A stretch of 64,000 bases of DNA from Obelidium mucronatum (taxonomy: Eukaryota > Chytridiomycota > Chytridiomycetes > Chytridiales > Chytriomycetaceae): NCBI GenBank assembly GCA_025765595.1, contig JAIVFH010000045.1:62001-126000 (forward strand). Direction: 5' to 3'. Made by a program: the position numbers and the translations under genes. The first letter of the stretch is position 1. Every line of letters begins with the position of its first letter. Positions 1-64,000 of this stretch are shown piece after piece. The notes beneath the pieces are model-generated. The model saw nothing but the letters and a program-made list of their open reading frames with translations, did not search any database and had not been told where the DNA came from.

Positions 1-660
1 GGATAAAAAAACATGGCAGAGTTGAAAAATAAAAACAGCAACAACCATGGATGACTAAGAGATAGTCTATATAATAGCAGCATAGCAGCAGCAGCAACTG
101 CTGTATTATCTGTGGTCATTGCTGTGGCTACTGAAGAATACGACTGGAGGTCAGAGGGTGGACCAATCAAATGATTGTTTTCGAGTGTCTCTTAATGGGA
201 ACATGTTTAACAGAATACCCTCTACAATACTGGATAGTATTGCTCCAATTTAAGATGTATTCAAGACTCCTTTGGGTTAATTGCCAAAAGCGCGATGGGT
301 GCTGGAAGATGCACTATTCAAATAAAATATTCAATAATAACAATAAATATTGAATTTGATTGCAAACTAATAAACTAATAGAAGAATTCCTGTGATTGCA
401 AACTAATAGAAGAATTCCTGATGCTATGGAAATCAGAGGGAATTAAATCATTGTCAATAGAAGTGAATAGTAACCCAAATTTATTTAAATTACACCAGAA
501 GAACAACTAGAAGATAAGTCTGGAAGTAATGTCAAAGAGGGGCTCTCTACGGAGTTTAACATTAGTAATCTGAGCCACTGCTGTGAAAATAAGGTTAATC
601 CGTTCTCTGCAACCACGGAATAAGCCAACACACAAAAGTCCTTCATTCTTTTATTGACAG
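1..660. other. Unassigned sequence left of the first transposon
   Basis: I see no supportable gene here. Around 358-420 a stretch containing GCAAACTAATA and GAAGAATTCCTG occurs twice in tandem. The short open frames have no recognisable domain and look like chance. The stretch ends at the left inverted repeat of the pogo-like element. Confidence 0.5.
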
Positions 661-2471
661 TGAGTGAGGTTGCCATTCCAACCAAAAAATTGCCATTCCA
701 ACCACCCCCCAAAAATGTTCGAAACATTGTCACAAACACACCTTCCACACTACACCCTTGCAAACTTCAAAACTTATGTATTTTTATTCGCTTTTTCTCT
801 CACACAAAGTTTTATAAGATTGTCATTAGTAATAACCACGACAGGTTTTCGCATCTTTGGCAGCCAATTTGGTTGCTCCCACCCTCTCTTGACGTGTCTT
901 TCGATTCTCCTTCTTTTCTTTTGACGCTTTTCGCTTTGATTCCTTGGCTTCAAGCTGCTTGCTGTTCCTGGTGGAGTTCTTCAAACGAATAAACTCTGTT
1001 GGTCTTGACAACTGATTCGCCCTTTGCTGGGACTTTCTTCACTGGTGGAGCTGTTCCCATAGTCTTGAAGACCTCGAGGAACTTGGCGACCTCAGTATTG
1101 CGGGCATTGGCAAGAGTGGAAGGGTCGCCAATGTTGAGTGACGCATTTTCCAGGATTTTTTCTTTAGACCAGGGAAAGATGCCCGTAGATTTGAAAGCAG
1201 ATCGGATCCATTCAGGCTGAATTGAGTTTCGAGCTTCCAGAGTAATTGGAACCAGTTCTTCCCCGAGGGATGCAAGGTTACAGATCCGAAAGCTCCATTT
1301 CTGTTGGAATAGGCGTACAATTGTCCGCTTTAAATTCGCGAAAATCACCTCATCCAGAGGCTGCAAGAAATGTGTAGTGTTTGCAGGTAGGAAGAAGCCG
1401 TTGATGCCAAGCTTGAGGCAGTGGTCAAGGGTGTCAGCGGTCCTGTGGACGCCAAGGTTGTCCAGCAAAAGAACAGGCGTCAAACCTGGGTGCAAAATCT
1501 CACAACAAGCTTTAAACTCCAAAAGAACAGGTAACCATTGCTCCTCGCTCAAGAAACCAGTTTTGCTGAACACAATCTTGCATGGTACTGAGCCTCTGGC
1601 GTTGGCTGTGGTCTCTGGATCTTGAATCTCGAGGTTTCCGAATTTGGTTGAAAGGACAAGAATGTCCAAAACTCTCTCTCCTGACGCTGTCACAAATGGA
1701 ATGAAGCTGGCAACCTTGCCTCTGGAGCCAGTTATCTCGCTGGGACGGGCGACTGCAGTGCTGACCAGAGCCTGAGAGCTGGAAGAACTGTTTTCGAGCT
1801 TGAGGCGCATTTCGTCAACATTGACCAGATTTGGCCAACTAAAACGGCCAGACGCCATCCAGGCTTCAAACTGCTCCACCCATTTGGCAATCTCCTCTCT
1901 GGTAAGCGGATCTGTTTGTGCCTTGCTTATAGCTTTTGTAGTTCGGAGGCGAACTAGATCTGAATGGCACTTGATGAACTTGGGATACCATGCCTTTGCC
2001 AACCATGTTGAACCAGGATTCTTGGCATGATCGTACTCAGTGACCAATGCTATGAAGTCTGTGCGAGCCATTGGACAGTGGCAGATCAATCTTGCCTCAA
2101 GAAAGGCTGTGAACATTTGTTCCTCGCCATCTGAGAAGCGCTGGTTGCCGTGGGAATGTCCCTCATTCTTGTCCATGCGTCTGTAGATGGATCGAACTGC
2201 CTCTTGATTGATCTTGAGGTTTGCAGCGACGGTTTGGGATGCCTTCTTGATGGAATGGTTGTTGTTCACCAAGTTGGTGACATCGGCAAAAACTTGCTTG
2301 CGCACAGAGCTATTCTGCTGGGCTGGAGCCTTGGTATACTTTGGAATCTTCATTTGATGTGTGGAAAATTTGGAGGCGTTATGAATAAAGACTGTTGATT
2401 TATTTGGTTTTGAACTTTTTTGGAGCATGGTCTGATTAGCAATTTTTTGGTTGGATTGGCAATTTCACTCA
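661..2471 (-). mobile_element. pogo/Tigger-like DNA transposon, family 1, copy 1
   Basis: The element is bounded by imperfect inverted repeats of about 42-46 bp. The left one (661-706) starts TGAGTGAGGTTGCC and has two CCAACC motifs around an A-run. The right one (2430-2471), read in reverse, starts TGAGTGAAATTGCC with the same motif order. One transposase gene lies inside on the minus strand. Length is about 1.8 kb. I could not see a clean TA duplication at the flanks, so the exact ends may be off by a few bases. Confidence 0.75.
829..2428 (-). pseudogene. pogo/Tc1-mariner DDE_1 transposase, C-terminally damaged
   Basis: The ATG at 2428 opens a 492-codon frame. The N-terminal ~110 residues look like a helix-turn-helix region (SIKKASQTVAANLKI). 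The catalytic core follows: first acid in NVDE, second in LLLDNLGVH, third in FLQPLDE, with 35 residues between the second and third (DD35D). This is the DDE_1 endonuclease layout. After the motif SFEELHQEQQAA the frame breaks near 950-1011. The lysine-rich tail continues in another frame and ends at RGYY. Compared with the copy at 21322-23067, about 170 bp encoding a C-terminal CxxC zinc-finger-like segment have been deleted. Probably an inactive source of transposase. Confidence 0.8.
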
Positions 2472-2705
2472 GTCTCATGGCGAGACCCCAACAGATTCCA
2501 GTTTTTATTGTGTTTAATAATGGCTGGTGATGAACCCTTTAATTTAGTAATCATGCGGACATCTCCCACATAACCCCTGGCAGCAGCCACCTGCTCCTCC
2601 TCCTCAAGATCCAGAAGCACTGTTTTTAGAGCCGGATCCAGATCATTGTGGAGGCCGCAGGGAGTTCCGCCACCAATGAAAACTATCCTTGATGTTCCAA
2701 TTGCA

Positions 2706-2865
2706 GAACAAGCCGGTATCAAGGGGTCTGGACTCAGGGACAGGAATACCCTCAAACCATTTTAACAAAGTAGGAACATCTTTTCTATAAATAGAACTAC
2801 AAGGAATTGGCCCACAACCCCCTCAAACTCCCCCTTCACATGACAGGTTGACAAGCAACCTGCAA
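2706..2865 (-). repeat. Fragment of Helentron-like element, 5' end
   Basis: In reverse orientation this begins TTGCAGGTTGCTTGTCAACC and carries the hairpin CAGGTTG-CTTGT-CAACCTG followed by a G-rich segment. The same sequence forms the 5' end of complete elements elsewhere in the window. The internal part matches 7420-7581, including GAACAAGCCGGTATC. No 3' end (CTCTAG) is present next to it. Confidence 0.7.
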
Positions 2866-3064
2866 CTTTTGGTTCTAAAATTGTTTTTTTGGTTGGTAAG
2901 CTATTCAAGTTGATTTAACCTTCTGAAACAGGTAATCCAATTGATTCATTCAGAATGATTTATTTTAATAAAGTCGTTTGTCTTTGTGCGTATTCTGTGA
3001 ATTACTTTTTTCTGAGTTGCGAACAAATAAAATTGAACTCCCACAACTACAACCAATTCAATTC

Positions 3065-5978
3065 TTATTCACAATTAGAAGAAAAATTGTATTGATATTC
3101 AACATTATCTTTCTCCATGCGTCCATGTTGAATTTTTTGTCTTGAATCTTCAACATGAAGATTCGGCAGTGTTACAAGGCACGTGACACTCCGCATGCGC
3201 ACCAAGCCTGAACAAATTAGGGTTACTGTTAAAAGTATAAAGACGGGTCTTCTTTTCACTTTCCCTTCATTCAAAAACCATCTCAAAGACATTGCAAGTA
3301 TGGGAGCCCAACTTAAGCTTGTTGCAGATGGTGTCACTGTGCTACCACCTGCCAAGTTGAGCAACTCAGACTGGGAGCGAACTCTTGAAAATGCAACATA
3401 GAAAGTTTGTGGATTAAAATTGGGGCGGTCCAGGTCAGAAATGGTAATCCAGGGCTCTAGTGTAACACCCTGCAATTTCTCAGGTGCACAAGCCAAAGCT
3501 GAAATCACAGGGAACTGCTTCAAAGAAGGAATCCACAGCTTAGCTGAATTAGGCATTTTGATTTGTACAGGGGAGGACAGAGGAGGGATAGCAACAACCC
3601 CCGGAGCACAGTCAGGAACCAAAACCCGTTCACATCCCTGACTTTTACCCACAGGAGGCCATCAACAACTGTGGTTGTGAAAGCATCAGCAGAAGGATTT
3701 GAAGTACCAGTCCACCCCAGAAAACAAAGGGTACCGTTGGCAAAAATCTTCAAGTGCTCAAGGGGGGAAATTCTTTTTGTGACCATCAACGGCACACCCA
3801 CGTGAAAGTCTAACAGTAAAGGGATTTTGTTTGTTCCATGCATCGTAATTTAAGTAAGAGACTCTTGACAAAGCGTCTAAGTTTGCCTTGTTAGTGGGTT
3901 TGGCAGCAGTACAATACATAGGCATTTCCTTTGATTAGGATCCTCAAGATGTGTTCGAAATTCAGCTGACGTTCTTGGGAAACCATGTAAGGATATAACC
4001 ATATGAAAGTGTATGTCTCCCTGCTTCTGCGTTTCAGCAGAGGTAGTAACAAATCAAGGGATTCCTCCTCTCACAGGGGCACGGAACTTGAAGTCCTAGC
4101 CAATGAAGTCTTCTAGAAATATGTTAAGTACACGGCGGGCATAGTCCGCACATTCATACAAGTTTGCAGAGGCAGCTGACGCCCTTGCATTATTGTTTGG
4201 AAGAATAATCCCATCAGTGCCTGGAATGGCAAGCTCGCCATCCCCAACAAGAAACTTCAATTGACAATGTTCACCATTAACAAGGTCACAATTAATGGCC
4301 AGAGCAAAAATATTGGCAACTCCAAGTCTACACTGTAACCCAAGCGCTGTGTGAAGGCCAGCTTGGCGAGACTTGTCAGAGCCAACAAACGCCCTCAAGC
4401 CTGGCAGAATGGCATTCTTGATATCCATCAATAGCTTCACTTCTGGTGGTGCCTCAGGAAGAGTAACACCTCGCTTTAGACACTCCTCCATCTGACGCAA
4501 ATGATTATAATATTTCTGAATGTCTTCTTTTGTCCATTTTCCATCTGAAATGGCAGATGCACAAACACACATTGTCAAATATTGCTGAGAGAAGGATTGT
4601 TCCAATGCTGTGTAATCATACGCAATAGCAGTGAAACCCCAATGCCTACCAAAAACTCCTCCATGAAGTTGGAGGCAACGCTTGATCCATCTGTTAACTG
4701 AAAGATGGTGGACCCGCTGACACGCCGGACCTTCTTCACCAAATGGCAATAGTGTTGGAAATAATAAACCAATATGCTGAAGCTTTCGAGCTTTGGACAG
4801 GTTTGTAGATCAAAACACAGCATAATCCTGGATTGTAGTGGTAACAGGCACTTCATTTGGGTAAAGCAGAATGTTGCACAGTTTTTCATTTACTGGAAAG
4901 TCACCAGAGAGCGATCAATCAGAGAAAACTGTAAATAAGAAAATCCAATAAGAATAAAATATTGGAATTTCAAAAAGAAAGTCACGGAAACTCACTGTTC
5001 TCTTCCGGTACAGTGACATCACTTGAAATGTATTCTTTGTTTTCCTTGTACCCTTGATGGTGCAACTCAAAGAATTTGAGTAATCAAACACACAGTCTTG
5101 CGCAGCGTATCTGGTTTTTTGTTCAGCTATTTCTTGTGGGGTCCAGACAAAAGAAAAGGGGAAGGTTGAACCAATATTGGCAGGAACTTGGCAGAGAACT
5201 GGTTCACTGTTTTTCAGAACATAGTAGTGGGACTTAAGATAAATGCACAGCTCAAGGTTGCCGGGAGTTGCCCAATCCAATTTTGTAGGCGATTGCTTCC
5301 ACTGGCATTCTACTCTTTGTTGCTTCCTCTTTTTCTTCTTTTTTAATTTCCAGTTCTTCACCTGCATCACCGTCCATCTTCCCAGGGCGTGTTTCCCAGG
5401 GCGTGTGGCTGTGAAGCAGTCGCCAAACAAGGGCTGATACATCAACACCCCCTCTTTCAGACTAACCGGGTTGTGCAACTTATTGGCAAAGAAGTAAAAT
5501 CCAGATGGACTGAGGAATAGGCAAGAAAGGCGGACATCAAGGCCTAACACGGCAACTTGCGCATCATCTTCCTGCAAGACGCGAAGTAAATTCTATAGCT
5601 CAAATTTAGTTACTTTGCTGTTAAAAGTAGTAAAACTTTACTCACTCGGTACTCTGATCCTATACTGCGATATTGCAATTCAGATTTCACATAGTCGCAA
5701 TCACAGACAAGACAGCAGTGCTTGGTCAGACAGTTGAATGACAATTGCTCAGCACACTTAATGTAAATGGCTTCTTGCAAGGCTTGCAACCTAAACCCAA
5801 ACTGTGAATCAATTGTTGCTAGCTCCTCAGGCCCATACACTCGCTTAAGCCGTTCCTCCAGCAACTTTTGGTCATACGCCACCCTATATTGTTTTGAGTT
5901 CTGAAGACTTGTTGCTTCTCTTCTTGATTCTGTTGCTGCGGCACGCAGCTGTCGCATTCGGTTACGCTGTGATTCAAG
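3065..5978 (-). pseudogene. Decayed Helitron Rep/helicase gene, internally deleted
   Basis: Several minus-strand frames fit a Helitron protein. Frames at 5610-5978 and 4915-5577 give an unassigned N-terminal region. The frame at 4096-4749 resembles the Helitron-like N domain (LHGGVFGRHWGFTAIAYD; YECADYARRVLNIFLEDF). At 4003-4011 the strand reads H-F-H within GDIHFHMVI, matching the HUH nickase motif. Frames at 3520-3843 and 3065-3652 resemble the Pif1-type helicase C-terminus (QGVTL, FYVAFSRVRS). The Rep-to-helicase distance is far too short for the usual ~1,500-aa protein, so most of the helicase is deleted. Frameshifts are frequent. The N-terminal end is cut by the Helentron-like insertion at 5979. 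Confidence 0.7.
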
Positions 5979-7405
5979 TTGCAGGTTGCTTGTCAACCTG
6001 TCATGTTAAGGGGGAGTTTGAGGGGGTTGGAGGCCAATTCCTTGTAGTTCTATTTTTAGAAAAAGTGTTCCTTCTTTGTTTAAATGATATGAGGGTTAAG
6101 AAAGGCTTTCTAAATAGTTCTATTTTTAGAAAATGGACTGGTTCAAGATGTTACTTCCCTGACAATTAACAGAAAACTGATTCACAAACAATAGTCAAGC
6201 TTAATGACTCAACTGTAGGGTTTTTTGACTGGAGTGATATGTTTTAAGTATTCAATTTTCTGGCTGTCCTGTCATGCTTGCACACCTAAAAAAAATAGAT
6301 AAGGTTTCCTTCAAGTGATATTCACCCAATTATGGAAGCTAAAAAAGTACACAAATAAAGAAGAGGATTAACGCTATATAAGCAGCACCCATTGCAGGCA
6401 TGAGGACAATCTGTCTCCTTTTACATCTTCTGTTCATTAATCATCAAGATTTTAGGGAACAGTCCAAGTAGAGTTTTTTGGATCCCTTTGGAGGAAAAAA
6501 GGACATTTTTCATCCCATTTTGACATTTTTCTCAAGTGGTGCATTTTGATCCCTAGACAAAAAAATAAAAAATAATTAACAAGCATGACACTGCAAATGA
6601 AGTCCAAAATGGCCAGCTGGACAAACAAAAGATGAACTCAGGGCTAAACTGGATGCAGCCCTAAAGCATGTTGCAAGTCTCACTGGTTCTCAGGAAGGGG
6701 AAGCAGTTCTGACAATCATGACCCCATCCAATGGTTGGACCCTGCGTCTTCGGGTTTTGGTCTGCACTGAAGGTGAGTAGTAATACATTTCTGGGAATTA
6801 TTGATCGTTTATTATTAAAACGTACACCTCCTTTTAAACCCCGTCTCAGGTTATTTCACTTTTATATTCCATTTTGTCCCCTTTCCCACCTCGAGTCTTG
6901 ATTAACAAAGATGGAACGGAAGCTCAGGTAGACTTGGAGTTTTCTTGTGTTTTCTTAAGTAATAAACTTGACGTTGACGTGTCTCAAATTCTAAGCTTGT
7001 ATATCAATAAAGGTTAACTACCTTCCACACCAAGTCTACCGTCGCAACAATCAATGTGGTGGTGACTGTAAAGCTTGCCGCTGAAATACAGTAGCTATAG
7101 CTGTAGTGATACCAAATATCCACATGTCTTGGGACATGCTTATTTTCCTGTCCCAAGTGGTGGGGTGGGCATTTTCTGATCCCTTTACCAAAAAAAAATA
7201 AATTGGCAGGAGCACTTGGAACCTCCCTTACATAACAGAAGCAGCTCAAGGTTATGAATATATGAGTTTCTTTGGCAGCCACTGTATATTTATAGCAATC
7301 AAAAGAAAAACCCCACTTAAATTCTACGTTTGAGCAAAGACCTAATTTCTCTGGATTTGCAACCTGCACTGTGAAGAAGCAAAGTGACTGAGCGTATGTC
7401 TCTAG
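5979..7405 (+). mobile_element. Non-autonomous Helentron-like element H1
   Basis: It starts TTGCAGGTTGCTTGTCAACC and ends GCGTATGTCTCTAG followed by T. The 5' end carries a 7-bp-stem hairpin. The 3' end carries the hairpin-prone CACTGCGAAGAAGCAAAGTG about 20 nt before the CTAG end. Unlike the ~670-bp copies, the inside differs over long stretches. It includes an open stretch followed by a GTGAGT donor (about 6630-6773) that may be captured gene sequence. No transposition gene of its own. Confidence 0.75.
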
Positions 7406-7581
7406 TTCTCAACTTGTGGCTGAACAAGCCGGTATCAAAATGTCTGGACTCAGGGACAGGAATACCCTCAAACCATTTGAACAAAGTAGGAACATCTTTT
7501 CTATAAATAGAACTACAAGGAATTGGCCTTCAACCCCCTCAAACTCCCCCTTAACATGACAGGTAGACAAGCAACCTGCAA
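7406..7581 (-). repeat. Fragment of Helentron-like element H2
   Basis: Read in reverse, it starts TTGCAGGTTGCTTGTC at 7581 and carries the family's G-rich 5' region. It runs directly into the 3' end of H1 at 7405, so it is a truncated copy in opposite orientation. It shares the GAACAAGCCGGTATC segment with 2706-2865. Confidence 0.65.
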
Positions 7582-7636
7582 TAATAAGGGAACAGATACA
7601 GCAACAAAGTCCCGTCAACTCCACCAACCTGGACAC

Positions 7637-8558
7637 TCACTTAGTCAAGTCAAGAACTCCATTAACTTCACGGCTTGATAAGTTGAGAAGCTTCATCACA
7701 GCATCTGGCAAGTAGACAACATAGGCATCATCATTGGTCTTGATAACGCGTCGTTCCTCTTCCTTGACCTCATTCCTTCTACTACGTCTGGGCTTAGGCT
7801 TTCTGTCACAACCTTCACCGTCAGTTTCATTTGACTCTGAATCCTCACTACTCGCATTCTTGGAGTTGGTTCCAGACTTGCTTCCAGCAGCTTGTTGCAG
7901 GTCCTGGTTCACTTTGGCTTGTTCTTGAGTTGTCAACAGAGGTCCAACAAACGTTTCTTGAGGATGGAGATCAAGAAGAAAGGTTTTGATTTGTTCACTG
8001 GTCCCCTTCTTTTTTTGGCAGACTTGGTGAACAGCTTCAGCCACTTGATGACTTCCAGCGACAATGATATCCCAAAATGGTCCCAACTTTCCGTCACATC
8101 TTTCCCCGTGAATTGCCTTGGAAAATGTTTGACAGAAGGTTAAACTTTTTCATAGAAGATTTAGGATTACTATGGCACTCACCTCACCAACTTGTTCAAG
8201 ATAATGCTGTACTTCATCGCCAGGCTCTCCTCTTTATCAAGTTCTTCCACAACAGCTTAGAGGCCTCCAAAAATCCGAAGTTCCAGAATTTTGTCAAGTT
8301 TGTTGAACAGCAAGTTGAAATTCTTGATGATTGGTGTTGTGCCACTTTGGACTTTCCGACTGCCTTGCTTCTTTGCTGATCCCATTTTCCGTTCTCCAAA
8401 AGTGGAAGCGGTGGGAATGCTTCGTGGTATTGTGCCACCAAGTACTCATTCCATTTCTCTGTGGACCTAGAACTCATCAGAAACATTCTTTTTGTATTTC
8501 CAATAATAGAGAGGTTTCGCAAACAATAAATGTTTGTGAGATTTTTGTCGATGGCCAC
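7637..8558 (-). pseudogene. Unrecognised gene remnant
   Basis: Minus-strand frames at 7637-8086 (149 codons) and 8214-8558 look partly coding. The first has a hydrophilic middle rich in S/E/D followed by a basic patch (KPKPRRSRRNEVKEEERR) and then a hydrophobic C-terminal end. The upstream part contains alternative frames (KNFNLLFNKLDKILEL) that end in a plausible GTGAGT donor near 8183, separated from the downstream frame by a short intron-like gap. No family is recognised. The position between transposons suggests an accessory gene of a mobile element, but that is a guess. Confidence 0.35.
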
Positions 8559-9159
8559 AAATATTTTTTGGTGGCATTTAATACTACTACACTGACAAAA
8601 ACATCAGAAAACGCAAGCAAAAGCGCCAACAGATAATCTCCTTCAACAGAGCATTGTTGATTTGGACGTTGAAGCGGAATGCAGCACCTCCTGAGCGTTG
8701 TTCCCCCTAACGAGATTTTTTTTTCTTTGTGATTTTTTTTTATTGCAAATTTTTTTGGGCATTTTTCTTTGTGGCCACCACTAACACGAAAAATGAAAAA
8801 TGAAAAATGAAATTTGTCGACTGCAAAACCTCTCTAATACCAGAATATTGGAAAGTGAAAGAAAGTTAGAGTTCCAATAAAACCAAATTATTGGACAAAA
8901 TAAAGAACTAAACCTGTTGAAGGCCTTGCCAAATTGTTGCACATCCGAAAAAACATTGAGTGAGATGGTCTTAAACGCAGCCGCCATGAAAATAACTGTC
9001 AACTGCAAAACACTTTAAAAAAATTCCCAAAAATTACAAACCATCTGAAAAAATTCAAAAAAATTGCAAAAATACAAAATTAAAATTTCAGAATTTTATG
9101 ATATTATAGTTAAAATTAATCATAAAAATTTATCAATTTTTCAAATAACCCTCTGGCTA
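8559..9159. other. AT-rich stretch without recognisable gene
   Basis: Contains T-runs (8716-8755), a short GAAAAAT direct repeat near 8785-8812 and A-rich sequence. It lies downstream of the degraded cysteine-cluster transposase on its 3' side. I see no terminal repeat array or gene. Confidence 0.5.
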
Positions 9160-11219
9160 CTAACATTTGCTAAGTTGCTCATTTCTCATGTCCACCATGC
9201 TGAACAAAAAAAAGTCTGCCTGAAGAGGGTCCAAATATCGCAAAATGTGTCCCATTTTTTCAAACCATCCAGCACACTGTTCTGCTGCTGATGTGTTGAA
9301 TAAAGGCTTGTTTCCTTGGTATAGCCTAGAAAAAGACCTAGCATCACAATTCTCCATGCAGAATCTGTCTCGACGACTATGGTTTCTGAAGTGGAGTGGA
9401 ATCTGTCAACAACCCAGATGATTTTTTGGTATAGCATCCTAAGCACAGAAGTTAGATTCTATCACAGCAAATACATCCTTACTTGTGGAGCGGCTTGATT
9501 TGCTGAGCGCCGTTTTTCAAAGTCCTGACAAAAACACATGCTTTGTCATAAAACATGAATGTAGGATACTCATCCAGCCTCATGAATGTTTGACAAAGAA
9601 ATCCTGTAATAAACTTGTTGGACTCAAACGAGTACATCTTCCCAATGTCCATAATGTGCCCACAGCTCCACACAACCAGGAACACCCCTGGCAGGAATCT
9701 GTCAAATGGGCTGTAACAGAACCCAAACTCCTCATAATTTCTTTCATCATCCTTCACATGCCCCACTGACACTCGTGTTTTTCCTCCATACTTCTTTGCA
9801 GTTTTCTCACTTGTTGTTGATGGGTCTGAAAAGAATTTTCGCACCGCCTCCATATGTTCTTGTTTCCTTGCATGACAGCGGTTGGTAATCAAAAGAGTTC
9901 TCACGTTCTCGTTCATCCTGAAATGATGCATTTCCCCTTCAATCCTGCATGATTGATACAGAATTTTGTATTGATCCCAATGATGTCCAAATTGCATCCA
10001 ATCACTCTGCACAGCAAGTGCCCCATCACTTTTCCATTCATCACAGCCACACTATACTCCTGGCCTTTGCTATCAACAACATGACATTCTCCACATGAAT
10101 GCTTCCATTTTACTGCAAAGCGCGCATTCATCCACTCCACATATTCCTTCATTGCCAACCGCAAATCTTCTACATTATCAGACACTTGATTGCTTGAGTA
10201 TTCTCCAAGATGTAGGGAATATGGAAACAACCGTCTGCCCTTCTCCCCCCAAGATGGTTGGAAGCAGGAGTAATCAAATTCTTCTTGAGCTGCTTGAAGC
10301 GCCTCTGAAACAGCAGGATCCTGAATGTACTCTTGCAATAGGAGCATCTGGTACAAGAAATACGCCCGCTTGAAAATAGATGATGATACTGTTCAGTATC
10401 AGATGAAACAGAAGGAACTGCAGAATGGTATGCATTCTGCAGAGATACATTTTGCATCTAAATAGCAGAACAGTCTGTCAGTAAAAGGCAAAAAAAGGGA
10501 AACAGTCCTAATGGTGAACAAGTCGTGGTGCTCCCATTTGCGGCCGATTTGGCTCCTAATCAGAGCGCAAATCGGGCCTCCTATTTGCGCCCAATTTGCG
10601 GCCGAATCGGGCCTCCTATTCGGAGGCGAATCGGCCGCGAATCGGAGCACCCCGAATCGGTCACCATAGGAACAACACTTACAGCATTACTGACAGCACA
10701 TTCTTCAGCCACAAATTTGCAAATGCAACAGTCATGTAGTATTTAGAATTGATTCCAATGACTTTTTGCTTTCTGATTGTATTCATCGGGTAATGCTCTA
10801 TGGTGCTGTTTCCATCGGTAATCTCTGACACTGAATCAACATCATACAACTGAATACTGCAGCTCAAATTCACACAGCTGGATTTGTACAAAAGACCCGA
10901 TTTAGCTGAATCTGCATCCAAGATTGTGACTTCTTGCCATCTTCCAATCTTTAGATGGCTCTGACACTTGATGCAGTATGTAAACAGAGCTGGCAGGATA
11001 ATAGGTACATTTGGGGTAATTGTTTCGACTCAAACACAGCCTGGCTGCCAGGATGGGAACGCCAAAAGAAGTAGCAATAAGCTGAATGAAATCCCGCAAA
11101 CGGAGAGTCTTGTTGTAAGTCTTTTCAAAACTGCCATAGATTGCAAACTCAGCTTGGAAGGCTGGGAACTGTTCTGCCAGCTGAGCTCCCATCTTGACAT
11201 GTGATGCAGGGATTTTCAT
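9160..11219 (-). pseudogene. KDZ-like cysteine-cluster transposase, copy A (decayed)
   Basis: The frames line up with the better preserved copies at 23106-24432 and 39929-42075. From the ATG at 11219: an N-terminal region (MKIPASHVKMGAQLAEQ), a damaged first Cys cluster, the segment YYMTVAFANLWLKN, an intron (10458-10682), YLYQMLLLQEY, a second cluster (HSCGECHVV; HLLCRVIGCN), then MYSFES and the acid in FMFYDKAC, VVDRFH, and NTSAAEQC. These give the D, D and E expected for a KDZ-type transposase. Several frameshifts (for example near 9360, 9450 and 10380) and a small internal deletion show it is dead. The family name rests on motif resemblance to the CxC5/CxC6 domains associated with KDZ transposases. 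Confidence 0.65.
10458..10682 (-). repeat. Intron of copy A filled by a GGAGC/AATCGG motif array
   Basis: The intron starts with GTAAGT on the minus strand and ends with TTTAG. Inside lies an array of about 12-bp units such as GGCGAATCGGCC and GCCTCCTATTCGG that changes orientation, so it is an imperfect inverted repeat. The same motif family fills the transposon ends at 11368-11640 and 47385-47620. Confidence 0.65.
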
Positions 11220-11243
11220 TTTTTTCGGCAAAGTTTTTTCCAC

Positions 11244-11325
11244 ATGCAATCACCACCACTGCCACTGCCAGGTACACTGCCATCCCTCAGAGTCAGCAAC
11301 AACCCAAACAGACTGTCCTCAGGAC
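11244..11325 (+). pseudogene. N-terminal remnant of gene X, copy A
   Basis: ATG at 11244 opens MQSPPLPLPGTLPSLRVSNN, nearly identical to the start of gene X at 24457 (MQSPTLPLPDTLPSLRVSNN). Homology stops at about 11325 (ACAGACTGTCC). It lies 25 bp from the divergent start of the transposase at 11219, so the head-to-head arrangement of transposase and X is present in two copies. Confidence 0.65.
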
Positions 11326-11367
11326 CAAGACAAGCAAGCAAGACACAAGATGGAGGAAGGGAGGCTG

Positions 11368-11640
11368 GATGGGGCAGCGCGGGGTCCGAGGGGATTCGGG
11401 GTCCGATTTGTGCCCTATTCAGGGTCCGAATCGGGCTCCTAATCGGATCCGATTAGGATCTAGTCCGATTCAGAGCCTAATCAGGGCTGATTAGGGGCCC
11501 TAGTAGTGCTCCTAATTGCAAATGAGCAAATAGGACCGCTCCTACTAGCATTTGTCTGCTCCTTGTAGGACTCCTAATAGCATTTTGCTCTGCCAGTTGG
11601 AAACCAAATGGCTTTAATACAACTCCTAGTAGTTAGCACT
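11368..11640 (-). repeat. Terminal repeat array of family-1 cysteine-cluster transposon
   Basis: Starts GCAGCGCGGGGTCCGAGG, then units such as GGTCCGATT, GGGTCCGAATCGG, CTCCTAATCGGATCC and TCCTACTAG. It matches, in reverse, 47385-47620, which lies in the same place behind the other copy of gene X. It is therefore the 3' terminus of the element carrying X copy A (minus strand). The array of short motifs is consistent with transposase binding sites, which is inferred. The outer end sits directly against the X N-terminal remnant. Confidence 0.65.
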
Positions 11641-11829
11641 ATTGAATTTAAAACATCTAAAATAAATGCATTTAAAGGGTAAATGAAATTTTACACAATT
11701 TTTTATACAACTATGCAAAAATCAAAGAAAAATCCAAAAATCCAAGAAAAATTTTAAAAAAAACCCAGATAAATCCAAAAAAACCAAGAAAAATCAAAGA
11801 AGTATCAAAGAAAAAAAACACTCAAAATA
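11641..11829. other. AT-rich spacer between gene X copy A and the terminal array
   Basis: A/T-rich spacer with repeated AAATCC and AAGAAAAATC-like segments. The same kind of low-complexity tail (TTTTGATTTTTC) follows X copy B at 47215-47360. Probably 3' untranslated and spacer sequence. Confidence 0.45.
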
Positions 11830-12752
11830 TCACTGGGTTTTCTTCTGAACAGGTTGCCTCTTCCAAGAATTTGCCAACACTCCCTCCTGGCACCCTTGAA
11901 AGTACTTTTCAACATCTTGAAAACCTGTAGTACTCCAACTATAGATTTGATGCCTAGGGACCAATCTTGCATTGAACTTTGACATGTGTTTCCCAACATC
12001 GCTGTAAGAGAAGATGCAATCTTCCTTGTCAAAGTAGCTCGTGTACGTTTTTGGAAAGAGCTAGTATAATAAATAAAGGATTATTAAAAGAAATTGCTTG
12101 AAGTGATACTAAACTAAAAACTGACTCTTTGGAATTCCAAATCAGCAAAGAAGACTCCAACATAAGCCCGAAAGATTTCCACTGTATTTCCAAAGTTGGG
12201 GAATTCCTTTGACAGGGTTGCAGCAGCAAGAGTTTTGGTCATTGGTGGCTCTCGATCCTGAGTCAGGTAAGAAAAGCGGATACCAACTTCTTTCACTTGA
12301 CTAATGAACTTGTCTTGGGTGCCGGTGCGTCCTTCGGCTTTGGCAACAACTTCAGCAAAAGACGTGGGGACTTGGCGGCGTTGCTTGGAAGAGATAGAAT
12401 CTGGCTTTTCATACATTGATGTTACTGGAGAGTTAACCAACGGAGAAGATGCAAATGGATCAAAGATGGTTCCTAAATGAATACCAAAAGTAGTTACAGA
12501 GCTGTTTAAACAAAATGGTAACCTACCAGAATCAGTATAGGCAACATCAAAGTACTCTGGGCTTTGTGGATTAAAAACAATGTCCACCAAAACAGAGTCG
12601 TCAAAGATGTACTTGTTCTTGGTGAACCAACTAACACTGATCACCGACCTGCGAAAGTGGGTTGTGGCTGGATGGGCTTTGCAAAACTAATAATGTATTG
12701 ATTGTTAAAAATGCACAATAAAAATCTCACCTTTTGCCTTGTTTCCCTCCTT

Positions 12753-13060
12753 CATCCACCACTTCCTCATCATCCTCAACTTCATCTTCCTCCGCATCTA
12801 TGTTCTCCACACGACGCTTCTTTCTGTGTACAACTGGCAACACCACCTCAATTTCATCATCATCATCATCTTCAATCACCATACACGTCGCTTCGTTTTG
12901 GGATGAGCCTGCACTTCTTCTTCATCCACCACATCCTCATCATCCTCAACTTCATCTTCCTCCTCATCTATGTTCTCCACACGATGCTTCTTTCTGTGTA
13001 CAACTGGCTCCACCACCTCAATTTCATCATCATCATCTTCAATCACAATTGCTTGAACCT
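12753..13060 (-). repeat. Tandem 170-bp duplication in acidic region of gene X copy A
   Basis: CATCCACCAC...TCATCATCC...CTGTGTACAACTGGC...CAATTTCATCATCATC occurs at 12753 and again at 12923, a shift of 170 bp. On the minus strand it encodes acidic runs followed by a KKRR-like basic patch. 170 is not a multiple of three, so the duplication shifts the frame. Confidence 0.65.
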
Positions 13061-13990
13061 TCTTTCTTTGCTGGACTGGTACCTCCCGCTCCTCCTCTTC
13101 CCCCTCCTCCTTCTCCTGCCCCTCCTCCTCCTCCTCTTCTTCTTCAGCAACAAGCTTATTTTCTCCACCATCAACATCTCCAATCTCATCAGCTTCAGAC
13201 CCTTCAGGTGCATTGTCAAGTGGTGTTTACTCACTTTCTGAATCGTCAGCATCTGTCGACTTTCTGTGAGTTTCTGCCCAAGCCTTTAGGGTAGCCTTGA
13301 GTTTATCAATGCAGCAACTGCGGGAGATACCACCGTAGAAGCCTGGGATTTGAGAACAGACATTGACTTGGATAGAGCAGTCTTGGAGGCACCAGCAGAT
13401 CTTGGCTTGAGGACAGCTGTTCTTGGCACTGGCTTGGAACTGGAATCAGCTGCCTTGTCTGCTGTCTTGGGAGCTGGAGTTGCCTTGGGAGCTGGCATTG
13501 CCTTGGACACCTTTGGAAGCTGAAGTAGCCATGGGAACAGTAGTGGCCTTTGAACCAGAAGTGGCACTCTTTGGGGAACCAGATGGAGAAGCTGGAGTAG
13601 TATTTGTAGCAGTGTTGGGAACTGTATTGGCCTTGGGATCTGTAGTAGCCTTGGAAGCAGAACTGGTCAAAGTCTTGGGGGAAACAGATGGGAGTCCAGA
13701 AGCAGTCTTGCCAGCACCAGGAGTAGTCTTAGCAGAAGCAGGAGGAGCTGGAGAAGGATTAGCCTTTGAAGAACTTGGAGAAGTATGAGCAGGAATTGTG
13801 GAATTGGAAGAAGAACCAGCTTGCTTGGTTGGTGTTCCTATCACATAATTAGGGGGTGTCACTTGTTTGGGAAATTTTTCACGAAGAAATCGTGATTGCA
13901 TTTTGATTGGCTAGAGCAGTTTCACGAAGATTCGTTATCACGAAAATTCTCACAAAGTTTTTTCTTCCAGAAAACAATCACGAACTGAAC

Positions 13991-15112
13991 ATGCCGAAAG
14001 GACCAACCCCAACAAGGCCATTGGGGTCACAACCCAATGCACCACCTCCGCCACCCAGTGTCCAACAAAGTGTTCGAACAACAAAAAAGGCACCAACCTG
14101 TAGGTAACAGACACTATCTGTATTGGATTAACCATTTCATCAGCTGTTGTCGAGCAAAACTCAATTGGCAAAAGTCCCAAGCCTGCCTCCAAGACTCCAA
14201 AAAAGCACGTTGGAAAAGGATCAGTCGGAACGGAGGACTTGGCCAACAGAAGATAAACTGGAGTAAGGACGCTGTCGAACCGAAAGGCAAATCCAGCCAT
14301 GACATTTTAATTGATTGGTTGACCATAGAGGGTAATTACTCACAATAGAAAGGAGATACGGAAGGGGGGGTGACCAAAGAGACACTGTGCTCGGAGATTG
14401 TTTCTGAGATGATAACCCATGGGATCAAGCACAGGGACAACAACATGGTTCGCACAAAGATTAGAGATTTGGAGAAGTCCTTCAAGAGAGCGGTGGACTG
14501 GCGTGCAAATACTGGGCAGGGGATTCTGGACTCTTCCACAAAGACAGAAGCTGAAAAGGAAGCAGAGATCAAGCTATATTTGAAAAAGCTGTGTCCCTTC
14601 TACGAGGAACTTGAGCCGGTGATGGGGGAACGTGCATCAAGTCAGCCGTTTGCAACCAATGAAGATTCCGATGACCCGGATGAAGAGATTGGTGAAGAAG
14701 AGCGAAGTGATGGTGAAGAGCCTTCTAAAAAGGACAGCTCAAATGGAGTCATCTTGTCACCGACCGTTCCTCCATCAGCTAATGGATGGGTGGTGTCATT
14801 GGAAAGCACATCTTCGAAAGCAAGCGGTAAAAAATCCTCACGCCGACAGTTGTCAGGAGTGGAAGCATGGGAAATCATGGAAGATCGTAACCATGAGCTG
14901 GAGCAAGGAAGTTGCAATTAGAGGAGAATCGATTCAAGGCTGAACAAGAGGAGCGTGGTACCTTGAAGAGAAAGGTTGAAGCTGAGGCTGAGGAGGCAAG
15001 ATCGAACGCAAGACGTGCGAAATTATTGGCCCTGAGAGAAGAGATTGAATTGAGGAAGGAGCTTCAAAAGCAAGGATTATCAGATACCAAGATCGACGAA
15101 TTCCTGAAGTGA
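13991..15112 (+). pseudogene. PIF/Harbinger Myb/SANT-like accessory protein (frameshifted)
   Basis: ATG 13991 starts a P-rich N-terminus; a short intron with a GTAGGT donor follows at about 14101. The next exon gives INWSKDAVEPKGKSSHDIL and IDWLTIEGNY, the Myb/SANT-like DNA-binding domain found in proteins linked to Harbinger nucleases. A second small intron (about 14332-14348) leads to MTKETLCSEIVSEMI and MVRTKIRDLEKSFKRA. Acidic linker and a charged coiled-coil tail (ENRFKAEQEERGTLKRK) follow. The tail is one base out of frame near 14905, so this copy is probably defective. In this superfamily such proteins bind the inverted repeats and recruit the nuclease. Confidence 0.65.
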
Positions 15113-15151
15113 TAATAAATTCAAATAATCCACTTTATTTCTTCAAAATAA

Positions 15152-16215
15152 TTAACGCCTCCGTTTTCCTGCTTCTAATTCCAATGTCGTTGACTGCCTA
15201 ACCATCTCCATTAAAATTGATGCAAATATTGTGAATAATTGCACAAACTGTCTGCATGTTAATATAAAGCGCATGCTATTTGGTGCATTCAAAAGCTGCT
15301 GCATTGGTTTGAGTATTTGAAATAGACTTTTCAGCATTCCAATGCAATGCTCGGCTTTGATTCTTGCACGCGCAAGCATGGTATTAAACTTTTGCTCTCT
15401 TCGCGGCATCTGTCCTCCAATTCGCTTCTTGAATGCTGGTATTAATATTTGTTGGTGTATACGCAGAATCCCCAAGGATATATTGAGATTTGCTGAAGAA
15501 ATTGTCAGTGAATCTTCCAAAACGACTGTTGGAAAGCACTCGTTGATCATGTGCCGAGCCAGCCCACCCTGTATAGAAGTTTCACTGAAGAAATTGTCAG
15601 TGAATCTTCCAAAACGACTGTTGGAAAGCACTCGTTGATCATGTGCCGAGCCAGCCCACCCTGTATAGAAGTTTCACTGAAGAAATTGTCAGTGAATCTT
15701 CCAAAACGACTGTTGGAAAGCACTTGTTGATCGTGTGCCGAGCCAGCCCTCCCTGTATAGAAGTAAAGAATTCGTCCTTGATGGTCACAGATAACTTGCG
15801 CATTGACTGCATACGTCCCTTTCCGTGTATAAAAGTCTTCCCCACAATGCAACGGTTTTGTGTCCAGTGGGAATAGTGTCCCATCAACAAAGCCTACGCA
15901 ATTACGAAATCCGTATGCTTGCTGGATTGCAGCTGCATTACTTTCACGCTTCTGTGCATTAGGCCAGGAGAGGAACTGCGACTTCAATGACATTATGGCT
16001 GTGAATACTCTCCAAGTGAATAAAGAGAGGCTTCCGACTGACATGTTGTTAAAGCGGCTGAGTTTGTGATGTCCTGCACCATTTCCACTAAATCCAAGAC
16101 GATTGAGAACAATCAAAAGCTGAAGAGCAGATGGCGTTTGCGGTTTTTTCCCTTTGCTCTTAAATACGGAGTGATGCTTAATCAAGCCACAGCATTGCAT
16201 CCAACATTGCTCCAT
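15152..16215 (-). pseudogene. Harbinger-type DDE nuclease broken by a 92-bp triplication
   Basis: The frame from 16215 shows GFVDGTLFPL (first Asp) and GSAHDQQVL (second Asp). The C-terminal part in the frame at 15152-15450 shows ARIKAEHCIGMLK (Glu). These fit the DDE_Tnp_4 domain of PIF/Harbinger transposases. Between them a 92-bp unit is present three times in tandem (15495-15770), which shifts the reading frame and repeats the peptide SNSRFGRFTDNFFSE. The 5' end (16216-16480) lies in other frames. Not functional as it stands. Confidence 0.75.
15495..15770. repeat. Three tandem copies of a 92-bp unit inside the Harbinger nuclease gene
   Basis: GAAGAAATTGTCAGTGAATC starts at 15495, 15587 and 15679, with very similar sequence through the unit. 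92 is not a multiple of three, so each extra copy shifts the frame. Confidence 0.85.
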
Positions 16216-16808
16216 TTGGCTGATGATCGGCTTTATGAATGCGAGGTACAGAATAGCGGCTGGTTCGCAGGATGCAAATCAGACAGTGAAGTCTTCTCAA
16301 GCTTCTCTTACGGTTGTCATTGTGCAATCCCATTGACCGCTGGTGGAGGTATAGTTGTGAAAACTGTTCGAGATTGTATTCCAGTACCCGGATTGTTTGT
16401 TGGCGCTGGCTGGCTTGTGGCATTTGCAACAGATTGGTGTTTTCGTGACAGGGGGGTCTCAATTCTTCGATGATATCACAAATAAATTATCACGAAATCA
16501 TCTTTTCATGAAAAACAAGTGACGCCCCCTATTAAATAAAATATTTGTAATTCAATCAAAAAAATGAGACTATAAATACCCAAACCAATTGGATCATCAG
16601 ATCCGAAGAGTGGAAATGAAATTTTTGACTTGATAGCTCTTCTAGGCTTGTTTTCTGCAGCAGATTCACTATCAGACCTAACCTCATTAGCAGCCTGTTA
16701 ACAGTCTTGCGGCACGAGCAGTAGCCTTCTTGGCAATCTTGGTGGCATTGCTGTCAGCAGGAGTAGGAGCAAAAACAACATGGTACTTATTGTTTGAAAC
16801 TTTTCTAG

Positions 16809-17040
16809 CTAAAAGATTAAAATATAATAAAAAAGTGTTAGATATTGGAACATTAAAGAGTGGGAGGATGGCTGTAATTGTGCTCCTAATAGCGATCCAA
16901 ATTGTGCTCCTAATCGTGCTCCTAATAGCAATCCGAAGCGTGCTCCTAATCGTGATCCTAATCGTGCTCCGAATCATGCTCCGAATCGGACCGCGAATCG
17001 GAGACAAATCGCGCATCACCACAAAATGAATAAGACTCAC
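16809..17040 (-). repeat. Intron of gene X copy A containing the motif array
   Basis: Minus-strand donor GTGAGT after ATATATG and acceptor TTTTAG before CTAGAAAAGTTTC. The inside carries units such as CTCCTAATCGTG and CTCCGAATCATG. Same position and similar length as the intron at 25039-25265 in copy B. Confidence 0.65.
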
Positions 17041-17565
17041 CATATATGTATTTCGCCAGCGCCGTTATGCGTTCCTCATCATTTTCGGAACAATTTCCAT
17101 CTATATCCACGATCCCACTGAAGCAGAGGTCCTCCAGTCTTTGATCCACTTGTACACTTCTGCCTGGGATTTGTTCTTCACCCTAGGGATGTGGACTGTA
17201 CATTTAGTTATATCCAAAAACACCAGCTTCAATGTGTTGTTGGAGTTGATGTATCTGTTGTGGTTGGGAGTGGTGTGTCAGTGATCACCTGTCAAACACA
17301 AACAAATAAACCCAAACCTCAACATCTTGTCCAATGCCTCAGTGGCCTCCTCTACAAGCTCTTTAGGAGACCCTTTGGTTTCCATGACTCTTTGGTGCAG
17401 GTCAGGACAGAGTTCTTTGGTGACTTCTCGCAGATCACTCCACAAGATGAAGATGGTCTTCTTGTCATCCAAGGTCTTGTAAGGAGCCTGTTTCCACAAG
17501 CCATTCTTGATCTCATCAAAAGAGAACTGGATGGTCTCTGGCTGAGATCCTCCCATTCGTCCCGG

Positions 17566-20562
17566 TCGCTGTCGTCCTGGCTTGTTGTCCATTCCATCAT
17601 TCCTCCGTCTAGTGTACTTGGTGCCCTTGCTGTTTCTGTTGCTTGGTGAGTTTTTGTTGTTGCTGGTTTTCTAGACTGGTTGCGCCTATGTCTTCTTTGG
17701 TCTTTTCTCGGGCGTTTCTTCCTTGGTTTTGGGTTTGGTTTACTGCTGCTATCAGGGCTCCTTTTGGGGCTCGCTATTGGTTCTTCAGTTTCGATCCATT
17801 CTGTTTCTTGTGGTGAGGTGCTCTTGTAGGCCTCTCTCGCGGCTTTTGAGATTTCTATCATCCCAGGTCTGAGGATTTGTTTTCCGGTTTTGTGGTCGTA
17901 CCACATTTCAACGGCTCTTGCCCTTTTCTCATATTTGTTATGTGTATGGAATCCAAACTCGTCTGGGTTGCTGTCCATGCTTTGGTTGCAGACGAGGCAC
18001 CATTTTCCTGATATTCTTTTTTGCCGTTTAGTCGGGCTTTTCTCTGGGATTACTTCCGGTCCTGGGTTGTGTTGTGTTTCTAGCATTTCCTCTTCTGCTT
18101 CCTTCCTTTTCCAGTTTGCCCTTTTTGCTGATTTCTTAGTGGTCGCAGTAATTGTGGGTGTTTGTTCTAGTTCCCATTTGACTGTTTTGTCGCATCGCTT
18201 GTTCCACATTTCTCTGGCCGCTTTAGTCACGTTTTTCATTGCATTGATGATTATCGTTCTTGTTTTTTGGGCAGTTAGGCCGCATACGGTTGTGAGAATT
18301 TCTTTAAGTACTTCTGGGACCGCGATTTCTAATATAGCTTCAGCTCTTAGGTTGTTTACTTTTTTCTGCCATTTCCCCTTGTATTCTCCCTCGGGTTTTG
18401 TGTCCTTGAGGTGGTGTTGCTGTGGTCTGACCCATTTTGTGAGGTCCTTTGTCCATCCTTCTTTCTTTTCGTTGCCTCCTCCATTGTCACATCCACTTGC
18501 AACATCCTTGATGAAGTTGTTTAGGATTTCTGTCCTTTTTGCCTCAAATGCTTTGCATTTCATGATTTGGGAGTTTGTTTCCTCTTCTTGGTTGTCACAG
18601 CACCTGCAGTTACCGTTTGGGTATATGTGTGGGTACCTTTGTTTCTTTACTGACTGTGTTGGTCTAAGGTGGTGTAGTGCTTGTACATTGTATCTGATTG
18701 CGGCAGATTCCGCTGTGGATGTGTAGGGGGTTGTGGGTTTGCGGGCACAAGTTACTGTTGTTATTGTCATGTCAAGATCGATGTTGACAAGGTAGCCTTT
18801 GATGTGTCTAAATGAGTGTTGCTCTTGCCATCCCAGGTATGAGTGTATTTTGTTGATAGTCTTGAGGTTTTCCCATACTTGCCCCTCAATGAGGCTGTCT
18901 CCAGCTTTTGCCATGAATTGTATGAGAGATTGGGCTCCTGTTTTAAGGTTGATTACCTCTGCGGAGTTCCCCATGTTTGCATTCTTGTCTGTTATGTCAT
19001 TTCCTGTTTTGTCGTTTCCAGAGATTTTGGAGTGTCCTTCTACCTTGGTGAATTGGAAGAGCCTCCCTTCTTTACTATAGTCTTTTACAATTTGGGCCAT
19101 CATTCCCACTTGTAGCATGCCTGCTCTTCCCATAAGGTCTCTGGTGTTGATCTCTCTGTTGCTTTTTACTACGTCCTTGCCACGGCTGCGTTGTTGATCT
19201 TGATAATGGTGAGTCCTTTTTTTGCTCCTATCATCCCTGTGATTGCCCCCATGGCTTCTGGTAGTTTGGATGATGACCATCCAGTTACTTTTGCACACCA
19301 TTCTCGTCCTCTATTGGCCCCTTCAGTGCATATCCCCCCTGTTCCCATGCTGTTTGTGTGTCTAGAGCCGTCTGTGTATATTGTGTCTGGCTTTGGGTCT
19401 GGGTTATCCTCCATTACACATGTTCCTATTGCCTTAAGTAGATTTTGGGAACACAGGAGGTATGTTCCTGCTTTGTTTACATTTTCAATGTTTTCCTTTT
19501 CCAGTGGTGTCTTTTCCAGCTTTTTAAGCTCAGTTATGGGGATTCTGTTTGCAGTTTCCATTTCCGCCTCAGCCTCTCTTCTCATCATGTGTTCCTCTGC
19601 TTCTGTTTCTTCTGTTTCGTTTTTGTTAAGTCTTTGCCAGAAGTCTGTAATTGGTCGCTGAAAGGTTTCGGTTGCATATGGGTTTGGGCTGTTTACTTTT
19701 GCTCTTTCAAAAGGTGTTTGGTTTTCTTCACTCTGTCTTGTTTCCATATGTCTTAGTTCTTCGTACCACCCGTATGATCTGTTGTCTTTTCCTGATCAGG
19801 TCTTTTCTGTTCAGGAGTTTTCTGCCATCCCAGGAAGCTATTTGGTCAACAAACATGATGTTGTCTTTTTTGAGGTGTGGTCTGAATTTGTTGTATATAG
19901 CCCAGTTCCCAAGTGCTTCCCAGATTGTTGTGTTCCCTCCTTTAATTTTTCCAAAGGTTTCTGTTTGTCCATTATCTTGGTCTTTTGCCATTCTGCCCAG
20001 GAGTTGGCCCATGCTGTGTGTTCCCCTTTTAAGTGATGGTTGGAAGGGTTCTTGGAGGGGGCAATGGGGTAGTGCCAGGTCTTCTTGCAGGTTTAATAGC
20101 CTGATTTGAGTTATTCTGCCCAGCAGTGTGTTTTTGTTGAGGCTGATAAGGAGGTTGTTTACTTTGTCTGCCGTGTAGTGGAGGTTCCAGTTCTCCAGGC
20201 CATATAGTGTTGGGTTTTCTAGGAGTGAGGTGGGTGTGCTTTGGGCCAGCCTTGCCTTCTGTTTTACCATTTTGAGGCACTTTTTATACCACTTGTCCAC
20301 ACAGGCTTCGCTGACTGTCATGGTTTTCCAGATGTATTGTACTTTGGCAAGGAGTACTGTGTTTACTATGGTGAAGGCAGTGATTTCTGTTATCTCTTTC
20401 TTGGCGAGGAGGTTGCACACACTTGTGACAATTTGGGTGATGAGTTGCTTTGATTCTTTGTGTTGGTTGTCTGCTGAGAACCAGTTGCCGAGGACTCTCT
20501 CGCTGTTATTGTTATTGATGATGGTGATTTTGCTGCCGTCTGGCCATTTGAGGTGCTTGTGG
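17566..20562 (-). pseudogene. 5'-truncated LINE: RT connection region, RNase H and zinc knuckles
   Basis: Three overlapping minus-strand frames form one decayed protein. 19728-20591 resembles the post-RT thumb/connection of non-LTR elements (SERVLGNWFSADN; ENPTLYGLENWNLHY). 19169-19747 has the RNase H start (TIYTDGSRHTNSMGTGG, Asp) and LPEAMGAITG (Glu). 17352-19301 continues with TKVEGHSKISGN and a final Asp in DITDKNANMG, then a C..C-H-C knuckle (CRCCDNQEEETNSQIMKC) and a later CLVCNQ segment, with a basic tail. No RT palm motif remains: the 5' side is cut at 20562, typical of LINE truncation. The 3' side joins gene X at CCATCCAGTTCTC (about 17565). Confidence 0.7.
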
Positions 20563-21278
20563 TCAGCCCGGGGTCCGAGCGGCACGCGCAATTCGGGGTC
20601 CTATTCGGGCCCTATTCGGGGTCCGATTCGGACTCCTAATCGGATCCAAATCGGACTGAGAGCGATTCGGAGCCTATTTGGCCCCAATTGGAGCTCCAAT
20701 AGGAATTCTGATTGGAAAAAACGCGTTTTTTCATTGCTCCTAATCGGATTTTTTGCTCCTAATAGGAGCGCTACTAGCGTATTTCATTCCTAATAGCAAA
20801 CCAATTGGACCCATTAGGAGCCCTAATGGAGTCATTAGGAGCCCTAATTGGGAGTTTTCCCCCGATAATGACCCTTTGCACTGGTGAACATAAAAACAAC
20901 CAAGAACAAATTATTCCGCTGCATGATGCAGACTATAGCAACTTTACTGCAGAAATCTCTTCCATTGCAATATAAACTTTTAACATAATTATCAAATGAA
21001 AATTTTCTCAACTCTGCACTTGTACATTTTTCCATCCCCATTAAAATTTCATGGCAAATTTTTTTCCGGTCATCAATTTTTCACCCTGCATGTTTATTAA
21101 CAATTTTAATACGTGCCTGAGAGAGAAAATTTAAAATTTATCACACAAGCCTAACTTTGAATACTTGCCTTAACTGCACTATCTTAACTTATATAAATTC
21201 TTGAATGTATGCAAACATAACTACTTATTTTGTAGTAGCAAACATAGCTACTTATTTTGTAGTGAATAAATTCCTGAT
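20563..21278. mobile_element. MITE-like element M2, cut by pogo-like copy 2
   Basis: Starts CAGCCCGGGGTCCGAGCGGC, continues with CTAATCGGATCC and CTAATAGGAGCG units, and then an AT-rich body. The whole is a reverse-orientation match to the element at 53118-54351, including the ACGCGTTTTTTC and GCAGACTATAG segments. It ends at about 21278, where the family-1 pogo-like copy 2 begins, so the far end is missing. It has no coding capacity. Confidence 0.65.
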
Positions 21279-23105
21279 TGAGTGAAATTGCCAATCCAAC
21301 CAAAAAATTGCTAATCAGACCATGCTCCGAAAAAGTTCAAAACCAAATAAATCAACAGTCTTTATTCATAACGCCACCAAATTTTGCACACATCAAATGA
21401 AGATTCCAAAGTATACCAAGGCTCCAGCCCAGCAGAATAGCTCTGTGCGCAAGCAAGTTTTTGCCGATGTCACCAACTTGGTGAACAACAACCATTCCAT
21501 CAAGAAGGCATCCCAAACCGTCGCTGCAAACCTCAAGATCAATCAAGAGGCAGTTCGATCCATCTACAGACGCATGGACAAGAATGAGGGACATTCCCAC
21601 GGCAACCAGCGCTTCTCAGATGGCGAGGAACAAATGTTCACAGCCTTTCTTGAGGCAAGATTGATCTGCCACTGTCCAATGGCTCGCACAGACTTCATAG
21701 CATTGGTCACTGAGTACGATCATGCCAAGAATCCTGGTTCAACATGGTTGGCAAAGGCATGGTATCCCAAGTTCATCAAGCGCCATTCAGATCTAGTTCG
21801 CCTCTGAACTACAAAAGCTATAAGCAAGGCACGAACAGATCCGCTTACCAGAGAGGAGATTGCCAAATGGGTGGAGCAGTTTGAAGCCTGGATGGCGTCT
21901 GGCCGTTTTAGTTGGCCAAATCTGGTCAATGTTGACGAAATGCGCCTCAAGCTCGAAAACAGTTCTTCCAGCTCTCAGGCTCTGGTCAGCACTGCAGTCG
22001 CCCGTCCCAGCGAGATAACTGGCTCCAGAGGCAAGGTTGCCAGCTTCATTCCATTTGTGACAGCGTCAGGAGAGAGAGTTTTGGACATTCTTGTCCTTTC
22101 AACCAAATTCGGAAACCTCGAGATTCAAGATCCAGAGACCACAGCCAACGCCAGAGGCTCAGTACCATGCAAGATTGTGTTCAGTGAAACTGGTTTCTTG
22201 AGCGAGGAGCAATGGTTACCTGTTCTTTCGGAGTTTAAAGCTCGTTGGGAGATTTTGCACCCAGGTTTGACGCCTGTTCTTTTGCTGGACAACCTTGGCG
22301 TCCACAGGACCGCTGACACCCTTGACCACTGCCTCAAGCTTGGCATCAACGGCTTCTTCCTACCTGCAAACACTACACATTTCTTGCAGCCTCTGGATGA
22401 GGTGATTTTCGCGAATTTAAAGCGGACAATTGTACGCCTATTCCAACAGAAATGGAGCTTTCGGATCTGTAACCTTGCATCCCTCGGGGAAGAACTGGTT
22501 CCAATCACTCTGGAAGCTCGAAACTCAATTCAGCCTGAATGGATCCGATCTGCTTTCAAGTCTACGGGCATCTTTCCCTGGTCTAAAGAAAAAATCCTGG
22601 AAAATGCGTCACTCAACATTGGCGACCCTTCCACTCTTGCCAATGCCCGCAATCCTGAGGTCGCCAAGTTCCTCGAGGTCTTCAAGACTATGGGAACAGC
22701 TCCACCAGTGAAGAAAGTCGCAGCAAAGGGCGAATCAGTTATAAAGACCAACAGAGGTTATTCGTTTGAAGAACTCCACCAGGAACAGCAAGCAGCCGTT
22801 GAAGCCAAGGAATCAAAGCAAAAAGCGTCAAAAGAAAAGAAGGAGAATCGAAAGACACGTCAAGAGAGGGCGGGAGCAACCAAATTGGCTGCCAAAGATG
22901 CGAAAACCTGTCGCGGAGAAACAGAAAACCAACGCTGCACCAAGATCTGGCAATCAAGCGTGGCTTGGCTCAACTGCAGCATCTGTAATAAGTATCGCAT
23001 ATGCCCTGCACACAAGCGTGGGTGGCAGAACGCCTTTGATCAACATGTTTTGGGTCACAATGAGTGAGTGGAGGAACTGAAGTCTATCTTCTTTATTACT
23101 AATGA
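21279..23105 (+). mobile_element. pogo-like DNA transposon, family 1, copy 2 (right end missing)
   Basis: Left repeat TGAGTGAAATTGCCAATCC at 21279 matches copy 1. Homology to copy 1 ends after TTATTACTAATGACAA (about 23105). The right inverted repeat is absent and the sequence switches to the minus-strand cysteine-cluster transposase. So either a deletion or a rearrangement removed its 3' end. Confidence 0.7.
21322..23067 (+). pseudogene. pogo-like DDE_1 transposase with one in-frame stop
   Basis: Nearly identical to the transposase of copy 1 but on the plus strand. ATG 21322; helix-turn-helix region; TGA stop at 21805-21807 where copy 1 has CGA, then the frame resumes unchanged. DDE core: NVDE, LLLDNLGVH, FLQPLDE. 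Unlike copy 1, the C-terminus is complete: a K/R/E-rich stretch followed by a CxxC...CxxC-like segment (LNCSICNKYRICPAHK) ending at GHNE. With the single stop ignored, the protein would be about 581 residues. The Cys-rich tail also exists in the family-2 transposase (51716-52006). Confidence 0.8.
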
Positions 23106-24432
23106 CAACCTTCAATGGTTGACACAGAATTTTGTATTGATCCCAATGATGTCCAAATTGCATCCAATTACTCTGCACAGTAAGTGGCCCATCACTTTTC
23201 CATCCATTACAGCCACACTATACTCCTGGCCTCTACTATCAACAACATGGCATTCTCCGCATGAATGTTTCCACTTTACAGCAAAGTGTGCATTCATCCA
23301 CTCCACATATTCCTTCATTGCCTGCCGCAAATCTTCACACTTGATTGCTTGAGTATTCTCCAAGATGTAGGGAATACGGAAACACCCGTCCGCCCTTCTC
23401 CCCCCAAGATGGTTGGAAGCAGCAATAATCAAAATCTTCTTGAGCTGCTTGAAGCTGCTCTGAAACAGCTGAATCCGGAATGATCTCTTGCAGTAGAAGC
23501 ATCTGGTACAAGTAATAGGCCTGCTTGAAAATAGATGATGCAGCTGAAGGAATCCCTGAATACTGTTCAGTATCTGATGAAACAGAAGGAAATGCTGAAT
23601 GGTATGCATTCTGCAGAGTATACATTTTACATCTAAGGAATAGTCTGTCAGTAAATGACAAGCAACAAACACTACTAATTGCACCCAATTAGACTTCCTA
23701 ATAGCGCTCCGATTCCCGCTTCTAATCGCGCTCCTAATTGTTCTCCGATTTGCTTCCGATTCGGAATGCGATTAGGAGCGCGAATCGGAGCGCAATTAGG
23801 AGCGCGAATCGGAGCGCAATTAGGAGTGCTATTAGGATTGCTATTAGGAGCGCAAAATGGACCAACACTTACAGCATTACAGACGGCACATTCTTCAGCC
23901 ACAAATTCGCAAATGCAACAGTCATGTAGTATTTAGAATTGATTCCAATGATTTTTTGATTTCTGATTGTCTTCATTGGGTAATGTTCTATGGTGCTGTT
24001 TCCATTGCTAACCTCTGACACTGAATCAACATCGTACAACTGAATACTGCAGCTCAAATTCACACAGCTGGATTTGTATAGAAGACCTTGTTTGGCTGAA
24101 TCTGCATCCAAGATTGTGACTTCTTGCCATCTCCCAATCTTTAGATGGCTCCGACACTTGATGCAGTATGTAAACGGAGCTGACAGGATGATAGGTACAT
24201 TTGGGGTAATTGTTTCGTGAATTCTTGAATTGAAGATGGCCTCGGCTGTTTGTTTGGCTGACGGGAGGGGAACACCAAAATTAGTGGCAATAAGCTGAAT
24301 GAAATCCCGCAAACGGAGTGTCTTGTTGTAAGTCTTTTCAAAACTGCCGTAGATTGAAAACTCAGCTTGGAAGGCTGGGAGCTGTTCTGCCAGCTGAGCT
24401 CCCATCTTGACATGTGAGGCAGGGATTTTCAT
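23106..24432 (-). pseudogene. KDZ-like cysteine-cluster transposase, copy B (C-terminus missing)
   Basis: ATG at 24432 (MKIPASHVKMGAQLAEQLPA). Well preserved N-terminal half: CIKCRSH and KSSCVNLSCS clusters, YYMTVAFANLWLKN, intron 23633-23872, MYTLQNAYHSAFPSV, YYLYQMLLLQE and the second cluster (HSCGECHVV; HLLCRVIGCN). It stops at about 23106 where the pogo-like copy 2 abuts. The catalytic D, D, E region is therefore gone. It starts 25 bp from the divergent start of gene X (24457). Splicing from ATGCT|GTAAGT to TTAG|A keeps the frame. Confidence 0.65.
23633..23872 (-). repeat. Intron of copy B filled by the motif array
   Basis: 240-bp intron, donor GTAAGT, acceptor CCTTAG. Units such as GGAGCGCAATTA and GGAGCGCGAATC run one way in one half and the other way in the other half. 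It occupies the same place as the intron in copy A. In the 39929-42075 relative the equivalent intron is only ~60 bp and has no array. Confidence 0.7.
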
Positions 24433-25038
24433 TTTTTTCGGCAAAGTTTTTTCCCCATGCAATCACCAACACTGCCACTGCCAGACACACTGCCATCCCT
24501 CAGAGTCAGCAACAACCCAAACAGACTGTCCATCCAGTTCTCTTTTGATGAGATCAAGAATGGCTTGTGGAAACAGGCTCCTTACAAAACCAAGGATGAC
24601 AAGAAGACCATCTTCATCTTGTGGAGTGATCTGCGAGAAGTCACCGAAGAAGTCTGTCCTGACCTGCATACAAGAGTTGTGGAAACAAAAGGCTCTCCCA
24701 AAGAGCTGGTAGAAGAGGCCACTGAGGCATTGGACAAGATGTTGAGGTTTGGGTTTATTTGTTTGTGTTTGACAGGTGATCGCTGACACACAACCACGAC
24801 AGATACATCAACTCCAACAACACATTGAAGCTGGTCTTTCTTGATAAAACCAAATGTACAGTCCACATCCCTGGGCTGAAGAACAAAACCCTGACAGAGG
24901 TTTACAAGTGGATCAAAGACACAAACCAGGATTTGACAGTCCTGGGGGACCTCTGCTTCAGTGGGATCGTGGATCTGGATGGAAATTGGTCCGAAAATGA
25001 TGAGGAACGCGCAGCGGCGCTGGCAAAGTACATATATG

Positions 25039-25265
25039 GTGAGTCCGATTCATTTTTGCAGACAGCGCGAGTCGGCTCCGATTCGCTTCCGATTCAGAGA
25101 TTAGGAGCGCAATTAGGTGCGCAAATTGGAGCGCTATTCGGATCGCAATTAGGAGCGCAAATCGGAGCGCAAATCGGAGCGTGAATCGGAGCGCGATTAG
25201 GAGTGCTATTAGGATCGCTATTAGTTATGTTCAAATAATCTAACACTTCTTTATTATTCTTTTAG
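25039..25265 (+). repeat. Intron of gene X copy B containing the motif array
   Basis: Donor GTGAGT, acceptor TTTTAG. Carries GGAGCGCAATTAGG and GGAGCGCAAATCGG units in tandem, preceded by a short inverted part (GGCTCCGATTCGCTTCCG). Gene Y has an intron at the same position and phase but only 63 bp and without array. Confidence 0.7.
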
Positions 25266-25900
25266 CCAGAAAAGTTTCAAACAACAAGTTCCATGTTGTT
25301 TTTGCTCCGACTCCCACTGACACCAATGCTACAAAGATTACCAGGAAGGCTACTGCTCGTGCTGCAAGACAACAGGCTGCTACTGAGGGTGGGTCTGATA
25401 CTGATCCAGATATTCCTCCCATCAGCCAGCTTCCAGGGTCTGCTGCAGAAAATGAGCGTAGAAGAGCTATTAAGTCTACAGTTACGTTGCCAGCCTTGGG
25501 ATCTGATGATCCAATTGGTTTGGGTATTTATATTTACTTTCTTAATTTTGTTTGAATTGCCAATGTTTTATTTAAGGAAAAATCTATTTGACCCCCATCC
25601 CGGTCAGTCTTATTTGACCCCCATCCCGGTCAAATAAGACCGACCCCCATCCCGGTCATTTAGCCCCAGTGCCTATTTGACCCCAAAATAAAACCTTCGG
25701 CAACCACTCACTTTGACAGTCCCTACGTGTTGTATACGTGTCAAAATGTCCAAGTTTGATATTTGGAGTTTGAAATAAAATCATTGCGACGTTGTCCTGT
25801 CACTTTTAGCACCAAAAATGAATCATCGAAACCTGCGCAGTTGTCCACCGCTGTTAGTGAAGCATCTTCAGAATCATACCAACATTCAGGAAGAACACAA

Positions 25901-26574
25901 CTAGAGACATACGCTCAGTCACTTTGCTTCATCGCAGTGCAGGTTGCAACTCCAGAGAAATAAGGACTTAATGGGATTGTAACGCTTGTGAGCAGAAAAT
26001 TTCTTTTTAGGGTGTTTGCGATAAGTCAGAATTTCTATTTTGATTGCCAGAAAATTAAAAGAGGCTGTCTTCTTTGTTTCCAAATTTAAAATATTGGGGA
26101 ATGACCAGAAGATGTCAAACAAGCCAAAAAGCAGACAGATTCTCATCATGAGTCTGCCTGCAATCTGTACTGCTTACTAGGCATTAATCTAGCCTTGAGT
26201 CACTTCTTATTTTGCCTTCTTTTAGAGCTTCCATTATTTGTGTTAGTTGATGAAATCAATTAGACAAACGCTTATTCTGGTTTTCAGGTGGACAAGCATG
26301 ACATGACAGCAGCCGGAAGATTAAATAAGTAAAACATGATTACTCAGGGCAAAAAACCCTTCTGTTGTGTTGTCTGGAGTTACTTTGCTTCCAAGTCAAT
26401 TTTCCTTTAATTGCCAGGGAAGCAACAGCTTGAACAAGTCCATTTTCCCCTTCTTAACCCCCAAACCATTTGAACAAAGGAGGAACATCTTTTCTATAAA
26501 TAGAACTACAAGGAATTGGCCTACAACCCCCTCGAACTCCCCCTTAACATGACAGGTTGACAAGCAACCTGCAA
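25901..26574 (-). mobile_element. Non-autonomous Helentron-like element H3
   Basis: 674 bp, reverse orientation: CTAGAGACATACGC at 25901 is the 3' end and CAACCTGCAA at 26574 the 5' end. The inside is closely similar to H5 and H6. Confidence 0.8.
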
Positions 26575-28315
26575 TGATGCCGTGTACTCTGATTTAAGCG
26601 AAATAATTTATTCTTCAAGGCCCTTATGAACTCAATTTCCAATACCCATCATTTTCCCATCATTTTCCATCACCCATTCTACCACGTTTTGATATCGAAG
26701 TCACGGAACGCTGCTGTTTGTTTCCCTTTTTTGACTCACACGCATTTGGAATGCGCCTCTTTCGTGGGCGGCCCTTCCTGGCGGCTCCCTGATATCCTCG
26801 GATCGTATTTCATTTTCAAGATACGAGTTCCACAACTTGATTCTCTTCTCATCGATGGCTTGAGGATCTGGGTTATTTCGAGATGTCAAGTCAAACCCTT
26901 TTTGAGCATCTGACATCCAATTTGCGTGATGCCTCTTCAGAGCTTTTTCCTTGGCAGAACTAGGAGGAGGCGCTAATGTAGTTGCTGCTAGGGAGGCTTT
27001 TACAGCAGTGAACAGGCAGGAGTTGGAGGGATCCAAACAAAGGAGTCCTGGCGAGCAACTCCAACCCACAACGAATCCAGTGTTACAGTGTGATATTGCT
27101 CTTTCCAAAACCGTCTAGGAATCAAGTCAAGATGAAATAAGGGACTGCTTTCCTGCACCTTGAGTTGCACTGCCCAAAAGTGCTCACAGATGATTCCCGC
27201 ACGGCAGTGGAGCAAGTCAGTACACAGATGAGATCCATCTGCAAGAAGAGCAATGTACTGCTTGTGACTTGAGTAACCAATCCGGGATGAGACTTCGAAA
27301 ACATGCTGAACTCCGATTGTAAGGTTTGCAAGCAGATCCTTCAGCGATATGAGCTTCAAGTGAGTACTTTGAATGTCTGAAGGAGGTTTGTCACCAGGAA
27401 TCAAAACTTCGTCGTCATTGTCTTCTTCAAACTCTTCCATTTGTTGATTAATTTCATCTTCGGAGATTGGGGTGGCTTCCAAGGTGAATGAGAGAACAAT
27501 TTTCTCTTGCGTCACAGACTTGTACCAAACACTACAATACTTGTCAATAAGTGTCAAGACAGGCTTGAATGTACCCAACATAATTTGTGATTCTCTATTT
27601 GGGAGTCGGGTTTCAGACTGGCTTAGAATAAAATCCTGCTTCTCGTCAAAAGCCTTTGAAAGGGATTCGATTTGTTTGATGTGATGCAGAAGAGATCCAA
27701 CTCTTCCTCGTTTGATTAAATCCTGATACTTTTCAACACGACCGCTTGCTTGCATGCCAAGAGTTGAGATTTTTGCAGTCCACGGCCTAGCCCACTTCAT
27801 ACGACTTGAATGCAGACGTTCCAGGTATATCAACGCATTTGATTTTGAATCATCGAAAACATCTGCAGCATTTACAATGGCAACACATTGCATCCAGCAT
27901 TTTTCAAAGGCTACCTCAGTGATGGATCGTTGAGCCTTCCACCACATACCGAAGAATTCATCGACACTGTGACCGAGTTTTGGGCGCAGATTTTTCGGAA
28001 TGTTTTGCATCGCGAGGTGATACAAACAAAGCACATGTGTTGTGTGCGAGAAAGTCGGATTGTCCATGGCTGCACAAACAGCAAGATCCTCATCAGTAAC
28101 CAGTACCGTTGGTAATCTCCCAAAGAAAAGCTGAAAACTTTCCCATTTATGGTCCGCAGATATCCCGAGGATTCGGGAGATTGGATTTGATGGCCGCGCC
28201 AATCCTGGAGAGGGCGGATTCGGCGGCGGCGGGGATTCGTTTGGCGGCGAGCGTCAGCAAGTCGGGTGGCGCGCTTGGTGTGGAAAAAAGACAACAAAAT
28301 AAAACACCTGCACAG

Positions 28316-30070
28316 ATGACAAAGAAGAAGACAACTGCTAAACCTGCTGAGAAACCAAAGGCAGCAGGTAAAGTTGCAGCGAAGGTTTTAAAGAAGGCCA
28401 GAAAGGCCCCATTCTCTTGGAAGGATAAAGACGCTACAATTGAGGCTATGCTCCGAGTTATCAAAGATGGCTGGGAGGCTATCTTCAAGAAACCTGTTAT
28501 TACTGCTGATACGTGGGAAGCTATGCCTGATCAGGTGATTGTCGTTTGGTGGTTTTGGTTGCACGTCAAGTTGACCACACACATCCCAGATTAGAGGGGC
28601 TATGGGACTAGATGACTATGACGATTTGCTTGAAGATATGAGCGGAGACGTTTGCAAGACAAAGTGGAAGACTTTGAAATCGAACGCATCAAAACATGCC
28701 GCCATTTTGAGAGGTGAACAAGGAACTGGTTCTGAGCCTGCAGAGGAGCCAAGCTTTTATGTTGCTGTCATGAATATTCTTGGAGAGTCATCCGCTGCAA
28801 AAGGTGCATACCAGGCACGGAATTCCATTCAACCCGGACTGCATGCAAGGGAAAAATCAGCCAGCCCTCTGTCAGAACATGAGCAAGAACCAACTGAAAA
28901 CCGTTTAGAAGGACAAGAGTGGTATGACGAAGAGGATAGTGATGGTGTGGAGGAGATGCTTTCATTATTGAGTGAGGCGGTGGGTGTGCAAGCTGTTGGG
29001 AGCGGGAGCGACATGGGTTCGGAAAAGGATGGAGTTCGTATTGCCAAAAAATGTTCAAGCGTGGAAGCAAGAAAGTGTGGTGCTCAAAATGCTTTAGATA
29101 GCTTGATCGAAAAGTCTGGAGGTGAGAAGGTCGAGAAAACACCAAAACCAAAGAAGAAGAAGAGTTGCAGGTTGCTTGTCAACCTGTCATGTTAAGGGGG
29201 AGTTTGAGGGGGTTGAAGGCCAATTCCTTGTAGTTCCATTTATAGAAAAGGTGTTGCTACTGTGTTGAAATGGTTTGAGGGTTAAAAAGGGGTTTCTAAA
29301 TAGTTCTATTTTTAGAAAATCAGCAAGTTCAAGCTGTTATTTCACTGTCAATATCAAGAAAATATGACTTGGAAACAAAGTTGCTCCATGTTCCATTAGG
29401 CACTCCCACACAATAGATCAAGGTTCAACTTTTGTAAGAAGGGGTTTTGACCTGAATGATCATGTTACACTTTATTTTACACATTAGCTGTTGATTTCTT
29501 GAAGCCACAACATTGTCTAAGGTGTTCATCCTTTCCTGCATACCACCAACCAACACAAGTGTCAATAGGGCTGTTGGCATTATTGTTTGGCTTGTTGGGC
29601 ATCTTCTGTAGATTTTTGGAAACAAAGAAAGTAGCCACTTTAAATGTTCTGGCAATCAATAACTTAAATCTTCTGGCAATTCTGGAAGAGTCTCACAAAA
29701 AAATTCCCTTAATGAAATTTTCTGCTTCCAGTGTTGAAATCACAAAAAGACCTAATTCCTCTGGATTTGCACCACTGCGAAGAAGCAAAGTGACTGAGTG
29801 TATGTCTCTAGTGACCAGCCTGTGGTAATGAGCGAATACCATCAAAGAATAGTTGGGGCAATGGACAAGGGTAATGAGCTTCAGGCGCAGCAACTTGCAC
29901 TCTCTGTTGCACAAGCAAAGCAAACCCAGGAACGCCATGAAGACTTGATGAAGGATCGCGACTCCAAGAGAAAAGAAGATGATGGACATCGTGAGGAGAA
30001 GCGTGAAACAACCCTTGCCCTTTTGAGATTGATGGGAGCAGGTAATACTGGGCAAGCTGGCCAACGATGA
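28316..30070 (+). CDS. PIF/Harbinger Myb/SANT-like accessory protein, interrupted by Helentron-like H4
   Basis: ATG 28316, basic N-terminus, then FSWKDKDATIEAMLRVIKDGW, a Myb/SANT-like helix set as in Harbinger-linked proteins. Intron 28535-28589 (GTGATT...CCCAG). Second exon: MGLDDYDDLLEDM, KTKWKTLKSNASKHAAIL and an acidic linker ending at AAGAG (29164). Element H4 lies at 29165-29811. The last exon (29812-30070) continues in the same frame (SDQPVVMSEYHQRIV; charged tail). If H4 is removed exactly, the exons total 1,053 nt, or 350 residues, with no stop. The likely role is binding the element ends together with the nuclease at 30125-31465. Confidence 0.7.
29165..29811 (+). mobile_element. 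Non-autonomous Helentron-like element H4
   Basis: 647 bp from TTGCAGGTTGCTTGTC to TATGTCTCTAG, next base T. It interrupts the PIF accessory gene between AAGAG and TGACCAG. Joining those two sequences restores the reading frame, which fixes the element ends. Confidence 0.8.
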
Positions 30071-30124
30071 GTGGATGTAGTGTTATTATTGTCGTTTTGT
30101 ATTGTTATTGCATTACTATTATCT

Positions 30125-31465
30125 TTATTCAAATAAAAACTCTGCGAAAGCTTCTCGCATTCTCATATTTTGAGCAATAGTTGCCCCTGTTCTTGAAATG
30201 TAAGCCAAACATCGCCGCTGCACATTCAAATCAAAGATTGGGTTTAATTGCAAAATTAAATCGTCATTTGTTGGGTCATCTTCAGCAAGACTCATCAAGT
30301 ATGCGACTCGATTTTCCTCATCGTTTGCCCTCTCACGCTGAATGAATGCACTAACCGCCTCTTCATCTATAGGATCATTACGAGATTGGCAAACATTATG
30401 GAGAATGCAGCAAGTCATGACAATATCTGGAATAGCACGAGTCTCCACATTTACACAGTTTCTCAAGATCCGAAAGCGAGTTTTCAAGTGACCAAAAGCA
30501 TTCTCGATTACAACTCGTGTTTGACAGTGGCGTTTGTTGTAGCGGTTGAATCTGTGGCCACGAGCTCTTGGAGTGTTCTTGAATGGAGTAATCAAGCGAT
30601 CCGAGTTGTTGAAGATCTTGTCACCAAGAACAACAACATGAGCAGGAAGGAGGGTATTGGCATTCCTCCCAAGTTCTCCTCTTTCGTAAGCAGTGGAATC
30701 AGATGTAGATCCAGGCCAACCAATATCAACAAAGCGAAACATGTAGTTTGCGTCGCAAGCAGCCATGAGAAGCACAGCATAAAAGCCTTTATGACACCAG
30801 AAGTCCTTCTTCACGTAAGGGCCACCAGGAACATTAGCGCCTTCAGCGGGTGCCTGGCATGGGATATATGATCCATCTAACGCCAATCCAACATTTGGCA
30901 TGCCAGCAAGACGTGAGAACTTTGAGGCCACGCTTGTCCATTCCGCATCATCTTGAGGGAGCTGAATCAGATGCTGAAAGACTTCGATAACATGTTTGGA
31001 GCAGTTGCAAACAGCATTTCCGACAGTTCTCTTGCCATACCCAAATAACTGACCAATTGTTCGAAGTGGTTGTCCAGTGGCCAAATAATACAAGAACATT
31101 CCAAGTTGATATTTAGGAGGAGTGCGGGGCTTTCCAGCCTTGTTGTCAGCAGGAGTTTTCGCAAGTAGATGGCAAATGTGTGATAGAATGAATTCAAATG
31201 TGGGTTTGGTTACACGGAACTCTTTACGGAAGGCTTCTGAACTAAAAGAATTGAATAACTGATTGCGCCATTGCTCGGCTTTGGCTGCGTCTTTTCTGCG
31301 GACACTTGTCATGTTGTCTTCAAGGTCAAAGGCAGACATCCATGAACCAACTGGATTAATTGGTGGCGCAGATGACTCGGGCATATAGCTATCTGAATCA
31401 CTGTCGCTGGATGCATTGTCAAGGAGGAACGTGGTGAGAAGGGACATCAAGTGGGGAGGTAACAT
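30125..31465 (-). CDS. Harbinger-type DDE nuclease, intact
   Basis: Uninterrupted 446-codon frame from ATG 31465 to a stop at 30125. N-terminal helical region with FEFILSHICHLL and a helix-turn-helix-like segment (LRTIGQLFGYGKRTVGNAV). The DDE_Tnp_4 core follows: VGLALDGSYIP (Asp), DIGWPGSTSDSTAY (Asp), VVLGDKIF, and VVIENAFGHLKTRFRIL (Glu). The length and motif spacing are usual for PIF/Harbinger nucleases. It converges with the accessory gene, leaving about 55 bp between the two stops. This is one of the few transposase frames in the island that looks intact. Confidence 0.88.
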   Translation of the reverse strand: MLPPHLMSLLTTFLLDNASSDSDSDSYMPESSAPPINPVGSWMSAFDLEDNMTSVRRKDAAKAEQWRNQLFNSFSSEAFRKEFRVTKPTFEFILSHICHLLAKTPADNKAGKPRTPPKYQLGMFLYYLATGQPLRTIGQLFGYGKRTVGNAVCNCSKHVIEVFQHLIQLPQDDAEWTSVASKFSRLAGMPNVGLALDGSYIPCQAPAEGANVPGGPYVKKDFWCHKGFYAVLLMAACDANYMFRFVDIGWPGSTSDSTAYERGELGRNANTLLPAHVVVLGDKIFNNSDRLITPFKNTPRARGHRFNRYNKRHCQTRVVIENAFGHLKTRFRILRNCVNVETRAIPDIVMTCCILHNVCQSRNDPIDEEAVSAFIQRERANDEENRVAYLMSLAEDDPTNDDLILQLNPIFDLNVQRRCLAYISRTGATIAQNMRMREAFAEFLFE

Positions 31466-32006
31466 GGTTTAATTGTTTTGTTTTGTTTATTTAATTATGC
31501 TCTGAATCGTTCCAATCGACCTCCAGACCAGGATTCGATTTTACTAGTGCAATCCAGCAAATTCAGAGCAAGATCGGATTGGCATGGGATTGGCATCAGA
31601 TTCGCAAGATTCTGGGATTCCGGTGGGAATATCTGCTGAAAACAAGCCAATCCTGGGATTCACAAGATTCGTAGGATTTAAAAATGAATCCCGCAAATCC
31701 TGGGATATCTGCCGATAGCTATTGCCATTCATGGGAGGGGGTGTCTTGAAAAGAGAGGGCGACATGTCCAAATGGGATAGTCTGGAACTCGGAATTTACC
31801 CCAACAATGCTAGACGATGCCATTCCATGGATGGCATTTGCAGTTATGTCTTGAACAGCGACGTCTTCGTATAATTTGAAGTTTTCAATTTCCTTGTTAT
31901 AGCACCAGAAGAGCCCAATTAAGCGCATTTCACTGACGTGCTTTGTTCGAAATACTACAGTTGAAGTACTCAGGCTTGACAGGTAGTCTATAGCTTCAGT
32001 GGGTTT

Positions 32007-32696
32007 TTGCAGGTTGCTGGTCAACCTGTCATGTTAAGGGGGAGTTTGAGGGGGTTGAAGGCCAATTCCTTGTAGTTCTATTTATAGAAAAGATGTTCCT
32101 ACCTTGTTAAAATGGTTTGAGGGTTAAGAAGGGGGTTTTTAATAGTTCTATTTTTAGAAAATGGACACGTTCAAGCTGTTGCTTCCCTGGTAATTAAAGG
32201 AAAATTGACTTGGAAACCAAAGTAACTCCAGACAACACAACTGTCTCAAGAAGGGTTTTTTGATCTGAGTAATCATATTTTACTGATTTAATTTTCCGGC
32301 TGCTGCCATGTCATGCTTGTCCACCTGAAAACCAGAATAAGCGTTTGTCTAATTGATTTCATCAACTAACACAAATAATGGAAGCTCTAAAAGAAGGCCA
32401 AATAAGAATTGAGTCAAAGCCAGATTAATGCCTAGCAAGCAGTACAGATTGCAGGTAGACTCATGATGAGAATCAGTCTCCTTTTGGCTTGTTTGACATC
32501 TTCTGGTTAAATTTGGAAACAAAGACGACAGTCTCTTTTAATTTTCTGGCAATCAAAATAGAAATTCTGACTTATCGCAAACACCCCTAGAAAGAAAATT
32601 TGTGCTGACAAGTTTTGTAATCCCATTAAGTCCTAATTTCTCTGGAGTTGCAACCTGCACTGCGAAGAAGCAAAGTGACTGAGCGTATGTCTCTAG
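32007..32696 (+). mobile_element. Non-autonomous Helentron-like element H5
   Basis: 690 bp, TTGCAGGTTGCTGGTCAACC at the left and GCGTATGTCTCTAG at the right, next base T. Closely similar to H3 and H6. It interrupts the N-terminal part of the MULE transposase. Removal restores the frame only if one fewer T is counted as element sequence, so the left end is ambiguous within a T-run. Confidence 0.75.
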
Positions 32697-33254
32697 TGCA
32701 AGCTGGTGTGTATTGATAGAAACTCTTGCCGAATTTTCAGGACAGCGTTGGCAAAGTCTTTGTACGGTGCAACTCCAACGAAATTTTTGCCAAGTTCAAG
32801 TGCCCTACTTTTCCCCAATGCAATAGCAGCTTCTCGGATTTTTGCCACCTCCATTCCCCCCTTTGCCATTGCCGTAACAAATGGTATGTCTTCATGGTCA
32901 ATTCCCCTTCTTAAGCCATATCGGGCAATCCAGTTGATGCCCACATCCGGGTTATGGTTGTGTCCTTTCCAGTGACTTCGCCACATCTCACCAAATCCTT
33001 TCTTAGCAGGTTTGGTAAATTCCCAATTTCTCCCAGCTGTCTGGCTTGCAGCAAGCTTAAAACGGCAATCTATTTTCTTGCTTTTTGATTGGCGGTATTT
33101 GGTAGGATCAGGAGTATGTATTGGTCTGGGCTTCCCGGCACGATCACATGAAAATATTGCTAATTAATTTCAAGCTATTAATCATTTTGAAATAAATAGT
33201 ATTAATAATTAAAAACCTCTGACAATATCCCGTTGAATGGTGCCATCTTGTTGC

Positions 33255-35141
33255 TTAATATCTCAAAGCTCCACATCGAAAACTTAAATTGGGTGATTTA
33301 TGGCCTTGAAGTGTTCGACATACGTTGGAGCAGATAGCAACAAGAGCGCCTCTCCCCATTGATCCAATGTTTTCCAAACCAGTTTCCACGCCATCCCCAT
33401 TCTCATTCTGCTGTAGGAGACCTTTAAATTGAGAAGGGCTTGGAGTTGCAATGGCGCTTTGTATTACATCAACGGCCGCAGCTGTCAATACATCAAGATT
33501 TTCTGACATGACTGGGTGTGTCTTGTTGGTACTTTCAAGTGGCTGTGGGCTGACAGTTCCTGGTGTAAGATCGGTTGCTGTTGTTGCGGGAATTGCGGCA
33601 GTGGCAGTTGAGGGGGTGTGGTTGTTGAAGGGATTGTTGAAGGGATTTGATGGAGTGCAGTTGTTGGAGGGATTTGCGGTTGTCAAGAGAATGTTGAATG
33701 CCTTCACCAACAAAAGAATTTACACCTGTCAGAAAACAGACTGTAATATGCATCAGCATCACTCGAGTTTCTGGAGCTGATTTGCATGTCCAGGTAATAG
33801 TATCTGCAATAGACAAACTGACCAGTGCCGCCACAGTGGAAGGCCCGCAGTTATGAACGTCAGGTTGCTGAGGATAATCTAAGATAGCGTCAACACTATG
33901 TTACAGGTGAGATAATTGTATTTGATTTGATTTAATTTGTTTTGATATGTACTCACGGGTATTTTGCAACGTTGAACGGACAGCCCAATGGACAAAGCAG
34001 AAGACCAATTGCCAATTGCCAATGTTTTCCTGGAACTCGGTTACGGTTCTGAGTTCTTGATGTCGCCCACAGTGAGTCCCCATATTTGAACTGTTTTCGG
34101 GAAAGACGTAATACACCACCAACCCAATGTACATTGTCAAGGTTGGTTGGGATAAGCGTGCCAATCGAAATTCTTTGGCACCTTGCTGTAAATAGTTGAT
34201 GTCTTGATTATGTTCATCCCTGTTTCGCCCTTTTCCAGACGTGACAAAAACAAAGAGACATCACCGCAATTTAGAGACATAACATTTTGGGAATTATTTG
34301 CTGCAGTACTAAGAATAAAGTCAATCATACCACCACTCAACCACCTTTCCCCTGCTAACGTAAGCACATCTTCAAGATCAATGACTGGATGAATACCAGT
34401 CAACAGCAAGCCCTTCAGATTCTGAATCAGATCATCAGTGAATGGCAGGGATTTTGATTGTTTTTCAATGCTTCGGATGGCACACTTTATGGTCTCTCGC
34501 AGTTTCTTCAGTACGTGCAATCGTTTGTGTTCGTCAAATTCATCTTCATCATACAAAGTATCCTTGATCAACACAAATTTACTTCCGTTTCTTTCTAGTT
34601 GCTTTGATTCGGCTTGTAGTATTGATTCAGGTAATAGTTGCCGCAGTTTGTTGTGACTTCCATCAGAGTCAAATGTGACACTATAGCTGCAGTTTTTACT
34701 GATGAGAACATCATCCATGTTCGGTAAATCTTCCACAGCATTATAGTACTGTGGTCGGTATAATGGCAATGTTGCCGTCGAAGGTATGAAGTCCCCAACT
34801 GCTTCCAATAGATCATGGACTGTCCATTTTTTCATTGCCATTTCCGCAGGCGAGTAGTCCGTCCTTTCTGTCTTGTTCCTGACTTTGGTGTTTGACAGTT
34901 TTGTTTTCGAAGCTGCCAATTTGCTCAATTCAGGGTATGTGCCACAGGTAACTTCCTTCCCACTGATGTTAGCGTTCTGAAGATGCCTTACTAACAGTGG
35001 CTGACGATTGCGCGCTAAAGCGCCAGTGCGAATATTCATTGAGTGTTTGTTTCCCGTTGCTAAAATGACAAGAGAGGCCAGATGGGATTTTATTTCAAAC
35101 TCCGAATGCCCCCTTTGCATTATTTGACAGCTACACAACAC
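33255..35141 (-). pseudogene. C48 (Ulp1/SENP-like) cysteine peptidase of the MULE
   Basis: 34137-35141 is an open 334-codon frame ending in the start of a peptidase-like fold (DVLTLAGERWLSGGMIDFIL). The next pieces in other frames give VYYVFPENSS and ENIGNWQLVFCFVHW (33901-34164), then DYPQQPDVHNCGPSTVAALV (about 33790-33880). HNCGP fits the nucleophile Cys of the C48 family. The catalytic His is not clear: the expected HW position reads NW in one candidate alignment. A Ser/Thr/Asn/Pro-rich stretch follows (33255-33713). Ulp1-like peptidases are known passengers of some MULEs. Introns or frameshifts separate the pieces. Confidence 0.55.
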
Positions 35142-36015
35142 GAAATAAATGTCAAAGTGAGTGGATGCTGAAGGTTTTATTTTGGGGTCAAATAGGCACT
35201 GGGGCTAAATGACCGGGATGGGGGTTGGTCTTATTTGACCGGGATGGGGGTCAAATAAGACTAACCGGGATGGGGGTCAAATAGATTTTTCCTTTATTTA
35301 ATCATGTGATAGGGAGTCCATCCAAGCCAGCTGGTTCATCTTCTGGTTCCAAGGTTCCTGCTTCTCCTGGTTCTGCCAAGACTAATCCTGGCGCTGGCAA
35401 GACTGCTTCTGCTTCCCCATCTGGTTCCCCCAAGACTGCCACTTCTGCTTCCAAGACCACTACAGTTCCCAAGGCCAGTACAATTCCCAAGGCTGCTTCT
35501 GCTTCCAAAGTGTCCAAGGCAATGCCAGCTCCCAAGGCAACTCCTGCTCTTAAGGCAACTCCAGCTCCCAAGGCGACTCAAGCTCCCAAGACTGCTGACA
35601 AGACAGCTGATTCCAGCTCCAAGCCAGTTCCCAAAACAGCAGTCCTCAAGACAACATCTGCTGGGGCCTCCAAGTTTCAGGCTGTTGCCAACAAGACAAC
35701 TGCGTCATGTCCCTCTGCTGTCAATAGTGATGCTAAACTCAAGGCTACCATAAAGGCTTTGGCGGAAGCTCACAGAAAGTCGACAGATGCTGACGATTCA
35801 GAAAGTGAGTCAACACCACTGAACAATACACCTGAAGGGTCTTAAGGTGATGAAGGTGATGAAGAAGATGAGATCAGAGACAAAGAAGATGAGATCGGAG
35901 AGGAAGATGGTGGAGAAAATAAGCCTGATGCTGGGGAGGAAGAGGAGGAGGAAGAGGAAGAGGTGCCAGTTCATCAAAATAAGAAGCGTCAACCTGTGGT
36001 GGTCGATGATGATGA

Positions 36016-36688
36016 CTAGAGACATACGCTCAGTCACTTTGCTTCTTCGCAGTGCAGATTGCAACTCCAGAGAAATTAGGACTTAATGGGATTACAAAAC
36101 TTGTAAGCACAAATTTTCTTTCTAGGGGTGTTTGCGATAAGTCAGAATTTCTATTTTGATTGCCAGAAAATTAAAAGAGACTGTCGTCTTTGTTTCCAAA
36201 TTTAACCAGAAGATGTCAAAAGGAGACTGATTCTCATCATGAGTCTGCCTGCAATCTGTACTGCTTACTAGGCATTAATCAGGCTTTGACTCAATTCTTA
36301 TTTTGCCTTCTTTTAGAGCTTCCATTATTTGTGTTAGTTGATGAAATCAATTAGACAGACGCTCATTCTGGTGGACAAGCATGACATGGCAGCAGCCGGA
36401 AAATTAAATCAGTAAAATATGATTACTCAGGTCAAAAAGCCCTACTTGAGACAGTTGTGTTGTCTGGAGTTACTTCAGTTTCCAAGTCAATTTTCCTTTA
36501 ATTACCAGGGAAGCAACAGCTTGAACGTGTCCATTTTCTAAAAATAGAACTATTAAAAACCCCCTTCTTAACCCTCAAACCATTTTAACAAGGTAGGATC
36601 ATCTTTTCTATAAATAGAACTACAAGGAATTGGCCTTCAACCCCCTCAAACTCCCCCTTAACATGACAGGTTGACAAGCAACCTGCAA
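36016..36688 (-). mobile_element. Non-autonomous Helentron-like element H6, in an exon of gene X
   Basis: 673 bp, reverse orientation (CTAGAGACATACGC at 36016; CAACCTGCAA at 36688). It sits inside an acidic GAT/GAA-repeat coding stretch. Joining GATGATGATGA to TGAAGATGATG restores an uninterrupted acidic frame in gene X. Confidence 0.8.
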
Positions 36689-36883
36689 TGAAGATGATGA
36701 AGTTGCGGTGGTGCAGCCAGTTGTTCAAGGAAAGATGCATCGTGTGGTAAACATTACTGAGCAGGAAGATGAAGTTGATGATGATGATGAGGATGTGCAG
36801 GATGAAGAAGAAGTGGAGGCTCATCCAAAAAAGAAGCGACGTGTCATGAATCTTTTGGGCAGTGATGAGAAGCAATTGGGGAT

Positions 36884-37065
36884 GCGGGCCGGACCTCGCG
36901 AGTCGCGATACCGGTCGCGTTGCGAGCCGCTCACGGGCCGCTTGCGACCTGCTGACGAGCCGCTAGCGGGCCGCTTGCGACCTGTGCCACGGCCTGTTGG
37001 CAGGCCGCTCTGTACCTTTTTATGTGGGGCGCGAGCCGCAAGCCACTTGTTCACAGGCCGCTAAC
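36884..37065 (+). repeat. Left subterminal GC-rich array of the 9.35-kb element
   Basis: Repeated units GCGAGCCGCT(C/A)ACGGGCC, CGCTTGCGACCTG and GACGAGCCGCTAGCGG. GC content is far above the surroundings. The outer ~20 bp pair with the right end at 46231. Confidence 0.75.
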
Positions 37066-37188
37066 CCCCAACTGTCACTAAAACTCAAGAATAAGCCACA
37101 AAAAATGTATCAAATAAGGCTGTTTATTAAGGCTGTTTATTATCAATAAATAAATAAATAAGTAAATAAGTAAATAAGTACACATTGC

Positions 37189-38466
37189 TCAACCCAGGGC
37201 TTGCAAAACCGATTCCCGTATCTTCCGATTGCGATCTGTGGCATCGCGATTAATGTTGAAGGTAACTCCCCGCTTCTCCACCACAGCGCTTCCCACAAAC
37301 CTGTCCTGGTTGCGCTTCACCGCCCAACTCGCTGTTCCCATTCCATCTGCCAGAATCAGCGAGATTCTCCGCTTTCTAGTATCTGCCTCCGCCGCCAACT
37401 CCGCTACCTCCACAAATCGTCGCTCCCCTGAATGCCACATCCTGGTCCCATGTTTTTCATGCTTGAACATGGAAACAATCGCCTCCCCATGAACCGCTGG
37501 GATCACCACATTTCGATCTGGTAGGTACAGTGCTGGCCATACCACGGGCGGTTCCGCGTCTTCCTCATCCACCACAACACTGAAGTTGATCCCGAAAGTC
37601 GAATTCTTGCTGTCCAGGTGGAACTTGAAGTCCCCGTTGTTTGAGCACGCAAGAAACGAGGACGTGAAGATCCCAAAGATGGGATCACATGTGGTTGCAA
37701 CTTCCTATTGGTCTCGTTTTCGCAATTAGAAGGTAAGCACTAAACTATAACAAACACATACCTTTGTAATGTTGGCCACCATCTCGAATGCCTCCCGATG
37801 TACCAGAGACTCCACAACGCCAGTGAGGTAAGCGACCAGCGGCTGAAGGCCCTCAAAGTGGGGCAGCAGCTCTGGCTTGATGTTCTCCTTTCCAAACACC
37901 GCCAGCCCGTTCGCTACTTTTTCGGCATGTTCTTTTACCTTGACAGACGCTACATCCGCTGGGTAGTGCGGGTCCTTGATGCCGTCTGCAACTCCAGTCC
38001 AGGAGCACAGGTTGATGACTCGCATGTTGCCGCGCGTCTTGACCTTTGGCTGCGAGCGTCGAAAGATAGCTGCAAGATCGCGGATGTGCGGCATGGCGTC
38101 CTTGAGTATATAGGGCGGCAGTTTGATTCTAATAGCACTCCCAAGTTGTTAGCAACGCTTGGACTGCAACAACACCAAAAAAACCCTCACCTCCCTGCAA
38201 CAAGCTCTTCAACTCCGTCTGTGTTTAGACCATACACAAACTCCTGTCCCTTGGTTCTGTCATCCAGCACTCGCAGCTCTGCAGGTTTTGTTGCTGAAAA
38301 TGTTTAACACCAACCACAGCAAAAAAAAGAAGTTGGCCCACCAACCTATAATATCAGCGCGGCTCAATCCCTGCTCAGACATGTGCTTTTGGCGTTTCAG
38401 CATCTGGTGTGCAGCGGTGGATGCTGACTTTTTGACGCGTTTTCGTTTGTTACGCGTTTTGTCCAT
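37189..38466 (-). CDS. Candidate TET/JBP-like 2-oxoglutarate/Fe(II) dioxygenase, transposon-borne
   Basis: Four exons on the minus strand: 38346-38466, 38191-38293, 37762-38128 and 37189-37704. They total 1,107 nt (368 aa) without a stop. The N-terminus is basic (KTRNKRKRVKK), fitting a nuclear protein. The last exon contains the double-stranded beta-helix signature: H226-x-D228 in FKFHLDSKN, then a strand-rich part (WPALYLPDRNVVIP), a second His at about 282 (HEKHGTR) and an Arg at 292/293 (GERRFVEV), spaced as in 2OG-Fe(II) enzymes. TET/JBP oxygenases are known from fungal KDZ transposons, which is why I favour that family over other 2OG dioxygenases. Substrate would be 5-methylcytosine in DNA, by inference. 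Transcribed divergently from the JmjC-like gene with 159 bp between the starts. Confidence 0.55.
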
Positions 38467-38625
38467 TGCATTAATAGATAAATAAATAAATAAATAATCA
38501 AGTTAACTCAACAATACTAAGGTAATTTATTGAATCAAAGTATTCCTTGCATATCAACGGCTACAAAGCTGTAATAAAGTATTCTCTGCGTTGTTGTGTT
38601 CTCCCTCATTACTTTGACTTGAAGA

Positions 38626-39781
38626 ATGCGACGCTCAACAAGACAACGCCAAGCCGCCGCCGCTGCCACAGCCTCAACCAAACATACAACAGCATCAACC
38701 TCTTCTATCAACCCGATCACAGCAATTAGAGCGTGTCCTGCTGCTCCTGCTGAGATCCTTGCCGCTCTGGATCAAATTGAGCAAGTCCTGTTGGATCGCA
38801 GCCGCATCTATATCCTGTCGGACTGCAACCTGGATCTTACGCGCTTGGAATGCCTCCTTCTTGCCAATCCTGGCAAGATTCTATTCCTGCCATCCTCCAA
38901 TATTCCTGCAGATCGCTTGACGTCAGGGGAGTATTATCCCACAGCCTGCTACCACGACGGTCAACCACACAAAAGGAGCTTTGTCTCTGGGTTTTTTGAT
39001 CCATTGGAGCAATGGGAGCTGCAGCATGCAGCGTTTTCCGCTCCAATCATGTTGTGTCAACCCATCAACCAGCTACCGCCACTCCCCCCTCCATCAGGAC
39101 TATGGAACAGCCATCAACGTCCTCCTTCAATTACCCACCAATCAGCAGCTATTCAAGCTGTGGGTGGTGCTTGTCCCCAGCGACCCTACAGCCATCATCC
39201 CTACCCTTAATCCCCTGTCTTTCGCTCAAGCCATGGCTTTGGAGGTGGGCCCTTCCTGCACATACACAGCAAGGATCTGCTTTGTAAAGAGGCCTGGCGA
39301 TCTCTCCGTCATTCCTTCTGGCTACCCACACGCTGTGATCACAGTCTCAACAACCAGGGACGCGACATCCATCATGGGCGGCGCCCACGTCATCTTTCCA
39401 AAGGACTACCTGTATGTGTACAAGTACAATTGTGCCAGCAAGCACACTTACCTTTGGGGGAACACCAACATCAAGTACCACTACTACATGGTTTGGTTTT
39501 ATTTCCGCTCTACTATCTTCAAGGGTGCCAATGGTGGTTGTCATGAGTTGGAAGGGGACTTGCTAACTATAGAAGAGTATAGCGATTGCAGGTTTGATGG
39601 GGTGAGGGATGCGGTGGCGGAGTTAGTGTCAAGTTGGACAGTGCGGGGTGATGCCAAAAGGGAAGCTGCAGCCAAAGCAGCGAAGCAAGGTGTTTCAAAA
39701 AGGCTGAAAGCAAAACAAGCAAATAGGGAGAAGATGGAAAGGGTGAGACATGCAAAAGTGGGAGGATCAAAGAGAAAGTGA
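38626..39781 (+). pseudogene. Candidate JmjC/cupin-like protein, one base out of frame
   Basis: ATG 38626 starts an S/T/A-rich basic N-terminus followed by ILAALDQIEQVLLDRSRIYI and a predicted alpha/beta region. Near 39080 the frame must shift by one base in a run of six C. The second frame then gives SPLHQDYGTAINVLLQL (H-x-D) and SVIPSGYPHAVITVS (second His), followed by GGAHVIFPKDYLY. H-x-D and the IPxGxPHAV segment are the usual iron-binding positions of JmjC and related cupin oxygenases. The C-terminus is K/R/A-rich. The offset may be a real mutation or an assembly error in the homopolymer. The family call is from motif resemblance only. Confidence 0.45.
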
Positions 39782-39928
39782 TATCATAACTATAGAAGCA
39801 CATGCAATAAAGGAAAACCCTATGACACAATTAAAGAATTCTTTATTGCCAATATACTGGACCTATAGCGTCGCGTTGATTGCAATTGTTTGGTTTGCCC
39901 CAACAGGCTGAACGCAAACTTATCAAAA

Positions 39929-42075
39929 ATGAATTGGAAAGAAGGGAGGCATTCTGGAATGTTCAGAACAACAAAAGTAAAAACAACCATCATGTCCTTT
40001 ATAGATGAAGCAAGAGCTGTAGTTGTGCTGGCCAACGAGTTGCAGAAAGTCAAGCCGTTCCTGCATAGGTTCAAGACTGCAGTCAAACTATATGACAACA
40101 ACAACCGCATGAGGGCGATCTGTGATCACATCTCCAAGCAGTTTTCCTTGACCAATGAAACAGTATTTACCTTGGCAGACAAAGTATTCCAGTGTCCAGG
40201 CATGGACGCGGTCAATCACTGGAAACCTGTCCAGCCATCTGTCCTTGTGGCTCCATTCTCGCAATGCCACAGGTGCACCAAAAACTTGACTTTCAGCAGC
40301 ACACAAGTAGTGGTGTTGGGGATGGAAGGCCCATACCACGCGTCGCTGTTCAAGGGCAACTGCACTAAATGCCGCATGTGGTACAATGTGGATTCTGTCG
40401 CGTACATGAGCGAAGACAAACAGAAGCAGCTGATAGAGATGTATCCGCTTGAAACTATCATGTCAGTTGGCTTCCTCAAGATCAATGAGCAGTACTACGT
40501 CACCATACCTTTTGCGGATCTCTGGCTAAAGCACCTGCCGTCTGGCCTTCTGTTAGTCTATCCTTGCATGGTAAATACTAAATTGATCTTTTACTCATAC
40601 TTCACACATAGGGTGAAGCTGTATCGTGAGCAGCGCACATATTCACTGGCCTTTCCAACCATCAAAGTGCCTGATCCAGACAGCGCAGGTGATCTTCAAA
40701 CGTGGATTTTACGTGTATCACATGCTACTACTACAGCAGTACATCTCCAAGATCGCTGCCAATGATGACTATGAACATATGCGGTACACTCACTTCAGAC
40801 CTTCCTGGGCCCCCAAAACAACACATTTGTGGAACAACTCCCTATTTCTGGGTCCATACTTACCAAAAACAGGTGATTCTATTCATGACATCAGACCCGC
40901 GATGCGGGAATACGTCACGTTCATGACTGATTACTTCAGCAAGAAGTGGCAGCACCGCTGCAACGGCTGCCACCAGTTTTACAACGGAAAGGAAATCTCT
41001 GGCAGTGTAATGGATGGGAAAGTCATGGGGCATCTATTGTGCTCTGTGCCTGGGTGTGTGTTGCCTATTCTTGGTGTGAACACATTGTTCTGCTCATCGC
41101 ATGCCCAGCTGAGGAATGAGTGCATCATCTCTGGCTGCAAGCGAAAAAAGACAGACACTGTTTTGCATACTTGCGGACTCAGCGCTCACAACGCGACTGT
41201 CCAGGAAATCATTGGGAAACAGTGGAACAAGGACTTTAAAGCGACGCGAAAGTCCAAGAAAACGCGAACATCTACAGTGCATATTGATACACAAGAAAAA
41301 GAGTTAGTAGCGGATCAGCGGTTCAAGTACAGTCTGAAGCAGCGGTTCCTGCCTGGAATATTTATGGCTGTGTGGAGCTGCGGCATGATCATTGGAATAT
41401 CTAAGATGTACTCTTTTGAGTCTTCTACCTTTATTTCACGCTTCTTATGCCACTGTTTCGCGCGAATGGGCGAAGTACCTACCTTTGTTTTCTACGATAG
41501 AGCCTGCCGCTTGCTCCAATCCCTACGCGCCCGACACGTAGCAGGAAAATTCACAATATATGAAAGGTGCACTTTACTTATTTATTATTACGCGCTCTGT
41601 TCATTATATAGTGTTCTGCTTCTTATACTTACCACCAATCTTTGTTGGAATCAGGTTCTTGTACAAGACTGTTACGTTTGTGGTTGACAGGTTCCACTTT
41701 CGGATGCACAGGGACGACTTCTGTACAGAGCATTGCGATCCAGCAAAATTCAAGGAATTGACGTCAGGAGGGCCTGCAAATGGAAAGGGGAGGTTTAACA
41801 CGTCCGCGGCAGAACACTGTGCCAAGTGGTTCGATCAAACCGCTCACCTGATTCGCTTCCACGAGCCCGTCCAAGCGGATTTCATTATGTGGTGTCTCGC
41901 AGACTTGAGAAACGCGGACATCCAGAGCGGAATTTCAAAGAAGAAAAGAGTTATTAGAAACGAAAGCGAAGACAAAATGGAGGCAGAGGAGGAACAACAA
42001 GAAAAGGATGACGAGGAGGATGATGAAGACACCAACGAAGATGATGGTGAAGGAGAGGAAGAAGAGGATGAATAA
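39929..42075 (+). CDS. KDZ-like cysteine-cluster transposase (best preserved copy)
   Basis: In-frame ATG 39929. First zinc cluster CHRCTKNLTF ... GNCTKCRMWYN, then PFADLWLKHL. An intron with donor GTTAGT and acceptor ACATAG (to about 40610) sits at the same place as in copies A and B. YVYHMLLLQQYI follows and a second Cys/His cluster (HRCNGCHQF; HLLCSVPGCV; LFCSSHAQL). Then MYSFESSTFISRFL and the catalytic-type residues: Asp in TFVFYDRAC, an intron (41570-41659, GTGCAC...AATCAG), Asp in VVDRFHFRMH with FCTEHCDP, and Glu in NTSAAEHCAKWF. A long acidic tail closes the protein. One single-base frame offset near 40689 (SAGD versus QVIFKR) is the only defect seen. The motifs fit CxC5/CxC6 plus KDZ. 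Confidence 0.65.
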
Positions 42076-42395
42076 ATAACAAAACTCACCTTTACAAACT
42101 TTGTTTTTGCGCCGCTTGCGTCGACAGTGAGAAACACAGTACAGAGAGAATGAGAAAGCCCATTCGTCATCTGGATAGAAGTGTTTGGGGAGCGGGAGAA
42201 CGAGAAAGCCCATTCATCACCACTGAATCAAACAACAAACTGGCGCCGCAGGACAGAGAGAATGAGAAAGCCCATTCATCATCTGAGTATCTGCGAAGTA
42301 GGAGAATGAGAAAGCCCATTCATCACTACCAACTGCGCATTTTTGCTATTTTTTTTGTTAAGTCTCTTTTGGCGGGACAAAATTAAACAGCAATA

Positions 42396-43154
42396 ATGTC
42401 AAAGTATTTTTCAAACACTGCGCCTATACAACAATCCAACAACCCCCCTATCGCTGCATCCATCTTTGATGGCCTCCCTGCTGAGACAGTGAGCGTGATT
42501 CTTTGATTGGGGTATGTGTGTTTCTTCTCTTTTTATTTTTTAAATATTATGTCCCCATTAACACGATTGCGAGCCAATCCTCAGGAAATCGTGGATCCAA
42601 CCAAGGCACCGTGGCCGAGCCGGTGTGCCAAACCAGGATCGCGTCGACAAGCACCGAAATCGAAGCAGGGGGGGAAGGAGAGGCAGTTGGAAACTAAAGC
42701 AACAGAAGAAACCAAGGCAATCACGGTCTCGCAGGTGGTCCTGTCCAACGGAGTTAAGTCGAAAAAACCAAAGGCAACAATTCGGCTTGATCGAGCGACA
42801 GCGTCGAGGAGATCTACAGACGCGGAGCACATCAATGCTGGACCAAGCAACATCAAGCCAAAAGCGCATATACGGCTCAATCTGTCGAAAGGATTGTACA
42901 AATCAAAAGAACAGGTGAAGATGGAACCTTTTGGCGCTGGATGGAATCATGGGGATGACAATGATGGTGGATCTCCTGGACCAACACCAAAAGTGGAGGA
43001 CGACGACGATGAAGTACTGTCATATTCAAGTTCGGATGTGGGATCGGATTGGGGACCCGATCGGATGATTTTGGTTGATGGGGAACTCATGGAAGGGCTC
43101 CCAATTGTTGATGGGGAATTGTACACGCCTGGGCGATACAGGGCAGACTTCTGA
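42396..43154 (+). CDS. Protein U: unrecognised small transposon protein
   Basis: Two exons, 42396-42488 and 42585-43154, with donor GTGAGC and acceptor CCTCAG. They total 663 nt, or 220 aa. The N-terminus is polar (MSKYFSNTAPIQQSN). The middle is rich in K/R/S with repeated KxxATIRLDR- and KPKAHIRLNL-like segments. The C-terminus is acidic (EDDDDEVLSYSSSDVGSDWG). No catalytic motif is visible and I do not recognise a family. Two basic repeats plus an acidic tail would suit a DNA- or chromatin-associated helper, but that is only a guess. Transcribed in the same direction as the transposase and Y. Confidence 0.55.
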
Positions 43155-43278
43155 GAGTATATGTGGGTTATTTATTCCCTTCCTTCTCTACTCTCTGTTT
43201 GTCTTTTCACGAATAAAGAAACTTTGGGTTGTTTTTAAGAGACTTTGGTTTATTTTTAAAAAATAAAGAAGATTTTCA

Positions 43279-45889
43279 ATGTCCGAACATCCATTAGCCC
43301 CAGGAAACCCCAGCACGGTCGCAGGTCTGCTGGATCGTCTCGCCAACAGTCGTGACTGCAGACACTTCATCAATGTTCCATTTTCGCTCCCCTCAGTTGC
43401 AGACGGGACGTGGATTAGCGGCTACCAATGGATAACCAAGCCGCGCGCGGATGGCTCCGTTAACCCCAAGTCACTCAAGTACCTTTGGAAGACAATCCAC
43501 GGGCACGTGTTTTACCCAAACATCTCGAAATTGGCGCCCAACGCATGCACAGATGCAATGCGAGAGCTGGTGCCACATATAATCATGTAATGTTTGTTCA
43601 TAGTTCCGCACTATCATACGCACTATATCTAACATGTGTCTTTTAGTATGTTGAATACTAACTTTGCGCCAGTGGTGTACAACTACCACATGAAAGAAAA
43701 CGATGAACAGCTAATGACTGTTGTACACCTGGACTTCCCGATTGTCTTAACAACACTGAAAAAAACGGTTGAATCTTTTCAGTTTCTTACAGACGATGAC
43801 CTCGCAGTTCTGGCTGGACAAGTGGGGTTTGGTGTCCAGTTTCCTGACGAAACGGAGTTAGACCTCGACGTAGCAAGAAAACTAATGCCGCGATTCATCT
43901 ACGGTAATGTTTTCTTTGCCTTCAAGTGTATATGTACTGCTAAAGCTCTGTTTTTTGTTGTTATAGATCGCAAGAATGTGAACAACATGTTCAAGGTGCG
44001 TTTTACCACACAGCTGTACCCAGAACCCAGCAAAACAAACGTGGATGGATCAAAAAACGCGGAGCGCTTGCACAGGGTCCCACTGCGGGAGTCGCGGATT
44101 GACCTGCAGGAAGCGATCCGGAACGAAGTTCGCAGAGAGCAACGCCAACGCGAAGATGGGAGTGAGAGTGGCTTTATTCTCCACGTTTCCGATGACGAAG
44201 AAAAGGAAAGTGACGACGATGTTGTAATTGTTGGTCCAACGATTGCAGGTATGTTTCTTTATTTTTTATGTCTAAGACTAAGCGCCAAGCATCACCAACA
44301 CCAGCCAAACAGCCCGTGCGCAAAACCTACAGCAAGACGCCCAGCTCTGCTAAACGTGACGAGACGGCTATGGAAAGGCGCAGAAGACGTAAGCGTCATT
44401 AAAATGTGGTTTCTTCAATTTTAATCTATAAAAATCACACAACAGGGTCTGTAAGTCCACCAGACGAACGGGGAATCCAATCTGAAAGTGACGCAGACAA
44501 TGGCGCCGATGATGACGATGTCAATGCATCCTCAAGCGAGTCTGATAGACAGGACGCTCGCAATGATGACGAAGACTTGGATGAAGACGAAGATGACGAC
44601 AAAGACGAACAAGTGTCCAGCCAGCCGCAGTCGTCTGGCTCTATCCGCAGCCGCATTAGTGATACGCAGCCTTTTCCTTTGGATTACGATGATGGTGAGA
44701 GATATGTTTTTATTGCTTGGCTAACAACATTCAGCAGATGAAGCCGACGAAAGTCCAGCACCGGAACCGCCGAAAGCCAAAATCGGAGTCACTCTTATTG
44801 CGGACAAGTCGACAAAGCTGCTTGTTGAAATTCCGTATGTGATGGATCGGAAAGACCGCTATGTTTTAGGTAAGTGGATCCTTTCTTCCGCTGTTGTTTC
44901 CTCAAATCCTCAGAGTATTAACTCTGTTTTAGGTCCAAGTGACATCATCAAGGTCCTCTCAAGTCACGCAGCATTCCTGGCAAGGGGTATCCGCTGCGAC
45001 TACGTGGAGCTTGTTGACGAAGATGGCTTTGGACGATCGTCGTTTGTAATTCAATACACAGCTGTCTTTGGACAGATTGACATCAAAGCCGGAAGCAGTG
45101 AGTGTGTTGTGATTTGTTTGAGCAGGGAAGGGTACTAACTGCCTTTCTATTGATAGTCTCGCAACCAGTGTTTGCTCGCCCTGCCGTTGTGACCCCACTG
45201 TCGTCGCAATTGTATTCAACTCCAATGCTTCCAAGCTCTGGCTCCGGCAGCTCCCGCCGTGATTCGATGGAATCAACTTCGACGCAGTCGTCAATTGTGT
45301 TTCGCCCAGCGGGACGTTCGGGAGGAGTGAAGGAGAAGCAAGTCGATGATGTGATGAAGTATGCGATCATCTACTGCAAGCTGTTGGCTGAAGGGAACAT
45401 ACGAAAGGACAAGATCCCGGCAATGGTCAAGCAGGAGACTGGGTTGGTCAACTTTCCTGACAAGAAGGAGTCTGGACATGCGTACGTTGGGCTCCATTTG
45501 TACAATGAGGAGCTGAAAAAGGTGATTGCATGTTTATTGAGTGTTATCTGCATTTTCTGACTTTGCTATAGATCTTCTTGAAGTACAAGTGCTTCTTTGC
45601 GACATACAGTGGAATGACGTTTACTTTTGAATTAGCGAAACGTCATTTTGCTGAATGGACCAAAAAGCTGTCGTTCCATACTGGTGTTCCTGACGAAAAC
45701 CACAATTCTGGCAGCTTCATCCAAGCATTCAACCATCTGCACTTCTACAAGGCAGGGCAAAGCCGCCATCAGCGCAAGCCAGAGACGTATGTGGTGCTTC
45801 GGGCCTTTGCAAACAACCAACACGTCAAGAAGGCGTATTGGCGGGAGCCGCTTCAGGAAGGAAGCGCAAGCAAGAAGGCAAAGCGCTGA
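43279..45889 (+). CDS. Protein Y: nine-exon accessory protein, relative of gene X
   Basis: Exons 43279-43586, 43647-43903, 43967-44248, 44290-44388, 44446-44694, 44738-44869, 44933-45097, 45157-45521 and 45572-45889 total 2,175 nt (724 aa) with no stop. N-terminal domain (WISGYQWITKPRADGS; LMTVVHLDFPIVLTTLKK), then FIYD|RKNVNNMFKVRF across an intron in phase 1. Gene X has YIYA|RKVSNNKFHVVF across an intron in the same place and phase. Long acidic low-complexity linkers follow, then a beta-rich central part (IGVTLIADKSTKLLVEIPYV) and a C-terminal domain (HAYVGLHLYNEELKK|IFLKYKCFFATYSGM). X has AYVGVFFADLEFQR|LFPKTYTSYFDKED at the matching intron. Function unknown; conserved partner of the KDZ-like transposase. 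Confidence 0.7.
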
Positions 45890-46074
45890 TTGGGGGTTTT
45901 TTTATTTATTGTTTCTTCAATATTTTGTTTATTTCAACTTTGCGCATCCTTTTTTGTTTTTGTTTATTGTTGGTACTTTGGATTTTGTTTATTACTTTAA
46001 ATACATATATTATGGTTTTAAAACTTTTCTACTCATTGTTCTTACCTTTTTCAAAATAAAGTAAGGACTAGCTT

Positions 46075-46231
46075 TCAACTGGCTCTCCACTGGCTGTCAA
46101 CTGGCTTGCGGCCTGTGAACTAGCTGCGACGCGGCTGGCTTTCCACTGGTTAGCGGCTCGCACGCAGGTCGCCCACAGGTCGCGAGCGGCCTGCTAAGCG
46201 GCCCGTTAGCGGCTCGCGAGGTCCGGCTCGC
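46075..46231 (-). repeat. Right subterminal GC-rich array of the 9.35-kb element
   Basis: In reverse it starts GCGAGCCGGACCTCGCGAG and continues with CCGCTAACGGGCCGC and GCGACCTGTGGGCGACC units, resembling the left array. Confidence 0.75.
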
Positions 46232-47384
46232 TATGGGGACACATGAGAAGAAGAAGAAGCAGAGGTGAAAAAGATGGTTTCTGTTAAATGCCAGTTTCAG
46301 AATCAAGGAGCAGTTTTTTGTTGTAATGTGGAAGGGACAGTTGCTGAGGGAAACAAGGCAAAAGGTGAGACCAAGTTGTTGTCTTAATTGTGCATTTTTA
46401 ACAATCAATCCATTATTAGTTTTTCTTGCTGATGTTTTGGCTGCTGCAAAAGTCCATCCAGCCACAACCCATTTTCGCAGGAAGGTCCACAGTGTTAGTT
46501 GGTTCTGCCAGGAGGAGTACATCTTTGACGAATCAGTTTTGGTGGACATTGCTTTGGATCCACACACAATGTTTGATCCATTTGCAAGTTCTCCATTGAT
46601 TAATTCACCTGTGACTGGGCCATCTCTGCAAGAAAAGCCATCTTCCATCTCATCCAAACAGCGCCGCCAAGTCCCCACATCTGTTGCTGAAGTTGTTGCC
46701 AAAGCTAAAGGACGTACTGGCACCCAAGACAAGTTTATCAAAAAGTGGGTATCTGCTTTTCTTACCTGACGCAGGATCAAGAGCCACCAATGACCAAAAA
46801 TCATGCTGCTGCAACTCTGTCGAAGGAATTCCCCAACTTTGGAAACACTGTGGAAAGTTTTCGGGCTTATGTTGGAGTCTTCTTTGCCGATTTGGAATTC
46901 CAAAGAGTAAGTTTTTATTTCAGAATCACTTTAAGCTAATTCTTTCAATAATCTTTTATTTAATTATTGTAGCTCTTTCCAAAAACATACAAGAGCTACT
47001 TTGACAAAGAAGATTGCATCTTCTCTTACAGTGATGTTGGGAAGCACATGTCAAAGTTCAATGCAAGATTGGTCCCTAAGCATCAAATATATAGTTGGAA
47101 TACTCAAGTGTTTCAAGACGTTTATAAGTATTTTCAAGCGTACACGGAGGGTTCTTTGGACAGGGCGTGGAAGAGGCAGACCAAGTGATACTTTGAAAGA
47201 GTTGGCGTCTTTGATTTTTCTTTTGATTTTTCTTTTGATTTTTCTTTTGCTTTTTCTTTTGATTTTTCTTTGATTTTTTAGATTTTTCTTTTGATTTTTT
47301 GGATAGTTAAATAAAAATTTCACGTAAAATTTTATTTACCATTCAAATGATTTGATTTTTGATTTTTCCATGTGTTTGAAGAGT

Positions 47385-47620
47385 AAGAGTGGTAATAGGA
47401 CCCCAGTAGGAGTCCTACTAGGAGCAGACAAATGCTACTAGGAGCGGTCCTATTGGCTCATTTGCGATTAGGAGCGCTGCTAGGGCCCCTAATTGCGCCC
47501 TATTCAGCTCCTAATCGGACCAGCTCCTAATAGGGCCCGATTCAGACTCCTAGTCGGACTCCTAGTTGGGCCCTAATCGGACTCCTAATTGCGCGTGCCG
47601 TTCGGACCCCGGGCTGCCCA
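47385..47620 (+). repeat. Terminal repeat array behind gene X copy B (family-1 end)
   Basis: Units such as TCCTAATCGGACC, CTAGTCGGACTCC and CCTAATTGCG, ending with GCGCGTGCCGTTCGG and ACCCCGGGCTGCCC. Reverse match to 11368-11640 and to the ends of M1 and M2. It marks the right end of the outermost, oldest element of the nest. Confidence 0.7.
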
Positions 47621-47968
47621 CAATTGACACACCCGCTTCTTTAGCAGCTGCAACCAGCTCTGATAGCTAGATGTTATCCAGGCGCATGATGAAATTAAGT
47701 GTAGATCCCCCTGCTGGCGGCACCAAAGATTGACCTTGGCCCACAGTATTGACCCCGTTCTTTGAAGCATTCATTTGTGCCAGGACTTGGGCACGTAATG
47801 CTAAGGCCTGGTTGCGATTCACAGCTACTTGGTGTTTGTTCATGTACATTTTTTTCAAAGAATCATACTGTCGCAGTATGCAATTCATCAATCCAAATCA
47901 CTGGCTAGTCACTTGTCACTGTACCACCAAATCGGTTGAAGCTATTAATATTAGATTAACAGGGCATA
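47621..47968. other. Flank between the family-1 end and Helentron-like H7
   Basis: A minus-strand open frame (47667-47891, about 74 codons) encodes a Q/N/A-rich helical segment (NRNQALALRAQVLAQMNAS) without recognisable family. It is cut on its C-terminal side near the array. I would not call a gene. Confidence 0.3.
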
Positions 47969-48797
47969 TTGCAGGTTGCTTGTCAACCTGTCATGTTAAG
48001 GGGGAGTTTGAGGGGGTTGGAAGGCAATTCCTTGTAGTTCTATTTTTAGAAAATGTAATTTAAAGTTATACCTGAGTTTTATTTTTGTGCATTCTTGACA
48101 TTTGGAAGTTACAACCAATGGTTTATGAAAACAAACATGAGGAGAATGATCAAAGTTGAAAAGATTGAAAGGGGGGTGTTCTTTGGGTACTATTTCAAAC
48201 TAGGGAGCCTGGCTACTGCAACAAACAAAAAACACAAGTCAAGGAAGTAAAAAATGGCCTAATCCTGATGCTGGCCACCCAAGGCCTGAACAGATTTGGC
48301 ATACTAACATGCTAGGGTTACCCATACTAGCATGCCAGGGTTACCCATACTAACATGTCAAAAAAAAAACTTAGGAGAAATTTTTCTGTATGTATTCTCT
48401 TTTTCTTGCTAACAGCCCTAGACTTGAGAGGATATTGACTTAGGTAATACATGTCAATAATGGCTAGGTTAAGTTTGTACTCACCTCTAACCCAGCTCCA
48501 TGACCATCAGGTAACATGACAGGTCAAATTGAACCCAATTACATATTAAGAGGAATAATAAAAGGAATTTAAGCTAGGGAGTGTGTTAGAAAATAAGTTG
48601 GATGCATTTCAGGGGGCACAACAAATTAAATACCAAGAGGAATTAGTTGTACATACTTTTTTTATAAAAATAAATATGGAAAAATATAAGATATGGCAAT
48701 GAAGCTTTAGAGAGCAAAGAAAGAAGCAGAAAAGGAAGGGGAAATCTAAAAACTATCTGTTGATAACATAAGCAATCAAGAGAGAATTTTTAGGCAG

Positions 48798-48800
<3 letters not shown>

Positions 48801-48835
<35 letters not shown>
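48801..48835. repeat. Homopolymer run of 35 G
   Basis: Uninterrupted G from 48801 to 48835, the length as assembled. Confidence 0.9.
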
Positions 48836-48840
<5 letters not shown>

Positions 48841-48863
48841 AGAGACTGTAGCTTTATTAATTT

Positions 48864-49010
48864 ATTGTATTGTATTCTATTGTATTGTATTCTATTGTAT
48901 TTTATTGTATGTATGGTATTTGTATGTCAGCTACAGTCTCCCAACCAGCTATGGTATAGTATTGTATTGTATTGTATTGTATTGTATTGTATTGTATTAT
49001 TAGTACATAG
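48864..49010. repeat. ATTGT pentanucleotide microsatellite
   Basis: TATTGTATTGTATT units, partly with C for G, in two blocks (about 48864-48911 and 48956-48999), with TGTATAATG-like derivatives to about 49150. Confidence 0.85.
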
Positions 49011-49896
49011 CAGGTAGAAAGTGTGCACCCTTTCCACCAGCCAGTGCACTGCATTGTATTGTATAAAGAATAGTAGGTATGTTGTATTGTGTATAATGTG
49101 AAGTGTGTAAATAGAGTATAATATATAGTGTATAATGTATAGTGATAATGTATAGTGATAATGCAAGCAAAAAGTGTGCACCTTTTTTGCCAGCTAGTAT
49201 TCAAGTAGATTCAACTGGAAGTATTTTGGTTTAGTAATAGATTTAATTTAATTAAAGTAAAACCTGGGTTTGGCATCTAAGCCAAAGAAGACATCAACCA
49301 GTAGAATGCTTTTTTTTGAAGTGCAAAGTTCCTTCTTTTATACTTTTTTTTGGAAGGGTGCATGCCTTTTTCATTTTCAAACATTTTTCATTACAAGGTC
49401 ATTACAAGACAAAATATTCATTACAAGTGCCTTACTAAAACAAATAGTCATTACAAGCTCATTACAAGAAAGTCATTACAAGTTAATAACAAGAAAAAAA
49501 GTATAAAACAAACTGACAAAAAGTTATTGCAATCCAAATCAAATGGAATTCACTGCTACTTTTTTTCTTACTATTTTGTTATTTTTTTTTTAAGTTTTTA
49601 ATTTATTTTTATTTTTAGTTTTATTTTAGTTTTATTTTATTTTTATTTTATTTTTATTTTTATTTTTACTTTTTTAAATTTTTTAATTTTTTATTTTTTA
49701 TTTATTTATTTATTAACTGTTTAATTTGTTTTATTTAGTAACTTGTATTTTATTTCTTTGCTTTTTGATGATAAGTTTAGTTTTAATAGTTGAGGCTGGG
49801 CAGTAAGTTGGTTTCACTTTGTTTGGCCTAAACAAGGTTCCATTGGGCTGCAACCTGCACTGCGAAGAAGCAAAGTGACTGAGCGTATGTCTCTAG

Positions 49897-51526
49897 TTTA
49901 CTTGCAAAAACACGCTATAAGCGTTATTACAAGGGCACACCACGGTCAAATAAAGATCATATAAAGTCATTATTCTTTTGACACGGTGTTTTAGGAGTAG
50001 TTTAACACGTAAGGTCAAAAGGGTGCCAAACGGCGCCTTATGTTAGTAAAGATACAGATCTGAGCACAACTTGAACTTTTGTCTACATCTGGTTGCTATC
50101 CAGAGATAGCGCACGAGAAACAGCAAGTGGTTTTACCCATCTTCAAACATGCTAAAACAAAACCCCTCCAGCTCCACTTAATGGAGTTGGAAACGTGATG
50201 ATGTTTGGAAACCTTTAAAATAAACAAACAAAACACTACATCCCAAGCCACCGCACCGCACTCAAGAAATCCACCACATATCCAATGCAATTTGACCTTA
50301 CATACATTGCCCCTCATTTCTCTCCAAATAATCTACATGTGGTCAACCCTGGAGCCATACAAACTCCCACTCGCCTGCTCTTTGACTACACTCCACCATC
50401 ATACCTTCGCCTCATGGTGTGGTTACTCAAGCCCACACACAATGCCCTCGCGAGCTGCAAACCTGTTATGGTATACGCCATCTACTCTCTCTCACAGTCA
50501 ATCCCATCTCAAACTACTCGGCCCGTCAGTTGGAACAAATTGTTCAGGCCTTGACATCTCCTAAAGGGCAAATGCCTGTCTTTCGAGGAAAGTTAGAGTT
50601 TGGTAGGTGGTTTCGAGAGGGGCAGTTTGAAGCATTGCGTGTGGGAGATGCCTCTAATAGGTGGGAAAATATTCCTCAACTTGGACGGGGATGTTGTTGC
50701 AATAGCCTTTGGTATTACGTACAATGTAAACACTTGTAAAGTTTCATTTATTCCATCATATGCTGTTTATTGGGGTGTGTATATGTAGTACAGGGAGCGT
50801 GAGTTTGATTGATTATTGACTGCTCAATAAATGCTTATGGACCAATAAAGGACTTAATGAAAGATATACAAAAAGAAAAGTGCCCTTTCCCTAGGATATG
50901 AAGTGATTATGTGTGTCTTGTTATCAATAGCAATTGTCCCCTTTAAACCAAATAGTTTATTGTACAGACTAATTACAATATTCCTGGAAGTTTCAGTTTT
51001 TCTGGAGTCATGGTTGGTTTTTGATTAATCTGATTCCTCACACTATACACAAACCCCCTATCAGCCTGCACCAAAAATCCTAGAATAAATGTCAATATTA
51101 TTTTAAAGACTTATTACAATATTCCTGAAAGTTTCAGTTTTCCTGGAGTGGCCGGAGTGGCCGTTGGTTTTTGGTTTTTATTTAATTGATTCCTCAATTT
51201 ACAATGGTAAAAATGCCTACATCACTGAATTGCGGTTTATTTTATATCCTATGAGACTTCCATTGCTGCCACTCAGTTGAAGACCACTCACTCTTCAACT
51301 GACTCTTCCTCAGATGTGTAATTCAACAGGGTATCACTTTCATAGTTGAGATCATTCGGATCTTCGAGACTAGCACGCTTTTCTGACACCAATGGTTGGA
51401 TAGCATTGTCAAATGCTTCCCACACAATTTTATATCCAGCAGTGTCTTGAAATTTGGCAAATTTCTGTCTTGCCTTCGTTGGGTTTTCCCTGTTTATGGG
51501 GAATCCTGCATTGGGGGGTAGCAATG
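49897..51526. other. Unassigned sequence with decayed coding fragments
   Basis: At 50284-50740 two plus-strand frames look like one gene with a frameshift near 50480-50500: MQFDLTYIAPHFSPNN ... LLFDYTPPSYLRLMVWLL, then YSARQLEQIVQALTSPKGQ and GRWFREGQFEALRVGDAS. On the minus strand, 51288-51520 gives a polar fragment (ENPTKARQKFAKFQDTAGY) ending in an acidic tail. None is recognised. A direct repeat TTACAATATTCCTG(A/G)AAGTTTC occurs at about 50970 and 51115. Nothing else seen. Confidence 0.35.
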
Positions 51527-51715
51527 AGTGATCCTTTTTTCCAACCCAAAAAATGTTTTCCAACCCACCAACATTTTCACCAAAACCAACAGCACCGCCC
51601 AACTGCTTGTGCCACACCATTGAAACTTTGCAGAAATAAAGAAAAACGTATTACTAACTAACATCCAAAGCGGTTTTCTATTAATATAAACCCGAAACAA
51701 AATAAATCTGACTCT

Positions 51716-54632
51716 TCAATTCTCCTTGTCACACTCATTAACATGGGCATCACTAATTCTTTTGCACTGAACCTTGCATCTCTCACAGAGTCTGAACTCA
51801 TTGCAATTTGTACAAATGAACCATTTTGTGCTTCTCACCCAAGTTTTTGTACATTTGACAGAGTTAGTTTCCCCTTGACACTGACGCGCCAATTTCAGAG
51901 CCTCCCTCTCCGCTTTTTTGGCTTCCACCTCACATTTCTTGTTATCTTTTGCAGCTTCTTTTGCTTGAGCATTGTCATTCTTCTGTTGCTCAGCTGCAGA
52001 TAACATTTCTCACAAGGTTTGTGAGTTGTAGACCTTGCTGCTTAAAACAGCATCTTGAGGCTTGACTTTGGTTTTTTTGACCACGGGAGCAAGAAGTTTG
52101 GCTAAAAACCAGTCCGGAAGCTGAGTTTGGGTGTCTGATGCTGTTTGGGCATCCGTAATTGAGGCAACATTTTTGGCGGCATTTTTCAGGATGATTTCTG
52201 GATTCCAGGGATAAATGCCTGTATTCTTGAAGGAGGCTTGAATATGGACCTTGGTTATCTTGTTCCGGATATAAAGAATTATTGGTATAAGGATTTCCCC
52301 AATCTGGCCAATGGCAGTTTGGGAAAAGGCCCGCACGCCATGGAACTCAGAGACCAGGTTCTTTTTCAAATTCGCAAAAAACAGATCATCCAGAGGCTGC
52401 AAGAAGTGAGTGACATTGGCAGGGAAATAATAACCCTGTATTCCAGCAGCGTGCATGGCTTCCAGTGTTGCCGGAGTCTTGTGGGTCCCTAGATTATCAT
52501 GAAGAAGCACTGGGGTCAAACCTGGGTACAATTTGGAAAATTCCTCCTTAAAGACTGCCAAAATAGGCACCCACTGCTCTTTGGATAAGTAACCAGTTTT
52601 ACTGTAGACAAAGTACATTGGAGTGGTATCTTGGTTCCGTAGTTGCACAGGTTCAGTTGTTAGTTCAAGGTTTCCATATTTGGTCGGAATGACCAAAATG
52701 TCAACCACCCGAACACCAGAGGCCGTAACAAAGGGAATATAGCTGGCCATAGGACCACGTTCACCTTGGTGGACATTTGGGCAGTTAATGGACGTGTTCA
52801 CGAGAAAGGAACCCTGGGAGCTTTCGTTTTCGAGTTTGATGTGCATTTCATCGACATTGACAAGAGTTCCCATGCTGTAGCCATTCTCGTCCATCCAATC
52901 CTTGAATAGTTTTACCCAGACTATCACCTCAATTTCTGTAGCTGGCTTGATGCGGGAGGATGTTAGAGCTTTGACGGCTCGCTGGTTAATTTGCTTTTGG
53001 TGGCGGCCCAAGAAACCATTTAGCCATCCGTTTGGATTCCAATCTCCTGGTCCGCAGATTTCAAGGTACTTTTGGCATACTAATTGCAAAAAATCTACTT
53101 GGCGCAATGGGCTGTGGCACGTACTATAGCGAGCGGCACTCCCGATTCGAACCCTATTTGGACACCTATTAGGAAAACGATTCGGAGTCCAACTAGGGCC
53201 CGATTCGGACCCGAATTGGAGTCTGAATCAGACTGAGCTGTCTGTTAGGCCTAACGGCACTCCAAACGGACTCCAATTGAGCTCCAAATGCGCTTCCAAT
53301 TGGATTTACAGCTCCTAACGGCTTTTTCAGCCCATTGCTAATAGTGAGTTGATAGTCATAGTCGGAAAGCTAGTCAAACGCGGCTAGGGGTCCTACTAGG
53401 ATCCCCGTTAGGACTCCAAATCTCAAAAACGTGAGCATCTGGTGGGGTTTGAAGCCATCAGAAAATTTTTCTGAGCCTTCATCCTGAAATTTTTAGCAGA
53501 AAATTTCACTCAAATGGAAAAAGTTGTCGCCCAGTGCCCTTAATGGGTATAATGAATGACGTAATACAAACTTGTGTCTCACATATGTTACAAATCATTA
53601 TTATTCCATTGTTATTTGTATTTGACTGACCTACCTTTTGAATTCAAATCAAGTTAATTAATGCTTCAGATTTCACAATCAGGAGTTTATTCACTACAAA
53701 ATAAGAAGCTATGTTTGCTTGCAATCAAGAATTTATGTCACTTGAGATAGTGCAGTTAAGAAATGGCAGTGACTTTGAAGATGATCTGGTGAGGCAAGTA
53801 TTCAAAGTTAGGCTTGTGTGAAAAATTTTAAATTTTCTCTCTCAGGCACTTATTAAAATTGTTAATAAACATGCAGGGTGAAAAATTGATGATGGGAAAA
53901 AAATTTGCCATGAAATTTTAAAGAAATATGTACAAGTGCAGAGTTGAGAAAATTTTCATTTGATAATTATGTTATAGTCTGCATCATGCAGCGGAATAAT
54001 TTGTTCTTGGTTGTTTTATGTTCACCGGTGCGAAGGGTCATTATCGGTGGAAAACTCCCCATTAGGGCTCCTAATGACCCCATTAGGGCTCCTAATGGGA
54101 CCAATTGGTTTGCTATTAGGAATGAAAAATGCTAGTAGCGCTCCTATTAGGAGCAAAAAATCCGATTAGGAGCAATGAAAAAACGCGTTTTTTTCAATCA
54201 GAATTCCTATTGGAGCTCCAATTGGGGCCAAACAGGCTCTGAATCACTCTAAGTCCGATTCGGATCCGATTAGGAGTCCGAATCAGACCCCGAATAGGGC
54301 CCAAATTGGACCCCGAATTGCGCGTGCCGCTCAGACCCCAGGCTGGGCTGTGGGCTGTGGGACAAGGATTGGGCCTCCAAAAAGGCGACAAACACAAGCT
54401 CATCATGGTCTGAGAACAATTGCTTGCCGTGGACTCAATCAGGATGCTTGTCAATTTGCCGATAGATTCCGTGTGCAGCCTCGGTGGTAATACCATGGTT
54501 GGCAGCGACTTGCTTGGCAGCTTGGCTTTGGGGTATTGCCTGATTCATCAAGGCACTGATTTCTTGAAAAACTTGGGAAGTAGTGTCTTGGTGGTGACGA
54601 GAGCTACCGGATTTCGTTCGCTTTCTTCTCAT
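51716..54632 (-). pseudogene. pogo-like DDE_1 transposase, family 2, broken
   Basis: The N-terminus at 54435-54632 (RRKRTKSGSSRHHQ; helix-turn-helix SQAAKQVAANHGITTEA) continues through a TGA stop at 54432-54434 to VFVAFLEAQSLSHSP. There the MITE is inserted; the frame resumes at LRQVDFLQLVCQKYL (53107). DDE core: NVDEMHIKLE, LLHDNLGTH and FLQPLDD, again with 35 residues between the last two acids. A second TGA (52007-52009) precedes the Cys-rich tail (CQGETNSVKCTKTW; FICTNCNEFRLCERC). With stops and insertion ignored the layout equals family 1. Both stops could be CGA turned into TGA. Confidence 0.78.
53118..54351. mobile_element. MITE-like element M1 with 9-bp target duplication
   Basis: GGGCTGTGG flanks both sides (53109-53117 and 54352-54360). 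Removing the element and one duplicate restores the transposase reading frame. The ends share GAGCGGCAC near the tips and the GGTCC/CGATTCGG/CTAATCGG motif arrays of the family-1 cysteine-cluster element. The middle is AT-rich and non-coding. M2 (20563-21278) is a partial second copy. Confidence 0.8.
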
Positions 54633-54767
54633 TATTTGTTAGCTATGATGATTTTATTGTGGTGCTAACAGTTGCATTTTTATGGGCATTTTTTTAGGTG
54701 GTGATGTGGGTTGGAAATCATTTTTTTGGGTTGGAAAAAAAGGATCACTCAATGTGAAGAAACAAAT

Positions 54768-56419
54768 GAAGTCCAAGCAGTGGTATGAGCAGTATTCCGC
54801 CTCTCGTGATCTCAAGCCGTTATTGGTCAAGCCCTCGTGCCCCCTAAGCCCTCGTGCCTTCAAGAAGTTTGAACACCAAAGTCGATTCATGCAGGGTCAA
54901 ATTGACAAACTTCAGTCTATGCGTGATTCTGACCTTGAGGAGGTTGATGATGTCATTGATGCAAGACAGGCAGTTTGTGAAGCTGAACGACAGTTGGATC
55001 AGTGTTTGCTGGGGGTTGGTGATGTTGACCAAAGGGATTGTGAAAGATCCCTATTTGATGCAAAGAAGGAGCTTGATGATCTGCTGGACAAGAGGCGGAA
55101 AGAGGCGGTAACTGAAGAAGGGGTCCTGTTTTCCATAAGGATTAAGACACTGCATGAAAAGCTCGCAAGATATGCTAAACAAGTGCAATTCGACGCAGCA
55201 AGGTGGAATTCCAGTGCAGATGTCTATATCACCTCCGATTTCAATTCCAAGTCAACCAACAAAGTGAAAACTTCTGGAAAGCAGGGAATACCAGGTTTGC
55301 ATTTTTATTTTTTGATGTCCAAGAATAATACCTAACTCTCAAGGGTCTTTTGCCAGGATTTGTCAAGACTGTGCTTTCATATGCAGCCCATGCCACAATT
55401 CAAAAACTACCATGATGGCATTCAAGAAATCTCAAAATGCAGACGCATGGTTTGAGAAGGGGTCTCCTGGAAAGGGGGAAATCAAAAAGTACTTGACTGA
55501 ACCACAGGATGATGTTACTCTGGGTCGTGTTGGAAGAATCAGGATAGTTTTGCTTGTTACTGAGTGTGGTATTTGACCCAACCTTTTTCAATTTGGTATG
55601 CATTGGTTTGTTTAATGAAATCCATGTTCATCAGGCTCTACAGTTCTCTGTTTCTGTGGTCGCATTAGCAGAATTGGGGCCAGCAAAACTTTCAAGTGTT
55701 CAAATCCAAGGTGCGGATTCCAAATGGAAAGGGATCCGAAATCTGCTTTGTTTATTGAAAACCTGGCTTGGACAATCTCCTTGATGCGTGTTTCACATGA
55801 CGTTGACGAGCTTTGGAACAGCGGGATAGGTGGCTATGGTGGTGATGGTGGTGATGGTGGTGATGGTGGTGATGGTGGCGATGGTGGCAAAAGTGGTGAT
55901 GTCGGTGATGGTGGTGATGGTGGGAGTGATGTAGGTAGTGGTGTGGACGAAATTAAACACGGTACAGGTGGGGATTCTAAATCAGACAGAGGTGACACTA
56001 GTAGGGGTAGAAGCAGGGGGCGTGGCAGAAAGGGTACCTCAATTCTTAAACAGTTGGAAATGACCGTTGACAGTCCCTCAAAGCTGTATTTGAAACCAAT
56101 GACAGTTGATGTCCGCCCTACAAGCCTGGTGATGCGTGCGGTATTTGCATATTTGCTCTTTTTGATGAGCACAATTTATTTGAGTTTCTTGCTCAAAACT
56201 ATTGGCCCATATGCCTCCTTTGGAGCGGTCAACACGGTGATGCCGAATAATTGTGAGTCTTTATTATTTTTCCTTTTTTTTTCTGTGATTTTTGTTAACT
56301 TGACAATTCTACCTGACAATTTGTTTGGGTCTTTCTTTTTGAAATTAACAGTATGTCTGGTGTCATTTCAGGGGCTGGTCTTACTGGTGTGTCTGGTTGA
56401 ATGGTTGTCTTCCATCTGA
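54768..56419 (+). pseudogene. Unrecognised multi-exon gene remnant with CxxC motifs and Gly-Asp repeats
   Basis: Frame from the ATG at 54768 to about 55295: KQWYEQYSASRDLKPLL followed by a charged, coiled-coil-like region (VCEAERQLDQCLLG; LDDLLDKRRKEAV). After a probable intron, another frame gives ICQDCAFICSPCHNSK, a compact CxxC...CxxC segment, and DAWFEKGSPGKGEIKKYL. After a further gap comes ALQFSVSVVALAELG. Then 55724-56230 encodes SALFIENLAWTISLMRVSHD, a (GGDGGD)n repeat and an S/R/G-rich stretch (DTSRGRSRGRGRK). Several frame changes cannot all be explained by introns. I do not recognise it. It may be a mobile-element protein or a damaged host gene. Confidence 0.35.
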
Positions 56420-56547
56420 TTCTCAAGCTGCTGCTGATCTTCCTGTGATTCATGGGCCAGAGCATGATTCATGGGCCAGGGCACTTTTGTTTGCATCAGC
56501 CATTCAAAATGCTGTCTGTATCTTTGATGTTGAATATTTTATTAATT

Positions 56548-60076
<3,529 letters not shown>

Positions 60077-60490
60077 TCTTTTATTTTATTCTATTTTATT
60101 TTTTTTGGAAATAAAAAAAAACATTCCGCTTCATAGCAATAGCAAGCATTCATGTAAAAAGTGTGCTCAGTAATAACATATGTAAGCTTTTGGTGACTTA
60201 TCAGAAAACGAGCTTTAGTTGTTTTTGAGGATAAGGGGATAGGAGGGATGTTCATCCGCACTCGGCAGGGAGTTGTAGATACAATCATGAACCTCATTAC
60301 AAATTAAATGTCTAATTGTTTTTTGCTGTCAGGATGAGTGATTGAACTGTCGATTCGCAATGAACTTGTCAATGAATTTATTATGAATTGGGCAAAAATC
60401 CCTCAAAAAATGCCATGTTAAATAGCAGCAACATGACCAAATAGTTTCCATACAAAAAAAAACTCTCTCTCTCTCTCAAAAAAATATAAT

Positions 60491-61297
60491 ATGCAGCTCC
60501 TGCCGGCTCTTCTTGTTCTTGTTGCAACCGTTTCGGCCCACTTTGTTGTGAGTATCATTCCCCTTTTTCCCTTTTTCCCATAGAATTGACATTGTAATGC
60601 TGAAAATGAAAACAAACCACTGTTAGATCAATACCCCAACATCCCGTCCATTTGATGAAGACCGTCAGACAATTGGACCATGCGGTGGACTCCCTCTTGG
60701 AAAGAGAACAGCCTTCCCTCTAGGTACGACTTACGATCCGAACTCTTTCATCTCCGTCTCGACTTGATTTCTTAAACTAACTTAAATACTAATAATTACA
60801 ATTACTCAAAAACAGTTGGCGGTATCGTTTCTGGAGCCCTCTACCATCCATCCGCACTCGCCAACTTCTCCATTGTAATCTCAAACACGGATCCCACAGC
60901 CTCCCAATTCGGCAAGGCACCCATCGGCCCCGGATTCAATGTCAAGCTGACAGAGGGACCGTTTTCAACTGACCCAATCGACTTGACCAAGGTTTCAGGC
61001 GCAGTGGATGGTGCCAATGCCACAATACAAGTCGCAATCAACACTGTTGATGGAATCCTGTTTATCTGCAGTGACGTGAAGCTTGATAAAAGCTTGTCTA
61101 AGGGTTCTTCTGCTTCTTCTCCTCAAGGGGTTGCGACAACTGCTGGAGGTAAAGTCGGTGGAGTCGCGGCTGTGGGTGCTACTGCTGCTACTTCTACCAC
61201 CACCGCCACCGCCACCTCACTGGCGAAATCAAATGCATTTGTGAATTCCGCTGGAATTTCTCTCATGGCTGTGGCTGCTGCATCTCTTACTTTTTGA
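60491..61297 (+). CDS. BIM1/X325-type LPMO-like copper-binding protein, secreted, probably GPI-anchored
   Basis: Three exons (60491-60547, 60627-60723, 60816-61297) total 636 nt, 211 aa. The signal peptide MQLLPALLVLVATVSA is followed by H17 (AHFV), the N-terminal His that binds copper in LPMO folds after cleavage. Family features follow: TPTSRPFDED, GPCGG, RTAFPLVGG, NFSIVISNTDP and LFICSDVKL. The C-terminal ~70 residues are S/T/A/G-rich and end in a hydrophobic stretch, as expected for a GPI anchor on the cell surface. X325 proteins do not cleave polysaccharides like true LPMOs; BIM1 helps copper uptake in Cryptococcus. The role here is inferred from family. Confidence 0.82.
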
Positions 61298-61345
61298 AAG
61301 TTTGCTCAAGAAATAAACAAATACCATCTTGCATTCAAACCCTCT

Positions 61346-62684
61346 TTATTCAGTTGCAATAGTATATACCAAGAAGTCGGACCTTTGAAAGAACTGTGTG
61401 GCGAGTTTCTTGCCCAGCATTGTGGGTTGTGAGAAGGCGATAGTGTCTTTGTCGAGTAAACACCCAAACAGAAATCGCCGGCTTGGATGAGTAGGAAAAA
61501 ATCAAAAATTGGATGAAATCATTAATTAAAATTAAAATTAATTGTACCGGCAGGCTTCCAATAGCTTTAGGCCTATTCCTCTTCGCCTGTGTTTCATTGA
61601 AACCCAAACGCGGCTTATCCCGCATATGGCAGGGATTTCATTCTCAGTATCACTAAAGAACAATTTAAAAAGAAATCAATTAGAATCTATGCAAAAGTAT
61701 CGCTAATTTAAGACTTTACCCAGTAATATGCTGTAATTGCTCCCCACCGCCGCCATTGTTTTCAATGTCTGATCGTTCATCCAATCGAAAGGCAGAAGTG
61801 ATTGGCTCTGCCACAACGCAGCCCACGACTTTTGCTTTGACAACATAGAGAAATATTTTACATTTGGCTAGAGACTCGTCTGGAATGACAACGGCGCCAA
61901 GTTCTTGATTCACTACATCCAAGATTTCCAATAGTTTTCGTTTTTGTTGAACAGAGGCCGATGAAAGAGTCACGAGTATTATTTTAGCCGGTGTACCCAT
62001 TTCTGTCATGGTTTCTTGCACAACTACTTCTTGAGTGTATCCCTGTGCGCAATCAATTGAAGATGAGAGATGAATACAATGAGAAGGATGGTATGAATGG
62101 AGTGATCGATTAACCGCCTTCGGCGGTTGAAACATGCGATGAGAAGTATGGTATGAATGAGCTCTGAAAAGAATACGATTAACCGCCTTCGGCGGTATAA
62201 GATTCCGCAAGGGCGGAAATGTCCGAACAACAGCAAACCAAACCTTGTAATCAATACCACCCAAAACGGAAGAATGATATTTAGAATGCAACAAATCATC
62301 TTCTTTTGCAACATTGGCATAACGCATTCCACATTCTTTGCAGACTGTAAAACCAGCATTCTTTTGACCCAAATCAAGAACAGTTTGAACGAGAGCGGTG
62401 GTAGTTGTTGTTGTTGCAGATAATAATGATGACGATGATGATGATGATGATGATAAAGAAGAAGAAGAAGCAGAAGTAGATTTGCAGCTGGAAGACATGG
62501 CTGGTAGAGGAGAAGTCCGGACAAGTTTAACAGATGAAGGAGTTGTCGATGATGCAATAGTACAGCTGGAACTGGAGACAGACGACCGTGCAAAGAAAGC
62601 AGTAATCTGCGTTGGAGTTGAGGCTGCGGCTGTTGTTGAGCGTCGCTTAGTCGACGGCGTTGCCAACTGTGAAGACCTCTTCAT
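61346..62684 (-). CDS. ECO1: Cohesin acetyltransferase, Eco1/ESCO family
   Basis: Four exons (62244-62684, 61720-62042, 61548-61652, 61346-61481) total 1,005 nt, 334 aa. The N-terminal ~100 residues are Ser/Thr-rich with TQITAFFA near residue 25, similar to a PCNA-interacting box. C2H2 zinc finger: VLDLGQKNAGFTVCKECGM ... HSKYH (about residues 101-136), then GIDYK|GYTQEVVV across an intron. Acetyltransferase core: ICGISRVWVSMKHRRRGIG (acetyl-CoA loop), LLEACR, DKDTIAFSQPTMLG and FLVYTIATE at the end. It acetylates Smc3 during replication to lock cohesion. The intron at 62043-62243 is translated in frame by naive ORF calling because it has no stop; splicing restores the family sequence. Confidence 0.87.
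62105..62200. repeat. Two hairpin repeats in an intron of the Eco1/ESCO gene
   Basis: AACCGCCTTCGGCGGTT occurs at about 62112 and again (AACCGCCTTCGGCGGTA) at about 62181, each a 6-7-bp stem with a TTC loop. They lie within a ~68-bp tandem duplication that also contains CATACCATACTTCTCAT-like sequence. Confidence 0.75.
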
Positions 62685-62789
62685 GACAGATGTAAATAAA
62701 TAAAGTCAACCAAATAAATAAAAAGACGTTAAATACTGTTACTATTTTATTATTTCCTTCCAATAATGCAACATTTTGACTTTGGCGCA

Positions 62790-63250
62790 TCAGCTCTTTT
62801 CCTTAAAGACTTCCGTCTTGAGGGCGTGCAGTTGACCTGCGATTAGTAATCAGCAATTAGTAATGCGCCAGCACACACACACACACAGCGCGCACCCAGC
62901 TGCTGGTCGCTCATCTCGTCCAGCGCGCGCGCGTCCAGCGGCTTGCCGAACTGCGGGCGCGGCGCCGTCCACGCGGCGGCGTCGGCGACCTGCGCGCGCA
63001 TCGTGGCGAGGTACGCCGTCCACTCGCCGACGAACGCCGCCAGCCACTGCGCAGTCGAACCCTGCGCCGCCGCAGTCGAACCCTGCGCCCCCGCCAGCGC
63101 CGCCGCCGCCGCCGCGTCGCGCAGCACCGCGCGGTGCCGCGCCCACTCGTCGCGCACGTATTTGTTGCCGAGGAACCGCATCGCCGGCGGCAGGTGCTTG
63201 TGCACCCGCCGGATGTCGCGGTAGAGCTGGAGGTGCTGGCGGAGGTACAT
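62790..63250 (-). CDS. SDHAF3: Succinate dehydrogenase assembly factor 3 (LYR protein)
   Basis: Two exons (62896-63250 and 62790-62836) total 402 nt, 133 aa. The N-terminus has LYRDIRRVHKHLPPAM and FLGNKYVRDEWARHR, the signature of the ACN9/SDHAF3 family. GKPLDARALDEMSDQQLG continues across an intron to QLHALKTEVFKEKS, the normal family C-terminus. The intron contains a (TG)n run and two TACTAAT-like branch sites. It is a mitochondrial matrix protein that helps iron-sulfur insertion into the SdhB subunit of complex II. An Ala-rich insertion (AAAAAALAGAQGSTAAAQ) is unusual. Exon 1 is extremely GC-rich compared with its neighbours. Confidence 0.87.
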
Positions 63251-63306
63251 TCTGTGTGAAAATATTAAAAATAAATAATTAAATAAATAAATAAATAAAT
63301 AAGAAG

Positions 63307-63729
63307 ATGGTCCACTTCCATCTCCTGATTGCCGCCCTGATATGTCTCAGCCTCGCTGTAGCTCAAAACACTTATATCGAAGGAGGAATCTACCAGCAGA
63401 TCGAGGCCTTTGGCGCCCTGCGCATGCTGAATGCAACGGGAGTGTCTGGACCTGCAAGTAAACAACAACCTTTACCGCACCACAAACTATCGACATTATC
63501 ATCGTTCATCATCATCATCATCGTCATCGTCATCAACCATCCCATTCATTTGATTCTATTTCTCCCCCCTTTTAGGTCCAACTACTTCAGGGGTTGTCTA
63601 TCAAATACTCAATAACGATGATCTAGCTGCTTTCTTGGCTTTCAGTCCTGCTCTAGTAAAGTTTGCTGTTGTCCTTCCATTTGCTCTATTCACTCCGTAA
63701 ATATTTCCTCTTTTTATTTTTTCAATGTG

Positions 63730-63791
<62 letters not shown>

Positions 63792-64000
63792 TCTGATGGT
63801 TTCACAAAAAAAAACAGTGTCGTGCTGGATTCTTTACGAAATTCAAACAAATTGGCTGGTGTTATTGTCATTCAAAACTATGATCCTCTGTTTCCCATTC
63901 CTTCTCAGTATTCTCCTGATGATGCTTTTCCAAACTTTCAATTTTCTCTTTATGCAAATTCTACGAGAGGTTTTCATGCTTGGAATCCTGTTGTATGTGT
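63307..64000 (+). CDS. NCSTN: Nicastrin, gamma-secretase subunit (N-terminal part; runs off the window)
   Basis: Signal peptide MVHFHLLIAALICLSLAVA, then GALRMLNATG, matching the RLLNATH start of animal nicastrin. After an intron: SGVVYQILNNDDLAAFL, then (exon from 63818) VVLDSLRNSNKLAGVIVIQNY and DDAFPNFQFSLYANS...WNPV, which parallels the CPN...WN segment. The first intron can be read as GT-AG (63458-63590) or as GC-AG (donor GCAAGT at about 63454, acceptor 63575). The latter keeps GPTTSGVV, which resembles other nicastrins better. The protein is a large glycosylated ectodomain of the gamma-secretase complex. The end is at the window border, near a probable GTATGT donor. Confidence 0.75.
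63733..63789. repeat. (GT)n microsatellite in a nicastrin intron
   Basis: About 27 consecutive GT units in the intron between 63697 and 63817. Confidence 0.9.

Follow-up and report, generated by a model that had tools for sequence, protein, structure and literature searches.

A KDZ-type cut-and-paste transposon family of the chytrid Obelidium mucronatum with TET/JBP-like and cupin/JmjC-like candidate genes

KDZ transposons that carry TET genes were reportedly described from fungi by Iyer in 2014. Kojima 2025 (PMC12730594) places such elements (Dileera, Zisupton and Kyakuja) in Pucciniomycetes, Agaricomycetes and Pezizomycetes and mentions neither JmjC nor chytrids. The same paper cites SET in HarbingerS and MuDR elements of Phytophthora, and orchid Ty3/Gypsy elements carry an m6A RNA demethylase domain (PMC9289625, in excerpt). 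Both resemble the locus described here in having captured a modifying enzyme with a presumed regulatory role, but they involve other enzymes and other elements, and the excerpts mention no two-oxygenase pair. The Obelidium mucronatum element shares with the fungal TET-carrying KDZ transposons the combination of a KDZ-type transposase and a TET/JBP-like gene within one element, and with Zisupton and Dileera an 8-bp target site duplication. It differs from the former in its chytrid host, in a TET/JBP-like gene whose divergence puts it beyond the reach of the Pfam model Tet_JBP, and in the addition of a JmjC-like gene and two genes of no known family. TET-carrying KDZ transposons are thus not new in themselves; what looks new is the presence of a JmjC-like partner and the occurrence in a chytrid. 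The literature searched reports no transposon TET genes in this early-branching fungal phylum.

The window analysed is a stretch of 64,000 nucleotides (contig JAIVFH010000045.1, positions 62,001 to 126,000), and its positions 36873..46242 (+ strand; 9,370 bp) hold one member of a family of cut-and-paste DNA transposons, starting with CAATTGGGGATGCGGGCC and finishing with GGCTCGCTATGGGGACAC, ends that are common to copies elsewhere. An initial annotation of this DNA had drawn the element at 36884-46231, correctly describing its ends as GC-rich and matching, but each true border lies 11 bp outside the one drawn. The ends are imperfectly inverted and the same in copies at different sites. The near-identical 7-8 bp sequences it took for a target duplication (TTGGGGAT / TATGGGGA) are ruled out as such, because copies inserted elsewhere have them at their ends as well, which makes them part of the element itself. 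The target site duplication is ATGAGAAG, 8 bp and exact, on the left (36865..36872) and on the right (46243..46250). Within the borders, the left imperfect inverted repeat (36884..36965, + strand) and its GC-rich right partner (46151..46231, - strand) are about 76-77% identical over 81-82 bp, and GC-rich subterminal repeats with an 11-bp spacing (36923..36984, + strand) are putative transposase binding sites. The family is a large one, with at least 33 matches to the whole element in the same genome when 16 of 221 candidates were scored, and an exact 8-bp duplication surrounds five of the six copies read at both ends (window, L047, L048, L049 and L051, not L050). Three of these are full-length, i.e., the window copy, L047 (9,373 bp) and L049 (9,311 bp); L048 (4,939 bp) was rejected as a full-length copy, being internally deleted and nested inside another copy. 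Two short copies, L050 and L051 (2.0-2.1 kb), keep the ends but lack most genes, and L051 is flanked by a duplication of its own, as non-autonomous derivatives should be. Such gene-poor copies had been named in advance as evidence against a five-gene element, but L047 combines the ends with five intact genes.

The five genes (A to E) occur in the order originally proposed. All are open and intact in L047 (on C52), whereas in the window copy A, D and E are open but B and C are each frameshifted by a single base that other copies lack. With 107 of 110 candidates scored, the genome holds at least 10 full-length open B frames, and at 10 of 10 of them A lies upstream on the opposite strand (separated from B at C128 by an insertion of ca. 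7 kb), while C follows B at nine of the 10. All five genes are under purifying selection: silent changes per site exceed replacing changes in each (comparisons with L047; Fisher tests on computed site totals), with dN/dS of 0.05-0.21 for A in nine copies and, for B, 0.22 in the copy that has diverged most. Gene D, taken to be U of the initial annotation (42549..43154, + strand), encodes 201 aa of no known family, and gene E, taken to be its Y (43279..45889, + strand), encodes 719 aa in nine exons with no family over the cut-off. No relatives outside O. mucronatum were found for A (16 hits, all in this species), and for B (12 hits) and E (3 hits), where scoring covered the 8,000 candidates with the most shared words, the matches were likewise confined to O. 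mucronatum proteins.

Gene C (39992..42075, + strand; exons 39992-40551, 40612-41566 and 41655-42075) encodes 644 aa in L047 and has CxC5/CxC6-like cysteine clusters. Its identification as a KDZ-type cysteine-cluster transposase is supported by the L047 protein, which scores 50.4 bits with CxC6 (PF18721; cut-off 27.5). The matches to KDZ (PF18758; 15.8 bits vs 26.6, E 0.011, L047 protein) and CxC5 (PF18718; 21.8 bits for L047 and 23.7 for the window exon vs 26.9) stay below their cut-offs. None of the 16 matches in a PF18758 profile search of the genome lies on C45.

Gene A (37189..38466, - strand; exons 38346-38466, 38191-38293, 37762-38128 and 37189-37704) yields, as first proposed, a spliced product of 368 aa. 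Neither Pfam nor NCBIfam gives any match to it, including Tet_JBP (PF12851), and a Tet_JBP search of the genome returned nine matches (E up to 1; one over the cut-off), none of them an A copy or an intact B copy. Profile alignment and motif layout nevertheless support a TET/JBP-like 2OG-Fe(II) oxygenase candidate. With hhalign, A scores 29.2 against a TET profile (reached by 0 of 60 column shuffles, maximum 20.5), its core alone 27.1 (0 of 100 shuffles, maximum 21.4) and A against the host TETs alone 24.2 (maximum 21.9 in 30 shuffles), the hhalign probabilities for A being low in absolute terms (2.5, 9.9 and 16.8%). The HxD and later H, R and I of A align with three host TETs. No shuffle of A in 300,000 reproduced its motif, a pattern devised after seeing A and using H282 and GER, which vary among relatives; the same pattern fits six of seven host TET frames. 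In the profile alignment with host TETs, A shares the HxD block with CcTET of Coprinopsis cinerea (7vpn) and the Naegleria Tet-like dioxygenase (4lt5), and it also has their G-D/E-x-I-V strand before the last histidine, but the stretch from that histidine to the RxSLIL block is longer in A. The full A profile matched no oxygenase among PDB sequences up to E 10, and an AlphaFold2 model (nine sequences) was of low confidence (pLDDT 33.2). Of the four residues originally named, H226 and D228 are present, but H282 is tyrosine in two of 10 relatives (P0018 and P0021) and R293 is glutamine in three (P0013, P0017 and P0022), with R292 glutamine in one (P0022). H282 and R293 were for this reason set aside as active-site residues, which slightly lowers our confidence in the explanation favoured below, and H279, a histidine in 10 of 10 relatives, and the arginine of RISLIL fit the metal and 2OG positions better. 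A TET gene at L059 adjoins a copia-like RNase H, and no direct repeats of at least 60 bp were found there within 3,450 bp.

The evidence for gene B (38626..39781, + strand; one exon, 384 aa in L047) as a JmjC/cupin-like protein is weaker than that for A: a predicted cupin/JmjC-like core is discernible, but the intact proteins fall below every Pfam cut-off. JmjC (PF02373) matched none of 11 intact B proteins, nor the B core, and genome searches with JmjC and Cupin_8 (14 matches each) contained no intact A or B copy, the only B-family match to JmjC being the decayed C545. A decayed relative (P0032), apparently out of frame in its middle, reached 24.3 bits against the PF02373 cut-off of 24, its place in the genome search scoring 23.2 bits, below the cut-off. 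Against a PHF8/KDM7A profile B scores 26.2 with hhalign, which 0 of 40 shuffles reach (maximum 19.7), at a low probability of 11.3% over 22 columns; comparisons with KDM5A/L061 (13.6) and with the four JmjC sequences together (17.7) were negative, both scores lying under their shuffle maxima (16.9 and 18.1). The residues of an HxD/E...K...H arrangement are present (H156, D158, K177 and H235 of P0001): K177 and H235 are the same in all 11 rows, some of them cut or chimeric, D158 is nearly invariant, and H156 is replaced by tyrosine in P0004 and absent from P0003 and P0010. By eye, B resembles the KDM2/KDM7/PHF8 JmjC demethylases in having a G-T/S-x-x-V block with an HxD close by, a lysine some 17-21 residues further along, and the motif V-K-x-G-x-L-x-I-P-x-G-x-x-H-A-V; it differs from them in its 384 aa, its lack of a Pfam-detected reader domain and its position below the PF02373 cut-off. 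The full B profile matched no oxygenase among PDB sequences up to E 10, where the sole match of the B core was Peruvianin-I (E 0.15), which we take to be a cupin, and the AlphaFold2 model (nine sequences) was again of low confidence (pLDDT 33.8).

Of 865 CpG positions, 76 show transitions, compared with 141 of the 3,574 G/C positions outside CpG (odds ratio 2.35, p 3e-8); transversions do not differ between them (p 0.52), and the host genome has 25 PF00145 matches (C5-methyltransferase loci). This CpG transition excess, together with the many host methyltransferase loci, suggests that the element meets cytosine methylation. Two points count against an anti-silencing reading: CpG depletion is milder in the element than in most of the window (0.80 vs 0.56), and early-diverging fungi have, according to an abstract, much 6mA rather than 5mC. 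The literature search found no methylation or transposon paper on O. mucronatum.

We consider anti-silencing by A and B, within a cut-and-paste KDZ-type transposon family, to be the best explanation, with a probability of about 0.5. The transposase C would probably recognise the ends and their 11-bp-spaced repeats, then excise the element and insert it with an 8-bp staggered cut. Judging from the predicted enzyme classes, candidate A may oxidise methylated bases on the element DNA (5mC or 6mA) and candidate B may strip methyl groups from chromatin proteins, such that the element genes would stay expressed and the ends open to the transposase, with the conserved D and E as presumptive partners. 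More tentatively, and with rather less than an even chance, two silencing layers might be attacked at once in an early-branching phylum, A acting on DNA and B on chromatin proteins, the two kept together by selection and perhaps packaged with D and E. Should both enzymes prove active, the element would be a natural two-part anti-silencing tool, fungal transposons would be seen to act against histone marks in addition to DNA methylation, transposon-borne TET-like genes would extend to Chytridiomycota, and very divergent enzymes with directly assayable substrates would become available.

Oxygenases could also act on the products of the element itself or otherwise than by demethylation, e.g., with A placing a modified base as a mark on the DNA of the element, and B hydroxylating or demethylating the transposase or another protein. 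Both proteins are far from characterised members, the excerpts of Kojima 2025 (PMC12730594) allow other base modifications for transposon TET/JBP enzymes, and JmjC proteins include JMJD6 (named in PDB as arginine demethylase and lysyl-hydroxylase), and around its last histidine the PHF8 segment finds a match in JMJD6; however, the CpG transition excess and the host methyltransferase count fit a silencing pressure answered by demethylation, and we regard this alternative as unlikely, if a serious one. Less probable still is that A or B falls outside the 2OG-Fe(II) enzymes, the motifs being coincidental and B perhaps a plain cupin. The absence of any model above cut-off for either intact protein, the AlphaFold2 pLDDT of 33-34, the variation at H282, R292 and R293 of A and the single Peruvianin-I match of the B core all point that way, but the profile scores of A (TET) and B (PHF8/KDM7A) exceed every shuffle run, and the HxDSKNxxFG and PGDLxxIPSGYPHAV blocks are conserved in genes under purifying selection. 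Finally, host genes might have been captured between the ends by chance and bring the element no benefit. The short copies that keep the ends without most genes, with L051 bearing its own duplication, indicate that the genes are not needed in cis, but the joint presence of A and B at every one of the 10 full-length B frames compared, and the far greater silent than replacing change per site in both, make such chance cargo improbable.

Three empty (uninterrupted) sites, L039, L040 and L042, are related to the insertion site of the window copy. A sister transposase family, 41-45% identical to gene C, is present at these three loci; the stretches, which span the sister elements only in part, contain no A match, and what they hold of B, D or E from the family described here is limited to fragments near the edges.

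Alignment of the ends of different copies placed the transposon at 36873-46242 (9,370 bp) of the window, which covers C45:62001-126000, and it is flanked by ATGAGAAG. The matching ends reported in the initial annotation were found in other copies too, but its boundaries (36884..46231) proved too narrow, since the common sequence continues outward for another 11 bp at either end. In the Obelidium mucronatum genome (Chytridiales, Chytridiomycota; 48.3 Mb, 694 contigs), we recovered at least 33 matches to that shorter stretch (16 of 221 first-look candidates scored), at least 40 to the left end (40 of 119) and at least 41 to the right end (40 of 107). GC-rich repeats with an 11-bp spacing and an imperfect inverted repeat lie immediately inside the ends. 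An exact 8-bp duplication surrounds five of the six copies with both ends read and is absent at L050. Three uninterrupted, element-free places (L039, L040 and L042) match the joined flanks of the element at ca. 90% identity, with 2 bp gapped where the flanks meet. Each harbors, a few kb from the repeated gene there, a transposase distantly related to that of the element, gene C, some aligned pieces being 42-49% and others 31-37% identical. Two copies, L048 (C233) and L055 (C541), are nested within other copies of the same family, the former with two right ends, each followed by the same 8-mer CTGTCCAA. L050 and L051 are short derivatives (2.0-2.1 kb) with both ends present that probably moved in trans.

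The product of gene C scored 50.4 bits against the Pfam family CxC6 (cut-off 27.5) and remained below the cut-off for CxC5 (21.8; 26.9) and KDZ (15.8; 26.6). Given these scores and the 8-bp duplication, we take the element as a diverged KDZ-type transposon, in line with the cysteine-cluster transposase originally proposed. Two more stretches of the window (9172-11044 and 23115-24393, both reverse strand) contain transposase pieces ca. 30-60% identical to C, and a sister transposase family with long open exons (ca. 45% identical) occupies many genome places, e.g., contigs C28, C3, C121, C123, C236 and C114 (69 of 312 candidates scored).

Gene models, with predicted splice sites, were set by copy-to-copy comparison. 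All five genes are open in the reference copy L047 on C52 (A 368, B 384, C 644, D 201 and E 719 codons). The window copy has open A, D and E and one extra base each in B and C relative to other copies, through either mutation or assembly error. L049 retains open A, B, D and E with a broken C, and L010 an open C with broken A and B. Ten full-length open B frames were recovered (107 of 110 candidates scored), all with an A match in opposite orientation upstream (on C128 past a ca. 7-kb insertion) and nine with a C match after B, none being listed at C142 (69 of 312 candidates scored). Neither D nor E matched any Pfam family over the cut-off (E has a weak DUF7355 match, E-value 0.012), and a sequence search for relatives of E yielded three hits among the 8,000 candidates scored, all of them pieces and all from O. 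mucronatum.

Compared with L047, dN/dS was 0.05-0.21 for A in nine copies, a set including L022 and L023 (two in-frame stops each) and L010 (frameshift), while the tenth, L049, shows two silent and no replacing changes. For B, it was 0.22 (dS 0.23) in the most diverged copy, L041, 0.30-0.51 in four close copies and 1.84, from seven changes only, in L010; L049 has no changes. Values for the remaining genes were 0.19-0.45 (C, four copies), 0.20-0.44 (D, four copies) and 0.26-0.79 (E, six copies). Fisher tests with computed site totals gave p values of 2e-11 (L023), 9e-9 (L012) and 1e-8 (L022) for A, 3e-12 (L041) for B, 1e-7 (L010) for C, 0.003 (L046) and 0.007 (L049) for D and 2e-10 (L018) for E. 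Together, these results indicate that the cargo genes are maintained, i.e., more than a passive load just along for the ride.

Gene A, the TET/JBP-like candidate, matched no Pfam or NCBIfam family apart from a chance-level AbiGii_2 hit in one relative (E-value 0.12), and no oxygenase among PDB sequences. The Tet_JBP profile found nine matches in the genome at E-values up to 1, all outside A and one over the cut-off. Aligned with three host proteins matching this profile, KxHxDSKNxxFG of A pairs with KSHTDSKNDVYG of L058 (HRDQNNYAYA and HKDNRNYQFG in the other two), and LPDxxVVIPxxxGEAIV with FPDLGIEMEVKPGDLIV, followed by a histidine and then RISLIL vs RYSLIF. Of the active site suggested initially (H226, D228, H282, R293), the HxD pair aligns with the host proteins, but H282 and R293 fare worse: the last TET histidine pairs with H279 in one alignment and H282 in another, and among ten relatives H279 is always kept, while tyrosine replaces H282 in two and glutamine replaces R293 in three and R292 in one. 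Owing to this variation, H279 and the arginine of RISLIL make better candidates. The same variation lowers our confidence in the preferred explanation and raises that in one of its rivals, namely that A or B is not a 2OG-Fe(II) enzyme and the motifs are coincidental, which we nevertheless regard as unlikely. The profile of A scored 24.2 against host TETs alone (shuffle maximum 21.9, n = 30), 29.2 once segments of NgTET and CcTET were included (0 of 60 shuffles reaching it, maximum 20.5) and 27.1 for its core (0 of 100, maximum 21.4), at reported probabilities of just 2.5, 9.9 and 16.8%. A TET motif, relaxed so as to take in A, is absent from all 300,000 shuffled versions of A and present in six of seven host TET frames, and across 262,852 residues of frames it marks TETs and A copies only; as it was composed with A already seen, it lends support to a TET/JBP-like A and is no independent test. 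The AlphaFold2 model (nine close sequences) has a mean pLDDT of 33.2, at which its predicted helix/strand order, though fitting a beta-helix enzyme, carries no weight.

Several of the nine other TET/JBP genes are near-identical in protein sequence (two on C41, one each on C21, C39 and C23) and are perhaps also mobile. At L059 (C41:217492-217941) and L060 (C41:227006-227455), the gene lies ca. 400 bp downstream of a Ty1/copia RNase H-like frame (by eye) on the same strand, within identical 3,450-bp stretches that showed no direct repeat of 60 bp or more; the proximity may be fortuitous.

The core of B reads PLHQDYGTAINVLLQ, then KLWVVLVP, then VKRPGDLSVIPSGYPHAVITV. K177 and H235 (P0001 numbering) are invariant in all 11 rows, some of them truncated or chimeric; P0004 has tyrosine in place of H156, a position that P0003 and P0010 lack. 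The description of B as JmjC/cupin-like is favored by an hhalign match to PHF8/KDM7A (26.2 over 22 columns; 0 of 40 shuffles reaching it, maximum 19.7) and by a decayed copy (P0032, L066 on C545) over the PF02373 cut-off (24.3 bits vs 24; 23.2 in the genome search), the middle of which is apparently out of frame. Against it, no intact B protein exceeds any Pfam cut-off, the weak matches among 11 members being Cupin_1 in one (best E-value 0.022) and Cupin_2 in one (0.035). JmjC and Cupin_8 profile searches of the genome gave no match at any intact B copy, and hhalign against a KDM5-type and a mixed set was negative. The sole PDB match of the core up to E-value 10 was Peruvianin-I (0.15), which we take to be a cupin, and AlphaFold2 with nine close sequences reached a mean pLDDT of 33.8. 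We consider B a probable but unproven cupin/JmjC-like protein.

The best explanation, to which we give a probability of about one half, is a cut-and-paste KDZ-type transposon with A and B likeliest serving in anti-silencing. Judging from its class, the transposase moves the element, and we infer that A and B would most likely hold it and its target chromatin clear of repressive methylation. TET-bearing KDZ transposons of fungi were reportedly described by Iyer in 2014. Kojima 2025 (PMC12730594) records such elements in Pucciniomycetes, Agaricomycetes and Pezizomycetes, and proposes the same anti-silencing role for fungal transposon TETs while stating that experimental validation is lacking. 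A KDZ-type transposase is common to these and the O. mucronatum element, which pairs it with a TET/JBP-like candidate; the JmjC-like gene and the chytrid host appear new in the latter. As neither a DNA transposon with a JmjC gene nor a chytrid TET transposon was found among the open-licence papers listed, the apparent novelty lies in this partner and host.

Among four to seven aligned copies (mosaic L048 included), transitions affect 76 of 865 CpG positions vs 141 of 3,574 other G/C (odds ratio 2.35, p 3e-8). Transversions show no such difference (31 of 865 vs 112 of 3,574, p 0.52). Deamination of 5mC would be expected to leave this pattern. CpG observed/expected is 0.80 in the element and 0.56 elsewhere in the window (4-kb pieces there 0.31-0.96), so the element is not strongly CpG-depleted. 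According to PMC8298701, early-diverging fungi have high 6mA instead of 5mC, which makes 5mC less likely to be the main mark, or 6mA more likely to be a substrate of A. A search of open-licence literature for O. mucronatum with methylation or transposition found nothing. The genome contains 25 C5-DNA methyltransferase (PF00145) matches, at 13 places by our own count. Some of these places resemble one another in match range and score (C549/C12, C40/C412, C127/C12 and C26/C26/C338), and such genes might ride on transposons.
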